Made by a program: the position numbers and the translations under genes. A stretch of 64,000 bases of DNA from Sphaerisporangium rubeum (GTDB lineage: Bacteria; Actinomycetota; Actinomycetes; Streptosporangiales; Streptosporangiaceae), in NCBI RefSeq assembly GCF_014207705.1, contig NZ_JACHIU010000001.1, positions 1,240,001 through 1,304,000 on the forward strand, in the 5' to 3' direction. Every line of letters begins with the position of its first letter. Position 1 is the first letter of the stretch. Below the pieces are notes generated by a model, which searched no databases, had not been told where the DNA came from, and saw only the letters and a list, made by a program, of their open reading frames with translations. Shown in pieces: positions 1 through 64,000 of the stretch.

Positions 1-1769
1 CGGTCCTCGGCGGTGTCCTCGGCGAGGGCCCGCCGGACGCCGAAGATCCGCACCGGATCAAGGAGGCGGTACGTCCCGAGGCGGACGATCTCGATCAGAT
101 GCAGGTCGGCCAGGGCCTCGAGCAGGTCCTCGGCCGCGGACGGCGGCAGGTCCAGCAGCGCGGCGGCTTCGGCGAGGGACACCGGCCGGTCACCCGCGAG
201 CGCCGTCAGCCGGAGCGTGCGCGCCTGCGCGGCGGTGAGCATGCCGTACACCGACAGGTACGGCACGTCGATCGCCGTGCACTCGGGAAGCCGCGGCTCG
301 ATCAGCCCGATGCGCCGCTCGGCCACGGCGAGCGACCACTGCGGCCGGGCCACCAGCCGGGTCCCGAACAGCCGGATCGGCAACGGCTGGCCGGACGTCT
401 TGGTCACCAGCCTGCGCGCCACGTCCGGTTCGGCCGCGACGCGCTCGGCCCCCGCGATCCGTTCGAGCAACGCCAGCCCCTCGGCTTCGGTCAGGCCGTC
501 CACGGTGCGCCAGTCGACGCCGCCGACCTCGTACCACCGGCGCCTCGCGGTGAGGACCACGGCCCCCGCTCCCGGCAGCAGCATCCTGAGCTGCTCGGCC
601 GTCCGCACGTCGTCCAGGACCACGAGCACCCTGCGGCCCGACGTCATGCTGCGCCACAGCGCCACCCGGTCGCGCGCCGAGGCCGGCACGTCGGCGGCCC
701 CGAACGACGCGAGCAACCCGCCGAGCACCTCGGCGGGTTCCGGCCCGTCCCCGAGTTCCACGAAGAACCGGCCGTCGGGGAACAGGTCCGCCGCCATGTG
801 CGCGGCCCGCACCGCCGTGGCCGTCTTCCCCACCCCGGCGAGACCCGTGAGTCCGACCACCGGGACACCCGGGCCGGTCAGCGCCGCCACCACCTGGCGC
901 AGCAGGTCCTCCCGTCCCACGAAGTCCGTCAGGTCAGCCGGCAACTGCGCGGGCCTGCACCCGGCGCCGGTGGCCACCGCGACCGGCTCGCCGGCCGCCG
1001 CGTCCCCGGCGAGGACCCGCCGCTGCATCTCACGCAGCCCCGGACCGGGGTCCAGGCCGAGCTCCCGCGACAGCAGCCGCCGTGTCTCGTCGAACACCCC
1101 GAGAGCCTCCGCCTGCCTGCCGGACCGGTACAGGGCCAGCATCAGCAGCTCACGGACCCGTTCGCGGTACGGATGCTCGGCGGCCATCGCGGCCAGCCCC
1201 GCCGCCGCGTCCACGTGCCGTCCGAGGTCGATGTCGGCGGCGAACAGATCCTCGGCCGCCGACAACCGCAGTTCCACCAGCCGTGTGCGTTCCGCCTCGG
1301 CGTGGTCCCCCCGCAGCCCGGCCAGCGGCGTGCCGCTCCACAGCGCCAGCGCCTCACGCAGCGCCGCGGACTGCGCGGCCACGTCCCCGGCCCGCCGCGC
1401 GTCCCGCGCCACGGACAGTCGTTCCTCGAACACCGTCCGGTCGATCTGCGCGCCGCGGGCCCGCAGCACGTACCCCCCGCCGGCCGCCTCGATCACGGCC
1501 GGCGCGCGGCCACCCGCCGGGTCGAGCACGCGCCGCAACCGCGAGACCTGCGACCTGATCACCTGAGCGGCCGACCGCGGCGGGTCGTCACCCCAGATCG
1601 CGTCCACCAGCTCGTCCCCCGGCACGGGCCTGCCGCCGTGCAGCAGCAACGCGGCCAGCAGCGCACGCCGCTGCGGCGCGCCGAGATCGAGCTCCGCGCC
1701 GTCCCGCCACGCGCGCACCGGCCCGAGCACCTCGAACCTCAGCTCCGCATCACGCACGCTCTGTCCCAT
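1..1769 (-). CDS. AfsR/SARP-type regulator with BTAD and NB-ARC domains (3' end beyond window)
   Basis: Transcriptional activator of the SARP family with an attached STAND ATPase. Reading the minus strand from ATG 1769 gives one open frame to the left edge, so the C-terminus lies outside the window. The start reads MGQSVRDAELRFEVLGPVR, followed by an OmpR-like winged helix (about residues 10-95), a BTAD domain (about 100-250) and an NB-ARC domain with P-loop GLAGVGKTATAV and a Walker B-like VLVVLDDV. It lies 30 nt downstream of the ECF42 sigma gene on the same strand and may be co-transcribed with it. Targets cannot be read from the sequence. Confidence 0.88.
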   Translation of the reverse strand, partial: MGQSVRDAELRFEVLGPVRAWRDGAELDLGAPQRRALLAALLLHGGRPVPGDELVDAIWGDDPPRSAAQVIRSQVSRLRRVLDPAGGRAPAVIEAAGGGYVLRARGAQIDRTVFEERLSVARDARRAGDVAAQSAALREALALWSGTPLAGLRGDHAEAERTRLVELRLSAAEDLFAADIDLGRHVDAAAGLAAMAAEHPYRERVRELLMLALYRSGRQAEALGVFDETRRLLSRELGLDPGPGLREMQRRVLAGDAAAGEPVAVATGAGCRPAQLPADLTDFVGREDLLRQVVAALTGPGVPVVGLTGLAGVGKTATAVRAAHMAADLFPDGRFFVELGDGPEPAEVLGGLLASFGAADVPASARDRVALWRSMTSGRRVLVVLDDVRTAEQLRMLLPGAGAVVLTARRRWYEVGGVDWRTVDGLTEAEGLALLERIAGAERVAAEPDVARRLVTKTSGQPLPIRLFGTRLVARPQWSLAVAERRIGLIEPRLPECTAIDVPYLSVYGMLTAAQARTLRLTALAGDRPVSLAEAAALLDLPPSAAEDLLEALADLHLIEIVRLGTYRLLDPVRIFGVRRALAEDTAED

Positions 1770-1799
1770 GTCGTACACAACCGTATGAGCTGCTGGAAT

Positions 1800-3059
1800 T
1801 CATCCGGCACGCTCGGACGCCTTGTCGTCGGCCGCCGCGAGGCGGGTGGCGCGCAGAGTGAGGTGGCGTTGTTCCGGCACGGTGGTGGCGCGGCGCGCGG
1901 CCTCGCGGTAGGTGGGGGCCGCCGCGGGGTCGCCGGACAGTTCCAGCAGGAAGGCGCGGGTGGCGAGCAGGCGGTGGTGGCGTGCCATGCGGGGGTCGGA
2001 CTCCAAGGTGGCGAGCAGGGCCAGGCCCTCGGCGGGGCCGCGGACCTTGGCGACGGCGACGGCGCGGTTCAGGGTGACCATCGGGCCGGGGGCCGCGTGT
2101 TCCAGGAGCTCGTACAAGGCGAGGATCTGCGGCCAGTCGGTGGAGTCCACGTCCTTGGCCTCGTCGTGGACCGCGGCGATCGCGGCCTGCAACTGGTAGG
2201 GGCCGACCGCTCCTTTCGGCAGGGTCTCGGTGACGAGGGTGACGCCTTCGGTGATGAGGGCCTGGTCCCACCGGTCGCGGTCCTGCTCCTCCAGCGGCAC
2301 CAGGGAGCCGTCGCGGCCGGTGCGCGCGGGTCTGCGCGCGTCGGTGAGGAGCATCAGGGCCAGCAGGCCCGCCACCTCGCCGTCACCGGGGAGCAGGCGG
2401 CGCAGCAGGCGGGTGAGACGGATCGCCTCGTCCGACAGGCGCGGCGCGGTGAGATCGGTGCCGGTGCTGGCGGTGTAGCCCTCGTTGAAGATCAGGTACA
2501 GCACGTGCAGCACGGCGAGCAGGCGTTCCCCTCGCTCGGCGGCCTCCGGCATCGTGAACGCGGCGCCGCCGGCCCTGATGGTCTGCTTGGCCCGGCTGAT
2601 CCGCTGCGCCATCGTGGCCTCCGGCACCATGAAGGCCGCCGCGATCTGCGCGGTGGTGAGGCCGCCGACCGCGCGCAGCGTCAGCGCGATCCGGCTCGGC
2701 GAGGACAACGAGGGGTGGCAGCACAGGAACAGCAGGGTCAGCGTCTCGTCGCCGCCGACGTCCGGCTCCGCGGGTGTCTCCAGTAACGCCGACTGGGGGG
2801 TGGCCGCGAGGAGGGCCGTCTCTCTGCGGCGCCGCGCCGAGTCGCTGCGGAACTCGTCGAGCAGCCGGCGCGTGGCGACGGTCAGCAGCCACCCACGCGG
2901 GTTCTCCGGCAACCCCGTCGCCGGCCAGCGGGTCGCCGCGGCGAGCAGTGCCTCCTGCGTGGCGTCCTCACACGCGTCGAACTGGTCGTACCGGCGGGCC
3001 AGGGCCCCGAGGACCTGCGGCGCGAGCTCACGCAGCAGGTCCTCGACGCCGTCGCTCAC
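1800..3059 (-). CDS. ECF sigma factor, ECF42-like (DGPF-associated)
   Basis: RNA polymerase sigma factor of about 419 aa. The N-terminal half holds sigma-70 regions 2 and 4 (FDACEDATQEALLAA; LTTAQIAAAFMVPEATMAQR). The long C-terminal half has TPR-like repeats (LNEGYTAS, ALYELLEHAAPGPMVTLNRA), the layout known for the ECF42 group. The GTG start at 3059 is chosen because it overlaps the stop of the upstream DGPF gene (GTGA), implying translational coupling; a longer frame would run into that gene. ECF42 factors are normally paired with DGPF/YCII proteins, as here. No anti-sigma gene is seen next to it. Confidence 0.88.
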   Translation of the reverse strand: MSDGVEDLLRELAPQVLGALARRYDQFDACEDATQEALLAAATRWPATGLPENPRGWLLTVATRRLLDEFRSDSARRRRETALLAATPQSALLETPAEPDVGGDETLTLLFLCCHPSLSSPSRIALTLRAVGGLTTAQIAAAFMVPEATMAQRISRAKQTIRAGGAAFTMPEAAERGERLLAVLHVLYLIFNEGYTASTGTDLTAPRLSDEAIRLTRLLRRLLPGDGEVAGLLALMLLTDARRPARTGRDGSLVPLEEQDRDRWDQALITEGVTLVTETLPKGAVGPYQLQAAIAAVHDEAKDVDSTDWPQILALYELLEHAAPGPMVTLNRAVAVAKVRGPAEGLALLATLESDPRMARHHRLLATRAFLLELSGDPAAAPTYREAARRATTVPEQRHLTLRATRLAAADDKASERAG

Positions 3060-3418
3060 GGGACCGCCGGGGCCTCGTGCAGGATCGGCCACAACTCGAC
3101 CGGGTCGCGGTCGGCCCACGGCATGTCCGCCGCCATCTCCAGCGCGCGCTCCTCGCTCTCGACGTCGAGCAGGTAGAAGCTCGCGACGTACTCCTTGGTC
3201 TCCAGGTACGGCCCGTCGGTGACGGCCGGCGCGCCGCCTTCGCGCCGCACCAGCCGCGCGTTCACCGCGTCCGCCAGGCCGTAGGCGCCGATGAGCTCAC
3301 CGGTCTCCTGGTACTTGCGGTTCCACGCGTCCTGCTTGGCGATCTCCTCCGGCCACGTCTCCTGCGGCACCTCGCCCCACTTCTCCTGGTTCCCGTAGAT
3401 CATCAGGAGGTACTTCAT
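3056..3418 (-). CDS. YCII-related (DGPF-domain) protein
   Basis: A 120-aa protein starting MKYLLMIYGNQEKW and containing the family signature as TDGPYLETKEYV (about residues 67-78), followed by a predicted alpha-beta fold. DGPF proteins are the usual partners of ECF42 sigma factors; their biochemical role is not established. The start at 3418 follows a GGGAAGTG purine-rich stretch. Its stop overlaps the sigma factor start, so the two form a coupled pair. Confidence 0.9.
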   Translation of the reverse strand: MKYLLMIYGNQEKWGEVPQETWPEEIAKQDAWNRKYQETGELIGAYGLADAVNARLVRREGGAPAVTDGPYLETKEYVASFYLLDVESEERALEMAADMPWADRDPVELWPILHEAPAVP

Positions 3419-3521
3419 CTCGGCACTTCCCTTCCCGAGCGCACCCCGGTGGCGCACCGTCACCCCCCGGTCGGAGCGGCCCACCCGTTCTCTACATCTC
3501 ACCAGAAAAATCCGCACGACC

Positions 3522-3560
3522 GCGCGAAAGGCCGGCAGCGGTGGCTGCCGGCCTTCGCGC
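3522..3560 (-). terminator. Rho-independent terminator of the GH16 gene
   Basis: A long GC-rich inverted repeat (GCGCGAAAGGCCGGCAGC paired with GCTGCCGGCCTTCGCGC, one bulge) lies directly after the GH16 stop on the minus strand. It is followed by a T-rich run around 3508-3513 in the direction of transcription. Confidence 0.75.
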
Positions 3561-3570
3561 GCACCGTGGA

Positions 3571-4791
3571 TCAGGCGCGGGTCCACTTCTGGTTGGGCCC
3601 GCCGGTGCAGTCCCAGAGCTGGAGCAGGGCCCCGTTGGCGGTGTTGCGGTCGGCGATGTCCACGCATCGGTTGGCGGCGATATTGACCAGGTCGCCTGCG
3701 CCACTGAGGGTGAAGCGTTGCGCGCTGGTGCCGTTGCACGTGTAGAGCTGAATGGGTGTGCCGTTGGCGGTCCCCGCCGCCGCGGCGTCCATACACTTGC
3801 CCATCGCGCGCACCGTGCCGTCGCCGTTGATCGTCCACTGCTGCGCGACGGTGCCGTTGCAGTCGTACATCTGCAGGCGCGCGCCGTCGGCGGGATTGGC
3901 GGCGGGGATGTCGACGCAGCGGTTGTTGAGGTTGGAGCGCAGCGCGGTGCCGGTACCGCCGCCGTCCGACGTCCACGCCGAGACGCGCACGTAGTCGACG
4001 AGCATGGTCTGCGGGAACGACGTGCTCGAGTTCGGCGGGCCGGGCCAGTTGCCGCCGACCGCCACGTTGAGGATCATGAAGAACGGGTGGTCGAAGACCC
4101 ACTGGTTGCCGCGGATGTTCGCCGGGGTCACGCGGAAGTACTCCGACCCGTCGAGGTACCAGACGATCAGGCTGGGGGACCAGTCGACACGGTAGTTGTG
4201 GAACGCGTCCGCCAGCGGCGCGCCGATGGAGCGGTTGCCGCCGACCCCCGAGCCGCCGGAGTAGCCGGGTCCGTGCACCGTGCCGTACACGGTGTTCGGC
4301 GCGCTGCCGACGTTCTCCATGATGTCGATCTCACCGGTGTTCGGCCAGTTGCCGCCGCCGAGCATCCAGAACGCCGGCCAGATGCCCTGGCCCCGCGGGA
4401 TCTTGATGCTCGCCTCGAACCGTCCGTACGCCTGCGTGAACCGGTCCGCCGTGAGGATGCGACCTGAGGTGTACTGGCATGTGCCGTAGTGGCACTGCAG
4501 GTTGGACGGGTTCTCCTTCCGCGCCGTGATCGCGAGGTGGCCCTGGCCGTCCTGGTACACGTTCCGCGTGGAGTTCGTGTAGTACTGCAGCTCGTTGTTG
4601 CCCCACCCGCCGCCACCGGTGTCGAACTTCCACTTCGACCCGTCGACGGCCGCCCCCGAGGCGCCGTTGAACTCGTCCGACCACACCACAGGCCCGATGG
4701 CGGCCCGCGCCGGCACACCGCCGGCCACCAGCCCACCGGACAACGCGACGGCCATGGCCATCGCCACGAGAAGAAGCCGGGGTTTACGCAT
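3571..4791 (-). CDS. Secreted GH16 endo-beta-1,3-glucanase with C-terminal ricin-type (CBM13) lectin domain
   Basis: A 406-aa exported glycoside hydrolase predicted to cut beta-1,3- or mixed-linked glucan outside the cell. Residues 1-31 are a signal peptide ending ARA. Residues about 33-275 are the GH16 domain with the catalytic signature GEIDIMENVG (nucleophile E154, acid/base E159). Residues about 285-406 form a ricin B-type beta-trefoil with three repeats, each carrying a CVDI/CMDA and a QxW-type element (QQWTI, QKWTRA). The start is ATG 4791, with GGAGG 7 nt upstream; an 11-codon longer frame lacks a comparable site. An inverted repeat upstream may be its operator. Confidence 0.92.
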   Translation of the reverse strand: MRKPRLLLVAMAMAVALSGGLVAGGVPARAAIGPVVWSDEFNGASGAAVDGSKWKFDTGGGGWGNNELQYYTNSTRNVYQDGQGHLAITARKENPSNLQCHYGTCQYTSGRILTADRFTQAYGRFEASIKIPRGQGIWPAFWMLGGGNWPNTGEIDIMENVGSAPNTVYGTVHGPGYSGGSGVGGNRSIGAPLADAFHNYRVDWSPSLIVWYLDGSEYFRVTPANIRGNQWVFDHPFFMILNVAVGGNWPGPPNSSTSFPQTMLVDYVRVSAWTSDGGGTGTALRSNLNNRCVDIPAANPADGARLQMYDCNGTVAQQWTINGDGTVRAMGKCMDAAAAGTANGTPIQLYTCNGTSAQRFTLSGAGDLVNIAANRCVDIADRNTANGALLQLWDCTGGPNQKWTRA

Positions 4792-4953
4792 GAGGACCTC
4801 CGGTCGCTGACTCTCACGCAGCACGGCCCTCCGGCCACCACGGCACCCTCACCAGCCGGGACACGGTGTGCCGGTCCTGTTTCTGTGCTTGCCGGAAGCT
4901 CGTCCACTGCCTGGATTAAGAGGATGTAACACCGGGGTCACAAGTCTTGTCAA

Positions 4954-4968
4954 TAGGAAGCTTTCCTA
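4954..4968. promoter_or_regulatory. Inverted repeat operator candidate for the GH16 gene
   Basis: TAGGAA-GCT-TTCCTA lies about 165 bp upstream of the GH16 start, inside an AT-rich patch. The dyad suggests a repressor site controlling glucanase expression; the protein that binds it is unknown. Confidence 0.45.
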
Positions 4969-5071
4969 ATTAATGGCTCAGTCGAGACCGGAGCGGACGG
5001 CGGTGAGCGCGGCCGGATCGACGTGCCGCCTCGCGTCCACGTCCGCCTCTCCACCGACGACAAAAAGCGTC

Positions 5072-5101
5072 TTGACAAATAAATTTGTCGGCTGCTACCT
5101 T
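5072..5101 (+). promoter_or_regulatory. Sigma-70-type promoter overlapped by a perfect palindrome
   Basis: TTGACA at 5072-5077 is a consensus -35 box, with a weak -10 (CTACCT/TACCTT) at about 5095-5101. The perfect inverted repeat GACAAAT-AA-ATTTGTC (5074-5089) covers the -35 box and spacer, a typical arrangement for a repressor of the TetR, MarR or ArsR type. It serves the DHFR-like gene at 5144. Confidence 0.65.
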
Positions 5102-5143
5102 TGGGACATCGGCAAGTGAGACCACCACCAAGGAGTGAGTGAG

Positions 5144-5737
5144 ATGCGGATCGTGATCGTTGAGTTCATGACCCTCGACGGCGTCGTGCAGGCCCCCGGC
5201 GGGGTGGACGAGGACACCGACGGCGGCTTCGCCAACGGGGCCTGGTCGATCCCGTTCTTCGACAACGAGGTGGTCGGCGGCCTGTTCGACGGCGGGCTCG
5301 CCACCGCCGAGGCCCTGCTCTACGGCCGGCGCACCTGGCAGGGCATGTCGGTGGCGTGGCCGCCGCGGGCCGGCGACCCGTTCGCCGACCGTATGAACGC
5401 CATCCAGAAGTACGTCGTGTCCGACAGCCTGAGCGACGACGAGATGACGTGGAACACCACGCGCATCCCCGGCGGTGAGGCCCTGGACCGCATCCGCGAG
5501 CTGAAGGAGAAGGACGGGGGAGACCTGCTCGTCATGGGCAGCGCGACGCTCGCTCGTGCTCTCGTCGAGGCCGACCTGGTGGACGAGCTGCGCCTGGCGA
5601 TCGAGCCGGTGCTCGTCGGCGGCGGCAAGAAGATCTTCTCCGAGGGTGGCGACCTGCGCACGTTCGAGCTGGTCTCGGTGACCACCAGCGAAAAGGGTGT
5701 CAACGCGTGCGTGTACCGCCGGGTCGCCGGCGCGTGA
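5144..5737 (+). CDS. Dihydrofolate reductase family (RibD C-terminal-like) protein
   Basis: A 197-aa cytoplasmic protein of the broad DHFR/RibD-C superfamily. It shows the N-terminal strand and loop MRIVIVEFMTLDGVVQAPGG, the ALLYGRRTWQGM nucleotide-binding region and the C-terminal GGGKKIFSE element. These proteins are usually NADPH-dependent reductases of unknown substrate, not the essential DHFR. The ATG at 5144 has AGGAG 8 nt upstream; an in-frame GTG at 5135 overlaps that site and is less likely. A second, diverged family member is at 22295. Confidence 0.85.
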   Translation: MRIVIVEFMTLDGVVQAPGGVDEDTDGGFANGAWSIPFFDNEVVGGLFDGGLATAEALLYGRRTWQGMSVAWPPRAGDPFADRMNAIQKYVVSDSLSDDEMTWNTTRIPGGEALDRIRELKEKDGGDLLVMGSATLARALVEADLVDELRLAIEPVLVGGGKKIFSEGGDLRTFELVSVTTSEKGVNACVYRRVAGA

Positions 5738-5752
5738 CATCGGCGCCGTCCG

Positions 5753-5792
5753 GAAGGCCCGGGTCGGAAACACCTTCCTGACCTGGGCCTTC
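5753..5792 (+). terminator. Terminator after the DHFR-like gene
   Basis: GAAGGCCC...GGGCCTTC with inner GGTC/GACC and GGAA/TTCC pairs forms a long interrupted hairpin 15 nt after the stop codon. Its outer arms closely resemble the hairpin next to tRNA-Gly at 63461-63499. Confidence 0.65.
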
Positions 5793-5823
5793 GGCGTCCT
5801 CGGCTCCTCGATGCACAGCTAAG

Positions 5824-5864
5824 CAACTCAGGTTGACTATTTTCGAGCTTGTCAACTACGGTTG
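5824..5864. promoter_or_regulatory. Double CAAC-N4-GTTG operator upstream of the ABC exporter
   Basis: Two dyads, CAACTCAGGTTG (5824-5835) and CAACTACGGTTG (5853-5864), are arranged symmetrically so that GTTGAC (5832) and GTCAAC (5851) also pair. This is a typical two-site repressor target just before an efflux operon; no regulator gene is adjacent. Confidence 0.5.
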
Positions 5865-5897
5865 CTTCGCGTGATGTCGTGACAGGAAAGGCGAGAG

Positions 5898-6806
5898 ATG
5901 GCCACAGGCGAAGTGGTGCTCGACGTCGAAGGGCTGCGCATGCGGTACGGCCCCGTCGACGTCCTGCGTGACGTGACCTTCCAGGCGCGTCAAGGCGAGG
6001 TGGTGTGCCTGCTCGGGCCGAACGGCGCGGGGAAGACCACCACGATCGAAATTCTTGAGGGGTTCCGCACACGGTCGGCGGGACGGGTCGAGGTGCTCGG
6101 CACCGATCCGGCGCGTGCGGGGGAGCAGTGGCGCGCACGGGTCGGGATCGTGCTCCAGTCGTGGCGGGACCACGGCAAGTGGCGGGTGCGTGAGTTACTG
6201 CGGCACCTCGGCATGTACTACGTGGCCTACTCCACCGAGACGGTCCAGCGGCCGTGGGACGTGGACCTGCTCATCGAGGCCGTCGGGCTCACGCGGCAGG
6301 CGGGACACAAGGTCAGGACGCTGTCCGGGGGCCAGCGCCGGCGGCTGGACGTGGCGATCGGGCTCGTGGGCCGTCCCGAGCTGGTGTTCCTCGACGAGCC
6401 GACGGCGGGTCTCGACCCGGTGGCACGGCACGGCTTCCACGAGCTCATCGAGGGGCTCGTCGACGAGGGAGGCACCACGGTGCTGCTCACCACCCACGAT
6501 CTCGCCGAGGCCGAGAAGCTCGCCGACCGCATCATGGTGCTCGACCGGGGCCGCATCGTCGCCGACGGCACGGCGGCGGAGCTGGCCAGGAAGATCGCGG
6601 GGGAGGACGAGGTGCGCTGGGACCGCGACGGCCAGAGCTTCCGGCACACCGCCACGGACTCCACCCGGTTCGTCTTCGAGCTGTTCAAGCAGTACGGCGA
6701 GACCATCGAGAACCTCGAGGTGCGCCGCGCCTCACTTGAGGACACCTATCTCACCCTGGTGCGCAGGGCCGAGTCCGCGGACCACACCGAAGGCGGAGAC
6801 CGATGA
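5898..6806 (+). CDS. ABC transporter ATP-binding protein (DrrA-like)
   Basis: A 302-aa cytoplasmic ATPase of a drug or lipid exporter. Visible motifs are Walker A GPNGAGKTTT, signature LSGGQRRRLD, Walker B LVFLDEPTAGLDP and the switch histidine in LLTTHD. The C-terminal about 80 residues are the extension typical of DrrA/CcmA-type subunits. ATG 5898 follows a GGCGAGAG site. Its stop overlaps the permease start (ATGA at 6803), so the two are translationally coupled and form one transporter. Confidence 0.92.
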   Translation: MATGEVVLDVEGLRMRYGPVDVLRDVTFQARQGEVVCLLGPNGAGKTTTIEILEGFRTRSAGRVEVLGTDPARAGEQWRARVGIVLQSWRDHGKWRVRELLRHLGMYYVAYSTETVQRPWDVDLLIEAVGLTRQAGHKVRTLSGGQRRRLDVAIGLVGRPELVFLDEPTAGLDPVARHGFHELIEGLVDEGGTTVLLTTHDLAEAEKLADRIMVLDRGRIVADGTAAELARKIAGEDEVRWDRDGQSFRHTATDSTRFVFELFKQYGETIENLEVRRASLEDTYLTLVRRAESADHTEGGDR

Positions 6807-7642
6807 CCATGGCATGGCGGGCCGGCTGGTCCCGCGGCATGATCGAGCTGCGGCAGTCGTTCACCAACGCGGCCGACCTGTTCAACCACTTCTTCTGGCC
6901 CGTCGTGATGCTGGTGACCCTGTTCTTCATGCGCGGCTCCACCTTCGGCCAGACCGGTCTCGGGCTCGCCACCCTGGCCATGCCGAGCATCCTCGGCATG
7001 AACGCCGCCATGGCCATGACGATGATGAGCCAGCACCTCACCGCCGACCGTGAGGACGGCACGCTGCTCCGCGCCAAGGCGACACCGGACGGCATGACCG
7101 GCTACCTCGTCGGCAAGATCATCTCAGTGTCCCTCGGCCTGGTCGCCGACCTCACGTTGCTCCTCGTCCCCGGCCTGCTCCTCGTCCCCGGACTCAGGAT
7201 CGGCGACCTCGCCTCCTGGCTGACCCTGGCCTGGGTCCTGGCCCTCGGCCTGGTCGCCACCCTGCCGCTCGGCGCCGTGCTCGGCTCGGTCTTCGCCAGC
7301 GTCCGCAGCCAGGGCCTGCTCACCCTGCCGGTCCTGGGCCTGATCGCCATCTCCGGCATCTTCTACCCCATCACGGCGCTGCCGCAGTGGCTGCAATGGA
7401 TCGCACAGACCTTCCCGATGTACTGGCTCGGCCTCGGCATGCGCTCCGCGCTGCTCCCCGCCGACGCCGTCGCCATCGAGGTCGGCCAGTCCTGGCGCCA
7501 CCTGGAGACCATCGCGGTCCTCGGCACCTGGGCCGTGATCGGCCTGCTCCTGGCCCCCGTCGTCCTGCGCCGCATGGCCCGCCGCGAGTCCGGCTCCCGC
7601 GTCGCCGAACGCCGCGAGAAGGCACTGCAGCGCATCGGCTGA
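6803..7642 (+). CDS. ABC-2 type permease (DrrB-like)
   Basis: A 279-aa integral membrane protein with about six hydrophobic segments. The region around GLIAISGIFYPITALPQWLQW resembles the conserved C-terminal part of ABC-2 permeases. It partners the ATPase encoded immediately upstream (4-bp overlap). The substrate is unknown; efflux of a small amphiphile would be usual for this family. Confidence 0.88.
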   Translation: MTMAWRAGWSRGMIELRQSFTNAADLFNHFFWPVVMLVTLFFMRGSTFGQTGLGLATLAMPSILGMNAAMAMTMMSQHLTADREDGTLLRAKATPDGMTGYLVGKIISVSLGLVADLTLLLVPGLLLVPGLRIGDLASWLTLAWVLALGLVATLPLGAVLGSVFASVRSQGLLTLPVLGLIAISGIFYPITALPQWLQWIAQTFPMYWLGLGMRSALLPADAVAIEVGQSWRHLETIAVLGTWAVIGLLLAPVVLRRMARRESGSRVAERREKALQRIG

Positions 7643-7748
7643 CCCCGTCCCACCCCTTATCGGTTCCTTACGGCTCGGTCCTCGCTCTGGCCACCGGGCC
7701 GTCCACCGGTGAGACTGGCTGGCGCACGCCGACAACGAGGAGCCGACG

Positions 7749-8282
7749 ATGAGAGCACGGCTGGCGGTGACCGGTCTCGTCATGGCGGGAACGCTGGGGC
7801 TCGCGGGCTGCGGCACACCGGCACGTGACGCGGCCCCGGCGGGTGACGCCGCGCCGGCCCCGGCCGCGACGGCGAGCACAGGTGTGTACGACTTCAGCGT
7901 GGCGACCCTCGACGGCGGCACCTTCGAGGGCCGCGGCCTCGCCGGCAGGCCCGCCGTGCTGTGGTTCTGGGCCCCATGGTGTCCCACCTGCCTCGGCCAG
8001 GCGAAACAGGTGAACGCGCTGGCCGCCGGCTACGCCGGCAAGGCCAACGTGGTCGGCGTGGCCGGCCTGGACGAGGTGCCGGCGATGCACGAGTTCGTCC
8101 GCATGGCGAAACTGTCCGGCTTCCCCCAGCTCGCCGACGAGCAGGGCCTGGTGTGGAAACGCTTCGGCATGACCGCGCAGAGCACCTTCGTCGTCCTCGA
8201 CGCCGACGGCAAGGTCACCGCACGCGGCCACCTCGACCCCGCCGACCTGCCTGGGACTCTCGACAAGCTGCTGGCGAGCTGA
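7749..8282 (+). CDS. TlpA/ResA-like thioredoxin lipoprotein
   Basis: A 177-aa lipoprotein with lipobox LAGC (Cys21), an Ala/Pro-rich tether to about residue 45, then a thioredoxin-fold domain with WFWAPWCPTC as the CxxC active site. The later segment STFVVLDADGKV supplies the cis-Pro-side strand, although the usual cis-proline is not obvious. It likely reduces disulfides outside the membrane. The CcdA-like protein encoded 99 bp downstream would supply electrons. Confidence 0.88.
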   Translation: MRARLAVTGLVMAGTLGLAGCGTPARDAAPAGDAAPAPAATASTGVYDFSVATLDGGTFEGRGLAGRPAVLWFWAPWCPTCLGQAKQVNALAAGYAGKANVVGVAGLDEVPAMHEFVRMAKLSGFPQLADEQGLVWKRFGMTAQSTFVVLDADGKVTARGHLDPADLPGTLDKLLAS

Positions 8283-8380
8283 CATGCCGGACGCTCCGCA
8301 CGGCCCGACGCACGGCGACACCGTCCACCGCCTGGCACACGGCATGCCGGACATCGTCCACCGCCCGACGGCGGGCTGAG

Positions 8381-9241
8381 ATGCCGGACGCACCCCTGGC
8401 GCTCGCCGTCGCCGCCGGGACGGTGGCCGCGGTGAACCCCTGCGGGTTCGCGCTCCTCCCCGCCTACCTGTCGCTCCTGGTGGCGGGGGACGGCGGCCGC
8501 GGCGCGGCGGTGGGCCGCGCGCTGGCCGCCACCGCGGCGATGACCGCCGGTTTCGTGGCGGTGTTCGGCGTGTTCGGCCTCGTCCTGACACCGGTCGCCG
8601 GCGCCGTGCAGCGGCACCTGCCGTGGGTCACGATCGTCGTCGGCGTCCTGCTGACCGTGCTCGGCATGCTGCTCCTGGCCGGCAGGCGCCTTCCCGGCCT
8701 CGGCACGCTCGTGTCACGCGGCCCGGCCGTCGGCCCCTCCCCGCTCTCGATGGCGCTGTTCGGCATGTCGTACGCGGTGGCGTCCCTGTCGTGCACCGTG
8801 GGCCCGTTCCTCGCCATCGTCGTGACCAGCTTCCGCGCCGGTTCCCTCGTCTCCGGCGTGGCCCTCTTCGTGGCGTACGCCGCCGGCATGGGCCTGACCG
8901 TCGCCGTGGCCGCGCTCGCCGTGGCCCTGGCCCGCGACGGCCTGCTGCGCCGCGTGCGCCGCGCGTCCCCCGTGCTGTCCCGCCTAGGCGGCGCGCTCCT
9001 CGTCCTCGCCGGCGCCTACGTCGCCTGGTACGGCTGGTACGAGATCCGTCTCTTCAACGGCGCAACCACCACCGACCCCGTGATCACCACCGCCACGTCC
9101 GTACAACGCCGCCTGTCCGAACTCCTCGACCACACCGGCCCCGCCGCCATAGCGGCGGCCTTCGCCGTCCTCCTCACCGCCGCCGCCTTGCTCTGGCAGT
9201 CCCACCGCCGCCGACGTTCCCGCACGACCGGCTCCGGCTGA
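8381..9241 (+). CDS. CcdA/DsbD-beta-like cytochrome c biogenesis membrane protein
   Basis: A 286-aa polytopic membrane protein that passes reducing equivalents from cytoplasmic thioredoxin to exported thiol proteins. The two redox cysteines are seen in the characteristic settings VNPCGFALLPAYLSLL (helix 1) and VASLSCTVGPF (helix 4). ATG 8381 begins MPDAPLALAVAAGTV directly before the first helix. It pairs with the TlpA-like lipoprotein upstream. The 98-bp gap between them has short GC-rich repeats of the phrase ATGCCGGAC. Confidence 0.88.
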   Translation: MPDAPLALAVAAGTVAAVNPCGFALLPAYLSLLVAGDGGRGAAVGRALAATAAMTAGFVAVFGVFGLVLTPVAGAVQRHLPWVTIVVGVLLTVLGMLLLAGRRLPGLGTLVSRGPAVGPSPLSMALFGMSYAVASLSCTVGPFLAIVVTSFRAGSLVSGVALFVAYAAGMGLTVAVAALAVALARDGLLRRVRRASPVLSRLGGALLVLAGAYVAWYGWYEIRLFNGATTTDPVITTATSVQRRLSELLDHTGPAAIAAAFAVLLTAAALLWQSHRRRRSRTTGSG

Positions 9242-9246
9242 CCGGC

Positions 9247-10146
9247 TCAGGACGACTCGTCGGCCACGATCCGTTCCAGGGTGCGCCGTCCCATTCCGCT
9301 CATCGCCGGGTTGCTGTCGACGTAGTACCAGACGGCACCCATGGCCTGTTCGAAGGCCCACGCCTTGCCTCGCCGCCATTCGTGCTCGCCGCACCCCAGT
9401 AGCCGGCGCAGTTCGAGCCGCGGCCCGGTCTCGAGCAGGTGCCACGCGCTCACGAGGTCGAGCGCCGGGTCGGCCGGGCCGAAGCCGCCGCCGTCGAGCA
9501 CGCCGGCCAGCCGGCCGCCGGAGACGAGGACGTTCCCCGGGATCAGATCGCCGTGCGTCATCACGTCGGGCCCCGCGCGCGGCACATCCCGCAGGGCTTG
9601 CCACGTGCGGCGCAGCGCGGGTACGTCGAGCAGGTGCTCGCTGCGCTCGAAGCAGGTCTCCATCCAGGCGTCATGGGACCGCAGGTCACCTCCCCGGCCC
9701 GTACCGGCGAACGTACGGCCACCGGTGCCGGCGGCACGCAACTCGCCGATGAGACCGGCCAGGTCGTGAGCGAACGCGACCGATCCGCCGGGGTCCTCGT
9801 CGGCCGCGACGACACCAGGCAGCCACGTCTGCACGGCCCACGGCAGTGGATACCCCGCACCGGGCTCCCCGAGCGCGACCGGTTCAGGAGTGGCGAACCG
9901 CGTGCACGCCGCCAGCTCGCGCGCGGCCTCCGCCTCGGCCGCCAGCAGCCGCCGCGTCTCACCGGCGTCCCCCGGCCGCAACGGGAACCGTGCCGCGAAC
10001 CGCTCACCGATACGGAAGATGGCGTTGACCGTCCCCGGCCCCGCGACCCGCCGGACCGGCAGCGCACGCCACTCGGGAAACCGCTGGTCGACCAGAGCCC
10101 GCACGGTCTCCACCGTCACGGTCAACTGGCCCGCGTGCATCTCCAC
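9247..10146 (-). CDS. APH-family phosphotransferase (aminoglycoside/macrolide kinase-like)
   Basis: A 299-aa kinase-fold protein. The catalytic loop is THGDLIPGNVLV. The metal-binding element that is usually D-x-E/D reads GVLDGGGFGPADPALDL, keeping the first Asp. Upstream, AARFPLRP and the AEAEAARELA helix fit the N-lobe. The family includes antibiotic kinases but also many kinases of unknown substrate, so resistance is only a possibility. An in-frame Met two residues in is an alternative start. Confidence 0.82.
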   Translation of the reverse strand: MEMHAGQLTVTVETVRALVDQRFPEWRALPVRRVAGPGTVNAIFRIGERFAARFPLRPGDAGETRRLLAAEAEAARELAACTRFATPEPVALGEPGAGYPLPWAVQTWLPGVVAADEDPGGSVAFAHDLAGLIGELRAAGTGGRTFAGTGRGGDLRSHDAWMETCFERSEHLLDVPALRRTWQALRDVPRAGPDVMTHGDLIPGNVLVSGGRLAGVLDGGGFGPADPALDLVSAWHLLETGPRLELRRLLGCGEHEWRRGKAWAFEQAMGAVWYYVDSNPAMSGMGRRTLERIVADESS

Positions 10147-10195
10147 GCCGAAGAGCGTTCCGCGCCTCGGTCCGCTCTCGCAACGTCTTTTCGGC

Positions 10196-11182
10196 TCAGC
10201 GGACGACGATCACATGCTCTCCCCGCACCGTCAGTTCGCCGATCACCGTGGCCCCCGGCACCTCGCCGGCGATCAGCAGGCCGCCGGAGGTCTGCGCGTC
10301 GGCCAGCAGGAGCATCGTCTCCTCGTCGGCGTCGCCGGTGAGGTGAGGGGTGACCCAGTCGAGGTTGCGGCGGGTTCCGCCGGGGACGTAGCCGGCGCGG
10401 ACGGCTTCGCGTGCGCCGTCGAGCAGGGGGACGGCGGAGGGGTCGAGCACGGCGGTGACGCCGGAGGCGCGGGCCAGTTTGAACAGGTGGCCGAGGAGGC
10501 CGAAGCCGGTGACGTCGGTGGCGCAGCGGACGCCGGCGGTCACCGCGGCTTCGGCGGCGTCGGCGTTGAGACGGGTCATGGTCGCGACGGCCTCGGGGAA
10601 GACCTCGCCGGTCGCCTTGTGCCGGTTGTTGAGGACGCCGAGGCCGAGGGGCTTGGTCACCGACAGCGGGAGGCCGGGACGGCCGGCGTCGTTGCGCATG
10701 AGCTTCGCGGGGTCGGCGAGGCCGGTGACGGCCATGCCGTACTTCGGCTCCTGGTCGGTGACGCTGTGGCCGCCGGCGACGTGGCAGCCGGCGAGCGCGG
10801 CCACCTCGGCGCCGCCGCGCAGGACCTCGCGGGCCAGGTCGTACGGCAGGGTCTCGCGGGGCCAGCACAGCAGGTTGAGTGCCATCAGGGGACGGCCACC
10901 CATGGCGTACACGTCGGAGAGCGCGTTGGCGGCGGCGATGCGTCCCCAGTCGTACGGGTCGTCCACCACGGGGGTGAAGAAGTCGGCGGTGCTCACCACG
11001 GCCGTGCCGCGCTCGATGCGGACCACGGCGGCGTCGTCCCCGGTGTCGAGCCCGACGAGCAACTCACCTGACGGGTCGTCCGGGGTGGTGAGCCCCATGC
11101 CGGCGAGGACGTCCTCCAGTTCCCCCGGGGGGATCTTGCACGCGCAGCCGCCGCCTTGAGCGTATTGAGTCAACCTCAGCAT
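10196..11182 (-). CDS. selD: Selenide, water dikinase (selenophosphate synthetase)
   Basis: A 328-aa enzyme making selenophosphate from selenide and ATP, the selenium donor for Sec-tRNA formation. The glycine-rich N-terminal active-site loop reads GGGCACK; Cys13 and Lys16 correspond to the catalytic Cys/Lys of E. coli SelD, so this is a Cys form, not a selenoprotein. Other landmarks are STADFFTPVVDDPYDWG, ANALSDVYAMGG and DVTGFGLLGHL. It is divergent from selA with only 47 bp between the starts, so a shared bidirectional promoter is likely. Confidence 0.96.
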   Translation of the reverse strand: MLRLTQYAQGGGCACKIPPGELEDVLAGMGLTTPDDPSGELLVGLDTGDDAAVVRIERGTAVVSTADFFTPVVDDPYDWGRIAAANALSDVYAMGGRPLMALNLLCWPRETLPYDLAREVLRGGAEVAALAGCHVAGGHSVTDQEPKYGMAVTGLADPAKLMRNDAGRPGLPLSVTKPLGLGVLNNRHKATGEVFPEAVATMTRLNADAAEAAVTAGVRCATDVTGFGLLGHLFKLARASGVTAVLDPSAVPLLDGAREAVRAGYVPGGTRRNLDWVTPHLTGDADEETMLLLADAQTSGGLLIAGEVPGATVIGELTVRGEHVIVVR

Positions 11183-11229
11183 GATCGAATCATTGCGCGC
11201 TCACCGCGATTGCGATATCCCGATAAATC

Positions 11230-12516
11230 GTGACTGATCATCGTCGGCAGATTCCACGGACCGATGCCGTGCTGGACGACCCCCGCCTCGCGCCGTTCGT
11301 CCTGCGGATGGGGAGGGACCGGGTGAAGGCGGCCGTCAACGCCGCGCAGCGAAAAGCCAGGAACGGCGAGATAAGACCCTCCGACGTCCGCGACGAGACG
11401 CTGCGCGCGCTGCCGGGTGACGCGCCACGCCAGGTGATCAACGCCACCGGTGTGCTCCTGCACACCAACCTCGGCCGCGCGCCGCTGTCCACGGCCGCGC
11501 TCGACGCGATCCGCGTCGCCGGCGGCACCACCGACGTCGAGTTCGACGTCGGCACCGGCCGCCGGGGCAGGCGCGGCGGGGCCGCGCTCGCGGCGCTCGC
11601 GCACGCCGTACCGGACGCCGAGGCGGTGCACGTGGTCAACAACAACGCCGCCGCGCTGGTGCTGGCCGCGACCGCGCTGGCCCGGGACCGCGAGATCGTC
11701 ATCAGCCGCGGCGAACTGGTCGAGATCGGCGACGGCTTCCGCCTGCCGGAGCTGCTGGAGTCCACCGGCGCACGGCTGCGCGAGGTCGGCACCACCAACC
11801 GGACGTCGGTGGCCGACTACGCCGCCGCGATCGGCCCGCGTACCGGGTTCGTGCTGAAGGTCCATCCCTCGAACTACCGGATCGAGGGATTCGCCGCCAC
11901 ACCGTCCGTCGGCGAGCTGGCGGGTCTCGGCGTCCCGCTGGTCGGCGACATCGGCTCGGGGCTGCTCGCGCCTGAGCCGCTCCTGCCGGACGAGCCGGAC
12001 GCGGCGACGTGGCTGCGCGCCGGCGCCGACCTGGTCACGGCCAGCGGCGACAAACTGCTCGGCGGCCCCCAGTGCGGCCTGCTGCTCGGCCGCGCCGGAC
12101 CGGTGGAGACCGTGCGCAGGCATCCGGTGGCCCGCGCGCTGCGCGTCGACAAACTGACCCTGGCCGCCTTGACCGCCACACTCGTCCACACCGCCAACCC
12201 CACACGTGACGCGCTGCGCGCCGACCCCGCGCAGTTGCGCCGCCGCGCCGGCGCGCTGGTCGTACGGCTCGCCGCGGCCGGGGTGAAGGCCGAGGCCGTG
12301 GACACCGGGGCCGCGGTCGGCGGCGGCGGCGCGCCAGGCGTCGAGCTGCCGAGCGCGGCGGTCGCCGTGGACGGGGCCCTGGCCGGGCCGCTGCGCCTCG
12401 GGTCGCCGTCGGTGGCAGGCAGAGTCGAAGGCGGACGCTGCCTGCTCGACCTGCGGGCCGTCGCGCCGCAACAGGACGAGGACCTGCTCGCCGCGGTGGT
12501 GGCCGCGTGCTCGTGA
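11230..12516 (+). CDS. selA: L-seryl-tRNA(Sec) selenium transferase
   Basis: A 428-aa PLP enzyme that converts seryl-tRNA(Sec) to selenocysteinyl-tRNA(Sec). Conserved blocks are INATGVLLHTNLGRAPLS, RGELVEIGDGFRLPELL and the PLP-lysine region TASGDKLLGGPQ (Lys275). The GTG at 11230 is the start used here. The 3' end overlaps selB by 10 nt, so the two are translationally coupled. Confidence 0.96.
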   Translation: MTDHRRQIPRTDAVLDDPRLAPFVLRMGRDRVKAAVNAAQRKARNGEIRPSDVRDETLRALPGDAPRQVINATGVLLHTNLGRAPLSTAALDAIRVAGGTTDVEFDVGTGRRGRRGGAALAALAHAVPDAEAVHVVNNNAAALVLAATALARDREIVISRGELVEIGDGFRLPELLESTGARLREVGTTNRTSVADYAAAIGPRTGFVLKVHPSNYRIEGFAATPSVGELAGLGVPLVGDIGSGLLAPEPLLPDEPDAATWLRAGADLVTASGDKLLGGPQCGLLLGRAGPVETVRRHPVARALRVDKLTLAALTATLVHTANPTRDALRADPAQLRRRAGALVVRLAAAGVKAEAVDTGAAVGGGGAPGVELPSAAVAVDGALAGPLRLGSPSVAGRVEGGRCLLDLRAVAPQQDEDLLAAVVAACS

Positions 12517-14207
12517 TCGCGACGGCGGGCCACGTCGACCACGGCAAGTCGTCCCTGCTGCGCGCGCTGACCGGCATGGAGCCCGACCGCTGGGAGGAGG
12601 AACGCCGCCGCGGGCTGACCATCGACCTCGGCTTCGTGTGGACCGGCGGGCTCGCCTTCGTGGACGTGCCGGGCCACGAGCGGTTCGTCGCCAACATGCT
12701 CGCCGGCGTCGGCCCCGCGCCTGCGGTGCTGTTCGTGGTGGCCGCCGACGCGGGGTGGGCCGTGCAGTCCGAGGAGCACCTTGACATCATCGACGCGCTC
12801 GGCATCTCGTGCGGTGTGCTCGCGGTCACCCGCGCCGACCTCGCCGACCCCGCGCCGGCCATGGCGGACTGCCGCGAACGGCTCGCCGGCACCGGCCTGG
12901 CGGACGTGCCGGTGGTCGCGGTCAGCGCGGTCACCGGCCAGGGCCTCCCCGAGCTGCGCGCGGCGCTGACGGCGCTCGCGCCACCGGAGCCCGCGCCGGA
13001 GGCGGACGTGCGCCTCTGGATCGACCGGGTCTTCACCGTCGAGGGACGCGGGACCGTCGTCACCGGGACGCTCGGCGCGGGGACGATCAGGACCGGTGAC
13101 CGGCTCCGCCTGGGGAGCGGCGACGTGCGCGTCCGCGGCCTGCACAGCCTCCAGCGCGCTCGCGACGAGGTCACCGGCCCCGCCAGGGTCGCGGTGAACC
13201 TGCGCGGCGGCGACCGGCCCCGCCGGGGGGACGCGCTGGTGGCACCGGGGAAGTGGCTCGACGTGACGGTGGCCGACATCCGGTTCACCGGCGAGGACCG
13301 GCCGCCTGAGCACGTCATCTGGCACATCGGGACCGCGGCGGAACCCGCGCGGCTGCGTCCGCTCGGCGACGACACCGCACGCGTGACGCCGGCCAGGAGG
13401 CTGCCGCTGCGCGCCGGCGACCGCGCGCTGCTCCGCGATCCCGGCAGCCGCCGCGTGTGGCGTGCGGACGTGCTCGACGTACGGCCCCCCGAGCTGCGCC
13501 GCAGAGGAGCCGCGAAGGCCCGCGCCGCCGAGCTGGCCGGCCTGCGCGGGGCCCCCGACGGTACGGCCGAGCTGCGGCGGCGGGGTCTCGCCAGGCGCGG
13601 CGAGCTGGCCGCCATGGGGGCTCCGGTGACGATCGAACCCGTCGCGGGGGAGTGGGTGGCCGATCCGGCGCACTGGGAGGCGCTGCGGGTACGGCTCGTG
13701 GAGATCGTGACCGCGCGCACCGCGCGCGACCCGGCGGACCCGGGGATGGCCGTGGAGGAGGTCCGGCAGGCGCTCGGCCTGCCGGACCTCGCGCTGGTGC
13801 GCGCGCTGGCCGAGGGGACCACGCTGCGGCGGGTACGCGGCCGGCTGACGGCCGCGCCGCCGGCGCTCGCTCCGGGGATCGGCGAGCTGCGGCGGGGCTG
13901 GGCCGCCGAGCCGTTCGCCGCGCCGGACGCCGACCGGCTCGCGGCGCTCGGCCTGGACGCGCGGGCCCTGGCGGCGGCGGAGGCGGCCGGAGCACTGGTG
14001 CGCCTGGCCCCCGGTGTCGTGCTGCCACCCGGCGCGGTGGAGGCGGCGGCCGGTGTGCTCGCGCGGCTGCCTCAGCCGTTCACGGCGGCGGACGCGCGGG
14101 TCGCGCTCGGCACGTCCCGCCGGGTGGTCATCCCGCTGCTCGAACACCTCGACCGGGTGGGGGTCACGAGGCGGACGGACACGTCGCTCCGGGAAATACC
14201 GTCATAG
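12507..14207 (+). CDS. selB: Selenocysteine-specific translation elongation factor
   Basis: A 566-aa GTPase that brings Sec-tRNA(Sec) to UGA codons marked by a SECIS hairpin. The G domain has G1 GHVDHGKSSLL, G2 RRGLTIDLGF, G3 DVPGHERF and the G4-like TRAD. Domains II/III follow (RGTVVTGTLGAGTI). The C-terminal third has the winged-helix repeats that bind SECIS RNA, ending in the typical HLDRVGVTRR. The GTG start overlaps the selA stop. It is shorter than the 614 aa of E. coli SelB but complete in layout. Confidence 0.96.
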   Translation: MLVIATAGHVDHGKSSLLRALTGMEPDRWEEERRRGLTIDLGFVWTGGLAFVDVPGHERFVANMLAGVGPAPAVLFVVAADAGWAVQSEEHLDIIDALGISCGVLAVTRADLADPAPAMADCRERLAGTGLADVPVVAVSAVTGQGLPELRAALTALAPPEPAPEADVRLWIDRVFTVEGRGTVVTGTLGAGTIRTGDRLRLGSGDVRVRGLHSLQRARDEVTGPARVAVNLRGGDRPRRGDALVAPGKWLDVTVADIRFTGEDRPPEHVIWHIGTAAEPARLRPLGDDTARVTPARRLPLRAGDRALLRDPGSRRVWRADVLDVRPPELRRRGAAKARAAELAGLRGAPDGTAELRRRGLARRGELAAMGAPVTIEPVAGEWVADPAHWEALRVRLVEIVTARTARDPADPGMAVEEVRQALGLPDLALVRALAEGTTLRRVRGRLTAAPPALAPGIGELRRGWAAEPFAAPDADRLAALGLDARALAAAEAAGALVRLAPGVVLPPGAVEAAAGVLARLPQPFTAADARVALGTSRRVVIPLLEHLDRVGVTRRTDTSLREIPS

Positions 14208-14296
14208 GTCTTGAGGATGCCGTTCAAGGCATATTTCACAGAGTGCTATGAAATTCAATAAGTGAAAAAAGATCAAGATCTTGGTACCTTGCCGGT

Positions 14297-14389
14297 GGAG
14301 ACGTCCAGGTGCCTGGTGGCCCTCCTGGTCTTCAAAACCGGTGGCGCCGAGGATCTCGGCGCGGCGGGTTCGATTCCCGTCCGTCTCCG
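14297..14389 (+). tRNA. selC: tRNA-Sec (anticodon UCA)
   Basis: A 93-nt cloverleaf with the hallmarks of tRNA-Sec: anticodon TCA (14332-14334) in loop CTTCAAA, a very long variable arm (GCGCCGAG-GAT-CTCGGCGC, 8-bp stem), T arm GCGGG-TTCGATT-CCCGT, and an extended acceptor stem GGAGACGT against CCGTCTCC with one mismatch at its base. The discriminator is G and CCA is not encoded. It lies 90 bp after selB. Confidence 0.95.
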
Positions 14390-14464
14390 CTGCCTGTCGT
14401 GAGCACCGATCCCCTTGACATGAGGTTGTTCGCCAACCAACTCGTGAGGTCGGCTGGAATTCGC

Positions 14465-15214
14465 ATGAGATTTCTCCTGCTCGGGCACTTCGAGATCCAT
14501 CGGCCGGACGGCGGGCTCCTCGCCGTCACCAGGATCAAGCACCGTCAACTGCTCGCACTCCTGCTGCTCGACGCGCCGCACGCGGTCTCGACCGACCGCT
14601 GCATCGCCACCCTCTGGGGGGAACAGGCCCCGGCGTCGGCACGCAGGAACCTGCAGACGTACGTCGCGGACCTCCGCAAAGGCCTCACCTGCTCCGGCGT
14701 GGCCATCGAGACCGTGCCGGGTGGGTACCGGGTGACGGACGTCGCCGACCGCCTCGACCTGTCGGCGTTCGAGTCCAAACGGTCGGAAGCCGCGATGGCC
14801 GCGAGCGCGCGTGACGACGCGGCGGCCGTGCGTACGCTCAGGGACGCGCTGGTGCTGTGGCGCGGCTCGGCGCTGCAGGACCTCGCCGACAGCTCCGAAG
14901 CGCTGCGGAACGCCGCGCTCCAGCTCAACGAGCGCCGCATGGCGGCGGTGAGCGACTACGCGGCCGGATGCGTGCGGCTCGGCGCGTACGAGGAGGCCAT
15001 CGACCAGTTACGGCTCGCCGTCACCTGGGCCCCGCTGCGGGAGGACCTGCGCGCTCAGCTGATGCTGGCGCTGCACAAGAGCGGCCGGCGGGCCGACGCG
15101 CTGCTCGCCTACCACGAATGCCGGGCCGCGATGGTCGAACGGATCGGCGTCGGGCCGTCCCAGACGCTGACGACCCTGTACGACCGGATCCTGATGGAGG
15201 ACCAGAGCCTGTAG
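14465..15214 (+). CDS. SARP-family transcriptional activator (DnrI-like, no ATPase domain)
   Basis: A 249-aa regulator: an OmpR-like winged helix (MRFLLLGHFEIHRPDGG to about residue 95) followed by a BTAD domain (about 100-245) with ALVLWRGSALQDLADS and AYHECRAAMVERIGVGPS. I chose ATG 14465 because the conserved SARP start begins there; an in-frame ATG at 14420 adds 15 unconserved residues. It sits between tRNA-Sec and the Mau-like cluster, on the same strand as both, and is a plausible activator of that cluster. Confidence 0.87.
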   Translation: MRFLLLGHFEIHRPDGGLLAVTRIKHRQLLALLLLDAPHAVSTDRCIATLWGEQAPASARRNLQTYVADLRKGLTCSGVAIETVPGGYRVTDVADRLDLSAFESKRSEAAMAASARDDAAAVRTLRDALVLWRGSALQDLADSSEALRNAALQLNERRMAAVSDYAAGCVRLGAYEEAIDQLRLAVTWAPLREDLRAQLMLALHKSGRRADALLAYHECRAAMVERIGVGPSQTLTTLYDRILMEDQSL

Positions 15215-15312
15215 AACCGGCGATGTGGCGGCCGTATGGCGGCTGTGTGGTGATCGTGGGGATCGATCGATGACGCTGAGGCGGGAACCCACGAATCACT
15301 AGGAGTGATGCC

Positions 15313-15981
15313 ATGCCGGCACGAACCCCCGACGGCCGCACCCTGATGGTCGACAGCCCCCAGCCGTTCACCATGGGCTGGAGCTACATGGTCTGGGCCT
15401 ACGGCGCGGACGGCAACTTCCGCTTCCACACCGCGGCCGCCGGAGCGCGGGAACTCATCTCGCGCCAGCTCGGCGAGTACGACCGGTTCACCGTGCGCGA
15501 GGTCTCCTGGAACGGAGCCCGGCTGGTGTCGCACGAGGACCCCGCGAACGGCGGGACCACGATGCTGTGGATCGGCCCGCACCACGAGATCTACACCTAC
15601 GTCCCCGGCGTGAACGTCGCCTTCGAGGCGTTCATGGGCCTGCTCTCCGGCTTCGAGATCGACGACGCTCCTGACGGGGTCGTCCTCGCGCCTCGGCCCG
15701 GCTCGGCCACGCGGCTCACCAACCTGCTCGCGTTCAACACGCTACGAGACGTGTGCTCGGTCCAGGTGAACCCCGTGGCCGACCTGCCGGCGCCTGGCGG
15801 CACCGGCAAGCGGGTGCGCGGCGGCTCGCTGTGGAAGCTCGACGAGCGGCGCGCGGACGGCAAGGTCCTGCGGTCGGCCATCATCGTCAACGAGACGACG
15901 ACCGCCACCCTCGTCGCACGGCGGGCCGACGACCCGGGCTTCGCGGCCGTCGCCGACTCCATCAAGTTCAAGCTCAACTGA
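15313..15981 (+). CDS. Conserved-looking hypothetical protein, first gene of the Mau-like cluster
   Basis: A 222-aa protein I do not recognise. It starts MPARTPDGRTLMVDSPQPF with AGGAG 7 nt upstream and has no signal peptide or clear membrane segment. It is rich in beta-strand-like stretches (WSYMVWAYG, TMLWIGPHHEIYTYVPG, GSLWKLDERRADG) and ends IKFKLN. One Cys (DVCSVQV) is present. The next gene starts 5 bp after its stop, so it belongs to the operon with the MauD-, MauA- and MauE-like genes. Function unknown. Confidence 0.75.
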   Translation: MPARTPDGRTLMVDSPQPFTMGWSYMVWAYGADGNFRFHTAAAGARELISRQLGEYDRFTVREVSWNGARLVSHEDPANGGTTMLWIGPHHEIYTYVPGVNVAFEAFMGLLSGFEIDDAPDGVVLAPRPGSATRLTNLLAFNTLRDVCSVQVNPVADLPAPGGTGKRVRGGSLWKLDERRADGKVLRSAIIVNETTTATLVARRADDPGFAAVADSIKFKLN

Positions 15982-15986
15982 CGGCC

Positions 15987-16496
15987 ATGCAGAACGTCGT
16001 CAACTCCCTGGCCGTGTTCGCGTTCCTCGGCATGGTCATCGCGCTGTTCGCCATCTCCGCACTGCTGCGTACCGTGCGGGAACTACGGCAGGCGGTGCTC
16101 GCCACCCCCGTCCCCGCGACCCCGGCCGTACGCAGGATCGCGCGCTTCCAGTCACCCGACGAGCGGCCGACGTACGTCCTGGTCGTGACCGAGCAGTGCC
16201 TGAGCTGCCGTGAACGCGCCGCGCACCTGGCCGTCATCCCACCCGGCCTCCTCCAGGGCCACCTGACGCTGCTCGGCTCGACCGACGCCGGCGCGCGGTG
16301 GGTCCACGGCGCCGACCACATCACCGTCGTCGCCGACGCCGAGCTGCTCGGCGCCGTCGCCGTCGGCGCCACCCCGTCGCTGGTGAAGTACGCCGCCGAC
16401 GGCACCGAGGAATGGCGCCGCGTCGTCGGGTCCGACGGGGACCTGGAGCGGCTCCTCGGCGTGACCGAATCGTCGAACGTCCCGAACGTGAGGTGA
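15987..16496 (+). CDS. Membrane-anchored thioredoxin-like protein (MauD-like)
   Basis: A 169-aa protein with an N-terminal membrane anchor (about residues 8-28) and an outward-facing thioredoxin-like domain. The putative redox motif is EQCLSCRER (Cys71, Cys74) after the strand TYVLVVT. ALLGAVAVGATPSLVKY-like sequence near the end supplies the cis-Pro strand (GATPSLV). MauD proteins help form or protect the disulfides of the methylamine dehydrogenase light chain, and the next gene encodes a Cys-rich exported protein of that style. No extended Mau catalytic genes are seen here. Confidence 0.72.
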   Translation: MQNVVNSLAVFAFLGMVIALFAISALLRTVRELRQAVLATPVPATPAVRRIARFQSPDERPTYVLVVTEQCLSCRERAAHLAVIPPGLLQGHLTLLGSTDAGARWVHGADHITVVADAELLGAVAVGATPSLVKYAADGTEEWRRVVGSDGDLERLLGVTESSNVPNVR

Positions 16497-16500
16497 ACGC

Positions 16501-17022
16501 ATGACCATCAACTCGATCGACTACTGGTCCGACGTGCCGTCGGCGGAGGACGACGACACCCCGTCGTCCCCGGGGCCGCGGCGCGCGGCGTGGCCGAAGG
16601 TGTCCCGCCGCACGATGTTCAAATCGGTCGGCGTGCTCGGCGGCGCGCTCGCGCTGAACGTCGTCGGGGCCCTGCCTCCGGCACGGCTCAAGGGTGCCTC
16701 GGCGACCGTGGGGAACGAGTACGGCAACTGCGGCGACCCTGGGTACAACAACTGGACCGGCTACAAGGACGGCACCACCCAGACCGCCTGCGTCGGCGCG
16801 CCGTACTCCAGCGGCTACTGCGGCAGCGACGGCTGGTTCCGCACCGACGGCAACTCCTACTCGTACTACACCCCCGTCAAGGCCTGCGGCGAAGGCAGCG
16901 CCACCAAGAAGAACGCATGGCGCTGGACCTACAGCGGCACGCCGTACCGCTGCGCCGACGGCACCTTCACGGTGTACGGGGCCGGCACCACGTTCTACAT
17001 CTGCTCACGGGCGAACCCCTGA
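16501..17022 (+). CDS. TAT-exported Cys-rich protein resembling methylamine dehydrogenase light chain (MauA-like)
   Basis: A 173-aa protein with a long N-terminal stretch, a twin-arginine signal (SRRTMFK, residues 35-41, followed by a hydrophobic run to about 60) and a small exported domain. That domain holds six Cys (77, 97, 107, 129, 151, 168), several Trp and the ending TTFYICSRANP, reminiscent of the disulfide-rich, Trp-quinone MauA subunit. Overall similarity is weak and no heavy-chain gene is nearby, so calling it an amine dehydrogenase subunit would be too strong. TAT export implies folding before export. Confidence 0.68.
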   Translation: MTINSIDYWSDVPSAEDDDTPSSPGPRRAAWPKVSRRTMFKSVGVLGGALALNVVGALPPARLKGASATVGNEYGNCGDPGYNNWTGYKDGTTQTACVGAPYSSGYCGSDGWFRTDGNSYSYYTPVKACGEGSATKKNAWRWTYSGTPYRCADGTFTVYGAGTTFYICSRANP

Positions 17023-17025
17023 CCG

Positions 17026-17748
17026 ATGAGCACACGCGCACTCACCGCTCCACGGGTGGCCGTCCTCCTGCTCCTCGCGGCGCTCGCGCTCACCGCGACG
17101 GACCAGGTCCTGACGGGCCGTTTCGACCTGCTCGCCTGGACGCTGATGGGGATCACCGCGGGGTTCTCCCTGTCGGGATCCGTTTGAAGCCTCAACTCGG
17201 CGGATCTGCTCACCTCGTCGGTCTGGCGGGGACAGGTGACGGCGTTCTCGACCGGTCTCGTCGTAGGCGGGCTGGTCTCGGGGACGATCGTCGGGGCCTT
17301 CGGAGGCCTCGTTTCAGTGGTGCCCGAGATCGGGCGGTTCTGGGTTCTCGTGCCGCTCGTCGCGGTCATCATGGTGTTCGAGCTCGCGGGCCGGCCGTTG
17401 CAACTCATCCAGAACCGCAGGCTCGTCCCGCAGGAGATCATCCCGCGTAGCCGGTTCGAAGGGCCGTTCCAGTTCGGCTTCGAGATGGGCACCGGGGTGC
17501 GCACCTTCTCCCCGACGGCGCTGCCGCACGCGCTGGTGCTGGTGATCGTGCTGATCGGCGGTCTGCTTCCCGGGGTGCTCGCCGGGCTCGGCTTCGGTCT
17601 CGGCCGGGTGCTGATGCCTGTCACCCGCTCGTTCAGCGGGGACCCCGAGGGCTGGGATCGCGTCCTGCTCCGCCGGCTCGCCTGGGTGGGGCGGATCTGC
17701 GCGGCCGGATTCCTGCTGGCCCTGCTCGTCGTCCTGCTGGGTGGCTGA
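17026..17748 (+). CDS. Polytopic membrane protein with in-frame UGA (candidate selenoprotein, Sec54)
   Basis: The frame opens at ATG 17026, three bases after the MauA-like gene, and is open to TGA 17746 except for one TGA at 17185-17187 (codon 54). Codons on both sides keep the strong G/C third-position bias of neighbouring genes, and the total product (about 240 aa, six hydrophobic segments) makes sense only as one protein. The sequence around the stop is FSLSGSV-UGA-SLNSAD, at the outer end of the second hydrophobic segment. With selA, selB, selD and tRNA-Sec 3 kb upstream, Sec insertion is my preferred reading. The alternatives are a nonsense pseudogene, a sequence error, or a shorter protein from GTG 17236 that would lack two membrane segments. 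Confidence 0.6.
17210..17239 (+). promoter_or_regulatory. SECIS-like hairpin downstream of the in-frame UGA
   Basis: TCACCT (17210-17215) pairs with AGGTGA (17234-17239). After a bulged C, GTC (17217-17219) pairs with GAC (17231-17233). This leaves an 11-nt apical loop GGTCTGGCGGG that starts with GG. The loop begins 32 nt after the UGA. A small G-starting loop at roughly this distance is what bacterial SECIS models expect, and E. coli fdhF also has GGUCU in its loop. Drawn by eye, not folded by software. Confidence 0.45.
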
Positions 17749-17751
17749 CCG

Positions 17752-18255
17752 ATGATCCTCATCGCCGACCTGGCCCTGGCGGGAGCCGTGCTCCTGGTGG
17801 TGGCCGGTCTGCGGCGCCGTGCCCGCGGGGACGCGATCCTCCGCGGGCACGGGCTGCTGCCGCCGTGGGTCATCCGGTGCGCCGTGGTGGCCGAGCCGCT
17901 GATCGGCGCCGCGGCCGTCCTGACGTGGGTCGCCGGCGGCCGGACCTGGTACGTCTGGGTGCCGGCGGCGGTGTGGCACGCCGCGCTCGCCGTGTACCTC
18001 ACCGTGCTGCTCCGCGTGCGGGGACGGGTGCCGTGCGGCTGCCTCGACGAGGTGAGCCGCGTGTCACCGGTGAAGATCGCCTTCGGTGTGCTGCTGGCGG
18101 CGGCGAGCGCGGCGGCCTGCGCCGTCCCGCCGCCGCAGGAACCGGTCACGCGCCTTCTCCATGTCGCGCCTGCCGCCTTCGCGGCGCTGCTGGTGGTCGT
18201 CGCGACACGGGTGGCCGAGCTCACGGGAACCTCAGGTGGCCGGGGACAGTACTAG
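17752..18255 (+). CDS. MauE/DoxX-like redox-associated membrane protein
   Basis: A 167-aa protein with about four membrane helices (ADLALAGAVLLVVAGL; AVVAEPLIGAAAVLTWVAG; VWHAALAVYLTVLLRV; FGVLLAAASAAAC). It has a CxC pair in VPCGCLDEVS on a loop after the third helix. This matches the MauE/DoxX-type family that transfers electrons to exported thioredoxin-like partners. It starts 3 bp after the candidate selenoprotein and likely works with it and with the MauD-like protein. Confidence 0.78.
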   Translation: MILIADLALAGAVLLVVAGLRRRARGDAILRGHGLLPPWVIRCAVVAEPLIGAAAVLTWVAGGRTWYVWVPAAVWHAALAVYLTVLLRVRGRVPCGCLDEVSRVSPVKIAFGVLLAAASAAACAVPPPQEPVTRLLHVAPAAFAALLVVVATRVAELTGTSGGRGQY

Positions 18256-18288
18256 GACCGTCCATCCAGCACCGGCGAAAGGTTCGAG

Positions 18289-18801
18289 ATGACGCGTTGG
18301 ACGTTGATTCCCCTGGCCTGCGCCGTGCTGGCCCTGTCGTCCTGCGCCGCGGGTGCGGCCACCCCCGCGGCGTCCCCTGCCGAGGTCCTGCTCGACCCGG
18401 CCAAGGTGCCGGGGGGCCCGTGGCGGGCCACCGTGACCGACTCGGTCCGCTGGTCCGCGCTGGACGAGGCGTTCATCCCGTGCGGCAAGCGCGTCATCGC
18501 ACCGGAGCAGGCCACGGTACGTCTGCGGCTGTTCACCTCCGCCGGCGGCGCCTCGCTCCACGAACTGGTGGTGTCCGGTGTGGACCCGGTCCAGGCGTTC
18601 AAGCGCTTCTACGCCGAATGCGGCGCGGTGGGCAAGGTGTCCAGCGAACCCGGCCCCCAGCACGTGGCCCGCCACGACGGCAAGGTGGAGATCGCCTCGT
18701 ACACGGAGAGGTTCCTCGTCGTCGTCAGTGCTCCTGACACGATCGAGGACCTCTCGGCCGTCGCCGACGCCGCGACGGCCCAGGCGTCCGAAGGGGACTG
18801 A
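18289..18801 (+). CDS. Putative lipoprotein closing the Mau-like cluster
   Basis: A 170-aa protein with signal peptide and lipobox LSSC (Cys19). The mature part shows no family I recognise. It has two further Cys (FIPCGKRV and YAECGAVG) that could form a disulfide. It follows the MauE-like gene by 33 bp with a likely GGTTCGAG ribosome site, so it is probably part of the same transcript. Confidence 0.7.
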   Translation: MTRWTLIPLACAVLALSSCAAGAATPAASPAEVLLDPAKVPGGPWRATVTDSVRWSALDEAFIPCGKRVIAPEQATVRLRLFTSAGGASLHELVVSGVDPVQAFKRFYAECGAVGKVSSEPGPQHVARHDGKVEIASYTERFLVVVSAPDTIEDLSAVADAATAQASEGD

Positions 18802-18960
18802 CCGGTCCCCACCGGAGACCAGACGCACCCTTGACGATCCGCACAATCCGCGATCTCTTAGGGTGAAGCGGCCTGACGGAGATCTTGACGCCGTCCGCAC
18901 GGCGTGGTGAGATCCATAAGCCCGTTATTTCATGCTGGCAAAGTAGGAAATGAGGACGGC

Positions 18961-20214
18961 GTGAAGGGTCTCCGGCGTGCGGTCGCCATGGCCGCGCTCC
19001 TTGCCGGTGCGGCCGGCATCCAGGTCATCCACAGCGGAGCGGCACAGGCGGCCCTCCCCACCGCCGCCGTCGCGCTCGGCGACAGCTTCATCAGCGGAGA
19101 AGGCGCCGGCGACTACCAGCCGGTCACCGACACCTCGGGGACCGCGCAGAGCTTCCCCGGCTGGTCCGCGGCCAACAGCAACGCCTACTTCTGTCACCGC
19201 TCGGCGAACGCCTCCCTGTTCAAGGCGTCACTCCCCGGCATCCAGGCCCGCTTCAACCTCGCGTGCTCCGGCGGCAGGCCCGCCGACGTCGCGAGCCCGT
19301 CGAGCGCACGCGCCGGCGGCCGTTCGGTCGCCTCGCAGCTCGACCAGTTACGCGCCGTCGCGCAGACCCACGACATCGACGTCGTCCTCATCGGTCTCGG
19401 CTCCAACAACAGCCAGTTCACCTTCGGCGACGTGGCCTCGCTGTGCGCCAACCGCTTCATCGCCGACGCCTGGACCGGCTGGTGGGAGTTCTGGGCCTAC
19501 CTCAACGGCGAGGTGCCGCAGGAACCGTGCACCGTCTCCGACCTCGCCACCGACGCCGAGGTCGCCGCCGCCACCGCGGAGACCACCGCCGCCGTACGCC
19601 AGATCCTCGACACCCTCGCTCAGGTCGACGCCGACGGCGACCACCGCGTGGTCCTGCAGACCTACACCAACCCCCTGCCGCTGGACGTGGCCCCGCAGTA
19701 CCGCGACGAGGACGACCGCACCGACACCCGCGACAAGTTCCGCGCCTTAGGCGCCGAACGCTACGCCGCCGGCTGCCCCATCCACCGCGCCAGCCTCGCC
19801 CCCGGCCACGTCTTCTCCCAGAACCTCGCCACCCTCGTCAAGAACACCTACACCACCCTCGCCGCCGAACGACCCACCGCCGACCTCCGCGTCCTCGACG
19901 TCCAACGAGCCTTCGACGGCGCACGCCTCTGCGAGAACCCCGGCAGCCCCGACGGCACGCTCGCCACCCCGCTGCGCGTCCAGGACGGCCCCTCCGGCAC
20001 CTTCGTCACCAGCCTCTCCGGCCGCGACAAAATCGCCATCCAGCGCATGGCCAACACCTGCATCACCTACTTCCAGACCTGCCAGGAGTCCTGGCACCCC
20101 AACGCCGCCGGCCACGCCGTCCTCGGCCAGTGCCTCACCGCCGCACTGACCGCCGGCCCTCGCACCACCGTCACCTGCACCCGAGGCTCAGGCGGCACCC
20201 TCACCATCTCCTGA
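18961..20214 (+). CDS. Secreted SGNH/GDSL-family hydrolase
   Basis: A 417-aa exported esterase/lipase-like protein. Signal peptide residues 1-31 (ending AQA-A). Block I is ALGDSFISGEG with catalytic Ser42, the block III-like sequence is GLGSNNSQF, and the C-terminal SWHPNAAGH supplies Asp/His-like residues. Six or more Cys suggest disulfides. GTG 18961 has a GAGGA site upstream. An in-frame GTG at 18904 would add 19 residues before the signal peptide and is unlikely. Substrate unknown. Confidence 0.87.
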   Translation: MKGLRRAVAMAALLAGAAGIQVIHSGAAQAALPTAAVALGDSFISGEGAGDYQPVTDTSGTAQSFPGWSAANSNAYFCHRSANASLFKASLPGIQARFNLACSGGRPADVASPSSARAGGRSVASQLDQLRAVAQTHDIDVVLIGLGSNNSQFTFGDVASLCANRFIADAWTGWWEFWAYLNGEVPQEPCTVSDLATDAEVAAATAETTAAVRQILDTLAQVDADGDHRVVLQTYTNPLPLDVAPQYRDEDDRTDTRDKFRALGAERYAAGCPIHRASLAPGHVFSQNLATLVKNTYTTLAAERPTADLRVLDVQRAFDGARLCENPGSPDGTLATPLRVQDGPSGTFVTSLSGRDKIAIQRMANTCITYFQTCQESWHPNAAGHAVLGQCLTAALTAGPRTTVTCTRGSGGTLTIS

Positions 20215-20299
20215 CCACACCGGCGGATAATGGAGGAAAGGCGGCCAGACCTCACCGATGCCGAGACATGGTCCGCAGGGCCGGTGAGGAGGGCGACGC

Positions 20300-21283
20300 G
20301 TGACCATCGTCAAGGACGTCGAGGCTCGCGGCACGCAGCACTGCGAGACGACGGCGCTCGGAGTGCTGCTGCGGCACGAAGGACTCGACCTGTCCGAGCC
20401 CATGCTGTTCGGGCTCGGTTCCGGCCTGTCCTTCGTCTACTGGGACAGCAAGAGCATGCCGTTCCCCTTCCTCGGGGGACGGGTCAAGCCCTTCGAGCTC
20501 ACCAGGAACCTGGCCGCGAGGCTCGGACTGACCCTCCACGTGGCGGAGACCACCTCACCCCGCAAGGCGTGGGACGACGTCGCCGCCGTCGTCGACGCCG
20601 GCCGTCCCGTCGGCCTCCAGCTCGACAGCCACCACCTGGAGTACTTCGGGTCGAAGGTGCACTTCGGGGGACATGTCGTCGCCATGTACGGCTACGACGA
20701 CCACGACGTCCACCTGGTGGACACCGCTCAGCAGGGAGGAGCGGTGCGCACCAGCAGAGCGAGCCTGGCCGCGGCACGCGCCGAACGCGGCCCCATGACC
20801 GCGAGGAACCGGTCCTTCACCATCACCCTGCCGGAGCACGAGCTCCACTGGCGGACCCGGGTCGTCCCCGCCATCAGAGCCTGCGCGGACGCCTTCCTCA
20901 CCCCACCCATCGCCAACCTCGGCCACCGCGACATCGGCAAAGCCGCGAAACTGGTCCCCACGTGGCTGTCGCGTGTCGCCGACCCGCGACACGACCTGCC
21001 GCAGGCCGCACTCCTCATGGAGAAGGCCGGCACCGGCGGCGCCTTGTTCCGCAACCTCTACCGCGACTTCCTCGGCGAGTGCGCCGACCTGGTCGACGAC
21101 ACCCACCTGCGTACCGGCCACAAGCTGTACACCGAGGCCGCCACCCTGTGGACGGACGTGGCCACCCTCATCACGAAGGCCGGCGAGACCGGCGACCCCG
21201 GACATCTGGACCAGGCCGGCGTCCTCCTCCACGAGCTCTCCCGCGTCGAGACGGACGCCATGCAGGCGCTGCGCCGGCTGTGA
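20300..21283 (+). CDS. BtrH N-terminal-like domain protein (DUF4872-type)
   Basis: A 327-aa cytoplasmic protein with a papain-like/BtrH fold. The Cys is in GTQHCETTALGVLLRHEG near the N-terminus, followed by LFGLGSGLSFVYW and the His region HFGGHVVAMYGYDDHDVHLVDT. BtrH transfers an acyl group from a carrier protein during butirosin synthesis, but most homologues are of unknown role. No biosynthetic gene cluster surrounds this one, so function is open. The C-terminal half is helical and unrecognised. Confidence 0.75.
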   Translation: MTIVKDVEARGTQHCETTALGVLLRHEGLDLSEPMLFGLGSGLSFVYWDSKSMPFPFLGGRVKPFELTRNLAARLGLTLHVAETTSPRKAWDDVAAVVDAGRPVGLQLDSHHLEYFGSKVHFGGHVVAMYGYDDHDVHLVDTAQQGGAVRTSRASLAAARAERGPMTARNRSFTITLPEHELHWRTRVVPAIRACADAFLTPPIANLGHRDIGKAAKLVPTWLSRVADPRHDLPQAALLMEKAGTGGALFRNLYRDFLGECADLVDDTHLRTGHKLYTEAATLWTDVATLITKAGETGDPGHLDQAGVLLHELSRVETDAMQALRRL

Positions 21284-21311
21284 GTGCCGCGGCGCCTGGA
21301 CAGGTCGCGGA

Positions 21312-22172
21312 CTAGGCGCCGTCGGCGAGTGCGGCCAGCACGGCGGCGATGGCCGGTGGGTCGGGTGGGTCGCCGTACGTGGCGGCGTGGATCTGGCGGC
21401 GGAAACGCGGCACCTCGGTGGCGTGGATGTCGGGCCGGCGATGGGCCCGGAGCGCGAGGCCGGGCAGGATCGTGACGCCGATGCCGGCGGCGACGAGGGC
21501 TTGCACGACGACCATGTCGTCGCTGTGCGAGGCGATGCGAGGGGTGAAGCCCTCGCGCAGGCACACGGCCTCCAGTTCGTCCCGGCACCGGCCGCAACCG
21601 CCGATCCAGGGGGAGTGGCGGTGGTTCGCGAGACTGTCGTCAGGTTGCCGGCTGATGAGGTAGATCGGGTCGTCACCGATGTGGACGAGACGCAGTCCGT
21701 CCTCCTCGAACGGGCCGTCGGCGTGGCGGAAGACGAGCGCGATGTCGATCTCGCCATGCCGCAGCATGCGCAACGCCTCCACGGGATGCTGCTCGAACAG
21801 GCTCAGCTCCAGTCCCGGATACATCCGGGCCAGGGAGGCGGCGGCCTTCGGCACGATCGTGCTCAGCACCGACGAGTTGGCCGCCAGCCGCACCCGTCCG
21901 GACCGCAGCCCGATGTGCGCCGCCAGCTCGTTGGCCGCCGCGTCGACCCGTCCGAGGATCTCGGCGGCCCGATCGGCCAGCAACCGGCCCTCCGGCGTCA
22001 GCCGGATCCCGCGACTGACCCGCTGGATGAGCTTCACACCGGTGGCCGCCTCCAGACGGGACAGGTGATGACTCACCGACGGCTGGGAGTAGTGCAGCTC
22101 TCTCGCCGCTTCGGTCACCGACCCGTGCCGGGCCACCGCCGCCAGGACCTTCAAGTGGACCAGGTTCAGCAC
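21312..22172 (-). CDS. LysR-family transcriptional regulator
   Basis: A 286-aa regulator: winged HTH at residues about 3-60 (LNLVHLKVLAAVARHGSVTE, ELHYSQPSVSHHLSRLE), a linker helix and a periplasmic-binding-protein-like effector domain. It starts with GTG 22172 and is divergent from the DHFR-like gene at 22295, its probable target. A dyad lies in the intervening region. Confidence 0.9.
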   Translation of the reverse strand: MLNLVHLKVLAAVARHGSVTEAARELHYSQPSVSHHLSRLEAATGVKLIQRVSRGIRLTPEGRLLADRAAEILGRVDAAANELAAHIGLRSGRVRLAANSSVLSTIVPKAAASLARMYPGLELSLFEQHPVEALRMLRHGEIDIALVFRHADGPFEEDGLRLVHIGDDPIYLISRQPDDSLANHRHSPWIGGCGRCRDELEAVCLREGFTPRIASHSDDMVVVQALVAAGIGVTILPGLALRAHRRPDIHATEVPRFRRQIHAATYGDPPDPPAIAAVLAALADGA

Positions 22173-22179
22173 ACATCAA

Positions 22180-22194
22180 GATTATCAATGAATC
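22180..22194. promoter_or_regulatory. LysR-type dyad between divergent genes
   Basis: GATT-N7-AATC is a T-N11-A-like imperfect palindrome 8 bp from the LysR start, the usual place for an autoregulatory LysR site. Confidence 0.45.
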
Positions 22195-22294
22195 ATCCAG
22201 AGGAATGGCATTGGACGTCATGACAAGTCCGCACCATGCTGGTGATCCACACGAGGCCCCCGCCGGACGGCGGATCCACAAGGAGCGCAGAAAG

Positions 22295-22909
22295 ATGACC
22301 GATCGCCTGAGTAAGGTGGTCTGTGACCTGTCGATCTCGGCCGACGGCTGCTCCGCCGGGCTCGACCAGACCGAGCAGCGGCCGTTCGGCGGCGACGGCG
22401 GCGACGGCTGGGGCAGCAGGCTGCACGGCTGGTTCACCGACGAGGAGAACCGCGCCGAGGTCGACCGTACGACGGCGGCCGGCGCGTTCGTCATCGGCCG
22501 CAACATGTTCGGCCCGGTGCGCGGCGAGTGGGACCGACGATGGAACGGCTGGTGGGGCGACAACCCGCCGTTCCACACCCCCGTCTTCGTGCTCACCCAC
22601 CACCCGCGCGACCCGCAGCCGATGGACGGCGGCACCACGTTCCACTTCGTCACCGACGGCATCGAAGCCGCCTTGAAGCGCGCACGCGAAGCGGCCGGTG
22701 ACCACGACGTCTCGATCCTCGGCGGCGCCACCACCGTCAACCAGTACCTCGCGGCGGGCCTGATCGACGAACTACGCCTCCACATCGTGCCGTTCACCCT
22801 CGGCACCGGCACCCGCCTGTTCGACGGCGTCCCACCACTGAACCTCCAACAGATCGAGTCCCGAGCCGCGAAAGCCGTCACCCACCTGACGTACCGCGTG
22901 GTGCGCTGA
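22295..22909 (+). CDS. Dihydrofolate reductase family (RibD-C-like) protein
   Basis: A 204-aa protein with VVCDLSISADGCSAG at the N-terminus, AFVIGRNMFGPVRGEW in the nucleotide-binding region and the C-terminal TGTRLFDG. ATG 22295 has AAGGAG 10 nt upstream, which decides the start over two earlier in-frame ATGs. It is probably controlled by the divergent LysR protein. It belongs to the same superfamily as the 5144 gene but is well diverged. Substrate unknown. Confidence 0.85.
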   Translation: MTDRLSKVVCDLSISADGCSAGLDQTEQRPFGGDGGDGWGSRLHGWFTDEENRAEVDRTTAAGAFVIGRNMFGPVRGEWDRRWNGWWGDNPPFHTPVFVLTHHPRDPQPMDGGTTFHFVTDGIEAALKRAREAAGDHDVSILGGATTVNQYLAAGLIDELRLHIVPFTLGTGTRLFDGVPPLNLQQIESRAAKAVTHLTYRVVR

Positions 22910-23127
22910 CCCCGCCGGTCCGTCGTCGGCCTCCCCACCTGGTTGGCGGTCGACGTCGTGCACTCTGTTGACCGTCGCAAGAATTCTGCCTAACGTCGCC
23001 AGAACGGAGCGGTGCGCACGGCACCCCGCCGCAGACGGGCTCAGGCAGGATCCACGAACCCGGACCGCGCGGCATCCCCCGGCCGCCTGGGGGACCCGTC
23101 GCGGTTCCCCGACCACGAGGAGCGACC

Positions 23128-24189
23128 GTGATCGTCGCCGAATTCGCACGCGACCAGTGGTACGTCGCGGCCTTCAGCCACGAGGTGGGCAGACGGCAAC
23201 TCGGCCGCACCATCCTCGACGAGCCCGTGCTGCTCTACCGCACCGAGGACGGCCAGGCCGTGGCCATGGCGGACCGCTGCGTGCACCGCCGGTTCCCGTT
23301 GTCGGAGTCGCCGAGCCACCTCGTCGGCGACAAGGTGGTCTGCGGCTACCACGGCTTCACCTACGGCCCCGACGGCGTCTGCGTCGCCGTACCCGCGCAG
23401 CAACGCGTGCCGCGCACCGCTCGCCTGCGCACCTACCCCGTCGTGGAACAGGACTCGTTCGTCTGGGTGTGGATCGGCGACCGGGAACCCGGCGGCACCC
23501 TCCCCCCGCGTGCCCCGTGGCTGGCCCAGTCCGGCTACACCACGGTGTGCGGCATGGAACCGCTCAACGCGAGGTACGGCCTGCTCGTCGACAACCTCCT
23601 CGACCTGTCCCACGAGACGTACCTGCACGGCGGCTACATCGGCACCCCGGAGGTCGCCGAGACCCCCATCACCACCGAGGTCGACGAGGAAGCCGGCGTC
23701 GTCTACGTCAGCAGGCACATGGCCGACGCCGCCTGCCCCCCTTTCTACGCCGAGTCCACCGGCATCAAGGGCCGGATCACCCGCTGGCAGGACATCGAGT
23801 ACCACCCGCCGTGCCTGTACCTGCTGCACAGCCGCGTCGCCCCCGTCGGCTCCCCCCTCCCCGCGGCCGACGGCACCGACCCGCACGCCTTCCACGTCGA
23901 GGTGGTCTACGCGATCACCCCGTCCACCGGGAACACCACCTACGACTTCTGGGCCGTGGCCCGCGACTTCGCGCTCGACGACGAGAAGGTGTCGGACTTC
24001 CTCCGCGAGAGCAACCGCACCGTGGTCCTGCAGGACGTCACCGCGCTCAACACCCTGGAACAGGTCCTCGCCAGAGAACCCGACCGCTACCAGGAACTGT
24101 CGGTGAACATCGACACCGGCGGCCTCGCCGCCAGACGCCTCCTCGCCAAGATGGCCGGCACCCCGCGTACCGAGCCCGCCGTCCGATGA
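23128..24189 (+). CDS. Rieske non-heme iron oxygenase, alpha subunit (VanA-like)
   Basis: A 353-aa ring-hydroxylating or O-demethylating monooxygenase. The Rieske [2Fe-2S] ligands are C51-x-H53 and C72-x2-H75 (CVHRRF, CGYHGF). The mononuclear iron ligands are in the D159-x2-H162-x4-H167 motif (DLSHETYLH). It resembles single-subunit vanillate demethylase-type enzymes. The reductase gene at 24551 would supply electrons. The substrate is not evident, and no lignin-catabolism genes are near. Confidence 0.9.
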   Translation: MIVAEFARDQWYVAAFSHEVGRRQLGRTILDEPVLLYRTEDGQAVAMADRCVHRRFPLSESPSHLVGDKVVCGYHGFTYGPDGVCVAVPAQQRVPRTARLRTYPVVEQDSFVWVWIGDREPGGTLPPRAPWLAQSGYTTVCGMEPLNARYGLLVDNLLDLSHETYLHGGYIGTPEVAETPITTEVDEEAGVVYVSRHMADAACPPFYAESTGIKGRITRWQDIEYHPPCLYLLHSRVAPVGSPLPAADGTDPHAFHVEVVYAITPSTGNTTYDFWAVARDFALDDEKVSDFLRESNRTVVLQDVTALNTLEQVLAREPDRYQELSVNIDTGGLAARRLLAKMAGTPRTEPAVR

Positions 24190-24290
24190 CCGCCGCCGAC
24201 TCCGGCCACCGTCCCATGGCCGCCACCCCGCGTACCGAACCGGCCGTCCGATGACCGCCGCCGACCCCCGCCACCGTCCCATGGCCGCCG
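24151..24290 (+). repeat. 65-bp tandem duplication at the oxygenase/small-gene junction
   Basis: Two 65-bp copies (24151-24215 and 24216-24280, about five differences) start with ATGGCCG and are followed by the first 10 bp of a third. The unit carries the oxygenase C-terminal codons, its TGA stop and the ATGA start context of the next gene. Because 65 is not a multiple of 3, the copies do not extend either protein. Confidence 0.85.
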
Positions 24291-24517
24291 GTGACCCCGA
24301 ACCCGCGCACCGGCGGCACGGACTCTCCGCGGCACGCACGCTTCACCGTGTCCACTGGATGCCGGGAACCGACCGGCTGCACGCCATCTGCTTCTGCGGC
24401 GCGGAGAACGAGTTCGACGACCCCGTGGTCCTGTGGGACTGGCTCCTCGGTCACCCCGACGACCACCACCCCCAGCCGGTACCGGACTCCCCGGCCCCCG
24501 CCGCCGTACTCGTCTGA
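24251..24517 (+). CDS. Small hypothetical protein in the oxygenase operon
   Basis: An 88-aa protein. The last 55 residues (TLHRVHWMPGTDRLHAICFCG, PVVLWDWLLGHPDDH) look like a folded small domain with CFCG, and the N-terminus comes from the tandem repeat. It lies between the Rieske oxygenase and its reductase. I do not recognise the family. The start could also be further in, at ATG 24281 or near Met37. Confidence 0.55.
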   Translation: MTAADPRHRPMAAGDPEPAHRRHGLSAARTLHRVHWMPGTDRLHAICFCGAENEFDDPVVLWDWLLGHPDDHHPQPVPDSPAPAAVLV

Positions 24518-24550
24518 AGCCGGTCCCCGTCCAGAAAGGGACAGCCGCCG

Positions 24551-25507
24551 ATGCCGTCAGACGAACCGGAGTACGACCTGAAGGTCACGGCCACCACGCC
24601 GATCGCCGCCGGCGTCAGGCTCCTGACCCTGGCACGTCCCAGCGGCGACCCGCTACCGGCCTGGACCCCCGGCGCGCACCTCGACCTGCTCCTCACCCCC
24701 GGCCTGGTCAGGCAGTACTCCCTGTGCGGCGACCCGCACGACCCGTCCGCCTACCAGGTCGCCGTGCTCCGCGAGACGTCCGGACGCGGCGGCTCCGCAC
24801 ACGTCCACGACCACCTCGCCGAAGGCGACACCATCAGAGCCCGCGGCCCCCGCAACCACTTCCCCCTGGTGAGCTCACCCCGCTACCTGTTCGTCGCCGG
24901 CGGCATCGGCATCACCCCGATCCTCCCGATGATCACCGAAGCCTCCGCTCGCGGCGCCGACTGGCGCCTGCTGTACGGCGGCCGCACCCGCACCTCCATG
25001 GCCTTCGCCGACCGCCTCACCCGCGACCACCCCGACCAGGTGGAACTCTACCCCGAAGACGAGACCGGCCTCCTCGACCTGCACACTCTGCTGGCCGTCC
25101 CCCACCCCGACACCCTCGTCTACTGCTGCGGCCCCGAACCCCTCCTCGCCGCCACCGAGCAACAGTGCGCCACCTGGCCTCAAGGCACCCTCCGAGTCGA
25201 ACGCTTCGTCCCGAAACCCGAAAACCCCACCGCACCCCGAACCGCCTTCGAGGTCGAACTGACCCTGACCGGCAAAACCCTCACCGTCCCCGCCGACCGC
25301 TCGATCCTCCAGGTCGTAGAAGAAGCCGGCGTCCCGATCCTCTCCTCCTGCCGCGAAGGCACCTGCGGCACCTGCGAAACCACAGTCCTCGACGGCACCC
25401 CCGACCACCGCGACTCCCTCCTCACCGAAGACGAACGCGCCGCAGGCGACGTCATGTTCATCTGCGTCTCCCGCGCCACCTCCCCACGCCTCGTCCTGGA
25501 ACTCTGA
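24551..25507 (+). CDS. Phthalate-dioxygenase-reductase-type oxidoreductase (VanB-like)
   Basis: A 318-aa NAD(P)H-dependent reductase passing electrons to the Rieske oxygenase. The order is flavin domain (RQYSLCGDPHD), NAD domain (AGGIGITPILPMI; CCGPEPLL) and a C-terminal plant-type [2Fe-2S] ferredoxin with CREGTCGTC and a distal Cys in MFICVSRA. This domain order is diagnostic of the PDR family. It is on the same strand as the oxygenase, separated by the small gene. Confidence 0.92.
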   Translation: MPSDEPEYDLKVTATTPIAAGVRLLTLARPSGDPLPAWTPGAHLDLLLTPGLVRQYSLCGDPHDPSAYQVAVLRETSGRGGSAHVHDHLAEGDTIRARGPRNHFPLVSSPRYLFVAGGIGITPILPMITEASARGADWRLLYGGRTRTSMAFADRLTRDHPDQVELYPEDETGLLDLHTLLAVPHPDTLVYCCGPEPLLAATEQQCATWPQGTLRVERFVPKPENPTAPRTAFEVELTLTGKTLTVPADRSILQVVEEAGVPILSSCREGTCGTCETTVLDGTPDHRDSLLTEDERAAGDVMFICVSRATSPRLVLEL

Positions 25508-25658
25508 CCACACGACGAACCCCACGCGTCCCGTCCCGCCATCCATGCGATCACGAGCACCAATACCATGGCGGTGAGAACGCCGGACAAGGAGAGGATC
25601 CCGCGTCGCGGGTCGCGTGACGTCACAAAGAGCGAGGCCTGCGCATGGTGGGGGAGTC

Positions 25659-26096
25659 ATGACCGGTTCCTACGGGTGGGATCTGGCGATCGGCATCGTG
25701 GCCGCGCTGCTGCTCACCTGGCTCGCGTTGGTCCTGGCCCTGGCGGTGCTGCGACCCCGAGGCGGCTTGCTCCGTGAGGCACTGCGGATGCTGCCTGATG
25801 TACTGCGCCTGGTCCGTCGCCTGGCCGCCGACAAAACGCTTCCCCGCGGAATCCGCATCCGGCTGGGCCTCCTCCTGGCCTACCTGGCGATACCGATCGA
25901 CCTGATCCCCGACTTCATCCCGGTCCTCGGCTACGCCGACGACGCCATCATCGTCACCGCGGTCCTCCGTTCCGTCGTACGCCGCGCGGGCCTGCCGGCC
26001 GTACGCGCTCACTGGCCCGGCACCGACGAGGGCTTCGCCGCCCTGACCCGGCTGACCGGCCTGAGCAAGGCAACCGACCCCGGCCGATCGCAGTAA
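25659..26096 (+). CDS. YkvA/DUF1232 family membrane protein
   Basis: A 145-aa protein with a first transmembrane helix (AIGIVAALLLTWLALVLALAVL) and the DUF1232 core AYLAIPIDLIPDFIPVLGYADDAIIV. Members are small membrane proteins of unknown role. ATG 25659 is chosen with GGGGAG just upstream (short spacing); a 14-codon longer start is possible. The last 88 bp overlap the convergent Lnt-like gene. Confidence 0.82.
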   Translation: MTGSYGWDLAIGIVAALLLTWLALVLALAVLRPRGGLLREALRMLPDVLRLVRRLAADKTLPRGIRIRLGLLLAYLAIPIDLIPDFIPVLGYADDAIIVTAVLRSVVRRAGLPAVRAHWPGTDEGFAALTRLTGLSKATDPGRSQ

Positions 26097-27520
26097 CAGA
26101 GAGCCCGTGCCCCCCTCATCGAGGCGGAGCGGATGAACGGCATCGAACCCGCGCCGCCACCGGTGGAGTGCGGTGACGCCGTCCGTATCGGCGAAGGCGA
26201 TGACCCGCCGGCCGGGCTCGCCGTGACCGAATTGGAGAAGGACTTCTTCCGGGCCGCCGCACCGAGTGCGAGCAGCAGCAACCCCGCCGAAACCCATGCG
26301 GCCCAGTCTCCCAGGCTGGTGTAGACAGTGGTCGCACCCTCCTGAGGCAGGGTGGCCGTGACCGTGGTCATGCCCGTCATGCCGGTGCGGCGCTCGGTCA
26401 CGATCCGGCCGCGGTCGTCGCTGACGGTGAGCAGTCCCTCGCGTGCGGCGCGGGCCACCGTCAGGCCGTTCTCCACGCCGCGCACCACCGCCATGCGGCT
26501 GTGCAGCCACGCGTCCTCGTCGAAGTCCCAGGCCGGCGCGAGCAGGGCGGCGGCGCCGGCTTTGCCGTACTCCCTGACCAGGCCGGGGAAGTCCAGGTCC
26601 TTGCAGATGATGAGGCCGATCCGATGGCCGTCGAGGAAGGCCAGGCCCGTGCCGGGCCGGTACCCGCGTTCCACTCCGGGGATCATGTGGTGCTTGTCGT
26701 AGCGCACGCCGGAGGGGTAGCTCACCGCGCTGTTGGTCTCCATGGCGATCCCCGCGACCACCTCCACCCCCGGCCGGGCGAACGGCAGGTCGGCGGTCGT
26801 GAAAACCTTCTCGGGCAGCACCACGATCTCCGCGCCGCGGGCCACGGCGGCGTCCACGGCTTCGCCGTACCGGCGGACGGGGTCCTCGGAGTCGTCCGTC
26901 GCGACCAGCGCGACCTTCCGTCCTCCGGTGTCGGCAGGCGTCGCGAGCCGGACGAAGCCATGGCCGAGTGTGAACGCGACCAGCACACCCGAGACCACCG
27001 CCGCGCGTGGCCGTGGAACCGCGACCGAAGCGGGGACGAACAGCAGGAGGAAGGTGATGCCCCAGACCCCGGTGACCGAGGTGATCTGCAGGACGGGCAG
27101 GACGTCGGCCTGCGTGTACGCCAGGCTCCACCAGGCGCCGTGCGGTGCGGCGAGATTCATGACGTACTCGGCGGTGACCCAGACGGCAGGTACGGCTGAC
27201 GCCGCCAGGAACGGCCTGCCGCGCACGATCAGCGTGCGGAAGAGCAGTACGCCTGAGCCGTAACAGAGCGCGGGGCCGACGATGAGGCCGGCGGCCAGCA
27301 CCGGTGGCATCTCCAGGGGCCCGGTGAAGTACGGCCACATCTGGGCCTGGCCGATGAGCCAGACCAGGGTCCCTGCGGCGAAAGCCGTACCCCTGCTCTC
27401 CTTGCGGGCCAGGAACAGGACGGGGAGCGGCGCGAGCCACGTGAGCCACCAGACGGGGTGGAGACCGGTGCCGAAGTGCGTCAGGACGGCGGAGGCGAGA
27501 GTGAGAAGGATGCGTCGCAT
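26009..27520 (-). CDS. Apolipoprotein N-acyltransferase-like membrane protein with nitrilase domain
   Basis: A 503-aa protein with about seven N-terminal helices, then a carbon-nitrogen hydrolase domain with the triad elements VVLPEKVF (Glu), YDKHHMIPG (Lys) and LIICKDLDFP (Cys), and a final helix (SAGLLLLALGAAA). Lnt adds the third acyl chain to lipoproteins; actinomycete paralogues may do this or act on other lipids. After the last helix an unusual Ser/Arg-rich tail of about 70 residues runs antisense to the DUF1232 gene. The functional C-terminus may be shorter. Confidence 0.8.
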   Translation of the reverse strand: MRRILLTLASAVLTHFGTGLHPVWWLTWLAPLPVLFLARKESRGTAFAAGTLVWLIGQAQMWPYFTGPLEMPPVLAAGLIVGPALCYGSGVLLFRTLIVRGRPFLAASAVPAVWVTAEYVMNLAAPHGAWWSLAYTQADVLPVLQITSVTGVWGITFLLLFVPASVAVPRPRAAVVSGVLVAFTLGHGFVRLATPADTGGRKVALVATDDSEDPVRRYGEAVDAAVARGAEIVVLPEKVFTTADLPFARPGVEVVAGIAMETNSAVSYPSGVRYDKHHMIPGVERGYRPGTGLAFLDGHRIGLIICKDLDFPGLVREYGKAGAAALLAPAWDFDEDAWLHSRMAVVRGVENGLTVARAAREGLLTVSDDRGRIVTERRTGMTGMTTVTATLPQEGATTVYTSLGDWAAWVSAGLLLLALGAAARKKSFSNSVTASPAGGSSPSPIRTASPHSTGGGAGSMPFIRSASMRGARALCYCDRPGSVALLRPVSRVRAAKPSSVPGQ

Positions 27521-27555
27521 GCCGATGATCGTGCTTCCCCCACCCCGCCGGCGCG

Positions 27556-28251
27556 TCAGTCGCGGCGGTGATTCCCGTCGTCACTCCTACCGGCGACCAC
27601 CAGCCCGGACTCGTAGGCGAGCACCACGGCCTGGACCCGGTCCCGCAGGTCCAGCTTGGTGAGCACGCGGCTGACGTGTGTCTTGACCGTGTGCTCGGTG
27701 ACCACGAGCGCGGCGGCGATCTCCGCGTTCGACAAACCCTGCGCGACCAGCCTCAGCGTCTCGCGCTCGCGTGCGGTCAGTACGTCCAGCCTGGCCGTCA
27801 GCCGGGGGGCGACACCGTGGGCGGGTCTGCGCACCAGGTCCTCAAGCAGCCTCCTGGTCGCCGCCGGGGCCAGCAGCGCCTCACCCGAGGCGACGGTACG
27901 GACGGCGTGAGCCAGCTCGTCACGCCGCATGTCCTTCAGCAGGAAACCGCTCGCTCCGGCCCGCACCGCGTCGTACACGTACTCGTCGAGATCGAACATG
28001 GTCAGCACCAGCACCTTGGCGGCGGTGGTGGCGCAGATGTCCCTGGTCGCCTCGATGCCGTCCCTGCCCGGCATGCGCACGTCCATCAGGACCACATCCG
28101 GCCGGAGCCGCCTGGCCGCGGCGACCGCCTCCTCGCCGTCGGCGGCCTCACCGACCACCTCCATGTCCGGCTGAGCCCCCAGGATCAGCCCGAACGCCGC
28201 GCGGAAGAGGTCTTGGTCGTCGGCGATGAGCACCCGCAACATGCGGGCCAT
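27556..28251 (-). CDS. NarL/LuxR-family response regulator
   Basis: A 231-aa regulator. Its receiver domain has the acidic pair in LIADDQDL and the phospho-Asp in VVLMDVRMPGRDG, Thr in VLVLTMFD and Lys in GFLLKDM. The C-terminal LuxR HTH is LTARERETLRLVAQGLSN to HTVKTHVSRVLTKL. It forms a two-component system with the histidine kinase encoded immediately upstream. Confidence 0.93.
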   Translation of the reverse strand: MARMLRVLIADDQDLFRAAFGLILGAQPDMEVVGEAADGEEAVAAARRLRPDVVLMDVRMPGRDGIEATRDICATTAAKVLVLTMFDLDEYVYDAVRAGASGFLLKDMRRDELAHAVRTVASGEALLAPAATRRLLEDLVRRPAHGVAPRLTARLDVLTARERETLRLVAQGLSNAEIAAALVVTEHTVKTHVSRVLTKLDLRDRVQAVVLAYESGLVVAGRSDDGNHRRD

Positions 28252-29384
28252 TCAAGCGGAAATTCGGCTCTCACCGTGAACCCCCCGCTTCGTCCCGCCT
28301 CGGTCCTGAGCGTCCCTCCGCATGCCGCCACCCGCTCCCGCATCCCCACCAGCCCGTACCCACCACGCTCACCCGGCCCTCGTCCGTCGTCGGTGATCTC
28401 CACCGTGAGGCGCTCCCTCCAGATCAGAGCGAGGTGTACGGCACGCGTACCGGCGTGCTTGCGCACATTGGTGAGCGCCTCCTGAACGATCCGGTAGACC
28501 GCGGCCTCAACGCTTCCGGCGACCGGCCGTGGCGTACCAGAGGTCGTGCTCACCACATCCAGACCGCTGCGTTCGAGCAGCACGGGGAGGTTGACCAGAC
28601 GCGGCTGGAACAGCGACTCGCTCAGACGCTCGCCGGCATGACCGCACACCGGCCGGCCGCCTTCGCCAGGGCTGCGCAGCGTGGTGAGCACCTCCCGGAG
28701 CTCGTCCAGCGCGCCTCTCCCCACGTCGGCGATCGCATCGAAAACCGCTTCGGCCTTCCCCGGGTCGCCCCGCACCACCACCGGCCCGGCCTCGGCCTGA
28801 ACCACCATCAGCCCAACCGAATGGGTGATGATGTCATGCATGTCGCGCGCGATCCGAGTACGTTCCTCAGCCGCCGCCGCGATGTGCTCCTGCTCCAGCC
28901 GCCGCGCACGCTCGATGAGCTCAGCGGCTCGCGAGCGGCTGGCCCTCACACTGGTACCCAGTGCGTAGGCGGCCACGAAAGCCGTCCCCACCAGCCGGTA
29001 GGTCTCGCCGTTCTCCCCCGGCACCACCAACGAGATCCCCACAGCCACCACGATCGCCGGAACCGCCACCAACCTCTTCCACGTGGGACTCAGCTCGGCG
29101 ATCGTATAAACGGCAAGCAGCGGCCCGAACGGCAGCAACGGCTTCTCCCACATCACCAACACCGACATGGCCGCCCCGACCACCACCGCCACCACCATCG
29201 GCGCACGTCTGCGCCACCCCACCGGCACCGACGCCAGCAGCCCCAGCCCGATGATCCACCACGGACTGGGCTCAGGCAGCAGAAGCGGCACCACCGTAGC
29301 CAGCACCACACCCGCCGCGAGCACTCCATCGACAGCCCTGTCGGTCCGTCCAGCTGCAAACATCCGCCTATTATCTGGATCCAT
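28185..29384 (-). CDS. Sensor histidine kinase (NarX/DesK subfamily)
   Basis: A membrane kinase of about 399 aa. It has several N-terminal helices (GVLAAGVVLATVVPLLL to GTAFVAAYALGTSV), the dimerisation box ERTRIARDMHDIITHSVG with the phospho-His, and the ATPase with N-box VQEALTNVRKHAG and G-box GGYGLVGMRERV. I place the start at ATG 29384 (G-rich site before it); 29417 is an alternative. The frame runs 67 nt into the response regulator gene, giving an odd Cys/Ser-rich tail. This is translational coupling, or a lost stop codon. Confidence 0.87.
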   Translation of the reverse strand: MDPDNRRMFAAGRTDRAVDGVLAAGVVLATVVPLLLPEPSPWWIIGLGLLASVPVGWRRRAPMVVAVVVGAAMSVLVMWEKPLLPFGPLLAVYTIAELSPTWKRLVAVPAIVVAVGISLVVPGENGETYRLVGTAFVAAYALGTSVRASRSRAAELIERARRLEQEHIAAAAEERTRIARDMHDIITHSVGLMVVQAEAGPVVVRGDPGKAEAVFDAIADVGRGALDELREVLTTLRSPGEGGRPVCGHAGERLSESLFQPRLVNLPVLLERSGLDVVSTTSGTPRPVAGSVEAAVYRIVQEALTNVRKHAGTRAVHLALIWRERLTVEITDDGRGPGERGGYGLVGMRERVAACGGTLRTEAGRSGGFTVRAEFPLEWPACCGCSSPTTKTSSARRSG

Positions 29385-29481
29385 CCCCCCGCCGCCCTCA
29401 CTCCCAGGAGTGATCATCCGTTACGAGCCGGTCCGGTGCGGCGGGCGATTCCCCCCGCTGTGTGTGGAGCGGGTGACCCGG

Positions 29482-30219
29482 TCAGGTGCCGAAGCCGACC
29501 GCGAAGGCCTGCCGCAGGTAGCCCCAGACCTGCGTGGTCAGCACACCGCGGGTGGCGGCCTCGGGTCCTTTCCGCTCGATGCGGGCATAGATCGACGACA
29601 TCATGGCCGGTTCCCCCGCCGCCATGTCCCGAATCACCGCGGCCCATCGCCGTGCCAACTCCTGTACAGCCGAATCGGCCGGGTCCGTTCCACCGTCGAT
29701 ATGCGCCTGGAGCTCGGCGACGATCTCCGTCCCCTGTCGCCGCCATCCAGCGAACCTGTCGGGGAATCCAGGCTCCAGGTGTCGCTCTTTCGCCTGCGCC
29801 AACTGCTCGGACGTGAAGTCGTTCGCCTGCACCAGTGCCTCCATGGCGTCAATGAGTTGGTCGATGGACGGCTCGGTGGCCCGCAGGATGACCTGAAGCA
29901 ATGCCGTGAGCCGGGTACGCAGGTGCCGATGCGTCTCGATGGTTCGCTCGACGTGAGCGAGTTGGGCATGTACGGCCGAACCGAAGTCCTGAAGGTCGCC
30001 GTCGAGCGAATCGGCGATATGGGCCAGCGGCATCCCCAACTGGCGTAACGCGAGGATCCGGTACAACCGGCGGACATCGCTGTCCGTGTACAGCCGATAC
30101 CCGGCGTGCGTTCGCAGCGTCGGCACCAGCAACCCGATCTGATCGAAATGATGCAGAGCTCGGACAGTGAGCCCCGTCACCGCGGCCAGGTCACCGATCT
30201 TCCAGGTTCGCTCGTCCAT
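29482..30219 (-). CDS. MerR-family regulator, TipA-like
   Basis: A 245-aa regulator: MerR HTH (WKIGDLAAVTGLTVRALHHF), a second HTH region (LYTDSDVRRLYRILALRQLG), a dimerisation coiled coil and a C-terminal TipAS-like domain (FTSEQLAQAKERH). TipA proteins sense thiopeptide-like drugs through that domain; the ligand here is unknown. The start ATG 30219 begins the conserved HTH. The gene sits just downstream of a MerR-type promoter with a perfect dyad, so it is probably autoregulated. Confidence 0.87.
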   Translation of the reverse strand: MDERTWKIGDLAAVTGLTVRALHHFDQIGLLVPTLRTHAGYRLYTDSDVRRLYRILALRQLGMPLAHIADSLDGDLQDFGSAVHAQLAHVERTIETHRHLRTRLTALLQVILRATEPSIDQLIDAMEALVQANDFTSEQLAQAKERHLEPGFPDRFAGWRRQGTEIVAELQAHIDGGTDPADSAVQELARRWAAVIRDMAAGEPAMMSSIYARIERKGPEAATRGVLTTQVWGYLRQAFAVGFGT

Positions 30220-30243
30220 GTGATCACCCGAACAGACGCTATT

Positions 30244-30262
30244 GCCTGACGCGACGTCAGGC
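30244..30262 (-). promoter_or_regulatory. MerR-type operator/promoter
   Basis: GCCTGACG-CGA-CGTCAGGC is a perfect 19-bp dyad. On the minus strand it lies between a -35-like TTGTGC and a -10-like TAGCGT separated by 19 bp, the over-long spacer typical of MerR-activated promoters. It is 25 bp from the regulator start. Confidence 0.75.
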
Positions 30263-30378
30263 ACAAGACCCGTTCTGTCCGCACCTGGTGTCATCAAGGT
30301 GATTCCGCGGGCACTTACAGCGGTTCGAATGAGGACAGGTTCGTCTTCCTGGCCGCCGACGGAGCGGCGCGGCCGGCG

Positions 30379-30852
30379 TCAGTTCGCGGGGGTCGTCCAC
30401 TCCACGAGCGGCGGGCGGACCGACGCGCACAACGGCTGACGCTTGGCGTCCGTCAGCCCCAGCCGTGCCACCAGAACGCCACCGGCCACGGCCCGCTCCA
30501 GCACGTCCGCGGGGATCGCCTCCAGCCACAGCTTCGCCCGCCGGAACATCGAGAACACCCCGGCCTCGTCGACCGTCCCCCACGACAGGTAGACAAACCG
30601 GCCACCAGGCCGGCCTTGCACGAACGGGCCACGCAGATCCCAACCGGATTCCGTGCGGATCGCGGTCACCTCCAACTCCCACAAAACCGAGGAGGCATCC
30701 GCAGCCGTCAGGCCGAGCATCTCACCGGTGCCACCCCGCCGCTGCACGCCGACATGAATATTGGAGTAACCGGGGAACCCGGGTGCCTGTTCGCACTCCC
30801 GGCCTGGCAGTTCGGATCCTTCGATGAAGATCAGCACTCCATCATCATGCAC
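30379..30852 (-). CDS. DUF5990-like protein
   Basis: A 157-aa protein. Its pattern LIFIEGSELPGRECEQAPG, NIHVGVQRRG, LRGPFVQGRPGGRFVYLSWG matches my memory of the actinomycete DUF5990 family, whose function is unknown. No signal peptide or membrane helix is seen. It stands alone between the MerR gene and a membrane-anchored hypothetical. Confidence 0.7.
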   Translation of the reverse strand: MHDDGVLIFIEGSELPGRECEQAPGFPGYSNIHVGVQRRGGTGEMLGLTAADASSVLWELEVTAIRTESGWDLRGPFVQGRPGGRFVYLSWGTVDEAGVFSMFRRAKLWLEAIPADVLERAVAGGVLVARLGLTDAKRQPLCASVRPPLVEWTTPAN

Positions 30853-31035
30853 GCCGTCCGTCGACGAGACAGCAGAGTTCGCGCCATACGCGGGAGGATC
30901 CGGGGCACCGTGTCGGCGACGCCGGCGGCGGACTCACCCGGCCGCTCAGTCCACCGACGAGGACGTCCAGTGCGTACCCAGGGCCCGTCCGTATGCCGCC
31001 TGGCGGATCGACACCAGGGACCCGCCGTCGCAGTG

Positions 31036-31692
31036 TCACGAGGAATCAGTAGGGCACTTCGTGTAGGGAACATCGCCGAGATCGGGAAAGCCCGGCAGGT
31101 CGGCGCTGCTGGAACGGTTCTCCTGTGTGTAGCGGACGGTGAAGAAGACCGGAAGCGGTGCCGGGCAGGGGACGAGGACATCGAAGGTGACCGTCAACCA
31201 GGTCGTGGCGCCGGCCGGCAGGAGATGGCCGTCGCCGGTGGCCGGGGGTGACAGCTGACCGCAACCGCCCCACGTCGCGGCCGTCGCGCTGAGCCCGCGA
31301 AGAGGGAGGACCGGCAGCACCTGGCGCAGGGTCACGGTGGTCGCCGACTGATTGACGATCTCTATGCCGAGTTGCAATCGGTCCTCAACCTGGACCGAGC
31401 AGCGTTTGCTGGTCCAGGTGATCGGCTCGGCGACGGCCGAGGCGGTCGACGACGGCGACGCACCCGGTGCCGGAGTGGCGGCGCGGTTCCCGCTGCCGAC
31501 CAGGTAGCCCGTCGTAGCGGCCGCGACGACGAGGAGCAGGACAAGACCGGTCGCGATCCTCGGCGGCAGACGTAAAGACCCCACAGGCCCCGACTCGATG
31601 ACGTCCGCGTCTCCTGGACCGGACCGAACCGACGCACCCGCCGCCTGGGGGTCCGATCTCGGATCAGGCCGGTCGGCATCCCGCGCCTCCAT
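31036..31692 (-). CDS. Hypothetical single-pass membrane protein
   Basis: A 218-aa protein with a charged Pro/Asp-rich cytoplasmic N-terminus (about 45 residues), one membrane helix (ATGLVLLLVVAAATTGYLVG), a Ser/Ala/Pro linker and an exported beta-rich domain with four Cys (KRCSVQV, GGCGQL, VPCPAP, TKCPTDSS) that probably form disulfides. Family not recognised. Confidence 0.7.
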   Translation of the reverse strand: MEARDADRPDPRSDPQAAGASVRSGPGDADVIESGPVGSLRLPPRIATGLVLLLVVAAATTGYLVGSGNRAATPAPGASPSSTASAVAEPITWTSKRCSVQVEDRLQLGIEIVNQSATTVTLRQVLPVLPLRGLSATAATWGGCGQLSPPATGDGHLLPAGATTWLTVTFDVLVPCPAPLPVFFTVRYTQENRSSSADLPGFPDLGDVPYTKCPTDSS

Positions 31693-32051
31693 GAATCGAT
31701 CCTAGGCCGTTCGCCGCCGCGTGGACGACCGTGTCACTTCCCTGAAGCGCGCCCGAACGCCGGCCGACGACTGTGGCCGGCGGCACACCGCCACCGGAAT
31801 CGAGCCGAACCACGCCAGGCGGCTCGACACCGAGCCTGGTCCGTCCAAGCGGAGGTACCTCGACCTGAGAGGAGACGCTCAATCGGCATGACGTTCAGAA
31901 GAAGCGAATCACACAACCCGCGACGCGTCAGTGTCTGGAGCGTCTCACGGCTAAGAGAATGTGCGTCGGCGGGTACTTGAGAAGTTCAGTCACCGAAGGT
32001 TTCCTGAGGCCGGGACCTTTCATTGCGGTCGGCGCGAGTCGGGAGAGACCC
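31693..32051. other. Intergenic stretch without recognisable gene
   Basis: Separates two divergently transcribed genes and should hold both promoters. I see no RNA gene, repeat or convincing coding frame. Confidence 0.5.
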
Positions 32052-32960
32052 ATGACTGGACAGAGGGAGCACGGTCTGGTTTCCCGCATGGTCGCGGTGC
32101 TGGCGTTGCTGGCGATGATGTACGCGGCGGTGGTCGGGGCGGCGCTGGTGGCCGGCGTCAGCTGGCTGCTCGTGGTGCCGGTCGTGGTACTGGTGGTTCT
32201 GTCGCAGTGGTGGGCAGCCGACTGGCTCGCACGCGATCTGACCGGAGCTCGGATCGTGTCGGCCCGCGACGAGCCGGGACTGCACGACGTGCTGAACCGT
32301 CTGTGCGCGCTGAACGATGTGACCAGGCCACGAGTGGCCGTCAGCCCCGATCCTGTCCCCAACGCGTTCACTCTGGGTCGCTCCGAACGGCACACCACCA
32401 TCGTGGTGACCCAGGGCCTTCTGGATCTGCTGGAGCCTGACGAGCTCAGCACGGCCCTGGCACACGAAGTCGCGCACATCCGTCACCGAGACGTGGCGAT
32501 CATGACACTGGCCAGTTCGCTCGCCATCGCCATGACCTGGGGTGCGCGGATCGCTCGCGATTTCGTGCGGAGGAACTCCAAACCGGCCCCTCTTCGCCAG
32601 GAACTCCTGGACATTCCTGTCGCGATACTGCTGGCGGTGTCCTATCCGCTGATCATCATGCTCGGACTGTGCAGTCTGCTGGTGCAACTGCCGCTGAGGG
32701 CCCTGGGCCGCTACCGGGAACTGGCTGCCGACCATGACGCGGCCGTGCAGACCAGACAGCCCGCGTTGCTGGCCGCGACCCTGCTCAAGATCGGCAACAC
32801 CGGCATGCCTCGCCGTCCCGATCTGCGCGCCACCTCACGCGTCCCCGTGACCGGCCTCGTCGCGGCCAAGCCCGTCAGCCTGGCCTGGTGGTCCACTCAC
32901 CCGACGATCACCAAGCGCGTCGACCACCTCACCACGCTGAGCGACACGACCACCCTCTGA
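32052..32960 (+). CDS. M48-family zinc metalloprotease (HtpX-like)
   Basis: A 302-aa membrane peptidase. Two N-terminal helices (MVAVLALLAMMYAAVVGAAL; LLVVPVVVLVVL) precede the catalytic ALAHEVAHIRHRD (HExxH), with the downstream zinc Glu in YRELAADHDA. Further helices lie between (IPVAILLAVSYPLIIMLGL). HtpX-type enzymes degrade damaged membrane proteins. ATG 32052 is chosen because the conserved part begins there. It is the last intact gene before the degraded integration hotspot. Confidence 0.88.
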   Translation: MTGQREHGLVSRMVAVLALLAMMYAAVVGAALVAGVSWLLVVPVVVLVVLSQWWAADWLARDLTGARIVSARDEPGLHDVLNRLCALNDVTRPRVAVSPDPVPNAFTLGRSERHTTIVVTQGLLDLLEPDELSTALAHEVAHIRHRDVAIMTLASSLAIAMTWGARIARDFVRRNSKPAPLRQELLDIPVAILLAVSYPLIIMLGLCSLLVQLPLRALGRYRELAADHDAAVQTRQPALLAATLLKIGNTGMPRRPDLRATSRVPVTGLVAAKPVSLAWWSTHPTITKRVDHLTTLSDTTTL

Positions 32961-33008
32961 CATCCCCCAGTGCACGACGGCTCGGCACCGCCGCCAGGCT
33001 CCTGGCCA

Positions 33009-33079
33009 CGCTGCTCCTTGAGGCCGTTTCTGGTCTGGACGGGCGGAACTATCAACGTCCGGAGAAGTGCAGCGGGTGA
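33009..33079 (+). pseudogene. 3' remnant of an NYN-nuclease gene
   Basis: Translates as LLLEAVSGLDGRNYQRPEKCSG and a stop, matching the C-terminus LLPEAVPGPDGRIYQRPEKWSG of the intact gene at 49725-50417. As in that gene, the stop lies in the tRNA-Gly-like core that follows. It is therefore the eroded right end of an earlier integrated element. Confidence 0.75.
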
Positions 33080-33111
33080 CGGGAATCGAACTGCGCTGTC
33101 AGCTTGGGAAG
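33071..33111 (+). repeat. Degenerate tRNA-Gly attachment core (att1)
   Basis: AGCGGGTGACGGGAATCGAA followed by CTGCGCTGTCAGCTTGGGAAG matches the 43-bp core at 63506-63548 except for a small deletion and substitution. It is the most eroded and most distal copy. Confidence 0.8.
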
Positions 33112-33500
33112 CCTTTCAGGATCAAGCTGCCTAAAGCTAAAAAAACGCTGATCTCGGCGTATGCGGGTGGAGTCACCGTGAGTCCCGTTGCTTCCCGCTG
33201 ATCTCCAACCGAACGGGCACCCAGGCACGCTCTGACCTTCCGATCGCGGCTGGACCGTACAGCCGAACCGCCAGATATTCGGATGGACGCGTTATCCGGA
33301 GGTGGCCGAGAATCCAGCAGATGACCCCCATGCCTTTTGTCTTATCGGTGCCGGTGACGTAGACGGGGAGCTCGTCGCCTACCGCACCACCGACGTCTTC
33401 GTTCTGCCCGTCCCCTTGGCAGCGAGCAAAGAATCTTGTTCACTTTCTCGTGCTTCCGACTGCACATGTGACAACTCTTAACACTGCCCCTGGCCATCTT
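33112..33500. other. Non-coding debris after att1
   Basis: A mixed, relatively AT-rich stretch with an A7-like run near 33140. No gene, complete IS end or RNA is recognised. Confidence 0.4.
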
Positions 33501-33815
33501 ATGGCTGAGCTGTTCGATGTGCAGGAATGCGCACGCCGTCTCAATTTGTCCCTGAACACCGTCAAGCGCTCCGTCCGCACCCGTGAGCCCGAGGCCCTGC
33601 GCCGCGCTCCGCGCTACCGGCCCACCCTCGTCGATCCCTACCGCGACCACCTGCGCCAGCGGCGCGCCGCCGAGCCGGCCGTCCCCGGTCCTCCGATTGT
33701 TCCGTGAGATCCGGGTACACGGGCAGTCTCAACCTGCTCTACCGCTACATCACCCAAGGCCGGGCCGAGGGTGATCGGAGCCCGTCATCACGCCACGCCG
33801 TCTGGCCCGGCTCCT
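33501..33815 (+). pseudogene. ISL3-family transposase fragment, frameshifted
   Basis: MAELFDVQECARRLNLSLNTVKR and RRAPRYRPTLVDPYRDHLRQ are typical of the ISL3 transposase mid-region HTH. After VPGPPIVP the frame shifts, and similarity continues as EIR-GYTGSLNLLYRYITQGRAEG in the next frame, then ends. Neither the DDE catalytic part nor terminal repeats are present. Confidence 0.75.
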
Positions 33816-34083
33816 GCTCGGATGCACGACTTCCCCAGGTTACACAAGTGTTAATACATAACGTTCCGGTAACCAGGAAAGGGGGTGGCTGAAGTGCACA
33901 GATGTGAGGGATGCCAACTCGTTACGGAGCTGAGGGGTGTACGGTCCGACATCGCCGTGTTACAACTCCTGATTAGTTCTCGGAGACAAACAGGGCAGGT
34001 GGTGCGGGTGGCGTACAAACCGCCCTTCATCCGTGCCCCGGGCGGCGCTCCGCCGGCGGGTCCCGACATCGCCAGAAGCCTGT

Positions 34084-34406
34084 CCTCTGGCGACCGGCGC
34101 ATGATGATGGCGGTGGCACAGGTCGGTGAGTGGCTCGGGCTCGGTGGCTCGATCCTGGCCAACCTGTTCAACCCGCGAGTGATCGTCATCGGACGCTATT
34201 TCGCCTCGCTGGCCCCGTGGCTGCTGCCACAAGCACACGACCAACTGCGACGGCTCACGGTAGCCGCTCCAGCGGCCCAGTGCCGATTCGTCGCCTCCAC
34301 GCTCGGCTTCGGCGCCGCTTCCCGTGGCGCGGCGAGCATGGTGATCAGCCACATCATCGCAGACCCGACCACGATCATGGGTTTACCCAGGCCGGCACCT
34401 GACTGA
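34084..34406 (+). pseudogene. C-terminal fragment of a ROK-family regulator/kinase
   Basis: SGDRRMMMAVAQVGEWLGLGGSILANLFNPRVIVIGRYF and the STLGFGAASRGAASMV segment match the last about 105 residues of ROK proteins (sugar-responsive repressors). The upstream part of the frame (from 33885) is unrelated, so the DNA-binding and sugar-kinase N-terminal parts are missing. It probably once controlled the sugar-related genes that follow. Confidence 0.7.
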
Positions 34407-34525
34407 CGGCCTCACAGACCTGGAGACGGCACCCTCCAGCAACCGCAATATCCGTTACCACCATGTGGCAATAAGCGCGGCGGCGCGCGCCTTGCCTGAC
34501 ATCCCCCCAGTCAGGAAGGCTTTTC

Positions 34526-37500
34526 ATGTCACCACGTCATCGAACGTGGGCCGGGCTGCTCGACGCAGCCCTGCCAGAAAACGGACGACGCCCGAGACGT
34601 CGCATCGCGACCGCGATGGCCTTGGCCCTCATCGCTCCTTTCGTCACGCTCCTCCCGACACCGGTGAGCGTCGAGGCCGCCACGGCGGCTGAGCCCGCTT
34701 TCAAGGTGCTCGTGGTGCGCAGCACCCAGGACGCGGTGTCGTCGGCCGGCCTGGCCGCGATCCGGAATGCGGCCAGAACCGATGGTTTCACGGTCGTGGC
34801 GCCTGGGCCCGCTGACGTGGGGGACCATTTCACGACGAAGAAGCTGGGGCAGTACCGCGCGGTCGTGTTCTTGGACACGGGTCTCGCGAGCCCGCTCACG
34901 GACGCGCAGCGCGCGAACTTCGAGAGCTACTTCCGCAGCGGCGGCGGCTTCGTCGGCGTCGGCTCGGCGGTCGAGACCGACGAGTCCTGGTCGTTCCTGA
35001 CCGACGTCCTGGGGACGCGTGCGTCCGGCAGGACCGACGTGCAATCGGGCGACGTGAAGGTCGCCGACCGCGTCCACGACGCGAGCAAGGATCTGCCGCA
35101 GTTCTGGTCGCGGACCGACAACTGGTACAACTTCACGAAGAACGTCCGCGGCGTGTCACACGTCCTCGCCACCGTCGTCGAGGACCCGTTCGGGCCGCAA
35201 CCGCAGGGCGCCGACCTCGACGGGATCGCCGGGGGCACGATGGGCGCCGATCACCCGGTCTCGTGGTGCAAGGACTTCCAGGGCGGCCGCTCGTTCTACA
35301 CCGGCCTGGGCAACACGGCCGCGAGCTTCGACGCCGACCTCACCAAGCACCTCAAGGGCGCGATCGGCTGGGCCGCGGGCCAGGCCGACCCGGTCTACAG
35401 CGATTGCGGCGCGACCGTGCTGGCCAACTACCAGCAGACGAAGATCGGCTCGCCGCCGAACCTGCAGGAGCCGATCGGCTTCGACCAGCTGCCGGACGGC
35501 CGCGTTCTGCAGACGGACCGCCTCGGCTCGCTGCGCATGCACGACTCGACCACGGGCGTCACCACGGTCGTCGCCAACTTCGCCGACCCGAGCCTGCCGA
35601 TGACGCAGCAGATCTACTCCGCGGGCGAGGACGGGCTCTATGGCCCGGCGGTCGACGCCAACTTCGCGACCAACAAGTGGGTCTACCTCTACTACTCGGC
35701 GAAGGAGGTCACCGACGTCAAGCTGAGCGACGGATCGGTCGTCACCCAGATCACGCCGAACACCAACCCGCCGAACGTGGCGGCGTCCAAGACCGCGTGG
35801 GATCCGTACGTGGGCTATTTCCAGCTCAGCCGCTTCAAGTTCGTCGACGCCACCGACAGCACGCCGGCGCACCTCGACATGGGCTCCGAGCAGCAGATCA
35901 TGCGCGTGCCGGTCAACCGTCAGGAGTGCTGCCACGTCGGGGGCGACATCGACTTCGACAAGCACGGCAACCTCTGGGTGGTCACCGGCGACGACACGCC
36001 TGCGGGCGGCATCAACGCCGGCGGCTACGGGCCGTACAACTCGCAGAAGACCGACGAGCAGCAGACCGTGCGCGTCACCAACGCGACGGGCGGCACGTTC
36101 ACCCTGACCTTCGAGGGCCAGACGACGGAGCCGATCGCGTGGAACGCGGATCGCAATGCGATCGACGCGGCGCTCGAAGCGCTCTCGAACATCGAGGCGG
36201 ATGAGATCCAGACCAGCGGCGGCCCGGTCAACACGGCGAACGTCAACGTGTTCTTCCGCCGCGGCAAGCAGCAGTCCGATCAGCCGCAGATCACCGCCGA
36301 CGGCGCCGGCCTGACCGGCACCGCCACGCCGGCGATCGCCACCGGCACGGCGCAGGCGGGCGGCTGGTATCAGCGGCTCACCGGTGACTCGCGCCGCAGC
36401 GCGCTGAACACCAACGACCTGCGTGGCAAGGTGCTGCGGATCAAGGTCAAGGACGGCGACATCTCCGCCGCCGACGCCAACAAGGTCGACTTCGGCTCCG
36501 GCACGGGCGCCTACTCGATCCCGTCGGGCAACCTGTTCCCGCTGGTCGCGGGCGCGCCGCAGGACAAGACGCGGCCGGAGGTCTACGCGATGGGTCTCCG
36601 CAACCCGTTCCGGATCCAGGTCGACGAGAACGACGTGGCCTACATCGGCGACTACTCGCCCGACGCCCAGACACCGCAGCGCTCGCGCGGCCCGTCGGGC
36701 ACCGGCCGCTACCAGATCGTGCGCAAGCCGTCCAACTACGGCTGGCCGACGTGCTACAAGCGCGACCTCGCGTACTACGAGTGGAACTTCCACGAGTTCG
36801 CGCCCGGCACCACCACCGCGGGCACGCCGCTGAACAACCCGCCTCAGAAGTTCGACTGCGACGGGCCGACGCAGCGCAACGACTCGCTGTGGAACATTGA
36901 GGGCGGTCCGACGGTCGAGCCGGGCCTGAGGGACGTCCCACCGGTCACCGACCCGGACATCTGGTACTCCTACCGCGACAACAACACGAACACGCCGCTC
37001 GGCACCCCGTGCGAGGCCTACTACGCGCCGACCCCGGGCCCGATCGCGCCAGGCTCGACGACCGAATGCCCGCGCCTGTTCCCCGAGCTCTTCACCGGCG
37101 GCGTCGGTCCGCACGGGGTCGCGAAGTACCACTACGACGCGAAGAACCCGAACCCCAACAAGTTCCCGCCGTACTACGACGACTCGGTGATCATCAGCGA
37201 GTGGACGCAGGACACGCTGCGCGAGGTCAAGCTCGACAAGCAGAACAACCACGTCCAGAAGATCAACAACTTCCTGGATTGCGGCAGCCGTGCGAACGCC
37301 GGGGCAGGCAGGTTCCGGTTCGAGTGCGACAACCCGATGGACTTGCAGTTCGGTTCTGACGGCGCGTTCTACCTGCTGACCTACGGCAACGGGTTCAACG
37401 TCATCAGCCCCGACGCGGGCATGTACAAGTGGGAGTACGTCAAGGGCAAGCGCGCGCCGAAGGCCGTGCTCACCACGGACCGCACCGATGGCTCAACGCC

Positions 37501-38473
37501 GCTGACCGTGAACTTCTCCAGCGCCGGCTCGCTGGATGAGGATCCCGGCGACTCGATCCGCTACGAGTGGAACTTCGGCGACGGCTCGGCGATCGAGACC
37601 GACCCGAACCCGACCCACACCTACACGCGGTCCGGCCGCTACACGGCCGTGCTGACCGTGTTCGACTCGTCCGGCAAGCAAACCTCGACCAGCACCGTGA
37701 TCACCGTGGGCAACACGAGCCCGACGGTGGTCGTCAATACGCCGGTGGAGGGCGGGACGTTCGCGTTCGGCGACGACATCCCGTTCTCGGTCACGGTCAC
37801 CGACCCCGAGGACGGGACGGTGAATTGCTCCGAGGTGCAGGTGACGTTCGTGCTCGCCCACGACGAGCACGGCCACGCCGAGGAGTCCGTCAACGGCTGC
37901 TCGGGTGTGCTCCACACGATCGCCGACGACGTCTCACACGGCGGCAACGTCTCCGGCGTGGTCCAGGCGCGCTACACCGACCACGGCGGTCCGGGCGGCG
38001 TCCCACAGCTGACCACGACCGGCCAGCACCAGATCCGCCAGAAGCACCAGGAGGTGGAGTTCGTCGTCAACCAGTCCGGCACCAACACGGCGACCAACAC
38101 CGACGGCGGCGCCGGCGTGCACCGCGGCAGCCTGGGCTCGGGCGACTGGCTCCAGCTCAACGGCCCATTCAACCTGACCAACATCGATTCGATCACGTTC
38201 CGCGTCGCGGACGCCGCGGCCGGCCGCACACCCGGGTCGCCGCTGGCGGCAATCGAGGTCCGTCAGGACTCGATCACCGGGCCGATCCTGACGACGGCCA
38301 ACCTCGTGTCCACCGGTGGGACGGGAACCTGGACGAGCCAGACGTTCCCGGTCTCGATGTCCGGGACGCATGAGCTGTTCCTGGTGTTCCGCTCGGTCAC
38401 GGGTGGCGCCACGGGCGGCAACCTGTTCAACCTCAACTGGGCCGAGTTCGTCGGCACAGGCATCGGCACCTAG
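34526..38473 (+). CDS. Large secreted ThuA / PQQ-type sugar dehydrogenase / PKD / CBM6-like protein
   Basis: A 1315-aa exported multidomain protein. Domains: signal segment (about residues 25-53); ThuA-like domain (about 58-290: FKVLVVRST, GGGFVGVGSA, PVSWCKDFQGGRSFYTGLGN); glucose/sorbosone-dehydrogenase-like beta-propeller (about 305-960: IGFDQLPDGRVLQTDR, GMGLRNPFRI-like MGLRNPFRIQVDE) interrupted near 510-610 by a small inserted domain (GGTFTLTFEGQTTEPIAW); PKD domain (about 970-1055, YEWNFGDGS); an Ig-like segment; and a C-terminal CBM6-like lectin domain (about 1190-1312). Likely extracellular carbohydrate oxidation or binding. Paired with the ThuA gene downstream (39-bp gap). Confidence 0.85.
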   Translation: MSPRHRTWAGLLDAALPENGRRPRRRIATAMALALIAPFVTLLPTPVSVEAATAAEPAFKVLVVRSTQDAVSSAGLAAIRNAARTDGFTVVAPGPADVGDHFTTKKLGQYRAVVFLDTGLASPLTDAQRANFESYFRSGGGFVGVGSAVETDESWSFLTDVLGTRASGRTDVQSGDVKVADRVHDASKDLPQFWSRTDNWYNFTKNVRGVSHVLATVVEDPFGPQPQGADLDGIAGGTMGADHPVSWCKDFQGGRSFYTGLGNTAASFDADLTKHLKGAIGWAAGQADPVYSDCGATVLANYQQTKIGSPPNLQEPIGFDQLPDGRVLQTDRLGSLRMHDSTTGVTTVVANFADPSLPMTQQIYSAGEDGLYGPAVDANFATNKWVYLYYSAKEVTDVKLSDGSVVTQITPNTNPPNVAASKTAWDPYVGYFQLSRFKFVDATDSTPAHLDMGSEQQIMRVPVNRQECCHVGGDIDFDKHGNLWVVTGDDTPAGGINAGGYGPYNSQKTDEQQTVRVTNATGGTFTLTFEGQTTEPIAWNADRNAIDAALEALSNIEADEIQTSGGPVNTANVNVFFRRGKQQSDQPQITADGAGLTGTATPAIATGTAQAGGWYQRLTGDSRRSALNTNDLRGKVLRIKVKDGDISAADANKVDFGSGTGAYSIPSGNLFPLVAGAPQDKTRPEVYAMGLRNPFRIQVDENDVAYIGDYSPDAQTPQRSRGPSGTGRYQIVRKPSNYGWPTCYKRDLAYYEWNFHEFAPGTTTAGTPLNNPPQKFDCDGPTQRNDSLWNIEGGPTVEPGLRDVPPVTDPDIWYSYRDNNTNTPLGTPCEAYYAPTPGPIAPGSTTECPRLFPELFTGGVGPHGVAKYHYDAKNPNPNKFPPYYDDSVIISEWTQDTLREVKLDKQNNHVQKINNFLDCGSRANAGAGRFRFECDNPMDLQFGSDGAFYLLTYGNGFNVISPDAGMYKWEYVKGKRAPKAVLTTDRTDGSTPLTVNFSSAGSLDEDPGDSIRYEWNFGDGSAIETDPNPTHTYTRSGRYTAVLTVFDSSGKQTSTSTVITVGNTSPTVVVNTPVEGGTFAFGDDIPFSVTVTDPEDGTVNCSEVQVTFVLAHDEHGHAEESVNGCSGVLHTIADDVSHGGNVSGVVQARYTDHGGPGGVPQLTTTGQHQIRQKHQEVEFVVNQSGTNTATNTDGGAGVHRGSLGSGDWLQLNGPFNLTNIDSITFRVADAAAGRTPGSPLAAIEVRQDSITGPILTTANLVSTGGTGTWTSQTFPVSMSGTHELFLVFRSVTGGATGGNLFNLNWAEFVGTGIGT

Positions 38474-38512
38474 CGAACCCGCTCGTACAGCGGCAAGAAA
38501 GAGAAGACACTC

Positions 38513-40552
38513 ATGCGGAGAATATTTCGCACATCGGCAGTGGCCGCCTGCGTGACGGCGGTCGCACTCATCCCCGCGGCACCGTCGTGGGCAGCTGAGA
38601 CGACACCGCCGACGATCAACGTGGCGACGCTGTCGCCCTCTGCGCCGACCGGCCAGAACAACTGGTACCTCGGCTCGGTGACGCTGAACATGTCGGCGAC
38701 CGACGACACCGGCATCGCAAAGTTCCAGTACTCGCTCAACGGCGGCGCCGCCTACATCGACGTGCCCGTCGAGGGGGCGCCGGCGTCGGCCACGGGGTCG
38801 GCGGTGATCACGCAGGAGGGCAACACCAACGTCCGGTACCGCGCGGTCGACACGTCCGGAAACGTCGCGGCGTTCCGCTCGATCGCGGTCCGGATCGACA
38901 CGCGCGCGCCGGCCGCATCATACCCGGCGATCACTGACGGTCACGTCGGTCACGTCGCCACACTTATCCCGACGCGCACGGACCCCACCCCCGGCTCGGG
39001 CGGAGTGGCTGTGCTGAACATGTACCTCGACGGCAAGCTGGTCCCGCCGTTGCCGGTGCAGACCTCCGACCTGTCGCTCGGCGTGCACACGCTCGCGGTG
39101 CACCTCTCTGACGCTGCTTCCAACAGCGCGAAGTACACGCAGACGTTCATCGTGACGACATCGTTCGCGGACATCGGCACGCTGATCACCCGGTTCGTGA
39201 CCGCCGGCACCGTCCCGGCGGAGGTCGGCGCGGCGCTCCAAGCCAAGCTCGACCAGGCGAAGGCGCTCGCCGACGCCGGTTCGGCCAAGCAGTCGAGCCA
39301 GGTCCTGAACGAGTTCGTCTCGATCGCCAACGACCAGATCAAGCCCGGCTCGGCCCGCAGCACACTCGTGGGCGATGCGCGTTACCTGATCGACCAGCTC
39401 AAGGGACGGCTCGCGCCGGAGCCCGCGACGGGCCTCGCGTCCGAGCCCGCGGAGGGCCCGAAGTTCATCCCGGACCCGGTGCTCGCCCCGCTCCCGCACA
39501 ACCCGGACGCCGACTACAACGTCCTGGTCTTCTCCAAGACGACGGGTTTCCGGCACGACCACATCCCGCACACCGTGGCCGCGATCCAGAAGCTCGGCAC
39601 CGAGCACAACTTCAACGTCGACGTCTACGACCCGCAACTCCCGACCGTCACGCTGCCCACGAGCCCGTTCCTGAGCCTCGACACGCTCAAGCAGTACGAC
39701 ACGATCGTCTTCGAGTCCAACGTCGGGCACCCCGGCCCGCTCAACGCGACCACCGAGCAGCCGAACTTCGAGGCCTACATGAGCCAGGGAGGTGGCTATG
39801 TCGGCATCCACGGCGCCGCCGACTCGTTCGAGCTCCGCACCTGGCCGTGGTACGGCAACCTCGTCGGTGGGTTCTTCACCAACCATCCGAACGGCCAGAA
39901 CGGGTTCGGCCAGTGCGGCAGCTGCATCCACACCGAGGTGGTGACCGAGGACAACACGCACCCGGCGACCGCGCATCTCCCTGCCAAGTGGCTGACGGTC
40001 GACGAGCTCTACAACTTCGACCGCAACATGCGGGCCGACGTGCACACGCTGCTGAGCCTCAACGAGGACAGCTACCAGCGCAGCCTCAACAGCGGTAACG
40101 CGGCAACCAACCCGCTGCGGCTGATGAACGGAGACCACCCGATCGCGTGGTGCCAGAACTGGGGCGGTGGCAAGGCGTTCTCGAACATCCTCGGCCACTT
40201 CCGTACTCAGTACTACGACGACTCGTTCATGCGGATCATCTTCGGCGGGATCGAGACGACCGCCGACCGCAAGGGCGCCAACTGCTCGTCCTACCGCGAG
40301 ACCAGCCTGCTGATCGAGGCCGACCGAGCGGCCGGGCTGCTGACCGCGGACGCCGCGGACGCCGCCGATGCCGCCCTGGACATCGCGCGGGACAGCTACC
40401 TGGCTCGCAACTACACCACCGCCATCCCGGCGCTGAACTCGATCGTCGACCTGGCTAACGACACGGCCTCCGGCGACGCTGCGGCGCGTTCCGAGCTCGC
40501 GCGGCAGGCGCGCGCGCTGCGGGAGTGGATGCAGAACCTCAACCGCAGATAG
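38513..40552 (+). CDS. Secreted ThuA-domain protein with N-terminal Ig/OmpL47-like repeats
   Basis: A 679-aa exported protein. A signal peptide (residues 1-27) is followed by an OmpL47-like beta domain (about 30-130: NNWYLGSVTLNMSATDDTGI, NVRYRAVDTSGN), an Ig-like domain to about 215, a helical FIVAR-like linker, a ThuA domain (about 330-590: NVLVFSKTTGFRHDHIP, GGGYVGIHGAAD, HPIAWCQNWGGGKAFSNILGH) and a second helical tail. ThuA-like domains have a class I glutamine amidotransferase-like fold and occur in trehalose and other sugar-utilisation systems. Probably co-transcribed with the 1315-aa protein. Confidence 0.85.
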   Translation: MRRIFRTSAVAACVTAVALIPAAPSWAAETTPPTINVATLSPSAPTGQNNWYLGSVTLNMSATDDTGIAKFQYSLNGGAAYIDVPVEGAPASATGSAVITQEGNTNVRYRAVDTSGNVAAFRSIAVRIDTRAPAASYPAITDGHVGHVATLIPTRTDPTPGSGGVAVLNMYLDGKLVPPLPVQTSDLSLGVHTLAVHLSDAASNSAKYTQTFIVTTSFADIGTLITRFVTAGTVPAEVGAALQAKLDQAKALADAGSAKQSSQVLNEFVSIANDQIKPGSARSTLVGDARYLIDQLKGRLAPEPATGLASEPAEGPKFIPDPVLAPLPHNPDADYNVLVFSKTTGFRHDHIPHTVAAIQKLGTEHNFNVDVYDPQLPTVTLPTSPFLSLDTLKQYDTIVFESNVGHPGPLNATTEQPNFEAYMSQGGGYVGIHGAADSFELRTWPWYGNLVGGFFTNHPNGQNGFGQCGSCIHTEVVTEDNTHPATAHLPAKWLTVDELYNFDRNMRADVHTLLSLNEDSYQRSLNSGNAATNPLRLMNGDHPIAWCQNWGGGKAFSNILGHFRTQYYDDSFMRIIFGGIETTADRKGANCSSYRETSLLIEADRAAGLLTADAADAADAALDIARDSYLARNYTTAIPALNSIVDLANDTASGDAAARSELARQARALREWMQNLNRR

Positions 40553-40674
40553 TGATGATGTAAGTGAGCGTCTCCCGGTGGGGTCTGACCCAACCGCTGA
40601 CTGACCGCAGGGTCTTCAACGGGATATGTCGGCCCTGGCCGGGAGGCGCTCACCTGCACTCACCGGACGCGGCG

Positions 40675-40893
40675 CGTGACCTTATAGGGTTCGGGCGCCT
40701 GGTGCGGGTCGGGATCGAGGGCACCGGCGTCTACGGGGACCGGCCTGGCCCGGCTGCTGCGCGACAGGGACATGGAGGTGATCGAACTCGACCGGCCCGA
40801 CCGCAAGACCGCCGGTTCCAGGCCAAGTCCGACCCGATCGACGCCATCCAGGCCGCCAAGACCACTCTGGCGGGCGAGCGGACCGGCGCCTGA
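40675..40893 (+). pseudogene. IS110-family transposase remnant, frameshifted
   Basis: GRLVRVGIEGTGVYG, then in another frame LARLLRDRDMEVIELDRPDRK, then RRFQAKSDPIDAIQAAKTTLAGERTGA reproduce the N-terminal DEDD region of IS110 transposases across two frame changes. The rest of the gene is absent. Confidence 0.75.
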
Positions 40894-40959
40894 GGAGACC
40901 GATCGACTCTCGGTAATCGGAACTCATCGTTGCGGAGGATGAGGAGTAGGATAGAGAGT

Positions 40960-41220
40960 ATGAGCGAGCCTACCGGTAAGTATTCGATCACCATGCCACG
41001 TGGCATCGCCGAGGCCGCCCGAGCCCGGAGTGGCCCTTCCGGCCTGTCCGCTTACGTCGCCGCAGCCGTCGCGCGCCAGATCGAGCGCGACAACCTCAGC
41101 GAACTCATCCAGGTCGCCGAGGCCGAGCACGGCCCCGTCACCGACGACGAGATACAGGCCCTACGTGACCAACTCCACCAGGCCCGGCAGGGACAGGCCA
41201 ACGGTGGGGCGGCTGCGTGA
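40960..41220 (+). CDS. Ribbon-helix-helix-type antitoxin
   Basis: An 86-aa protein starting MSEPTGKYSITMPRGIAEAARARSG, a short RHH-like DNA-binding start followed by a long helical, acidic C-terminus that would wrap the toxin. The ATG at 40960 has GGAGGATGAGGAG upstream. It overlaps the PIN-domain gene by 4 bp (GTGA), the usual antitoxin-first operon of VapBC modules. It lies at the right end of the att1-att2 segment, where it could stabilise the segment. Confidence 0.82.
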   Translation: MSEPTGKYSITMPRGIAEAARARSGPSGLSAYVAAAVARQIERDNLSELIQVAEAEHGPVTDDEIQALRDQLHQARQGQANGGAAA

Positions 41221-41630
41221 CCCGTTCTCCCGCTGTTCCGGCTGGCACCCTCGTCCTCGACAGCGAGGGTCTGGCCAAGGCCGTCCTCCGCGACCGTACG
41301 GTCACCACTTGGCTTTCTCTCGCCCGTGCCGACGACCTCCGCGTGGTGACCTCTGCTGCCACTCTCGTCGAGGTGGTCCACCCTCACGTCAACCGGCCGG
41401 CCCTGGAGTGGACGCTGTCCCGCCTTGTCATCGAGCCGGTCAGCGAACCAATCGCCCGCCACGCCGCCACACTCTTGTCCAACGCAGGCCTGCACGGCCA
41501 CAAGTACGCCATCGATGCCATGCTCAGCGCCACGGCCCTCGCCGCCCCAGGCCCCGTCACCGTCCTCACTTCCGACCCCGAGGACCTCGCTGCCCTGTGC
41601 GGTATGCGCGTCACTGTCATCAAGGTTTGA
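41217..41630 (+). CDS. PIN-domain toxin (VapC-like)
   Basis: A 137-aa PIN ribonuclease. Acidic residues appear in VLDSEGLAKAV (N-terminal Asp), SAATLVEVVHP (Glu), HKYAIDAMLSATAL (Asp) and LTSDPEDLAAL (Asp), in the expected order. VapC toxins cut tRNA or rRNA when the antitoxin is lost. It starts with GTG inside the antitoxin stop. Confidence 0.85.
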   Translation: MTRSPAVPAGTLVLDSEGLAKAVLRDRTVTTWLSLARADDLRVVTSAATLVEVVHPHVNRPALEWTLSRLVIEPVSEPIARHAATLLSNAGLHGHKYAIDAMLSATALAAPGPVTVLTSDPEDLAALCGMRVTVIKV

Positions 41631-41713
41631 GTGATGGCCTGTCCTGCAGGTCTCCGGCAGGGTGATCAGGACTCAGAAATGGTACGCAGAGATCACTAAC
41701 ATCGGTAGACATC

Positions 41714-41752
41714 AAAGCCCAGGTACCGAATCCATCGGTCTACCTGGGCTTT
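41714..41752. terminator. Hairpin after the toxin gene
   Basis: AAAGCCCAGGTA (41714-41725) pairs perfectly over 12 bp with TACCTGGGCTTT (41741-41752). The 3' arm CCTGGGCTTTCG also precedes att3 (48768-48780) and, slightly altered, tRNA-Gly, so it may belong to the attachment region as well as ending transcription. Confidence 0.7.
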
Positions 41753-41760
41753 CGCTGTGA

Positions 41761-41803
41761 GAGCGGGTGACGGGAATCGAACCCGCGCTGTCAGCTTGGG
41801 AAG
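41761..41803 (+). repeat. tRNA-Gly attachment core (att2)
   Basis: All 43 bases match the core at 63506-63548, the tRNA-Gly 3' half up to and including the anticodon complement. Identity stops two bases later, so this is an attachment-site scar, not a functional tRNA. Confidence 0.9.
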
Positions 41804-42054
41804 CCTCCATGGATCATTCCTCCCGGCCTGGCGAAGCTGAGGCCTGCGCCATCAGGCAGACTTCCCCGCGACTCCTTGTCGTTCCCTTTTGATCACCACT
41901 CGGTCGAGTACGCAACGGGCACGGCAACCAAGTGGCAGACGTCTTCCCTGTCAGGACTGCTAGCTTCTTGGCCCGCGACGATGGCCGACGGCTGCGATCG
42001 TAAGCGGTTGTGTATGGCTGTTGCAGTATCTGCCCGATCCTCCCCGTTTTCCTT

Positions 42055-42170
42055 GTAGTTGCCGCCCTCAGGGCGAGGCCGTCGTATCTAGGGTCAACGA
42101 AGTCGATCACGGAGCGACGCCGCAGGCACCCTTGACTCGGTGGCCTCGACCGGGACACTTGACCAGCCAT
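42055..42170 (+). repeat. Element left-end repeat, copy A (copy B about 50745-50865)
   Basis: Contains AGGGTCAACGAAGT, then GATCACGGAGCGACGCCG, then CCCTTGACTCGG-GGCCT and ACCGGGACACT, closely matching the sequence 300-410 bp right of att5. It shows that the att2 and att5 elements share the same type of left end. Confidence 0.7.
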
Positions 42171-42445
42171 GCGGACACGATCCGTGGCTGACCGATGGTC
42201 TGGCCGCCCATCGTGCCTGCTCGCCTGGAGTCATTGGTTGCCGATGAGTTCCGGCAACGCGGCATGATCGGGAGTTCTGCGGATGTCTGCGACGCCGCTC
42301 TGTTGCGACGCGCTGTGGGGGATCGTCGCGACCCGGTGATCGGTGTGGATTGTCCCGATCACCGGGTCTCTTCATGCGACATCGCTCTATGGGACGGGGC
42401 CGACCGGTACGCGACCGGCCCCGGTTCAGTAGCGGGCCGGTCGGG
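42171..42445. other. Intergenic stretch right of the left-end repeat
   Basis: No gene recognised. It lies beyond the 3' end of the minus-strand GH43 gene. Confidence 0.4.
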
Positions 42446-45388
42446 TCAGGCGCAGTTGATGGCGGTGTAGGAGGGGTTGTAGGTCGAGGTGACCTGCCGG
42501 CCATCGATCGTCGCGGTCGCCGTCACGGTCGCACTGCCCGTGGCGATCTGCCCGGCCCTGGTGTTGAAGGACTGGTAGGCCTGCTTGCCTTGGGCGACGT
42601 CGGCCACGGCCTTCGAACCGTAGGGGGTGGTCAGCGTCACGTTCACCGGCACGGCGGCGTCGTTGACCGCGGTCACGGCCACGTACGCCGTGGTGCCCAC
42701 GCAGCGGGCGGTGGCAGTCACGGTCAGCGCGAGCTCCGGAGCCCCCGGCACCGTGAACGACGCCGCAGCTTCCGACGCCTTCAGATAGTCGAAGCCGAGG
42801 TACTCGGCCTTGACCGTCCGGGTACCCGCAGGCAGACCCTCCGGCAGCGTGACCGTGGCCGCGCCGTCCTTCAGGTGGGCGAGCTCCGACCACGAGCCGA
42901 CGCTGAACCGCACCTGACCGCCGGTCTCGAACCCGTCAGCGGCCTCGACGGTGGCGGTGGCCGTGGTCGTCTGGGCCCCGCTCGCGTACGGCTCGACAGC
43001 CACCTTGGTGGTGGTCGTGACGTCACTGTTCGGGATCCCGCGGATGTCGTTCCACTCACGGACGGTGAGCGGGATCACGGTGCCGTGACGCGGACGGACG
43101 ACGCCCGCGTTGGTCATCGTGAGCGGCTTGGCGTTCCAGGTCGGAGCCTCGATGTTCTCGTGGCACGCGGCCTGGTACCCCCCACCGTTGGTGTACCGGT
43201 CACCCCAGAGGTAGAACTGGCCGGGGCAGGAGGTGTCACCGGGGTTGGCCTTGAAGACGACCGGCCCCTCGTACCCCTGGTTGGCGACCCACGTCGTGCG
43301 CCCCAGAGCCGGAGCGAGCAACGTCCAGTTGTTGATGTTGCTGTCCAGGAAGTCGGTGTGCTTCTCCGAGAAGATGTCCGAACCCTGGTTGCCGGCCTCG
43401 TTCTTGGTCACACGGTAGTAGTGGTCACCGACCCGGATCGCGGTCGTGTCGATCCGCGACAGCGGGGCCGGGTCCTGCCAGACCTTGGGAGCGGAGAACG
43501 TCTGGAAGTCGCGCGTCGTGGCGTACCACATCTGCGCGTTCCCCTGACCGGTGCGGTTCACGGGGTCGTTCCACAGCGACTGCGCCCAGAACACGGCGTA
43601 GGCGCCGATCTCCTCGACCCACAGTGACTCGGGTGCGAAGGCGTTGCCCGCGTTGTCGGGCGCGACCTTCACGTGCCGCTGAGGAGTCCAGTTGACCAGG
43701 TCGTGCGACTCGAACACCTCGATGTACTGGGTGTCGTTGATCGCGTATCCGCCCTGGTCGTACCAGTTCAGGTCGGTGGCGATCATGTAGAACGTGTCGC
43801 CGTCGGGCGAGCGGACGATGTGCGGGTCACGAAGCCCCTGGTCACCCAGCTGGGAGACGAGCGACGGCCAGCCCCCGGTCAGACCGGTCCAGTCCAGAGC
43901 GGTGTTTCCGTTGGACGTCGCGAACATGATCTGCTCGCCGTCGGCGATCCCCTCGCCCTTGAAGTACCCCATGAAGTACCGCTCGTGCTTCTCGGAACGG
44001 GGCTTCGCGGTGATGGTCACCGGGAACGACTTCGTCTTCGAGGCCGAACCCTTGGTGACGGTCGCCGTCAGGGTGGCGGTGACATCCGCACGGCCGAAGG
44101 CCGGGCGGGTCACCTCACCCGTCGGGGTGACGAGGTCGGTGGTCGACTTCCAGGTGATCGTGGATCCGAACTTGCCGCCGGCCGGAAGGTCGATGTTTCC
44201 GCGCACGTCGTCGGTGGCGTACAGGGCCAGGTCGAACGCGTCACGGTCGACCGCCTGCGCGTCGTCGAACTCGGCCTTCACCACAATGGGGATCTCCCGT
44301 GTGGTGACCTCTTGGGCGCCCTTGCGGACGGTCGCCGTGAGCGTGGCCGTCGCGTCGGGTTGCCCCTGCGCGGGTCGGGTGATCTTGCCGGTCACCGCGA
44401 CCTTGCGTGCGCTGGGGACGGCCGGCGGGGTGTAGACCTCGACGACCGACGGGTCCGAACTCGTCCACGTGATGGTCGAGCCCGCCACGGAGCCCACCTT
44501 GGGCAGAACGATGTCGCGTACGATCGCACTGGTCAGGCCGAGGTCGATGGCGGCGGCGTCGGCGCTGACGCCATTGGAGACGGTCTCTTTCGCCAGGGCG
44601 AGTGTCTCTTCGGGACTCACTGCCCTGTCGTAGACCCGGAAGTCCCGGAGCGTTCCGCGGAATGAGTAGTGGCCCGACGTCTGCGAGCGAGCGAGGAAGT
44701 TACAGTTGGTCCCCGCGGCGTTCACCGACGGCGGCGTGGTCAGGTTCGTTGACGTCGCGTGCTGCACGCCGTCGAGGTAAAGCGTGCCGGTCCAGCTCGT
44801 GCCGTTCGCGTTCAGGGACTGGGTGTAGGTGACGTGCGTCCAGGCTCCCTCGGTCATGCGGACCCGGTTCTGCTGGAGGTTCGCCGAGCCCACCGCGACG
44901 CGGAACCGCTGGGTGTTCGACGCGAAGATGGAGCCCTGGGCGCCGGTGTCGACGTCGCACGAGCCGGACTTCCTGCCGAAGCCCCACATCTGGTGCTCGC
45001 CGACGTTCGCCGGATCGATCCACACGTCATAGTCGACCGTGAGGTTCGACATGCCGGCGGTGATGTCCTTCGGCAGCGCCACGTACGCACCGTCGAGGGC
45101 GCTCGCGTAGGAGTCGGGGTTGAACCTGACTCCGTTGCCGGTCAAGGTCGCCTTCTCCGGATTGACGAGCGTGGCGTTCGCCGCCGAGCCCGCGCTACCC
45201 GAGTTGACCAGCGTCGTCCCATTGGTCTCGTCGAGGACGAAGTGGTGCACCAGCCCCTCGTTGAGCTGCTCGTCGGCAGCGTGCGAGGGCGTCGCCGCCA
45301 ACGAGACGGAGAGAAGCACGGCCAGGCCCGCGACACCTCTCCCCTTCCGGGTGAGCCGGTGGCGCGACCTTTGCTGTCGCGATCTCAC
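42446..45388 (-). CDS. Secreted GH43-family glycosidase with LamG and Ig-like domains
   Basis: A 980-aa exported enzyme probably acting on arabinan or arabinoxylan. Signal peptide about residues 1-38; LamG/concanavalin-like domain about 45-245 (GLVHHFVLDETNGTTLVNSG); two atypical Ig-like repeats about 265-460 (each with STITWTS/STITWKS and RPA-G--D-TATLTATV); GH43 propeller about 470-760 with GLRDPHIVRSPDG carrying the catalytic Asp and FAPESLWVEE; then Ig-like C-terminal domains ending SYTAINCA. It is the main cargo of the att2-att3 segment. Confidence 0.85.
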   Translation of the reverse strand: MRSRQQRSRHRLTRKGRGVAGLAVLLSVSLAATPSHAADEQLNEGLVHHFVLDETNGTTLVNSGSAGSAANATLVNPEKATLTGNGVRFNPDSYASALDGAYVALPKDITAGMSNLTVDYDVWIDPANVGEHQMWGFGRKSGSCDVDTGAQGSIFASNTQRFRVAVGSANLQQNRVRMTEGAWTHVTYTQSLNANGTSWTGTLYLDGVQHATSTNLTTPPSVNAAGTNCNFLARSQTSGHYSFRGTLRDFRVYDRAVSPEETLALAKETVSNGVSADAAAIDLGLTSAIVRDIVLPKVGSVAGSTITWTSSDPSVVEVYTPPAVPSARKVAVTGKITRPAQGQPDATATLTATVRKGAQEVTTREIPIVVKAEFDDAQAVDRDAFDLALYATDDVRGNIDLPAGGKFGSTITWKSTTDLVTPTGEVTRPAFGRADVTATLTATVTKGSASKTKSFPVTITAKPRSEKHERYFMGYFKGEGIADGEQIMFATSNGNTALDWTGLTGGWPSLVSQLGDQGLRDPHIVRSPDGDTFYMIATDLNWYDQGGYAINDTQYIEVFESHDLVNWTPQRHVKVAPDNAGNAFAPESLWVEEIGAYAVFWAQSLWNDPVNRTGQGNAQMWYATTRDFQTFSAPKVWQDPAPLSRIDTTAIRVGDHYYRVTKNEAGNQGSDIFSEKHTDFLDSNINNWTLLAPALGRTTWVANQGYEGPVVFKANPGDTSCPGQFYLWGDRYTNGGGYQAACHENIEAPTWNAKPLTMTNAGVVRPRHGTVIPLTVREWNDIRGIPNSDVTTTTKVAVEPYASGAQTTTATATVEAADGFETGGQVRFSVGSWSELAHLKDGAATVTLPEGLPAGTRTVKAEYLGFDYLKASEAAASFTVPGAPELALTVTATARCVGTTAYVAVTAVNDAAVPVNVTLTTPYGSKAVADVAQGKQAYQSFNTRAGQIATGSATVTATATIDGRQVTSTYNPSYTAINCA

Positions 45389-45999
45389 TTGATCCTCCTT
45401 ACTCCGGTCGCTGTGGACGCGTGGGGCACGGCCCCGTTCGGGGCGGGGGCGACCGCACTCGCGGGAGAGGCGAAGCCCGAATGGATGGTCAGCGCGCCGG
45501 CGAGGCCCAGCGTGATCAGGCCTGGTTGAGCGCTCCGACGAGACGAGGGCAGCACAGACAAAGGTCCACCTCGCTGTGAGATGTGGGGGGATGGTGCGAA
45601 CTGGGGGGGACGGGGCTATATATCACAAATGTCCGGGTCTTGAATGCAGACACTAACCGCCAGTCCCGGCGAAAGATAGCCTCAATTGCACCCGAGATTT
45701 TGCGTGAACCGACGAAAGTTATGCGAGCCCTGGATGAAAGTCTCGTCCTTGTCAGCACTCCGCAAGCATCAAAGCGACCATAGGGACGGGAATTACCAGG
45801 TCACGTGGGGTTCTTACCGTCGGTGCCGGCCGCCTGCTGCCCGCCGCATCACCCGCCCAGGCCGACCCAGACGGGCGGAGCGGCGTCGGACGACCACGGC
45901 AAGCAGGGGACCGCCAGCACATCGAGGAATGCGACCTCCACCGCGACGACGTGCCGTTTCACGTCAAGTACGCCCGCACGTGGTTCGATAGCGGCTCCG
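45389..45999. other. Promoter region of GH43 gene and unrecognised debris
   Basis: No intact gene. A frame ending near 45999 reads IEECDLHRDDVPFHVKYART and stops; I do not recognise it. An AT-rich TATATATCACAAATG patch near 45615 could be promoter sequence. Confidence 0.4.
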
Positions 46000-46125
46000 T
46001 TACTTGACTGCCGGCGTCCGGTCGGGGTGCTGAGCGTGGTAGATGGCTTCGTCCTCGCTGAAGGAAATGCTTCGATCGCGCTATGAAGCCGCTGGTTGTT
46101 GAACCAGTCGACCCATTCGGACGAC
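46000..46125 (-). pseudogene. 3' remnant of an IS3-family orfB
   Basis: Minus-strand translation gives EWVDWFNNQRLHSAI and, after a frame change, DEAIYHAQHPDRTPAVK and a stop: the classic C-terminus of IS3-type transposases. It is a different copy and orientation from the intact IS3 at 46906. Confidence 0.75.
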
Positions 46126-46164
46126 CCCCGCGAAGGCCATCACCTGCCGACCGCTCGCTCGGGC

Positions 46165-46257
46165 GCCGCCGTCCACGGACGGAGCTTGTCGGGATTGCGT
46201 ACCCCCCAGATGCGCTTGATCTGGTCGCCCTCGACCTCGAACGCCGCGACCGTCACG
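46165..46257 (-). pseudogene. Fragment of a SigJ-like ECF sigma factor 3' end
   Basis: Minus-strand codons read VTVAAFEVEGDQIKRIWGV then RNPDKLRPW, the end of the SnoaL-like C-terminal domain of ECF41/SigJ sigma factors. It abuts the truncated integrase, so two unrelated genes were joined here by deletion. Confidence 0.7.
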
Positions 46258-46905
46258 ATGATCGAAGCCCAGATCATCAGAGGAGAGTGGACCGACCCCG
46301 ACCGAGGCAAGGTCAAGGTGAAGGACTACGCCGAGACGTGGATCTCTCAACGTCCCGGGCTTCGTCCCCGCACTGTTGATCTTTATAGATGGTTGCTCAA
46401 GAAGCACATCACGCACTCGCTCGGGAATGTCGCGGTCGGCAAGCTGTCCACGGCGATGGTCCGGCAGCGGCGGGCTGATCTTCTCGGCAACGGTGTCTCG
46501 ATCAGTGTGGCGGCCAAGGCGTACCGCCTGCTCCGGGCCGTTCTCATGAAGGCCGCTGAAGAAGACCACCTCATCCAGCGCAACCCGTGCCGGATCCGCG
46601 GGGCCGGCGACGAGCAGGCCGGAGAGCGCCCCGTGCTCACGGTCGACCAAGTCCTCGATCTCGCCGATCGGGTGGGCCGTCGTCCGATCGGCAACGTACG
46701 CAAGCTCAGCACCAGCTCTTACCGTCTCCGATACCAGCGGAACGGCGAGATGCGTACGCATCCCGAGACCTTCGCCACGCGAGGTGCGGCGGATGGTGCG
46801 CTGTGGAAGTTGGGCAAGGACGGCCGGGCCGGCTGCACGCAGGATCGACGGTTCCGCGCCTTGGTGCTCCTCGCCACCTTCGCCAGCCTGCGATGGGGAG
46901 AGGTG
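46258..46905 (+). pseudogene. Tyrosine integrase, 5' part (N-terminally truncated, split by IS3)
   Basis: From IEAQIIRGEWTDPDRGK the sequence follows the intact integrase at 62247 (core-binding domain PGLRPRTVDLYRWLLKKHI, AAKAYRLLRAVLMKAAEEDHLI, NPCRIRGAG). It then has about 50 residues absent from the 62247 protein (VRKLSTSSYRLRYQRNGEM to GKDGRAGCTQ) that resemble an integrase N-terminal arm-binding domain. It resumes at RRFRALVLLATFASLRWGEV with the box I Arg. The first about 50 residues are missing, replaced by sigma-factor debris. The IS3 element follows directly. Confidence 0.85.
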
Positions 46906-46965
46906 GGGCCTTTCCCCCTGAACGTGGACACCTTGGAGACTGGATCTTGAGGTCCAGGGGAAGAG

Positions 46966-47313
46966 ATGTCTCTGATGGTGATGAAGAACTATCCGGCCGA
47001 GTTCAAGGCCGACGCGGTGGCGCTGGTGCTGTCGAGGCCGGACCGGACGATCACGTCGATCGCGCGGGATCTGGGGGTCAGCCGCGAGACGCTGCGGGTG
47101 TGGGTACGCGCCGCGCAGGCTCGGGGTGAAGGCGGGCAACGAGCGGCCGGCGGGGGCAGGACCGGCAAGGACACGCCGGCCGGGCACCTACCCTCGGACG
47201 ACGTGCTGGAACAGGAGAACAAGCAGCTCAAGGCGCGGATCCGGGAGCTGGAGCAAGAGCGGGACATTCTGCGTAAGGCGGCCAAGCTTTTCGCGGGCGA
47301 GACGAACTGGTGA
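46966..47313 (+). CDS. IS3-family transposase OrfA (HTH protein)
   Basis: A 115-aa protein with an N-terminal HTH (YPAEFKADAVALVLSRPDRT, SIARDLGVSRETLRVWVRAA) and a C-terminal leucine-zipper-like helix (EQENKQLKARIRELEQERDILRKAAKLF). It binds the terminal repeats. The ATG at 46966 follows AGGGGAAGAG. Its end overlaps orfB by a GTGA. Confidence 0.93.
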   Translation: MSLMVMKNYPAEFKADAVALVLSRPDRTITSIARDLGVSRETLRVWVRAAQARGEGGQRAAGGGRTGKDTPAGHLPSDDVLEQENKQLKARIRELEQERDILRKAAKLFAGETNW

Positions 47314-48200
47314 ACCGCTTCCAGTTCGTTGAGGATCACAAGGCGCTCTACGGGGTGAAGCGGTTGTGCCGGGTGCTGCAGGTGTCACGCTCGGGCTTCT
47401 ACCGATGGTTGAAGGGCGCCGCGGCGCGGCTGGCCCGCCGCCAGGCCGATGAGCAGCTGGCCGAGCAGGTACGCAGGATTCATGCCGAGCATGACGGCAC
47501 CTACGGCTCGCCTCGGATGACGGCCGAGTTGCGTGCGGCCGGGATCGTGGTCAACCACAAGCGGGTGGAACGGGTGATGCGCGAGCACGGCATCGCCGGG
47601 CTGCGTCTGCGCAGAAAGGTCCGCACCACCATCCCGGAGCCGGATGCGGCACCCGTGCCGGACCTGATCCAGCGCGACTTCTCCGCCGGGCTGCCGAACA
47701 CCCGCTACGTCGGCGACATCACCTACCTGCCCGTCGGTGGCGGCCGGTTCCTCTACCTGGCTACCGTGGTGGACTTGTGCTCACGCCGGCTGGCGGGCTG
47801 GTCGATCGCCGATCACATGCGCACCGAGCTTGTCGTGGACGCGCTGCAGGCCGCGGCGCACACCCGGGGCGGCCGTCTGGACGGCGCGGTGTTCCACAGC
47901 GACAACGGGGCACAGTACTGCTCGCGGGAGTTCGCGCGGGTCTGCAGCCGGCTCGGCGTCACCCGCTCGCGCGGCGCGGCCGGGACCAGCGCCGACAACG
48001 CCGCCGCCGAGTCCTTCAACGCGAGTCTGAAACGCGAGACGTTGCAGGGCGCGCACCACTGGCCCGACGCCCGCACCGCCCGCCTGGCCGTCTTCCGCTG
48101 GATCACCCGCTACAACACCGTCCGGCGGCATTCCAAACTCGGCCAGCTCAGCCCGATCGCCTACGAGAAGACGCCAGATAACCTGAAGCCTGCCGCCTGA
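47310..48200 (+). CDS. IS3-family transposase OrfB (DDE integrase domain)
   Basis: A 296-aa rve-type transposase: an N-terminal HTH_21-like part (YGVKRLCRVLQVSRSGFYRW; YGSPRMTAELRA), then catalytic Asp in VGDITYLPV, Asp in VFHSDNGAQY and Glu in NAAAESFNASLK (DD35E). It begins with GTG within the orfA stop. No A-rich slippery heptamer is visible in the overlap, so termination-reinitiation is more likely than the usual -1 frameshift. Confidence 0.93.
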   Translation: MNRFQFVEDHKALYGVKRLCRVLQVSRSGFYRWLKGAAARLARRQADEQLAEQVRRIHAEHDGTYGSPRMTAELRAAGIVVNHKRVERVMREHGIAGLRLRRKVRTTIPEPDAAPVPDLIQRDFSAGLPNTRYVGDITYLPVGGGRFLYLATVVDLCSRRLAGWSIADHMRTELVVDALQAAAHTRGGRLDGAVFHSDNGAQYCSREFARVCSRLGVTRSRGAAGTSADNAAAESFNASLKRETLQGAHHWPDARTARLAVFRWITRYNTVRRHSKLGQLSPIAYEKTPDNLKPAA

Positions 48201-48231
48201 AATCGGTGTTCACGTTCATGGGGGAAGCCCC

Positions 48232-48502
48232 GTGAGCGCACGTCGTGGTACGGATGTCGATCTCGACGCCGGGACGGTTCGCATCCGGGCGGCCTTCATC
48301 GAGCGTTCGACGGGCGGGCTCGTTCTGGGTCCTCCCAAGTCCAAGGCCGGCCGTCGCACTGTGGGCATCCCTAAGGCGATCGTTCCGGCGCTGCGCGATC
48401 ATCTGAAGATCTACGTCAAGGACGGACCCGACGCGCTGATGTTCCCGGGAGCGAAGGGCGGTCCGCTGCGCCAAGTCCGGCTGGACGATCAACGGGCACA
48501 TG
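48232..48502 (+). pseudogene. Tyrosine integrase, 3' part (C-terminally truncated)
   Basis: Continues the integrase from SARRGTDVDLDAGTVRIRAAF through LVLGPPKSKAGRRTVGIPK to LMFPGAKGGPLRQVRL. It then loses similarity before the HxLRH, GHSS and catalytic Tyr boxes. The gene was therefore broken both by the IS and by loss of its end. Confidence 0.85.
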
Positions 48503-48766
48503 GGGCCCCGCGTGCATGCACAGTTCCTTGATCTGGCGGTCGAGGAGTTCGAACGTGTAGACCTGCTGCCAGCCGATGTCAGGAGGATGGCAGAGCTTGT
48601 CCGCATCTGTCAGGATGCTCGGCTTGATCCAGCTGATGTGTCAGTGGTTGCCATCGCAGAACGCTTGAACGTTACCCACATCGCGACACTGGACCGACGT
48701 GACTTCACGCTGATCCGGCCTCGACATGTGTCAGCGCTGACGCTTCTACCTGAAGCGCTCGGCTGA
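48503..48766 (+). pseudogene. PIN-domain toxin gene, C-terminal fragment
   Basis: VHAQFLDLAVEEFERVDLLP, then DPADVSVVAIAERLNVTHIATLDRRDF and a TLLPEALG ending match the last about 85 residues of VapC-type PIN proteins. The first acidic residues and an antitoxin gene are missing. It is fused to the broken integrase end. Confidence 0.65.
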
Positions 48767-48784
48767 CCTGGGCTTTCGTACGTG

Positions 48785-48827
48785 GAGCGGGTGACGGGAA
48801 TCGAACCCGCGCTGTCAGCTTGGGAAG
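48785..48827 (+). repeat. tRNA-Gly attachment core (att3)
   Basis: A perfect 43-bp copy of the 63506-63548 core, preceded by ACCTGGGCTTTCG as at att2 and near tRNA-Gly. It closes the 7-kb att2-att3 segment, with the broken integrase near its right end as expected. Confidence 0.9.
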
Positions 48828-48979
48828 TACATCGATCACGGCAAGTAGGGCCGCTGACCTGGTTCGGAAACCTGCCCTGAGTGATCGTGTTGCCCCCTCG
48901 TCACCCTGGCTAATGGCCCGCGAATAGCCCGAGGGGGGATCGCCCGTGGCTGTGCTTGCTGTGAAGTGCCTACGATCTT

Positions 48980-49447
48980 CTAGCGCTCGATCGTCCATCC
49001 TCGGTCTACGGTCTGGAGCAGTCGGCGAATCAGCTTGCGCGCATTCGTGTCCTGCTCTGCGATCGCGCGTAGGGTGCCGGCTGCTCGTTCGATCCGCTGG
49101 ACGATGGCGGGGATGACCTCAACCTGATGTCCGTTCTGATCTATGTACGACTCGAAGCCTGGTTCAGGTTGGAAGCATCCCCACCAATCCAGCAGGATGC
49201 ACAACGCAACATGCCTTGGTGGGCCAGGACACGTGGCGATGATGTGCAGCAATACGTTCGTGCCCGCAACAGCGGCTGGGTAGAGCGTCCCAGCGTGATC
49301 GTTGCCTACGGCTGAGCGGACACCACTTCCTTGATCCCCGTCGGTTTGTGTGGTCCGCATCAAGATCGTGAAGGCGTCCACGACGTTGCGAGGCTGGTAC
49401 CACTCGGGACCAGGAATTGCAGGCCAGTCAACAGATCCAGGCTCCAT
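48980..49447 (-). CDS. Hypothetical protein between att3 and att4
   Basis: A 155-aa protein I do not recognise. Features seen: FTILMRTTQTDGDQGSGVR, a central hydrophobic GTNVLLHIIATCPGPPRHVA, LLDWWGCFQPEPGFESYID, and a helical C-terminus (RIERAAGTLRAIAEQDTNARKLIRRLL). No signal peptide or membrane helix is clear. Apart from the att scars it is the only coding content of this 0.7-kb segment. Confidence 0.55.
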   Translation of the reverse strand: MEPGSVDWPAIPGPEWYQPRNVVDAFTILMRTTQTDGDQGSGVRSAVGNDHAGTLYPAAVAGTNVLLHIIATCPGPPRHVALCILLDWWGCFQPEPGFESYIDQNGHQVEVIPAIVQRIERAAGTLRAIAEQDTNARKLIRRLLQTVDRGWTIER

Positions 49448-49485
49448 AGCGGCTAGCGTACGAAGTCATACGGTGGCTATGTATG

Positions 49486-49528
49486 GAGCGGGTGACGGGA
49501 ATCGAACCCGCGCTGTCAGCTTGGGAAG
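49486..49528 (+). repeat. tRNA-Gly attachment core (att4)
   Basis: A perfect 43-bp core copy. About 100 bp to its right, GGGCACGGAACGGGCACG (49631-49648) resembles the arm-type repeats of the intact AICE, at a similar spacing. Confidence 0.9.
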
Positions 49529-49724
49529 TCTCTACGCGGCTTGGGTGCCGTCCTGGCGGAACGTTGACCTGCGGAGAGTGCTTCGAGTGCCCGAGCTTCC
49601 CCCTGACTCCCCCTTGATCACCCTTCAGACGGGCACGGAACGGGCACGTGGCTATCGCGGCCGCAAAAAAATGCGGCCCCTTGCGGGGCCGCCCAGTTGG
49701 CCGTAACCAACTTCGTGTACCCCC

Positions 49725-50417
49725 ATGATAGCTACCATCGGCGAGGCTGGCCAATGGTGGAGGTGTCTGCTGGTGGATGTGGTGGCGTACGTCGACGGCT
49801 TCAACCTGTACCACGGGCTGAAGAGCAAGTACGGCCATGCGTACTTGTGGATCGACCTCGTCGAGTTGGTACGGCAGATCCGTCAGCATGACGTCGTGCT
49901 CAAGGTCAGGTACTTCACAGCGATCGTCAAGGGCGAACCTGACGCGGCCCTGAGGCAGGAGACCTACCTGGCCGCGCTGGCTGCGCACTGTCCCGAACTG
50001 GGAATCGTCCGCGGCCACTTCAAGAAGAAGACCGCGCGGTGCAGGGACTGCGGCTCCCGATGGACCTGCGCGTGTGATCCTGCGCAGACGTTCCACACGT
50101 ATGAGGAGAAGCTGACCGATGTGGCACTGGCGGTGGCCATGACCATGGACGCGGCATCCGCTTACGGTGATATGTCAGTGCTCGTGTCGACCGATACGGA
50201 CTTTCGCCCCGCAGTCGAGGCCTCGCTTCAGCTGGCCCCTACCCGGCCGGTGATGATCGCGTGCCCACCCGGTCGCGTCGGTCCGAAGCACGACTTCTCA
50301 GGCCGGGTGGTCTCGTTCGCGATACCCGAGAAGCACCTTCAAGCCTCGCTGCTCCCTGAGGCTGTTCCTGGTCCAGATGGGCGAATCTACCAACGCCCAG
50401 AGAAGTGGAGCGGGTGA
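49725..50417 (+). CDS. NYN-domain (PIN-like) nuclease with zinc ribbon
   Basis: A 230-aa LabA/NYN-type protein: DVVAYVDGFNLYHGLKSKYG (first Asp/Asn), a zinc-ribbon insert CRDC...CACD (about residues 111-121), EEKLTDVALAVAM and VLVSTDTDFRPAVE (later Asp residues). NYN proteins are metal-dependent RNases. The start is uncertain; GTG codons near 49770 would begin just before VVAYVDG. Its last codons and stop (SG-TGA) are supplied by the att5 core, so its 3' end is fused to the integration site. A remnant of the same gene end lies at att1. Confidence 0.85.
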   Translation: MIATIGEAGQWWRCLLVDVVAYVDGFNLYHGLKSKYGHAYLWIDLVELVRQIRQHDVVLKVRYFTAIVKGEPDAALRQETYLAALAAHCPELGIVRGHFKKKTARCRDCGSRWTCACDPAQTFHTYEEKLTDVALAVAMTMDAASAYGDMSVLVSTDTDFRPAVEASLQLAPTRPVMIACPPGRVGPKHDFSGRVVSFAIPEKHLQASLLPEAVPGPDGRIYQRPEKWSG

Positions 50418-50450
50418 CGGGAATCGAACCCGCGCTGTCAGCTTAGGAAT
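50408..50450 (+). repeat. attL of the AICE (att5), two mismatches
   Basis: Matches the 43-bp core except GCTTAGGAAT for GCTTGGGAAG at the end. The changes fall at and beside the anticodon position, where the crossover or later drift could place them. Confidence 0.85.
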
Positions 50451-50553
50451 CGGTTGCTGATCTTGGTGCCCTGGTCTGGGAAAACGGCCATGCAGGTGAA
50501 GGCGGGGGGCGTCTCCATGGGATCCCGTGAGTGCCCCTTGTTCCCCCTTCGTT

Positions 50554-50573
50554 CTGGCACGGATCTGGCACGC
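50554..50573 (+). repeat. Arm-type integrase site, left copy
   Basis: CTGGCACGGATCTGGCACGC, itself a direct repeat of CTGGCACG, lies about 100 bp from attL. The identical 20-mer is at 63415-63434 near the other end. Confidence 0.7.
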
Positions 50574-51047
50574 GATCAACGATCTGACCGCTTCCTTATC
50601 AGCTCGGTGGTCCCCCTGCTCGTGATGAGCCTTCCAGCAGGCGGGGAGACGAGACCGGGGGGAGCGACAGCGCGGGGTTGCTGCCATCAACGTTGCCGTC
50701 ACTTGCCAACCCACGGAGCCGGCCCCTGGTTCTCCCCCGTCCTCCTCGTAGCTGCCGACCCCAGGGCGAGGCCGCCGTGTCAAGGGTCAACGAAGTTGAT
50801 CGCGCAGCGACGCCGAAGGCGCCCTTGACTCGGAGGACTCAACCGGGACACTCGGCCAGCGAGGAGGGCACGACCCCAACAGGTTAAAGAAGTCTCTCGA
50901 TCATGTCTTATGACTGACACTTGACATTGGGAATCCATCCTGTTTGCTGATATCCGCGGTTGCGCACCCCTTAGCTGTAGCGATGGCTGTGCAACGAACG
51001 TTTCAGATAGATGAGACCGGTTCGGATTCAGGATCCACTTAGACGGA
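50574..51047. other. Non-coding left end of the AICE
   Basis: Includes the left-end repeat copy B (about 50745-50865) shared with att2. I see no gene here; frames are short and lack codon bias. Confidence 0.45.
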
Positions 51048-51545
51048 ATGGGGACCGCCAGGAGATCAGACTGTCGTAAGATGCAGGATGTGTCTGATGA
51101 TGCACGCACCGAAGCGACGCCGGAAGGCGTGTCTCTACCCAGAGTGGCACAGCAGGCTGCAAGGGAATTCCATGTTCAAATTCCTGGCAGCTCAGAGCTC
51201 CGTGACAGTGCGTGGATAGCCTTGAAGATCGAGTTGGAATCCTTCGGTGATGACGTGCTTCAAGAAGCTGGCCGCATTGAGGATACGACCGAAGATATAT
51301 CCGCAAGAGACATAAAGGCTATGGCCTCGTACGTGCGCAGAGGATACGCGGCACAACCACGAAAAAAGCGATCGCGATTAGGCACGATTTGCGAGGCGTT
51401 TAGCTACGTGACAGCTATCTTTGCGGGAATATTTGTTAATAACATTACGGAGCCGTGGGGTTCAGTAGGACTAGTTATTGCCGCACTGCTCGGGATCTTC
51501 TCCTTTATCTGGGCGCGCGAGTCGGGGGGGAGAGTTGATGGGTGA
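51048..51545 (+). CDS. Two-helix membrane protein with histone-fold-like N-terminal domain
   Basis: A 165-aa protein. The stretch LRDSAWIALKIELESFGDD, VLQEAGRIED and ISARDIKAMASYVRR follows the spacing of archaeal histones (short helix, long helix, then T/S-x-A-x-D-I helix). LPRVAQQA before it would be the first helix. Two membrane segments follow (ICEAFSYVTAIFAGIFVNNI; WGSVGLVIAALLGIFSFIWA). DNA here is clearly AT-richer than its neighbours. The start is uncertain: ATG 51048, ATG 51081 or GTG 51090. The next gene overlaps it by 8 bp and has the same architecture, suggesting a heterodimer. Function unknown. Confidence 0.7.
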   Translation: MGTARRSDCRKMQDVSDDARTEATPEGVSLPRVAQQAAREFHVQIPGSSELRDSAWIALKIELESFGDDVLQEAGRIEDTTEDISARDIKAMASYVRRGYAAQPRKKRSRLGTICEAFSYVTAIFAGIFVNNITEPWGSVGLVIAALLGIFSFIWARESGGRVDG

Positions 51546-52260
51546 CGCTAAAAAGCGCGAGCTTCAACTATCAAAAGATGCCGAGAGGATTCTCAATATA
51601 GCTCTGCTGGATGTTCGCGAAGAAGTTATTCAGTCAGCGTCCCGTATACAGCTCACGCCAGGCGGAACGGCCGTTTCGGCAGAAGCCGTCAGAAGTGCTC
51701 TGGACCTATTGGGGGTCGGGCGCTTCAGGAAAAGATATCCGCTGCTACCACGCAGCCGGCCAAGACGCATCCTTTGGGCTTTGATAATAAGCTCGTTGTT
51801 TGCCGCAGCGTTCGTTGCTGGAGTGTTTGTTGATCATGGCGGAAAGGGCCTTGCGTTAGGCGCGATCGGCTACCTCGCCGGGGCATTCACATTTTTCTTG
51901 TCTTTTATGATCATCAAAGGTAATGCTCAAGAAATTCCAGAGAATATCTCGGTGGAGCGTCTAAAACTTGAAGCGCAGCTCTTGCGAGAGTGGGCGGAGG
52001 TTGAGGCTCTGATGCGGGAATCTCTCCAGCGAACCATAGGGGTTGAGCTCGCCCACAGCCCTGTCTCTACACTTTCTGCCAAGTTTCTGTCCGCTCTAGA
52101 CGCTACGGAAGACGAGCGAAAATTCTTCCAAGAGCTGCGCCGACTTAGAAACGCGATAGTTCATGGCGCATCGGAAGATATCAGTGACGACGCTATCGCG
52201 TCCAGTGTCGATCGGGCCAGGAAGCTAATCCAAACGATCAGAATTCGCATGGCTCAATAG
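51538..52260 (+). CDS. Histone-fold-like / two-helix membrane / HEPN-like protein
   Basis: A 240-aa protein. Residues about 10-55 (LSKDAERILNIALLDVREE, VIQSASRIQ, TAVSAEAVRSALDLLG) again resemble a histone fold. Two membrane helices follow (ILWALIISSLFAAAFVAGVFV; ALGAIGYLAGAFTFFLSFMII). The C-terminal about 100 residues are helical and contain ELRRLRNAIVHGASED, the RNxxxH motif of HEPN ribonucleases. ATG 51538 has GGGGGAGAG upstream and overlaps the preceding stop, so both are made together. A membrane-tethered HEPN is the style of abortive-infection effectors; this is inference. Confidence 0.72.
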   Translation: MGDAKKRELQLSKDAERILNIALLDVREEVIQSASRIQLTPGGTAVSAEAVRSALDLLGVGRFRKRYPLLPRSRPRRILWALIISSLFAAAFVAGVFVDHGGKGLALGAIGYLAGAFTFFLSFMIIKGNAQEIPENISVERLKLEAQLLREWAEVEALMRESLQRTIGVELAHSPVSTLSAKFLSALDATEDERKFFQELRRLRNAIVHGASEDISDDAIASSVDRARKLIQTIRIRMAQ

Positions 52261-52351
52261 GGGCAGACACTCCCGATCCACATGTGTGCACCACTACTAC
52301 GTCGCGCAGGGGGCGGCTTTGTTGCGCCTGCGGGAAGTTAACGGTTTAGCA

Positions 52352-53233
52352 TCACATGTCTTTTTGTCCAATCCTCCGCTCCGAGTCGGATAATATTTTG
52401 GCCAGAAGTTCACGAACAATATATCGCGACTGCCGTAAATCATCGTTTAACCTCGGCGGGCGCTCCCCTTCGTGTACGAGCTTACTGCGAATAGCGTATA
52501 GAGCCTGGACTTCCCGAGCTCGCTCTGGCCCTAGATGGCGGTAGATCAATCGTCGGATCCCGGTGCCGATGGAGACATGCTTAAGGGAACGCAGGCGACC
52601 TCGGAGGGACTGAGCTTCGCCTGGTTCAAGTTGGCGAATCTCATTGAGCCAGCCGTCGATTAGCTGTTCGGCTTCCTGCGAAACAGGATCTTGTTCCTTG
52701 AGGACTTCTAGTACGCCGATAAGAGTGATGAACTGTGCCTCTGGGGAAGTCTCAAAGAAGCTATCTGTATAGAGCATGCAAGCGAGTGCTAGCCGTTGAT
52801 CTGAGAGTGCAAGTGCTGCAGAAGTTGAACGGGCGCCAGATTCAAGACCATGTATCAGCTTGGGCAACGCGTAAGACATCTGAAACTCGACAGGACCCGA
52901 TTTCATAACGAGGCGCGCAAGACTCCTGTCCTGCGGGCAAATGAACGGTCGCTCATCTTGGCCCGGCAGTGGTGTGACGGCATCCAGGATTGCCACCTCA
53001 TCTGCGATCCTAATTCCACAAGAGAGATTTATGCTTGCGATTAGCATTCCACGCTTGATTGCCAAGAAAACTTCTTGTGCGGCGTCTACTGACGGCAGGT
53101 TTTCAACAACAATCTCGCTCAGCGGAAAGGAGGCTTGTCGTATGATTGCATTGTGTCCAATTACTGTGACGGCTACTTTGTTCGGGAAGCGAAATTTAGG
53201 CGCTATAAAGGGGGCCAGGAGTCGCCACTGCAT
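52352..53233 (-). CDS. HEPN-domain-like protein (ApeA-type), convergent with the membrane pair
   Basis: A 293-aa protein with a beta-rich N-terminal half (FRFPNKVAVTVIGHNAIIRQ, SPLPGQDERPF-like TPLPGQDERPFIC) and a helical C-terminal half. That half has FFETSPEAQFITLIGVLEVL and ALYAIRSKLVHEGERPP, an RxxxxH HEPN motif in the setting of ApeA-like proteins. ATG 53233 (MQWRLLAPFIAPKF) is preferred; the longer frame adds a Cys/Arg-rich stretch without conservation signs. It is AT-rich like its two neighbours, from which it is 91 bp away tail to tail. Confidence 0.72.
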   Translation of the reverse strand: MQWRLLAPFIAPKFRFPNKVAVTVIGHNAIIRQASFPLSEIVVENLPSVDAAQEVFLAIKRGMLIASINLSCGIRIADEVAILDAVTPLPGQDERPFICPQDRSLARLVMKSGPVEFQMSYALPKLIHGLESGARSTSAALALSDQRLALACMLYTDSFFETSPEAQFITLIGVLEVLKEQDPVSQEAEQLIDGWLNEIRQLEPGEAQSLRGRLRSLKHVSIGTGIRRLIYRHLGPERAREVQALYAIRSKLVHEGERPPRLNDDLRQSRYIVRELLAKILSDSERRIGQKDM

Positions 53234-53629
53234 GTCGGAGCCGTTTCCTCGCTGTCTCGTAGGCGTGCATTGTACTCTTTTGTGCCATGGGCGGCGTGCT
53301 GAAATACGGCAGACTGCGCACTCAGTGGGCGGGGATGAGGGGCGGAAGCTTCGATCTTCCACCCCGCAGCCCCTGGGGTGGCCCCTGGCGATCGTCTTGC
53401 CCTTCCGAGCGGCGACGCGCCCCCTGGTCGGCTGGACAGGTTACGTGTGGCGGGTGCTGTGTACGGCGGGCGGCCCGCGTTCCCGCCGCTGGCCGGGACC
53501 GGCGCCCGCGCCGCATGCCCGGCCGGGCGTGCGGGCGGCGGGCCGTGCTGCGGCGGCGAGCGCCGCCGCGCTTGATACCTAAAAGAACAATTCAGCAAGG
53601 TCCGCAGTGCGTAAGTTGCGCTACGACGT
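53234..53629. other. Gap between cargo and AICE backbone
   Basis: Composition switches sharply from the AT-rich cargo to very GC-rich DNA near 53300. No gene recognised. It holds the promoter of the HEPN-like gene and the hairpin at 53550-53569. Confidence 0.45.
53550..53569. repeat. Perfect GC hairpin
   Basis: GCGGCGGCG-AG-CGCCGCCGC, a 9-bp perfect dyad located between the convergent-free ends of the flavoprotein gene and the cargo. It may be a terminator for the minus-strand flavoprotein operon. Confidence 0.5.
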
Positions 53630-54175
53630 TCAGCGCGCTACGTCCGTTCCTGATACGGGAAGAGCCGCCAAGGCGAGGTGCCATGGGTAGGCGTCGGTGT
53701 GGTCTGCTCCGGAGCTTGGGGTGTGGGGTTCGAATTGTCCGGGGCCGAGGAGAACTTGGATGTCTTCGGCTCGTAGGTGGTTGATGCTGCGCCGGAAGGG
53801 TGTCCGGCTGGCTAGGGCGCTGTTGACGAAAGGCAAGATTGCGACGGGGATGCCGAGTCCTGGAGCTTCGGCTAGTAGGCCTAGGGCGTAGGTGTCGGCG
53901 ATGCCTTGGGCGAATTTGTTGATGGTGTTGTAGGTGGCGGGGGCCACGATGATGGCGTCCGCCCTAGGGGGTTTTGGTTCTTCGGGCTTGCGGTACTGGC
54001 TGCGTACAGGGCGGCCGGTCTGCTTCTCCAGGGTGGGCACGTCGATGAAGTCGAGGGCGGGTGGGGTGGCGATGAGTTGGACGGTCCATCCGGTGTCTTG
54101 GGCGAGGGTCACTAGCTTGCCGACGTCTTTGGCGGGGCCGGCGGCGCACACGATGATGTAGAGGATTTTGCTCAC
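53630..54175 (-). CDS. Flavoprotein of the PPC-decarboxylase/HFCD fold
   Basis: A 181-aa protein with VSKILYIIVCAAGPAKDVGKL at the start, RADAIIVAPATYNTINKFAQGIAD (the conserved PAT/N-rich motif region) and VAILPFVNSALAS. HFCD flavoproteins decarboxylate cysteine-like groups, but AICE-borne and regulator-linked copies have no assigned substrate. GTG 54175 overlaps the stop of the XRE gene (GTGA), so the two are coupled. Confidence 0.82.
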   Translation of the reverse strand: MSKILYIIVCAAGPAKDVGKLVTLAQDTGWTVQLIATPPALDFIDVPTLEKQTGRPVRSQYRKPEEPKPPRADAIIVAPATYNTINKFAQGIADTYALGLLAEAPGLGIPVAILPFVNSALASRTPFRRSINHLRAEDIQVLLGPGQFEPHTPSSGADHTDAYPWHLALAALPVSGTDVAR

Positions 54176-55611
54176 GCGAGTGCTCCGAGGGACTCGGCGT
54201 ATTCGCGGGCTTCGCGGCGGACGGTGATGGGGGCGGTGGCGAGGAGGTCGCGGACCAGGCGCAGGGTGGCGGGGCGGGCGGTGATCTCCTCGGGGGCGAT
54301 TCCGCCGGCGGCGCGGAGGACGTAGAGGGCTTGGTCGTGTTTGTTCCAGGTGAGGAACGCGCGGGCGGTGTCCAGCAATAGGGTGGCTTTGCGTTCCTTG
54401 ATCGGCAAGGCGTCGATGTGTACTTGGCGGGCGTAGTCGATGGCGGTGCCGGCGTCGCCCATGGTGAGGGCGATGTTGACGCGGTGGCAGAGGACGTTGC
54501 CGGGGCCGAAGGCGGTCCACATGTGGTTGGCGTCGTGGCGGAGTCGGTGGGCGGCTTGGGTGGCTTCGTCGAGTAGTTCGGTGGCTGTGTGGCGGCTGCC
54601 GGTCTGGGCGGCGGCTACGGCGCCGGACAGTAGTAATGAGCCATAGATGGACAGGTCGTTTTCGGTGGGGTGTCTTAGGTCGGTGTCCATGCGTTGTGCG
54701 GCGGTTGTGGCGGTGGTGATGGCAGCGCGGTGGTGGCGGCCGTCCATGAGGGCGCGGGTGATGATGCGGGCGCTGGAGCCGATCATCAGAGGGTTTTCGG
54801 AGGTGTGGGCGGCTTGGGTGCTGCGGTCGGCTGCTAGCCAGGCCAAGCCCTTGTCGTCTTGTTTGAGCAGGATGGAGGCGGCGACGTGGTGGGCTTCGGC
54901 GGACAGGGCATGGGCGCGGTGGCGGGCGTCTGCTGTGGTGGTGAGGCAGACGGCGCGTACGGTGCGTAGCAGGGTGGGGAGGATGGCGGTCACTTCGGCG
55001 TACCGGCATGCCTGGTAGCTGCTCTTGGCTTGGGCGACGGTGCGGGCCAGGGCGGTGAGGTCGATGGGGCGGTTCGTGGGGATGGGGTGTTCGACCAGGG
55101 CGGCGGCGATGTCTTCGAGGCTGTCTGCGGGCGTGGCCGGCGCGGTGGGTTGGAGTACGGCGCTGAACAGGGCGGCGCCTGTCAGGCCGACGAAGTCGCG
55201 GCGTCTCATGGTGTCCTCGTCCTCCCCTGAGTGGACGAGGTTCACAGTAGGTGGTGCGATCCGCGGGGGGTCGGCCGGTGGGCGTGAGGTATCCCGGGAC
55301 GGGATGGCGGTGGATGCCGCGCGGGGGGCCAGGCCGAGGGTTAGGCGGGCCGGGTCGGGCATGGCGAAGCCGTCAGCGATGCGCTCGAAGACGTCGAGCG
55401 TGGTGACCTGCGCGGAGCTGTTCATGATGGCGCTGACTTTGCCCTGGCTGAGGTTCACCGCGATACCGATGCGGGTCTGACTCATTCCGCCGTATTGGCG
55501 GACAAGACGGAATAGATGGCCGATGTCCCGGGCTGACAGTGCGGCGAGTACGTCGGTGCGTTGCCAGAACGCCGCAGATAGGCCGATGGGCTCGCTTGCC
55601 TGTGCCCGCAT
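54172..55611 (-). CDS. XRE-type HTH regulator with TPR-like C-terminal region
   Basis: A 479-aa protein: a Cro/CI-like HTH at about 30-90 (IGHLFRLVRQYGGMSQTRIG, NLSQGKVSAIMNSS), a linker with DEDTMRRRDFVGLTGAALFSA, then helical repeats (AKSSYQACRYAEVTAILPTL; WLAADRSTQAAHTSENPLM) as in actinomycete helix-turn-helix/TPR regulators. ATG 55611 gives a natural start 20 residues before the HTH. A perfect dyad 60 bp upstream is the likely operator. It may control the flavoprotein and the divergent small genes. Confidence 0.82.
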   Translation of the reverse strand: MRAQASEPIGLSAAFWQRTDVLAALSARDIGHLFRLVRQYGGMSQTRIGIAVNLSQGKVSAIMNSSAQVTTLDVFERIADGFAMPDPARLTLGLAPRAASTAIPSRDTSRPPADPPRIAPPTVNLVHSGEDEDTMRRRDFVGLTGAALFSAVLQPTAPATPADSLEDIAAALVEHPIPTNRPIDLTALARTVAQAKSSYQACRYAEVTAILPTLLRTVRAVCLTTTADARHRAHALSAEAHHVAASILLKQDDKGLAWLAADRSTQAAHTSENPLMIGSSARIITRALMDGRHHRAAITTATTAAQRMDTDLRHPTENDLSIYGSLLLSGAVAAAQTGSRHTATELLDEATQAAHRLRHDANHMWTAFGPGNVLCHRVNIALTMGDAGTAIDYARQVHIDALPIKERKATLLLDTARAFLTWNKHDQALYVLRAAGGIAPEEITARPATLRLVRDLLATAPITVRREAREYAESLGALA

Positions 55612-55669
55612 GCGCTGGTTCCCCCAGGTCGTCACGGATCGCCGACCAACAACAGGTAGGGGATTTGGG

Positions 55670-55690
55670 GTTATCCCGTCAAGGGATAAC
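55670..55690. promoter_or_regulatory. Perfect dyad between XRE gene and divergent small ORFs
   Basis: GTTATCCC-GTCAA-GGGATAAC, 8-bp arms, in the 123-bp divergent region. Likely autoregulatory operator of the XRE-type protein. Confidence 0.7.
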
Positions 55691-55734
55691 GGCACGGGAT
55701 GGGTTACCGGCCGGGGTTTTACCACTCTGGACAC

Positions 55735-55908
55735 ATGCGTTTACAGGCTGAACAGGTCCAGAGCGGATGCGCCGGATGCCGTGGGAAGGGCTGGCGTTTC
55801 GTCAGAGCGCAGCGTGTCAGCGCTGAACTGGCGCTGATCGGTGAGCCGGTGATGTTGCGGCGGGTGGCGTGTTTCGACTGCCCAGACGTGGAGGGCCAGG
55901 CGGCCTGA
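55735..55908 (+). CDS. Small zinc-ribbon-like protein
   Basis: A 57-aa protein with two CxxC knuckles (SGCAGCRGKG and VACFDCPDVEG). It is divergent from the XRE gene and first of a run of small AICE genes. Start ATG 55735 lacks a strong ribosome site. Role unknown; tentative. Confidence 0.5.
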   Translation: MRLQAEQVQSGCAGCRGKGWRFVRAQRVSAELALIGEPVMLRRVACFDCPDVEGQAA

Positions 55909-55951
55909 ACTGTTCGATCTTGATCTATCGCTCGAAGGGACGTCGGGAATC

Positions 55952-56311
55952 ATGGTGGTCACGCCTCGTGCGCTGGAACAGTCCACCGTCGCCTACTACG
56001 GCGCCTTGCTGAGCGGGCTCAACAGCAAGTTGGAGGCATACGGCATCGTGAGCCGGGTCGTCCGGGTGATCCGGCTTCGGCTGCTGTTCAATGACTACTC
56101 CGCACCTGACTACTTGCCGCCTGTGTTGGAGGTGCGTGGGGCCGATCGGCGGTTGCGGGCGAGCGTGACGGTCGTGCGGGGTGCCAAGGAGCCGGCCTAC
56201 TCGGTGCGTCCCACCGATGGCGAGCGGTACTACCTGTTTCCGGTGTCTGAGGGTGCCGCCGCGGTGGCGTTCGTGGTCGGAAGGGCACGCGATTGGCAGT
56301 TGACACGATGA
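55952..56311 (+). CDS. Conserved-type AICE hypothetical protein
   Basis: A 119-aa protein, MVVTPRALEQSTVAYYGALL... with an alternating helix/strand pattern (IRLRLLFNDYSAPDYLPPVLEV; YYLFPVSEGAAAVAFVVG). Not recognised. It is coupled by ATGA to the next gene. Confidence 0.65.
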   Translation: MVVTPRALEQSTVAYYGALLSGLNSKLEAYGIVSRVVRVIRLRLLFNDYSAPDYLPPVLEVRGADRRLRASVTVVRGAKEPAYSVRPTDGERYYLFPVSEGAAAVAFVVGRARDWQLTR

Positions 56312-56577
56312 GTGTTCCTACTCGTGAGCAGCTCCAGCAGCGCCATGACCGTACCTGGCAGATCCTTGATTTCTACGGTGGGTGGATCGCCTACCGGCGT
56401 CACTTCTGGGCTGAATGTGCGGCGCGATTCGGGATCTTCAACGTGCTGGGGGCCGATACGCTTGCCCAGCTCGCGGCCCAGCTTGATGAGCAGGACAAGG
56501 TGGAAGCCCGGCGTAAGGGATTTCGTGTCCCGACGCCTCGCACTCCCCCCGGCGTCGGGACGGGTCGGGCTGAATAG
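56308..56577 (+). CDS. Small AICE hypothetical protein
   Basis: An 89-aa protein starting MSVPTREQLQQRHDRTWQI and containing FYGGWIAYRRHFWAECAARFG. Its ATG overlaps the stop of the upstream gene. Unknown function. It is followed immediately by a strong terminator, so it ends this small operon. Confidence 0.65.
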   Translation: MSVPTREQLQQRHDRTWQILDFYGGWIAYRRHFWAECAARFGIFNVLGADTLAQLAAQLDEQDKVEARRKGFRVPTPRTPPGVGTGRAE

Positions 56578-56586
56578 TCCTGTCCT

Positions 56587-56624
56587 GAGTGAGCCCTCAC
56601 GATTCGCGTCGTGGGGGCTCACTC
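56587..56624 (+). terminator. Rho-independent terminator
   Basis: GAGTGAGCCC pairs with GGGCTCACTC, with TCACGA/TCGTGG inside, and GTTTTG follows. It ends the small-ORF operon 10 bp after its stop codon. Confidence 0.85.
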
Positions 56625-56732
56625 GTTTTGCTGCGCTGCTTCGGCAGCTTGGATTGCAAGGGGCTTCGCGTGCGGTGGCTGTCCTGCTAACGTGCTTGAT
56701 TAGACAGGTTGCCTGAATGCGAGGGTCTCGGC

Positions 56733-57464
56733 ATGGCGTTCGAATACACCCCCCCGAAGTACGCGCAGTTGATCGCCGAGATGGAACGGCGGATCGAGTC
56801 CGGCGAGTACCCGCCTGGGTCGCCGTTGCCCAGTGAGCATCAGTTGATGTCGGAGTTCGGGATGGCGCGGCCGACCGTGGTCAAGGCGCTGGGGGTGTTG
56901 CGTGACAACGGGTGGATCATCACGCAGCAGGGCAAGGGAAGGTTCGTGCGTGGGCGGCCCGCGCTGGCGGCTGGGCAGCATCCGCGGACCGGGCGGGAGT
57001 TGCTGGAGCGGCGGGAGATCCCAAGCGTGACGCGGCTGGTGTCGGTCGGGCTGGTGAAGGCGCCCCGGCGAATCGCTGCTTACCTGGGGCAGGACGCCGG
57101 CGCTTCGGTGCTGCTGCGTAAGACGGTGGTGGATCAGGACGGCCAGCCGTCGGAGATCGTGGCGGTGTGGTTGCCGCCGCAGGTGGCGGAGGGGACGGCG
57201 CTGGCGGCGTCGAAGGAACTGTCGCAAGGGGTTCGCCGGCAGGTGGAGTCGGTGGCGGGGGTGGGGCTGGATCACATCGTGGAGCATCTGACCGCGCGCA
57301 ATCCCGACAAGGAAGAGCGAGAGCTGTTGGGTGTGGGGGCGTCGGCGGCGTTGCTGGACCTGTACGCGGTGGCATGTGACGCGACGGGTAAAGCATGGGT
57401 GGTCCTGCAGACGGTGCTTCCCGGTGATCGGCATGAACTGGAGGACGCGTACCCGATCCGGTAA
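56733..57464 (+). CDS. GntR-family repressor, KorSA-like
   Basis: A 243-aa GntR/HutC-type regulator. The winged HTH is at residues about 8-75 (YAQLIAEMERRIESGEYPPG, EHQLMSEFGMARPTVVKAL, GKGRFV), followed by a UTRA ligand-binding domain. In pSAM2-type AICEs, KorSA represses pra and so keeps the element integrated. Here pra is the next gene, with palindromic sites between and a related half-site (CTTGATTAGACAGG, near 56694) in front of this gene, suggesting autoregulation. Confidence 0.87.
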   Translation: MAFEYTPPKYAQLIAEMERRIESGEYPPGSPLPSEHQLMSEFGMARPTVVKALGVLRDNGWIITQQGKGRFVRGRPALAAGQHPRTGRELLERREIPSVTRLVSVGLVKAPRRIAAYLGQDAGASVLLRKTVVDQDGQPSEIVAVWLPPQVAEGTALAASKELSQGVRRQVESVAGVGLDHIVEHLTARNPDKEERELLGVGASAALLDLYAVACDATGKAWVVLQTVLPGDRHELEDAYPIR

Positions 57465-57481
57465 TTCAAGTTTCCCCCTCC

Positions 57482-57516
57482 AGCCCGCTTGGTGCACTTG
57501 ACTAGTCAAGCGGGCT
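57482..57516 (+). terminator. Terminator of the KorSA-like gene, nested with an operator
   Basis: AGCCCGCTTG (57482-57491) pairs with CAAGCGGGCT (57507-57516), then TCGCGTTT follows. The 3' arm overlaps the palindromic operator at 57497-57510. Confidence 0.75.
57497..57510. promoter_or_regulatory. KorSA-type operator
   Basis: CTTGACTAGTCAAG is a perfect 14-bp palindrome. A partial second copy, TTGGTCAGTCAAG, lies at 57541-57553, and TTGACA at 57566 is a possible promoter element before the pra start. The GntR product of the preceding gene is the obvious binder. Confidence 0.75.
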
Positions 57517-57588
57517 TCGCGTTTAATGATGTCATCGCACTTGGTCAGTCAAGATGGCTGAGTGGTTGACATGGAGGTGTAGAGAGTA

Positions 57589-58011
57589 ATGGCCCTACAG
57601 GGACCCATCCCCATCGGCTTCGAGCAAGTGTTTCCGCACGGCTGCTACATCGTCGGCGAGGTCGAACAGGTCAAGGACTTCGAAGCGTCCACCGGCAACA
57701 AGTTCGTCCCTGCACGCGACAAGACCACTGGAGAGCTGGTCTGGCAGGTCGCGGTGATGGACGCCGATCCCACCGTCAAGGCCGCACAGAAGACGGTGTC
57801 GGTGAAGATCCTCGCCCCGGTCCAGCCGGTTCCCCCGCCCTCGATCTCGGGGCTTCCGTTCACACCGGTCGAGTTCGACGGCATGAGCGTCACCCCCTAC
57901 GTCCACCAGGCCACCGGTCGCCTGGCCTACTCCATCCGAGCCCGCGAGATGCGCGCACCCCGGACCGTCGGCAAGTCCTCGATTCCGACGGCCGGCAAGG
58001 ACGCGGCGTGA
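57589..58011 (+). CDS. pra: Plasmid replication, integration and excision activator, Pra-like
   Basis: A 140-aa protein: FEQVFPHGCYIVGEVEQVKD, KFVPARDKTTGELVWQVAV, MDADP, KTVSVKI and a C-terminal GRLAYSIRAREM. I recognise the pattern as the AICE replication/integration activator family (pSAM2 Pra). In pSAM2 it switches on rep-xis-int. It is preceded by KorSA-type operators and starts the long operon that runs to int. Confidence 0.8.
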   Translation: MALQGPIPIGFEQVFPHGCYIVGEVEQVKDFEASTGNKFVPARDKTTGELVWQVAVMDADPTVKAAQKTVSVKILAPVQPVPPPSISGLPFTPVEFDGMSVTPYVHQATGRLAYSIRAREMRAPRTVGKSSIPTAGKDAA

Positions 58012-58304
58012 CCAGCGCGGGCCCACGGGTCAACGGGTCCTGGCAGGTCACCACGCTGCACATCGATGGCCGGGGGCGGGCGGTGTGCCTGACCTACCCG
58101 CACCGGACCCCGATCTTGGAGGTCGGGGCCGGGAACTCGATCGTCAAGCTCACGGTGCACGCCAACCGCATCGACCACACCACCGTGATCTTCGCGCGGG
58201 AGCTGGCCGAACAGGCACGCATCTTCGCGGGCGAGGTCGAACGGCTGCACCACCTCCACCCCGCACACACCCCCACCCCCGCCTCGCAGGAGGGCTCGTT
58301 ATGA
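58008..58304 (+). CDS. Small AICE hypothetical protein
   Basis: A 98-aa protein with NGSWQVTTLHIDGRGRAVCL and a helix ARELAEQARIFAGEVERLHHL. It starts with GTG overlapping the pra stop and ends overlapping the next start. Unknown; the tight overlaps argue that it is real. Confidence 0.65.
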   Translation: MTSAGPRVNGSWQVTTLHIDGRGRAVCLTYPHRTPILEVGAGNSIVKLTVHANRIDHTTVIFARELAEQARIFAGEVERLHHLHPAHTPTPASQEGSL

Positions 58305-58645
58305 GCGACGGCTGTAGCTTCACCACGATCACCATGCGGCCCGGCTGCGCCCCCCGGATCGGGGTGCACCTGTACCCCGACCGGTACGCCGAGGTGAACT
58401 ACTTCCCGGCCACCGACAGCACGGCGGCGTTCGTGTCGATCAGTCACGGCGGGACGTCGCTGAGCATCGGAACCGCCAGTGACGCGACCGTCACTGATGC
58501 GCATGTGGACTTCGCGCGCAAGCTGGCCTGCGCGGCGGCACAGTTCCTCGACAACTGCGAACGGCTGCGCGACGAACACGCCACCCGCGACAACCACACC
58601 GGCACCGGCACCGGGCAGATCGGTGCGCCGGGGGCTGTGGCCTGA
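58301..58645 (+). CDS. Small AICE hypothetical protein
   Basis: A 114-aa protein (MSDGCSFTTITMRPGCAPRIG, YAEVNYFPATDSTAAFVSIS, helix FARKLACAAAQFLDNCERLRDEH). Its layout resembles the preceding small protein (beta strands then one helix), so the two may be paralogues. It is coupled by ATGA. Confidence 0.65.
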   Translation: MSDGCSFTTITMRPGCAPRIGVHLYPDRYAEVNYFPATDSTAAFVSISHGGTSLSIGTASDATVTDAHVDFARKLACAAAQFLDNCERLRDEHATRDNHTGTGTGQIGAPGAVA

Positions 58646-58740
58646 CCGGTTGATGGTGGGGCCGCTGGAAGCGGCAACTTCCGGCGGCCCCAACTCCCTC
58701 TCCCAGCGACTCTCACATCACGGAAAGAGGCACTCAGTTT

Positions 58741-60165
58741 ATGTTGCGTAAGCTTCCCGGGGATCACACCCGCGACATCGTCTCCACCGTCCCCACCCAG
58801 GTCGTTTTCCGCCCCGTCGTGCTGAACACCCCCGCAATCATCACCATGCTTGTCGCGCTGTTTCGCGCTCTGGCCGGCGTGGTGCGCACGGTGTGGCGGC
58901 ACCCGGTGGCCTGCCTGGCTGTCGCCGTCCCGGCCGGGCTATGCCTGCTGTACGGCTGGCGTACCGGACTGCTGGCCCCGCTCGGCGTCGTCTCGGCGCT
59001 GGCCGGATGGCGCTTCACCAGCCCCACGTCGTTCTCCCGGTGGGTCGGGCTTCGGCTGCGGGCCTGGTGGGTGCTGGTGTGGGTGTACCGGCGGCACTGG
59101 CAACCGGTCATGGTCGTCTCCGGCCTGGCCAAGCACATCGGCGGCCGGGAGTACCTCCCCCGGCTGCTCAAGGTCACCTGCACCCCGACCGCTGACGTGC
59201 TGCGCGTCAAGATGCTCGCCGGTCAGTCGGCCGACGTCTGGCAGGAACGGGCCGACAATCTCGCTCACGGCTTCGCTCGGCCTCAGTGCCGCGTCACGGT
59301 CGGCTCTCCTGGCCGGGTGGTGCTGACCTTTCCCCGGCGGGATGTGCTCGCCACCCCGATTCCGGCGCTGCCGGTTCCTCCGGTTCCGGTGGTGGCGGCG
59401 GTGCCGATCGGCTTACGGGAGGACGGCGCCCCGTACCTGCTCAAGCTGCATGGCACTCATGTCCTGGTGGCCGGCGCCACCGGTGCCGGGAAAGGGTCGT
59501 GGCTGTGGTCGGCCGTGCGTGGGCTGCTGCCTGCTGCGGCGGCAGGGCTGGTCCAGTTATGGGCCTTGGATCCCAAGCGGATGGAGCTGTCCTACGGCCG
59601 GTCCCTGTTCGGACCCCGGTATGCGGCCGATCCGGCCGACTGCGCCGACCTGCTCGAAGCGGCCGTGAAGGTCATGCAGGAGCGCGCCGACCGGTACGCC
59701 GGCGTGCAGCGGACCCATGTCCCGACTGTTGAGGATCCGTTCGTGGTTGTGCTGGTGGATGAGGTGGCGTTCCTGACCGCCTACCAGACCGACCGCAAAC
59801 TCAAAGAACGCACCCTGGCCGCGCTGGCGACCCTCACCACGCAAGGCCGCGCGGTCGGCATAGCGGTCGTCGCGGCGCTCCAGGACCCGCGTAAGGAGGT
59901 GCTGTCGATCCGCAATCTGTTCCCCGACAAGATCGCTTTGCGGCTGGATGAGCCGTCTCAGGTGGATCTTGTGCTTGGGGACGGTGCGCGGGACCGGGGT
60001 GCTTTGGCCGATCAGATCTCGTCCTATCCCGAGACTGGGGCTGGTGTCGGGTACGTGCGGCTTGAGGCTGACCCCGAACCGGTCCGGGTTCGCGCGGCCT
60101 ACGTCAGCGACACCGACATCCTCGCCATGGTCCGCCGGTACGCCGGGACCGGTGAGGCCCGATGA
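58741..60165 (+). CDS. FtsK/SpoIIIE-type conjugal translocase (TraB-like)
   Basis: A 474-aa DNA pump that moves double-stranded DNA between mycelia in AICE transfer. Two N-terminal membrane helices (about residues 33-75) are followed by the motor domain with Walker A VAGATGAGKGSWLW, Walker B VVVLVDEVAFLTAY, the LATLTTQGRAVGIAVVAALQDP region and ending LAMVRRYAGTGEAR. This single protein replaces a type IV secretion system in actinomycetes. Confidence 0.88.
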   Translation: MLRKLPGDHTRDIVSTVPTQVVFRPVVLNTPAIITMLVALFRALAGVVRTVWRHPVACLAVAVPAGLCLLYGWRTGLLAPLGVVSALAGWRFTSPTSFSRWVGLRLRAWWVLVWVYRRHWQPVMVVSGLAKHIGGREYLPRLLKVTCTPTADVLRVKMLAGQSADVWQERADNLAHGFARPQCRVTVGSPGRVVLTFPRRDVLATPIPALPVPPVPVVAAVPIGLREDGAPYLLKLHGTHVLVAGATGAGKGSWLWSAVRGLLPAAAAGLVQLWALDPKRMELSYGRSLFGPRYAADPADCADLLEAAVKVMQERADRYAGVQRTHVPTVEDPFVVVLVDEVAFLTAYQTDRKLKERTLAALATLTTQGRAVGIAVVAALQDPRKEVLSIRNLFPDKIALRLDEPSQVDLVLGDGARDRGALADQISSYPETGAGVGYVRLEADPEPVRVRAAYVSDTDILAMVRRYAGTGEAR

Positions 60166-60320
60166 CGACACTTGCGCACTTCCTGGACGGCCTTCGCTGC
60201 GAGATGTGCAGGGCTTTGAACCTGCTGTGGCTCGATCCGGTGCGCGGCGTCGTCGAGTGCCGCAACTGCCACCAAACCGCGCTCGTCGCCGTCGATGAGA
60301 CCACAGGTGAGGCCCGGTGA
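60162..60320 (+). CDS. Small zinc-ribbon protein between tra and rep
   Basis: A 52-aa protein, MTTLAHFLDGLRCEMCRALN to VVECRNCHQTALVAV, with two CxxC pairs (CEMC, CRNC) spaced as a zinc ribbon. Its ATG overlaps the translocase stop and its stop overlaps the rep GTG, so it is translated in a coupled chain. Possible DNA- or protein-binding helper of the initiator. Confidence 0.7.
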   Translation: MTTLAHFLDGLRCEMCRALNLLWLDPVRGVVECRNCHQTALVAVDETTGEAR

Positions 60321-61999
60321 CCCACCCTGCCGACCGCACTATCCCCCGTGCCGTACGCGCATCCATGCCGATGGCCCTGGACGTCATCGAAGAAGTAGCC
60401 CGGCAACACGGCGTGTGTGTGCGGCCGGTCCCGCTCAAGCGCACCGACATCACCACCGGACAGACCGAGATCGTCAACGTGCCGTGCGGCGCCACCCTGG
60501 AAGCCAAGTGTGAACCGTGCGCGCGGCGGTCCGTGCAACTTCGCAAGGCCCAGTGCCGGGAGGGCTGGCACCTGGAATACGAACCGGTCGCCGAACCCGC
60601 ACCTCCGACTGAGCGGCAGTGCTGGCTGATCGAAGAACGCGCTGACGTGCACGCCGGCCGGGGGATGGCCCAGCAATGGGGCGATGACCTCGCCTCGTGG
60701 GATGAGGCAGCCGCCATGCTGGAGGATGAGCTCGCCACCTCCGGCGTACGGGGGAGCGTGCTCCCTGAGCGAGACAAGCCGCGGCGCTCGCGTTCCACCC
60801 GGCGCCGTCAGGACGCACCCGATCTACCCAAGCGGCCCCGTGAGGATCGCACCGTGGGGCGGACATTCGCCGCACCGGACGGGAACGTCTACCGGCCGTC
60901 GCTGTTCGTCACCCTCACCTGTGACAGTTACGGCAAGGTTCGTCACGATGGCACTCCGGTCGATCCGGCGGCGTACGACTATGTCCGGGCGGCTCGGGAC
61001 GCGATCCACTTTCCCAAGCTGGTGGATCGGTTCGTACAGAACCTTCGCCGGGTGGCCGGGTATGACGTGCAGTACTTCGCCACCGTCGAACCACAGAAAC
61101 GGCTGGCTCCGCATCTGCACATGGCCGTGCGGGGCACGATGCCGAAAGCGGACGTGCGGGCTGTGGCGGCGGCGACGTACCACCAGGTGTGGTGGCCGTC
61201 CTGCGATGAGGTCCGCTACGAGGGTGCGCACCTTCCCGTATGGGTTGGTGACGAGAACGGCGACGAACGTCGGGACGGGCAGGCCGGCGACTACCTCGAC
61301 CCCGACAGCGGGGAAGTCCTGCCGACCTGGGAACAGGCACTCGACCTGCTCGACGCCGACCAGGACGCCGAACCGCTGCACGTGGTCCGCCTCGGTCCGC
61401 AGATCGACGTCAAGGGCGTGCTGGCCGGATCCCCCGGCGCGGACAAGGGCTTGTCCTACCTCACCAAGTACCTGACCAAGCAACTGTCGGCCTGCTATGA
61501 GGCGACCAGTGAGGCTCAGCGTGCGCACGTCGAACGGCTGATGAGCGTCCTGCGTTATGAGCCGTGCGCGCCGACGTGCCCGAACTGGCTGCGCTACGGC
61601 GTTCAGCCCAAGAACGCGAAGCCCGGGATGCGTCCGGGGTGCTGCCGGAGCAAGGCGCACAAGCCCGAACACCTCGGCTACGCCGGACGGCGGGTCCTGG
61701 TCTCGCGCAAGTGGTCCGGTAAGACCCTGTCCGAACACAAACACGACCGCCGGGCCTGGGTGCTTCAACAGCTCGGACTTTCGGCAACCGACGACGACAC
61801 ACCTGCCGACCCTCACCGGTACTCATGGCGGCCGGTCACTCCTGCCGACCGTGACGTGCCACCCCTGGCCGCACGTCTGCTGACCGAGATCGCCAACCGG
61901 CAACGGTGGCGTGCGGCACTCCAACAGGCCCAAGCACGCGCGGACGGACAACCCACCGAAGAACTTTCGGCAACTCCGGTGAACAGGAGGGCGGCATGA
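60317..61999 (+). CDS. repSA: Replication initiator (RepSA-like, rolling-circle type)
   Basis: A 560-aa initiator. A Cys-rich zinc part near the N-terminus (VPCGATLEAKCEPCARR) precedes the relaxase-like domain: LFVTLTCDSYG (motif 1), PHLHMAVRG (HxH metal site, motif 2) and LSYLTKYLTKQL with the likely catalytic Tyr (motif 3). A second Cys cluster (CAPTCPNWLRYG, GCCRSKAH) lies toward the C-terminus. It nicks at the element origin for rolling-circle replication of the excised circle. GTG start in the coupled operon. Confidence 0.88.
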   Translation: MTHPADRTIPRAVRASMPMALDVIEEVARQHGVCVRPVPLKRTDITTGQTEIVNVPCGATLEAKCEPCARRSVQLRKAQCREGWHLEYEPVAEPAPPTERQCWLIEERADVHAGRGMAQQWGDDLASWDEAAAMLEDELATSGVRGSVLPERDKPRRSRSTRRRQDAPDLPKRPREDRTVGRTFAAPDGNVYRPSLFVTLTCDSYGKVRHDGTPVDPAAYDYVRAARDAIHFPKLVDRFVQNLRRVAGYDVQYFATVEPQKRLAPHLHMAVRGTMPKADVRAVAAATYHQVWWPSCDEVRYEGAHLPVWVGDENGDERRDGQAGDYLDPDSGEVLPTWEQALDLLDADQDAEPLHVVRLGPQIDVKGVLAGSPGADKGLSYLTKYLTKQLSACYEATSEAQRAHVERLMSVLRYEPCAPTCPNWLRYGVQPKNAKPGMRPGCCRSKAHKPEHLGYAGRRVLVSRKWSGKTLSEHKHDRRAWVLQQLGLSATDDDTPADPHRYSWRPVTPADRDVPPLAARLLTEIANRQRWRAALQQAQARADGQPTEELSATPVNRRAA

Positions 62000-62247
62000 C
62001 CAAGAAGAGCGGTCACGAGCCGGCGCGGCTCCTTCCGGACTTGGCGCAGGGGCGGTTGCTCACGGTTCAGCAGGCGGCTGAACGGCTGAATACGTCGGTG
62101 CGGTTTCCTCGGCGGCTGATCGAGGAGCGCCGGATCACGTTCGTCCACGTCGGCAGGAACGTCCGCATCCCAGAAGCGGCGCTTGAGGCGTTCATCGCGG
62201 CGGGGGTTGTGGAGGCGATCACAACACGGAAGGGGAGGGCGGCCTGA
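61996..62247 (+). CDS. xis: Excisionase (Xis), MerR-like HTH
   Basis: An 83-aa protein with LLTVQQAAERLNTSVRFPRR and ERRITFVHVGRNVRIPEAAL, the excisionase-type winged HTH. It bends attachment-site DNA so that Int favours excision. ATGA overlap with rep, TGATG overlap with int. Confidence 0.9.
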   Translation: MTKKSGHEPARLLPDLAQGRLLTVQQAAERLNTSVRFPRRLIEERRITFVHVGRNVRIPEAALEAFIAAGVVEAITTRKGRAA

Positions 62248-63440
62248 TGGGTGGCAACAGCAGGGGACATCGGCGCCGGTTCGGGGCGGTGCGCAAGTTG
62301 CCGTCCGGACGTTTCCAGGCGCGTTACAAGGGGCCGGACGACGCGGAGCACACGGCGCCTCAGACCTTCGCGAGCAAGACCGATGCGGAGATCTGGCTCA
62401 CCAGGAAGGAAGCCGAGATCCACGCTCAGGAGTGGGCCGATCCGGACGCGGGGAAGATCCTCTTCCGGGACTATGCGGCTTCGTGGCTGGCGGAAAGGAC
62501 GCTCAGGCCCAAGACTGCGCAGCTTTATGAGGGGGTGTTGCGGCTGCACATCTTCCCCGCCTTGGGGCACAGGCCGTTGAGTGAGATCACGTCGCGCCAT
62601 GTTCGGCAGTGGCACACCAAGCTTGTGAACGACGGGCCGGGGGCCTCTACGGTGGCGAAGGCGTACCGGCTGGTGCGAGGCATCTTGAACACGGCGGTTG
62701 AGGATGATCTGATCAAGAAGAATCCGTGCCGGATCAAGAATGCCGGTGTGGAGCGGCCGGTAGAGCGGCCGGTGCTGACGGTGCCTCAGGTCTTCGCGGT
62801 GGCCGGCGCGTTGCCTCCGCGGTTCCGTGCGCTGGTGCTGCTGGCGACCTTCGGCGGTCTGCGGTGGGGTGAGCTGGCGGCGCTTCGCCGGTGCAATCTC
62901 GATCTCGATGCGCGGACGGTCCGGGTTGATGCGTCGGTGTCGGAGATGAAGACGGGGGAGCTGATCACCGGTCGTCCGAAGTCGGATGCGGGGGTGCGGG
63001 TGGTGGCTCTGCCTGAGATCGTCATCGGTGATCTCGCGTGGCATCTCCAGCGCTTCAGTGAGGCCGGACCTGACGGGCTGGTCTTTGTGGGGGAGCACGG
63101 TGCGCAGCTTCGGCGGAGCAACTTCACGAAGATCTGGGCTAGGGCCGTCGCCAAGGCACAGGTGCCGGAGATTCACATTCACGACTTGCGGCATACGGGG
63201 AACACGCTGGCCGCGATGACAGGGGCGTCGCTCAAGGAACTGATGGCGCGCATGGGGCACTCCAGCACCAAGGCGGCGATGATCTATCTGCACGCGGCGA
63301 AGGATCGAGATCGGGCTATCGCCGATGCGCTGGGGGAGATCGTGAAGGCGGGGCTTCAGGCGGAGGGTGGCGAGGCGGCGGATTCGCCGGCCGACAAGGG
63401 CAAGATCAACCCATCTGGCACGGATCTGGCACGCCGGTGA
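62247..63440 (+). CDS. int: Tyrosine recombinase integrase of the AICE
   Basis: A 397-aa integrase. It has an N-terminal arm-binding region (FGAVRKLPSGRFQARYKGPD), SAM-like core-binding domain (TAQLYEGVLRLHIFPALGHR) and catalytic domain with Arg in GLRWGELAAL, HDLRHTGNTLA (H-x-x-R), GHSSTKAAMIYLHA (His and nucleophile Tyr). Its 3' end contains the right arm-type repeat. It lies 66 bp from the tRNA-Gly gene, the normal place for an integrase using that tRNA as attB. Confidence 0.93.
   Translation: MGGNSRGHRRRFGAVRKLPSGRFQARYKGPDDAEHTAPQTFASKTDAEIWLTRKEAEIHAQEWADPDAGKILFRDYAASWLAERTLRPKTAQLYEGVLRLHIFPALGHRPLSEITSRHVRQWHTKLVNDGPGASTVAKAYRLVRGILNTAVEDDLIKKNPCRIKNAGVERPVERPVLTVPQVFAVAGALPPRFRALVLLATFGGLRWGELAALRRCNLDLDARTVRVDASVSEMKTGELITGRPKSDAGVRVVALPEIVIGDLAWHLQRFSEAGPDGLVFVGEHGAQLRRSNFTKIWARAVAKAQVPEIHIHDLRHTGNTLAAMTGASLKELMARMGHSSTKAAMIYLHAAKDRDRAIADALGEIVKAGLQAEGGEAADSPADKGKINPSGTDLARR
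63415..63434 (+). repeat. Arm-type integrase site, right copy
   Basis: The same 20-mer as at 50554-50573, embedded in the last codons of int (SGTDLARR), 72 bp from the tRNA core. Confidence 0.7.
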
Positions 63441-63460
63441 GGAAAGGTCCTGAAACGAAT

Positions 63461-63499
63461 AAGGCCCTGGTCGGGATCATGTCCCTGACCTGGGCCTTT
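63461..63499. terminator. Hairpin between int and tRNA-Gly
   Basis: AAGGCCC...GGGCCTT with inner GGTC/GACC and GGGA/TCCC pairs. It can end int transcription (plus strand) and tRNA-Gly transcription (minus strand). It resembles the hairpin at 5753-5792. Confidence 0.7.
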
Positions 63500-63505
63500 G
63501 GTGTG

Positions 63506-63548
63506 GAGCGGGTGACGGGAATCGAACCCGCGCTGTCAGCTTGGGAAG
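63506..63548. repeat. attR/attB core within tRNA-Gly
   Basis: The 43-bp segment shared by all att copies runs from one base past the tRNA 3' end to just beyond the anticodon. Integration keeps the tRNA whole because the element carries this 3' half. Confidence 0.9.
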
Positions 63549-63577
63549 CTGATGTTCTGCCATTGAACTACACCCGC
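63507..63577 (-). tRNA. tRNA-Gly (anticodon CCC)
   Basis: Minus-strand cloverleaf: acceptor GCGGGTG/CACCCGC, anticodon stem TCAGC/GCTGA with loop TTCCCAA (anticodon CCC), T arm GCGGG-TTCGATT-CCCGT. CCA is not encoded. Target of repeated element integration. Confidence 0.95.
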
Positions 63578-63611
63578 GTCGGTGTGACGGGGTCTACTGT
63601 AGCGGATCCTT

Positions 63612-63653
63612 GGGGGGGTGGGGGGATGGGATGGGGAGGTGGGGGTGGCGGGA
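63612..63653 (+). repeat. G-rich tract, possible G-quadruplex
   Basis: At least five runs of three or more G (G7, G6, G3, G4, G5, G3) in 42 nt between tRNA-Gly and dcd, close enough to affect dcd expression. Confidence 0.6.
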
Positions 63654-63671
63654 GGTTGGTAGGTTGCTGAG

Positions 63672-64000
63672 GTGCTGCTTTCGGATGGGGATGTTCGGGC
63701 GGAGATCGCTTCGGGGCGGGTCGTTATTGATCCGTTTGATGAGGGGATGGTGCAGCCGTCCAGTGTGGATGTGCGGCTGGATCGGTACTTTCGGGTGTTC
63801 GAGAATCATCGGTATCCGCATATCGATCCGTCGGTGGAGCAGGCTGAGTTGACGCGGCTTGTGGTGCCGGAGGGGGATGAGGCGTTCATCCTGCATCCGG
63901 GGGAGTTCGTGCTGGCTTCCACCTATGAGGTGATCGGGTTGCCGGACGATATCGCGGGGAGGCTGGAGGGGAAGTCCAGTTTGGGGCGGTTGGGGTTGCT
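63672..64000 (+). CDS. dcd: dCTP deaminase (3' end beyond window)
   Basis: The first 109 codons from GTG 63672: [60 protein letters not shown] and [15 protein letters not shown], the Dcd N-terminal and active-site Ser-Ser region. The enzyme deaminates dCTP to dUTP for thymidylate synthesis. It marks the return to core chromosome after the hotspot. Confidence 0.93.

Follow-up and report, generated by a model that had tools for sequence, protein, structure and literature searches.

A putative selenocysteine-containing membrane protein family probably related to CcdA/DsbD, encoded beside selenocysteine genes in Sphaerisporangium rubeum

A 64,000-nucleotide stretch of the Sphaerisporangium rubeum genome (contig NZ_JACHIU010000001.1, positions 1,240,001 to 1,304,000; hereafter, the window) was found to carry, downstream of genes for selenocysteine (Sec) decoding, a gene for an integral membrane protein whose frame contains a UGA at codon 54 (Table 1). 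Comparison with homologues indicates that this UGA is almost certainly decoded as Sec. The overall reading that we prefer, to which we give a probability of about 0.8, is that UGA 17185 would be decoded by the adjacent sel machinery, aided by a hairpin just downstream, and that the protein would belong to a new family related to CcdA/DsbD that acts in a membrane thiol relay.

Table 1 Features of the window discussed in the text (positions are those of the window).
Feature	Position	Strand	Basis or remark
selD, with Cys (GGGCACK) in place of Sec	10196..11182	-	TIGR00476, 392.2 bits (cut-off 125)
selA	11230..12516	+	TIGR00474, 405.5 bits (cut-off 267.9)
selB	12507..14207	+	SelB-wing_3 and GTP_EFTU above cut-off; TIGR00475, 227.1 bits, slightly below cut-off (242.25)
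tRNA-Sec, anticodon UCA	14297..14390	+	Rfam RF01852, 72.6 bits
SARP/BTAD regulator	14465..15214	+	Common to the Herbidospora, Nonomuraea and Acrocarpospora loci
P15, conserved cassette protein of unknown fold	15313..15981	+	In 51 of 55 loci of at least 6 kb; no PDB match at E 1
Thioredoxin-like protein, hydrophobic N-terminus, CLSC	15987..16496	+	CxxC and one Pro invariant in 16 sequences
Cys/Trp-rich protein, twin-arginine-like N-terminus	16501..17022	+	Conservation in 32 sequences
Predicted Sec-containing integral membrane protein	17026..17748	+	240 aa, motif SGSVUSLNSA, probable distant CcdA/DsbD relative; homologues, hydropathy
In-frame UGA, codon 54, predicted to be read as Sec	17185..17187	+	Falls on the CcdA TM1 catalytic Cys via distant members
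SECIS-like hairpin, CCUCGUCG - GUC - UGGCGGGG	17213..17231	+	Starts 25 nt after the UGA; pairing, covariation, spacing
MauE-like membrane protein, CxC (VPCGCL)	17752..18255	+	Pfam PF07291, 38.4 bits (cut-off 27)
Small lipoprotein-like gene, neighbour of the cassette in close relatives	18289..18801	+	Matches in 23 loci

The initial annotation had proposed recoding from the layout of the gene, and its description was accurate. The frame is open from ATG 17026 to TGA 17746–17748 apart from TGA 17185–17187, both junctions with the neighbouring genes read TGA-CCG-ATG with a 3-nt gap, and codons end in G or C on either side of the UGA (46 of 53 codons before it and 168 of 186 after it). This last signal is weak evidence of recoding when taken alone, since a scan of the 64-kb window returned 11 in-frame UGAs with open flanks similarly rich in third-position G and C, including UGA 17185 and the gene's own stop. 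It is the comparison of homologues that settles the point.

Within the genus, a search of 11 genomes, including that of the window, gave matches in three genomes at four places, each with one in-frame TGA. A profile search of 297 family genomes then identified 96 places in 81 genomes, and 95 of these contain an in-frame TGA (one TGA in 93 places, two in 2); the only place without one, L096, is a truncated copy from which the region is absent. The position of the motif was inspected at 71 of the 96; the UGA lies within the motif, mostly SGS[VTP]U[ST]xN, at 69 of them, and in L094 it was found at a similar profile position. No Cys form of the window's own subfamily was seen in the family places inspected. 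Residues upstream and downstream of the UGA are kept together in the homologues, and dN was lower than dS both before and after it in 10 of 11 pairs. The nearest relatives of the window protein are found in Herbidospora, Nonomuraea and Acrocarpospora (75–78% identity), followed by Actinoplanes sandaracinus (65%).

The search was extended to 396 genomes of the phylum, of which 19 were matched by a first profile and 73 by a broader one, the latter count taking in Cys forms as well as a few matches that are CcdA-like or partial. The commonest distant motif in the first 19 genomes was WSP[UC]GxSM, and a profile comparison showed the distant type and the close type, to which the window protein belongs, to be homologous (probability 98.7, E 3e-16). 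Of the 77 places obtained with the broader profile, 70 loci were examined; 67 reach the Sec/Cys column and three fall short of it. The column holds Sec (UGA) in 57 of these 67 loci, the window's own included, Cys in the remaining 10, and nothing else. The Cys forms occur in distant branches only, and two of the 10 are CcdA-like proteins. A quick tree of 88 rows, rooted at its midpoint, shows three changes of the Sec/Cys label, one for the CcdA-like pair and one for each of two distinct Cys clades (SH-aLRT 99 and 82). The alignment that the initial annotation had called for thus gave U or C alone at the codon-54 column wherever it could be read; conservation spans the UGA instead of beginning near 17236, and the constraint on both sides of it leaves no sign of a second, decayed frame.

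The hairpin downstream of the UGA has the features expected of a SECIS-like element, its first loop base lying 36 nt downstream of the U of the UGA. The close type, represented by 59 distinct sequences, has a stem of 7 bp closed by a 3-nt loop at a fixed place after the UGA, with 412 of 413 stem cells paired (99.8%, versus 39–50% when the stem was slid) and a covariation score of 0.331 (0.194 in shuffled alignments and at most 0.205 in slid ones). Cells altered on both sides of the stem numbered 17 versus 4.7 in shuffles, yet two slid controls gave 21 and 18, and the counts of covarying stem pairs and of pair types were not above those of shuffles (346 of 500). One stem pair occurs as U-G in 34 sequences, U-A in 10 and G-C in 15. 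Arg codon choice compensates for the stem changes, CGG or CGA accompanying UCG (44/44) and CGC accompanying GCG (15/15) without exception. At the same spacing, a hairpin of at least 6 bp was present in 86 of 89 UGA loci, compared to 247 of 1374 control windows and neither of the two Cys loci. The hairpin fits the published bSECIS model, which, in the part of the source consulted, has a G among the first apical-loop bases and a spacing of 16–37 nt (PMC13188914). Folding of the window region by itself was no better than that of shuffles (z 0.03), and Rfam placed no SECIS family at the hairpin. A small further branch, represented by L095 (4910–5542, minus strand; GTSUGLNAAG), has an in-frame UGA, with no stem of 6 bp or more at the usual spacing.

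The sel genes and tRNA-Sec that had been read upstream of the gene were all confirmed by family models (Table 1). To follow the machinery in other genomes, selA was searched for, with selB scored at the loci. In the same 297 family genomes, selA had any match in 213, a match over the cut-off in 173 and a strong match, by a cut of our own, in 177. All 81 carriers of the Sec gene have a strong selA, versus 177 of the 297 genomes overall, a co-occurrence with a hypergeometric probability of 3e-23 if the genomes were independent; since they are related, such P values overstate independence. Among 18 distant genomes tested, selA was present in 16, all with UGA forms, and absent in G430 and G678, the two Cys-form genomes of the set, so that the co-occurrence anticipated by the initial annotation was borne out for selA in the genomes tested. 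As for its further suggestion that the sel genes and the neighbouring cassette may form one unit, at least 18 of the 81 family genomes have the starts of selA and of the Sec gene no more than about 10 kb apart; in others selA is far off or on another contig.

Formate dehydrogenase (FDH) is another user of the sel machinery, and a search of 20 genomes found an FDH with one in-frame TGA in 16 of them. No FDH over the cut-off was found in three carriers of the Sec gene among these 20 (G095, G091 and G116). The FDH of the window genome has no in-frame stop and reads QARVCHSS where that of the congener G009 reads QARIUHSA; being of the Cys type, it was ruled out as a user of the sel genes there. 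The claim that nothing else needs these genes therefore holds for FDH and selD, the two for which it was examined here, and because both are Cys forms, Sec decoding in this S. rubeum strain may serve chiefly the membrane protein. The pair formed by the Cys-type FDH (L142, G000:C1:5740900-5744250) and its Sec-type congener (L143) is a Sec/Cys exchange inside the genus.

Two other readings of the UGA were weighed against decoding as Sec. Translation table 11 ends the frame at UGA 17185, the next listed open reading frame runs from 17236, and comparable flanks surround several other in-frame UGAs of the window, all of which would suit an ordinary stop in a split or decayed gene, or one followed by a restart near GTG 17236. 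This is most improbable, as conservation is joint across a UGA present in 95 of 96 places, 10 of 11 pairs have dN below dS before and after it, and the two selA-less genomes tested have Cys at the position. The Sec reading is supported by comparison, not by chemistry, which leaves room for readthrough with an ordinary amino acid; the co-occurrence with selA, the closeness of the sel genes in 18 genomes or more, the alternation of UGA with Cys alone and the conserved hairpin make such readthrough just as improbable.

With the UGA taken as a Sec codon, profile comparisons indicate that the family is very probably related to CcdA/DsbD. Compared to an alignment of 20 CcdA proteins and the window's own CcdA, the distant-type profile matched over nearly its whole length (probability 92.4, E 5e-7), and its SPU fell on SPC, the first catalytic Cys of CcdA, in TM1. 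A DsbD_2 search of 20 genomes retrieved five distant Sec proteins at E 0.01 or better, two of which (G522 and G479) passed the cut-off and three scored below it, while a DsbD_TM search of 20 genomes matched three Sec proteins, all below the cut-off; the single-protein scores of L047 were just short (26.8 of 27.1 and 24.0 of 24.9). The window subfamily showed no direct similarity to CcdA by profile comparison (probability 1.6), and the window protein had no Pfam match; the subfamily is tied to CcdA because the close type matches the distant type and the distant type matches CcdA. Searched against the PDB, the Sec-family profile had no match better than E 0.43. The second CcdA Cys (TPC, TM4) had no counterpart, column 54 being the one invariant Cys/Sec column in 40 sequences. 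The family thus resembles the CcdA/DsbD transmembrane domain (PF02683, PF13386) in the alignment of its distant type, with Sec on the SPC cysteine, but differs from it by Sec in place of Cys, by the missing TPC cysteine, by a different cassette and by a window subfamily too divergent for a direct match. CcdA/DsbD carriers export reductant. Upstream of selD, the window also encodes a lipoprotein-like protein with an FWAPWC motif (7713–8279, plus strand) and an ordinary two-Cys CcdA-like protein (NPCGFALLP, LSCTVGPF; 8402–9241, plus strand).

The genes around the Sec gene were counted in 55 loci of at least 6 kb, one genome, Rhizohabitans, being counted twice. P15, the thioredoxin-like gene and the gene for the Cys/Trp-rich protein (Tat-type in what follows) accompany the Sec gene in 49 of the 55 loci. 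Within 6 kb and on the same strand, the set is joined by MauE in 35 loci, and 19 of the 55 gave no MauE by this criterion. The shorter close-type loci, 33 in number at 31 distinct places, all have the thioredoxin-like gene and the Tat-type protein. At distant loci, profile searches found the thioredoxin-like gene and, in many cases, MauE; the Tat-type protein was matched in L060 only and P15 nowhere. By eye, a Cys-rich RR-protein with a small protein beside it, of the same look as the cassette genes, was seen at some distant loci. Of two Cys-form loci inspected, L122 keeps such a set, while only a CcdA-like gene was seen at L123. The Sec proteins of L231 and L236, which come from other actinobacteria, carry MauE as a fused C-terminal domain (68.9 and 60.4 bits, above the cut-off). 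The profile of the thioredoxin-like family matched thioredoxin-fold chains, e.g., MPT53 and DsbF (best E 8e-6), and Pfam gave no meaningful match for the single window protein. In 32 sequences of the Tat-type protein, one Arg of the RR, five Cys, a WxW and the Asp of a CxD are invariant; the match to the TAT_signal model reached E 0.16 only. A PADLOC search found nothing.

The initial annotation had described a MauD/MauA/MauE-like cluster, of which MauE passes its family model and the MauD-like member is a thioredoxin-fold protein, but MauA is unsupported. A MauA-like protein (MADH light chain) was rejected after no cassette protein matched in the Pfam scan, in PDB profile searches or in PF02975 searches of 1 and 22 genomes. 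The cassette is therefore comparable to the mau maturation genes (mauE/mauD) in its MauE and its thioredoxin-like partner, but has no PF02975 light chain, with a Sec CcdA-like protein and P15 instead.

Because the putative Sec lies at the first membrane cysteine of CcdA and the second is missing, a one-residue carrier that would need an outside partner thiol is suggested. In a membrane thiol relay, the selenol would be the active group, taking electrons from the cytoplasm and exchanging them with the thioredoxin-like protein outside, which in turn could reduce or isomerise disulfides of the exported Cys/Trp-rich protein, its proposed substrate. Such a relay function has, in our estimate, slightly better than even odds. 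The CxC of MauE, a candidate because of the MauE fusions and the neighbourhood, might be a second partner, a role that we propose tentatively. Reducing and oxidising directions of the relay are both candidates.

If oxidising, the Sec protein would be DsbB- or VKOR-like and, together with MauE and the thioredoxin-like protein, would form disulfides in the Cys-rich protein, passing electrons to quinone. The similarity found is to CcdA/DsbD carriers, which are reductant exporters, and makes this direction rather unlikely. In its favour, the exported protein is Cys-rich, and MauE has been speculated, in the part of the source consulted, to aid disulfide-bridge formation in the MADH beta subunit (PMC7794033). 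The single invariant Cys/Sec column could also belong to a terminal catalyst that its neighbours only serve, such as a peroxidase in the membrane or a selenol that handles metals or metalloids; the cassette partners and the MauE fusions point instead to thiol exchange, and we consider such a catalyst improbable. Returning to the thiol relay, a broader and doubtful extension would be that a membrane redox system dependent on selenium is widespread in Actinomycetota. In it, a CcdA-like protein that kept a single active residue, as Sec, would borrow its second partner from MauE and serve the new exported Cys/WxW protein, which may have a redox or Trp-derived cofactor of its own, and Sec decoding could be kept without FDH.

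To place the family among known selenoproteins, it was compared by description with the 119 families and subfamilies in Table 1 of a 2026 catalogue (PMC13188914), several entries of which have no motif in the part consulted, and was recognised in none of them. The matches listed in the literature included no paper on it, the candidate list of a groundwater survey (reference 66 of PMC13188914) lying outside the comparison. With NCBIfam, the window protein and 20 relatives (16 Sec and 4 Cys, some as the post-UGA part only) reached no cut-off, the best score, 16.4 bits, being at chance level, and no NCBIfam or Pfam model scanned recognises the family, DsbD models apart. On the basis of the catalogue and the literature found, we call it a new selenoprotein family, as far as we have seen, which would also be a new variant of CcdA-like carriers; other lists may hold it.

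The claim that such a protein is not among known families stands for the catalogue entries as consulted, but membrane or DsbD-like selenoproteins as such are already known. The entries consulted include TsoB (rhodanese/DsbD fusion-like), the YeeE/YedE type, the mercuric transport protein and the SO_0444 family, which share with the present family Sec in membrane or DsbD-like proteins and differ from it in motif where one is listed; no NCBIfam cut-off was reached here (PMC13188914). The genes are probably annotated as truncated proteins. Matched in 81 of the 297 genomes searched within one taxonomic family and in 73 of the 396 searched across the phylum, the protein family is widespread; it would give actinobacterial Sec use a purpose other than FDH, would make Sec the active residue of a membrane thiol carrier and opens the roles of MauE- and MauD-like proteins to testing.

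Variants in gene arrangement were also seen. Phytoactinopolyspora limicola (L110) has two Sec genes about 3 kb apart, with cassette genes in opposite orientation, and the Cys-rich RR-proteins beside the distant Sec genes of L047 and L055 carry C-terminal LGFP repeats.
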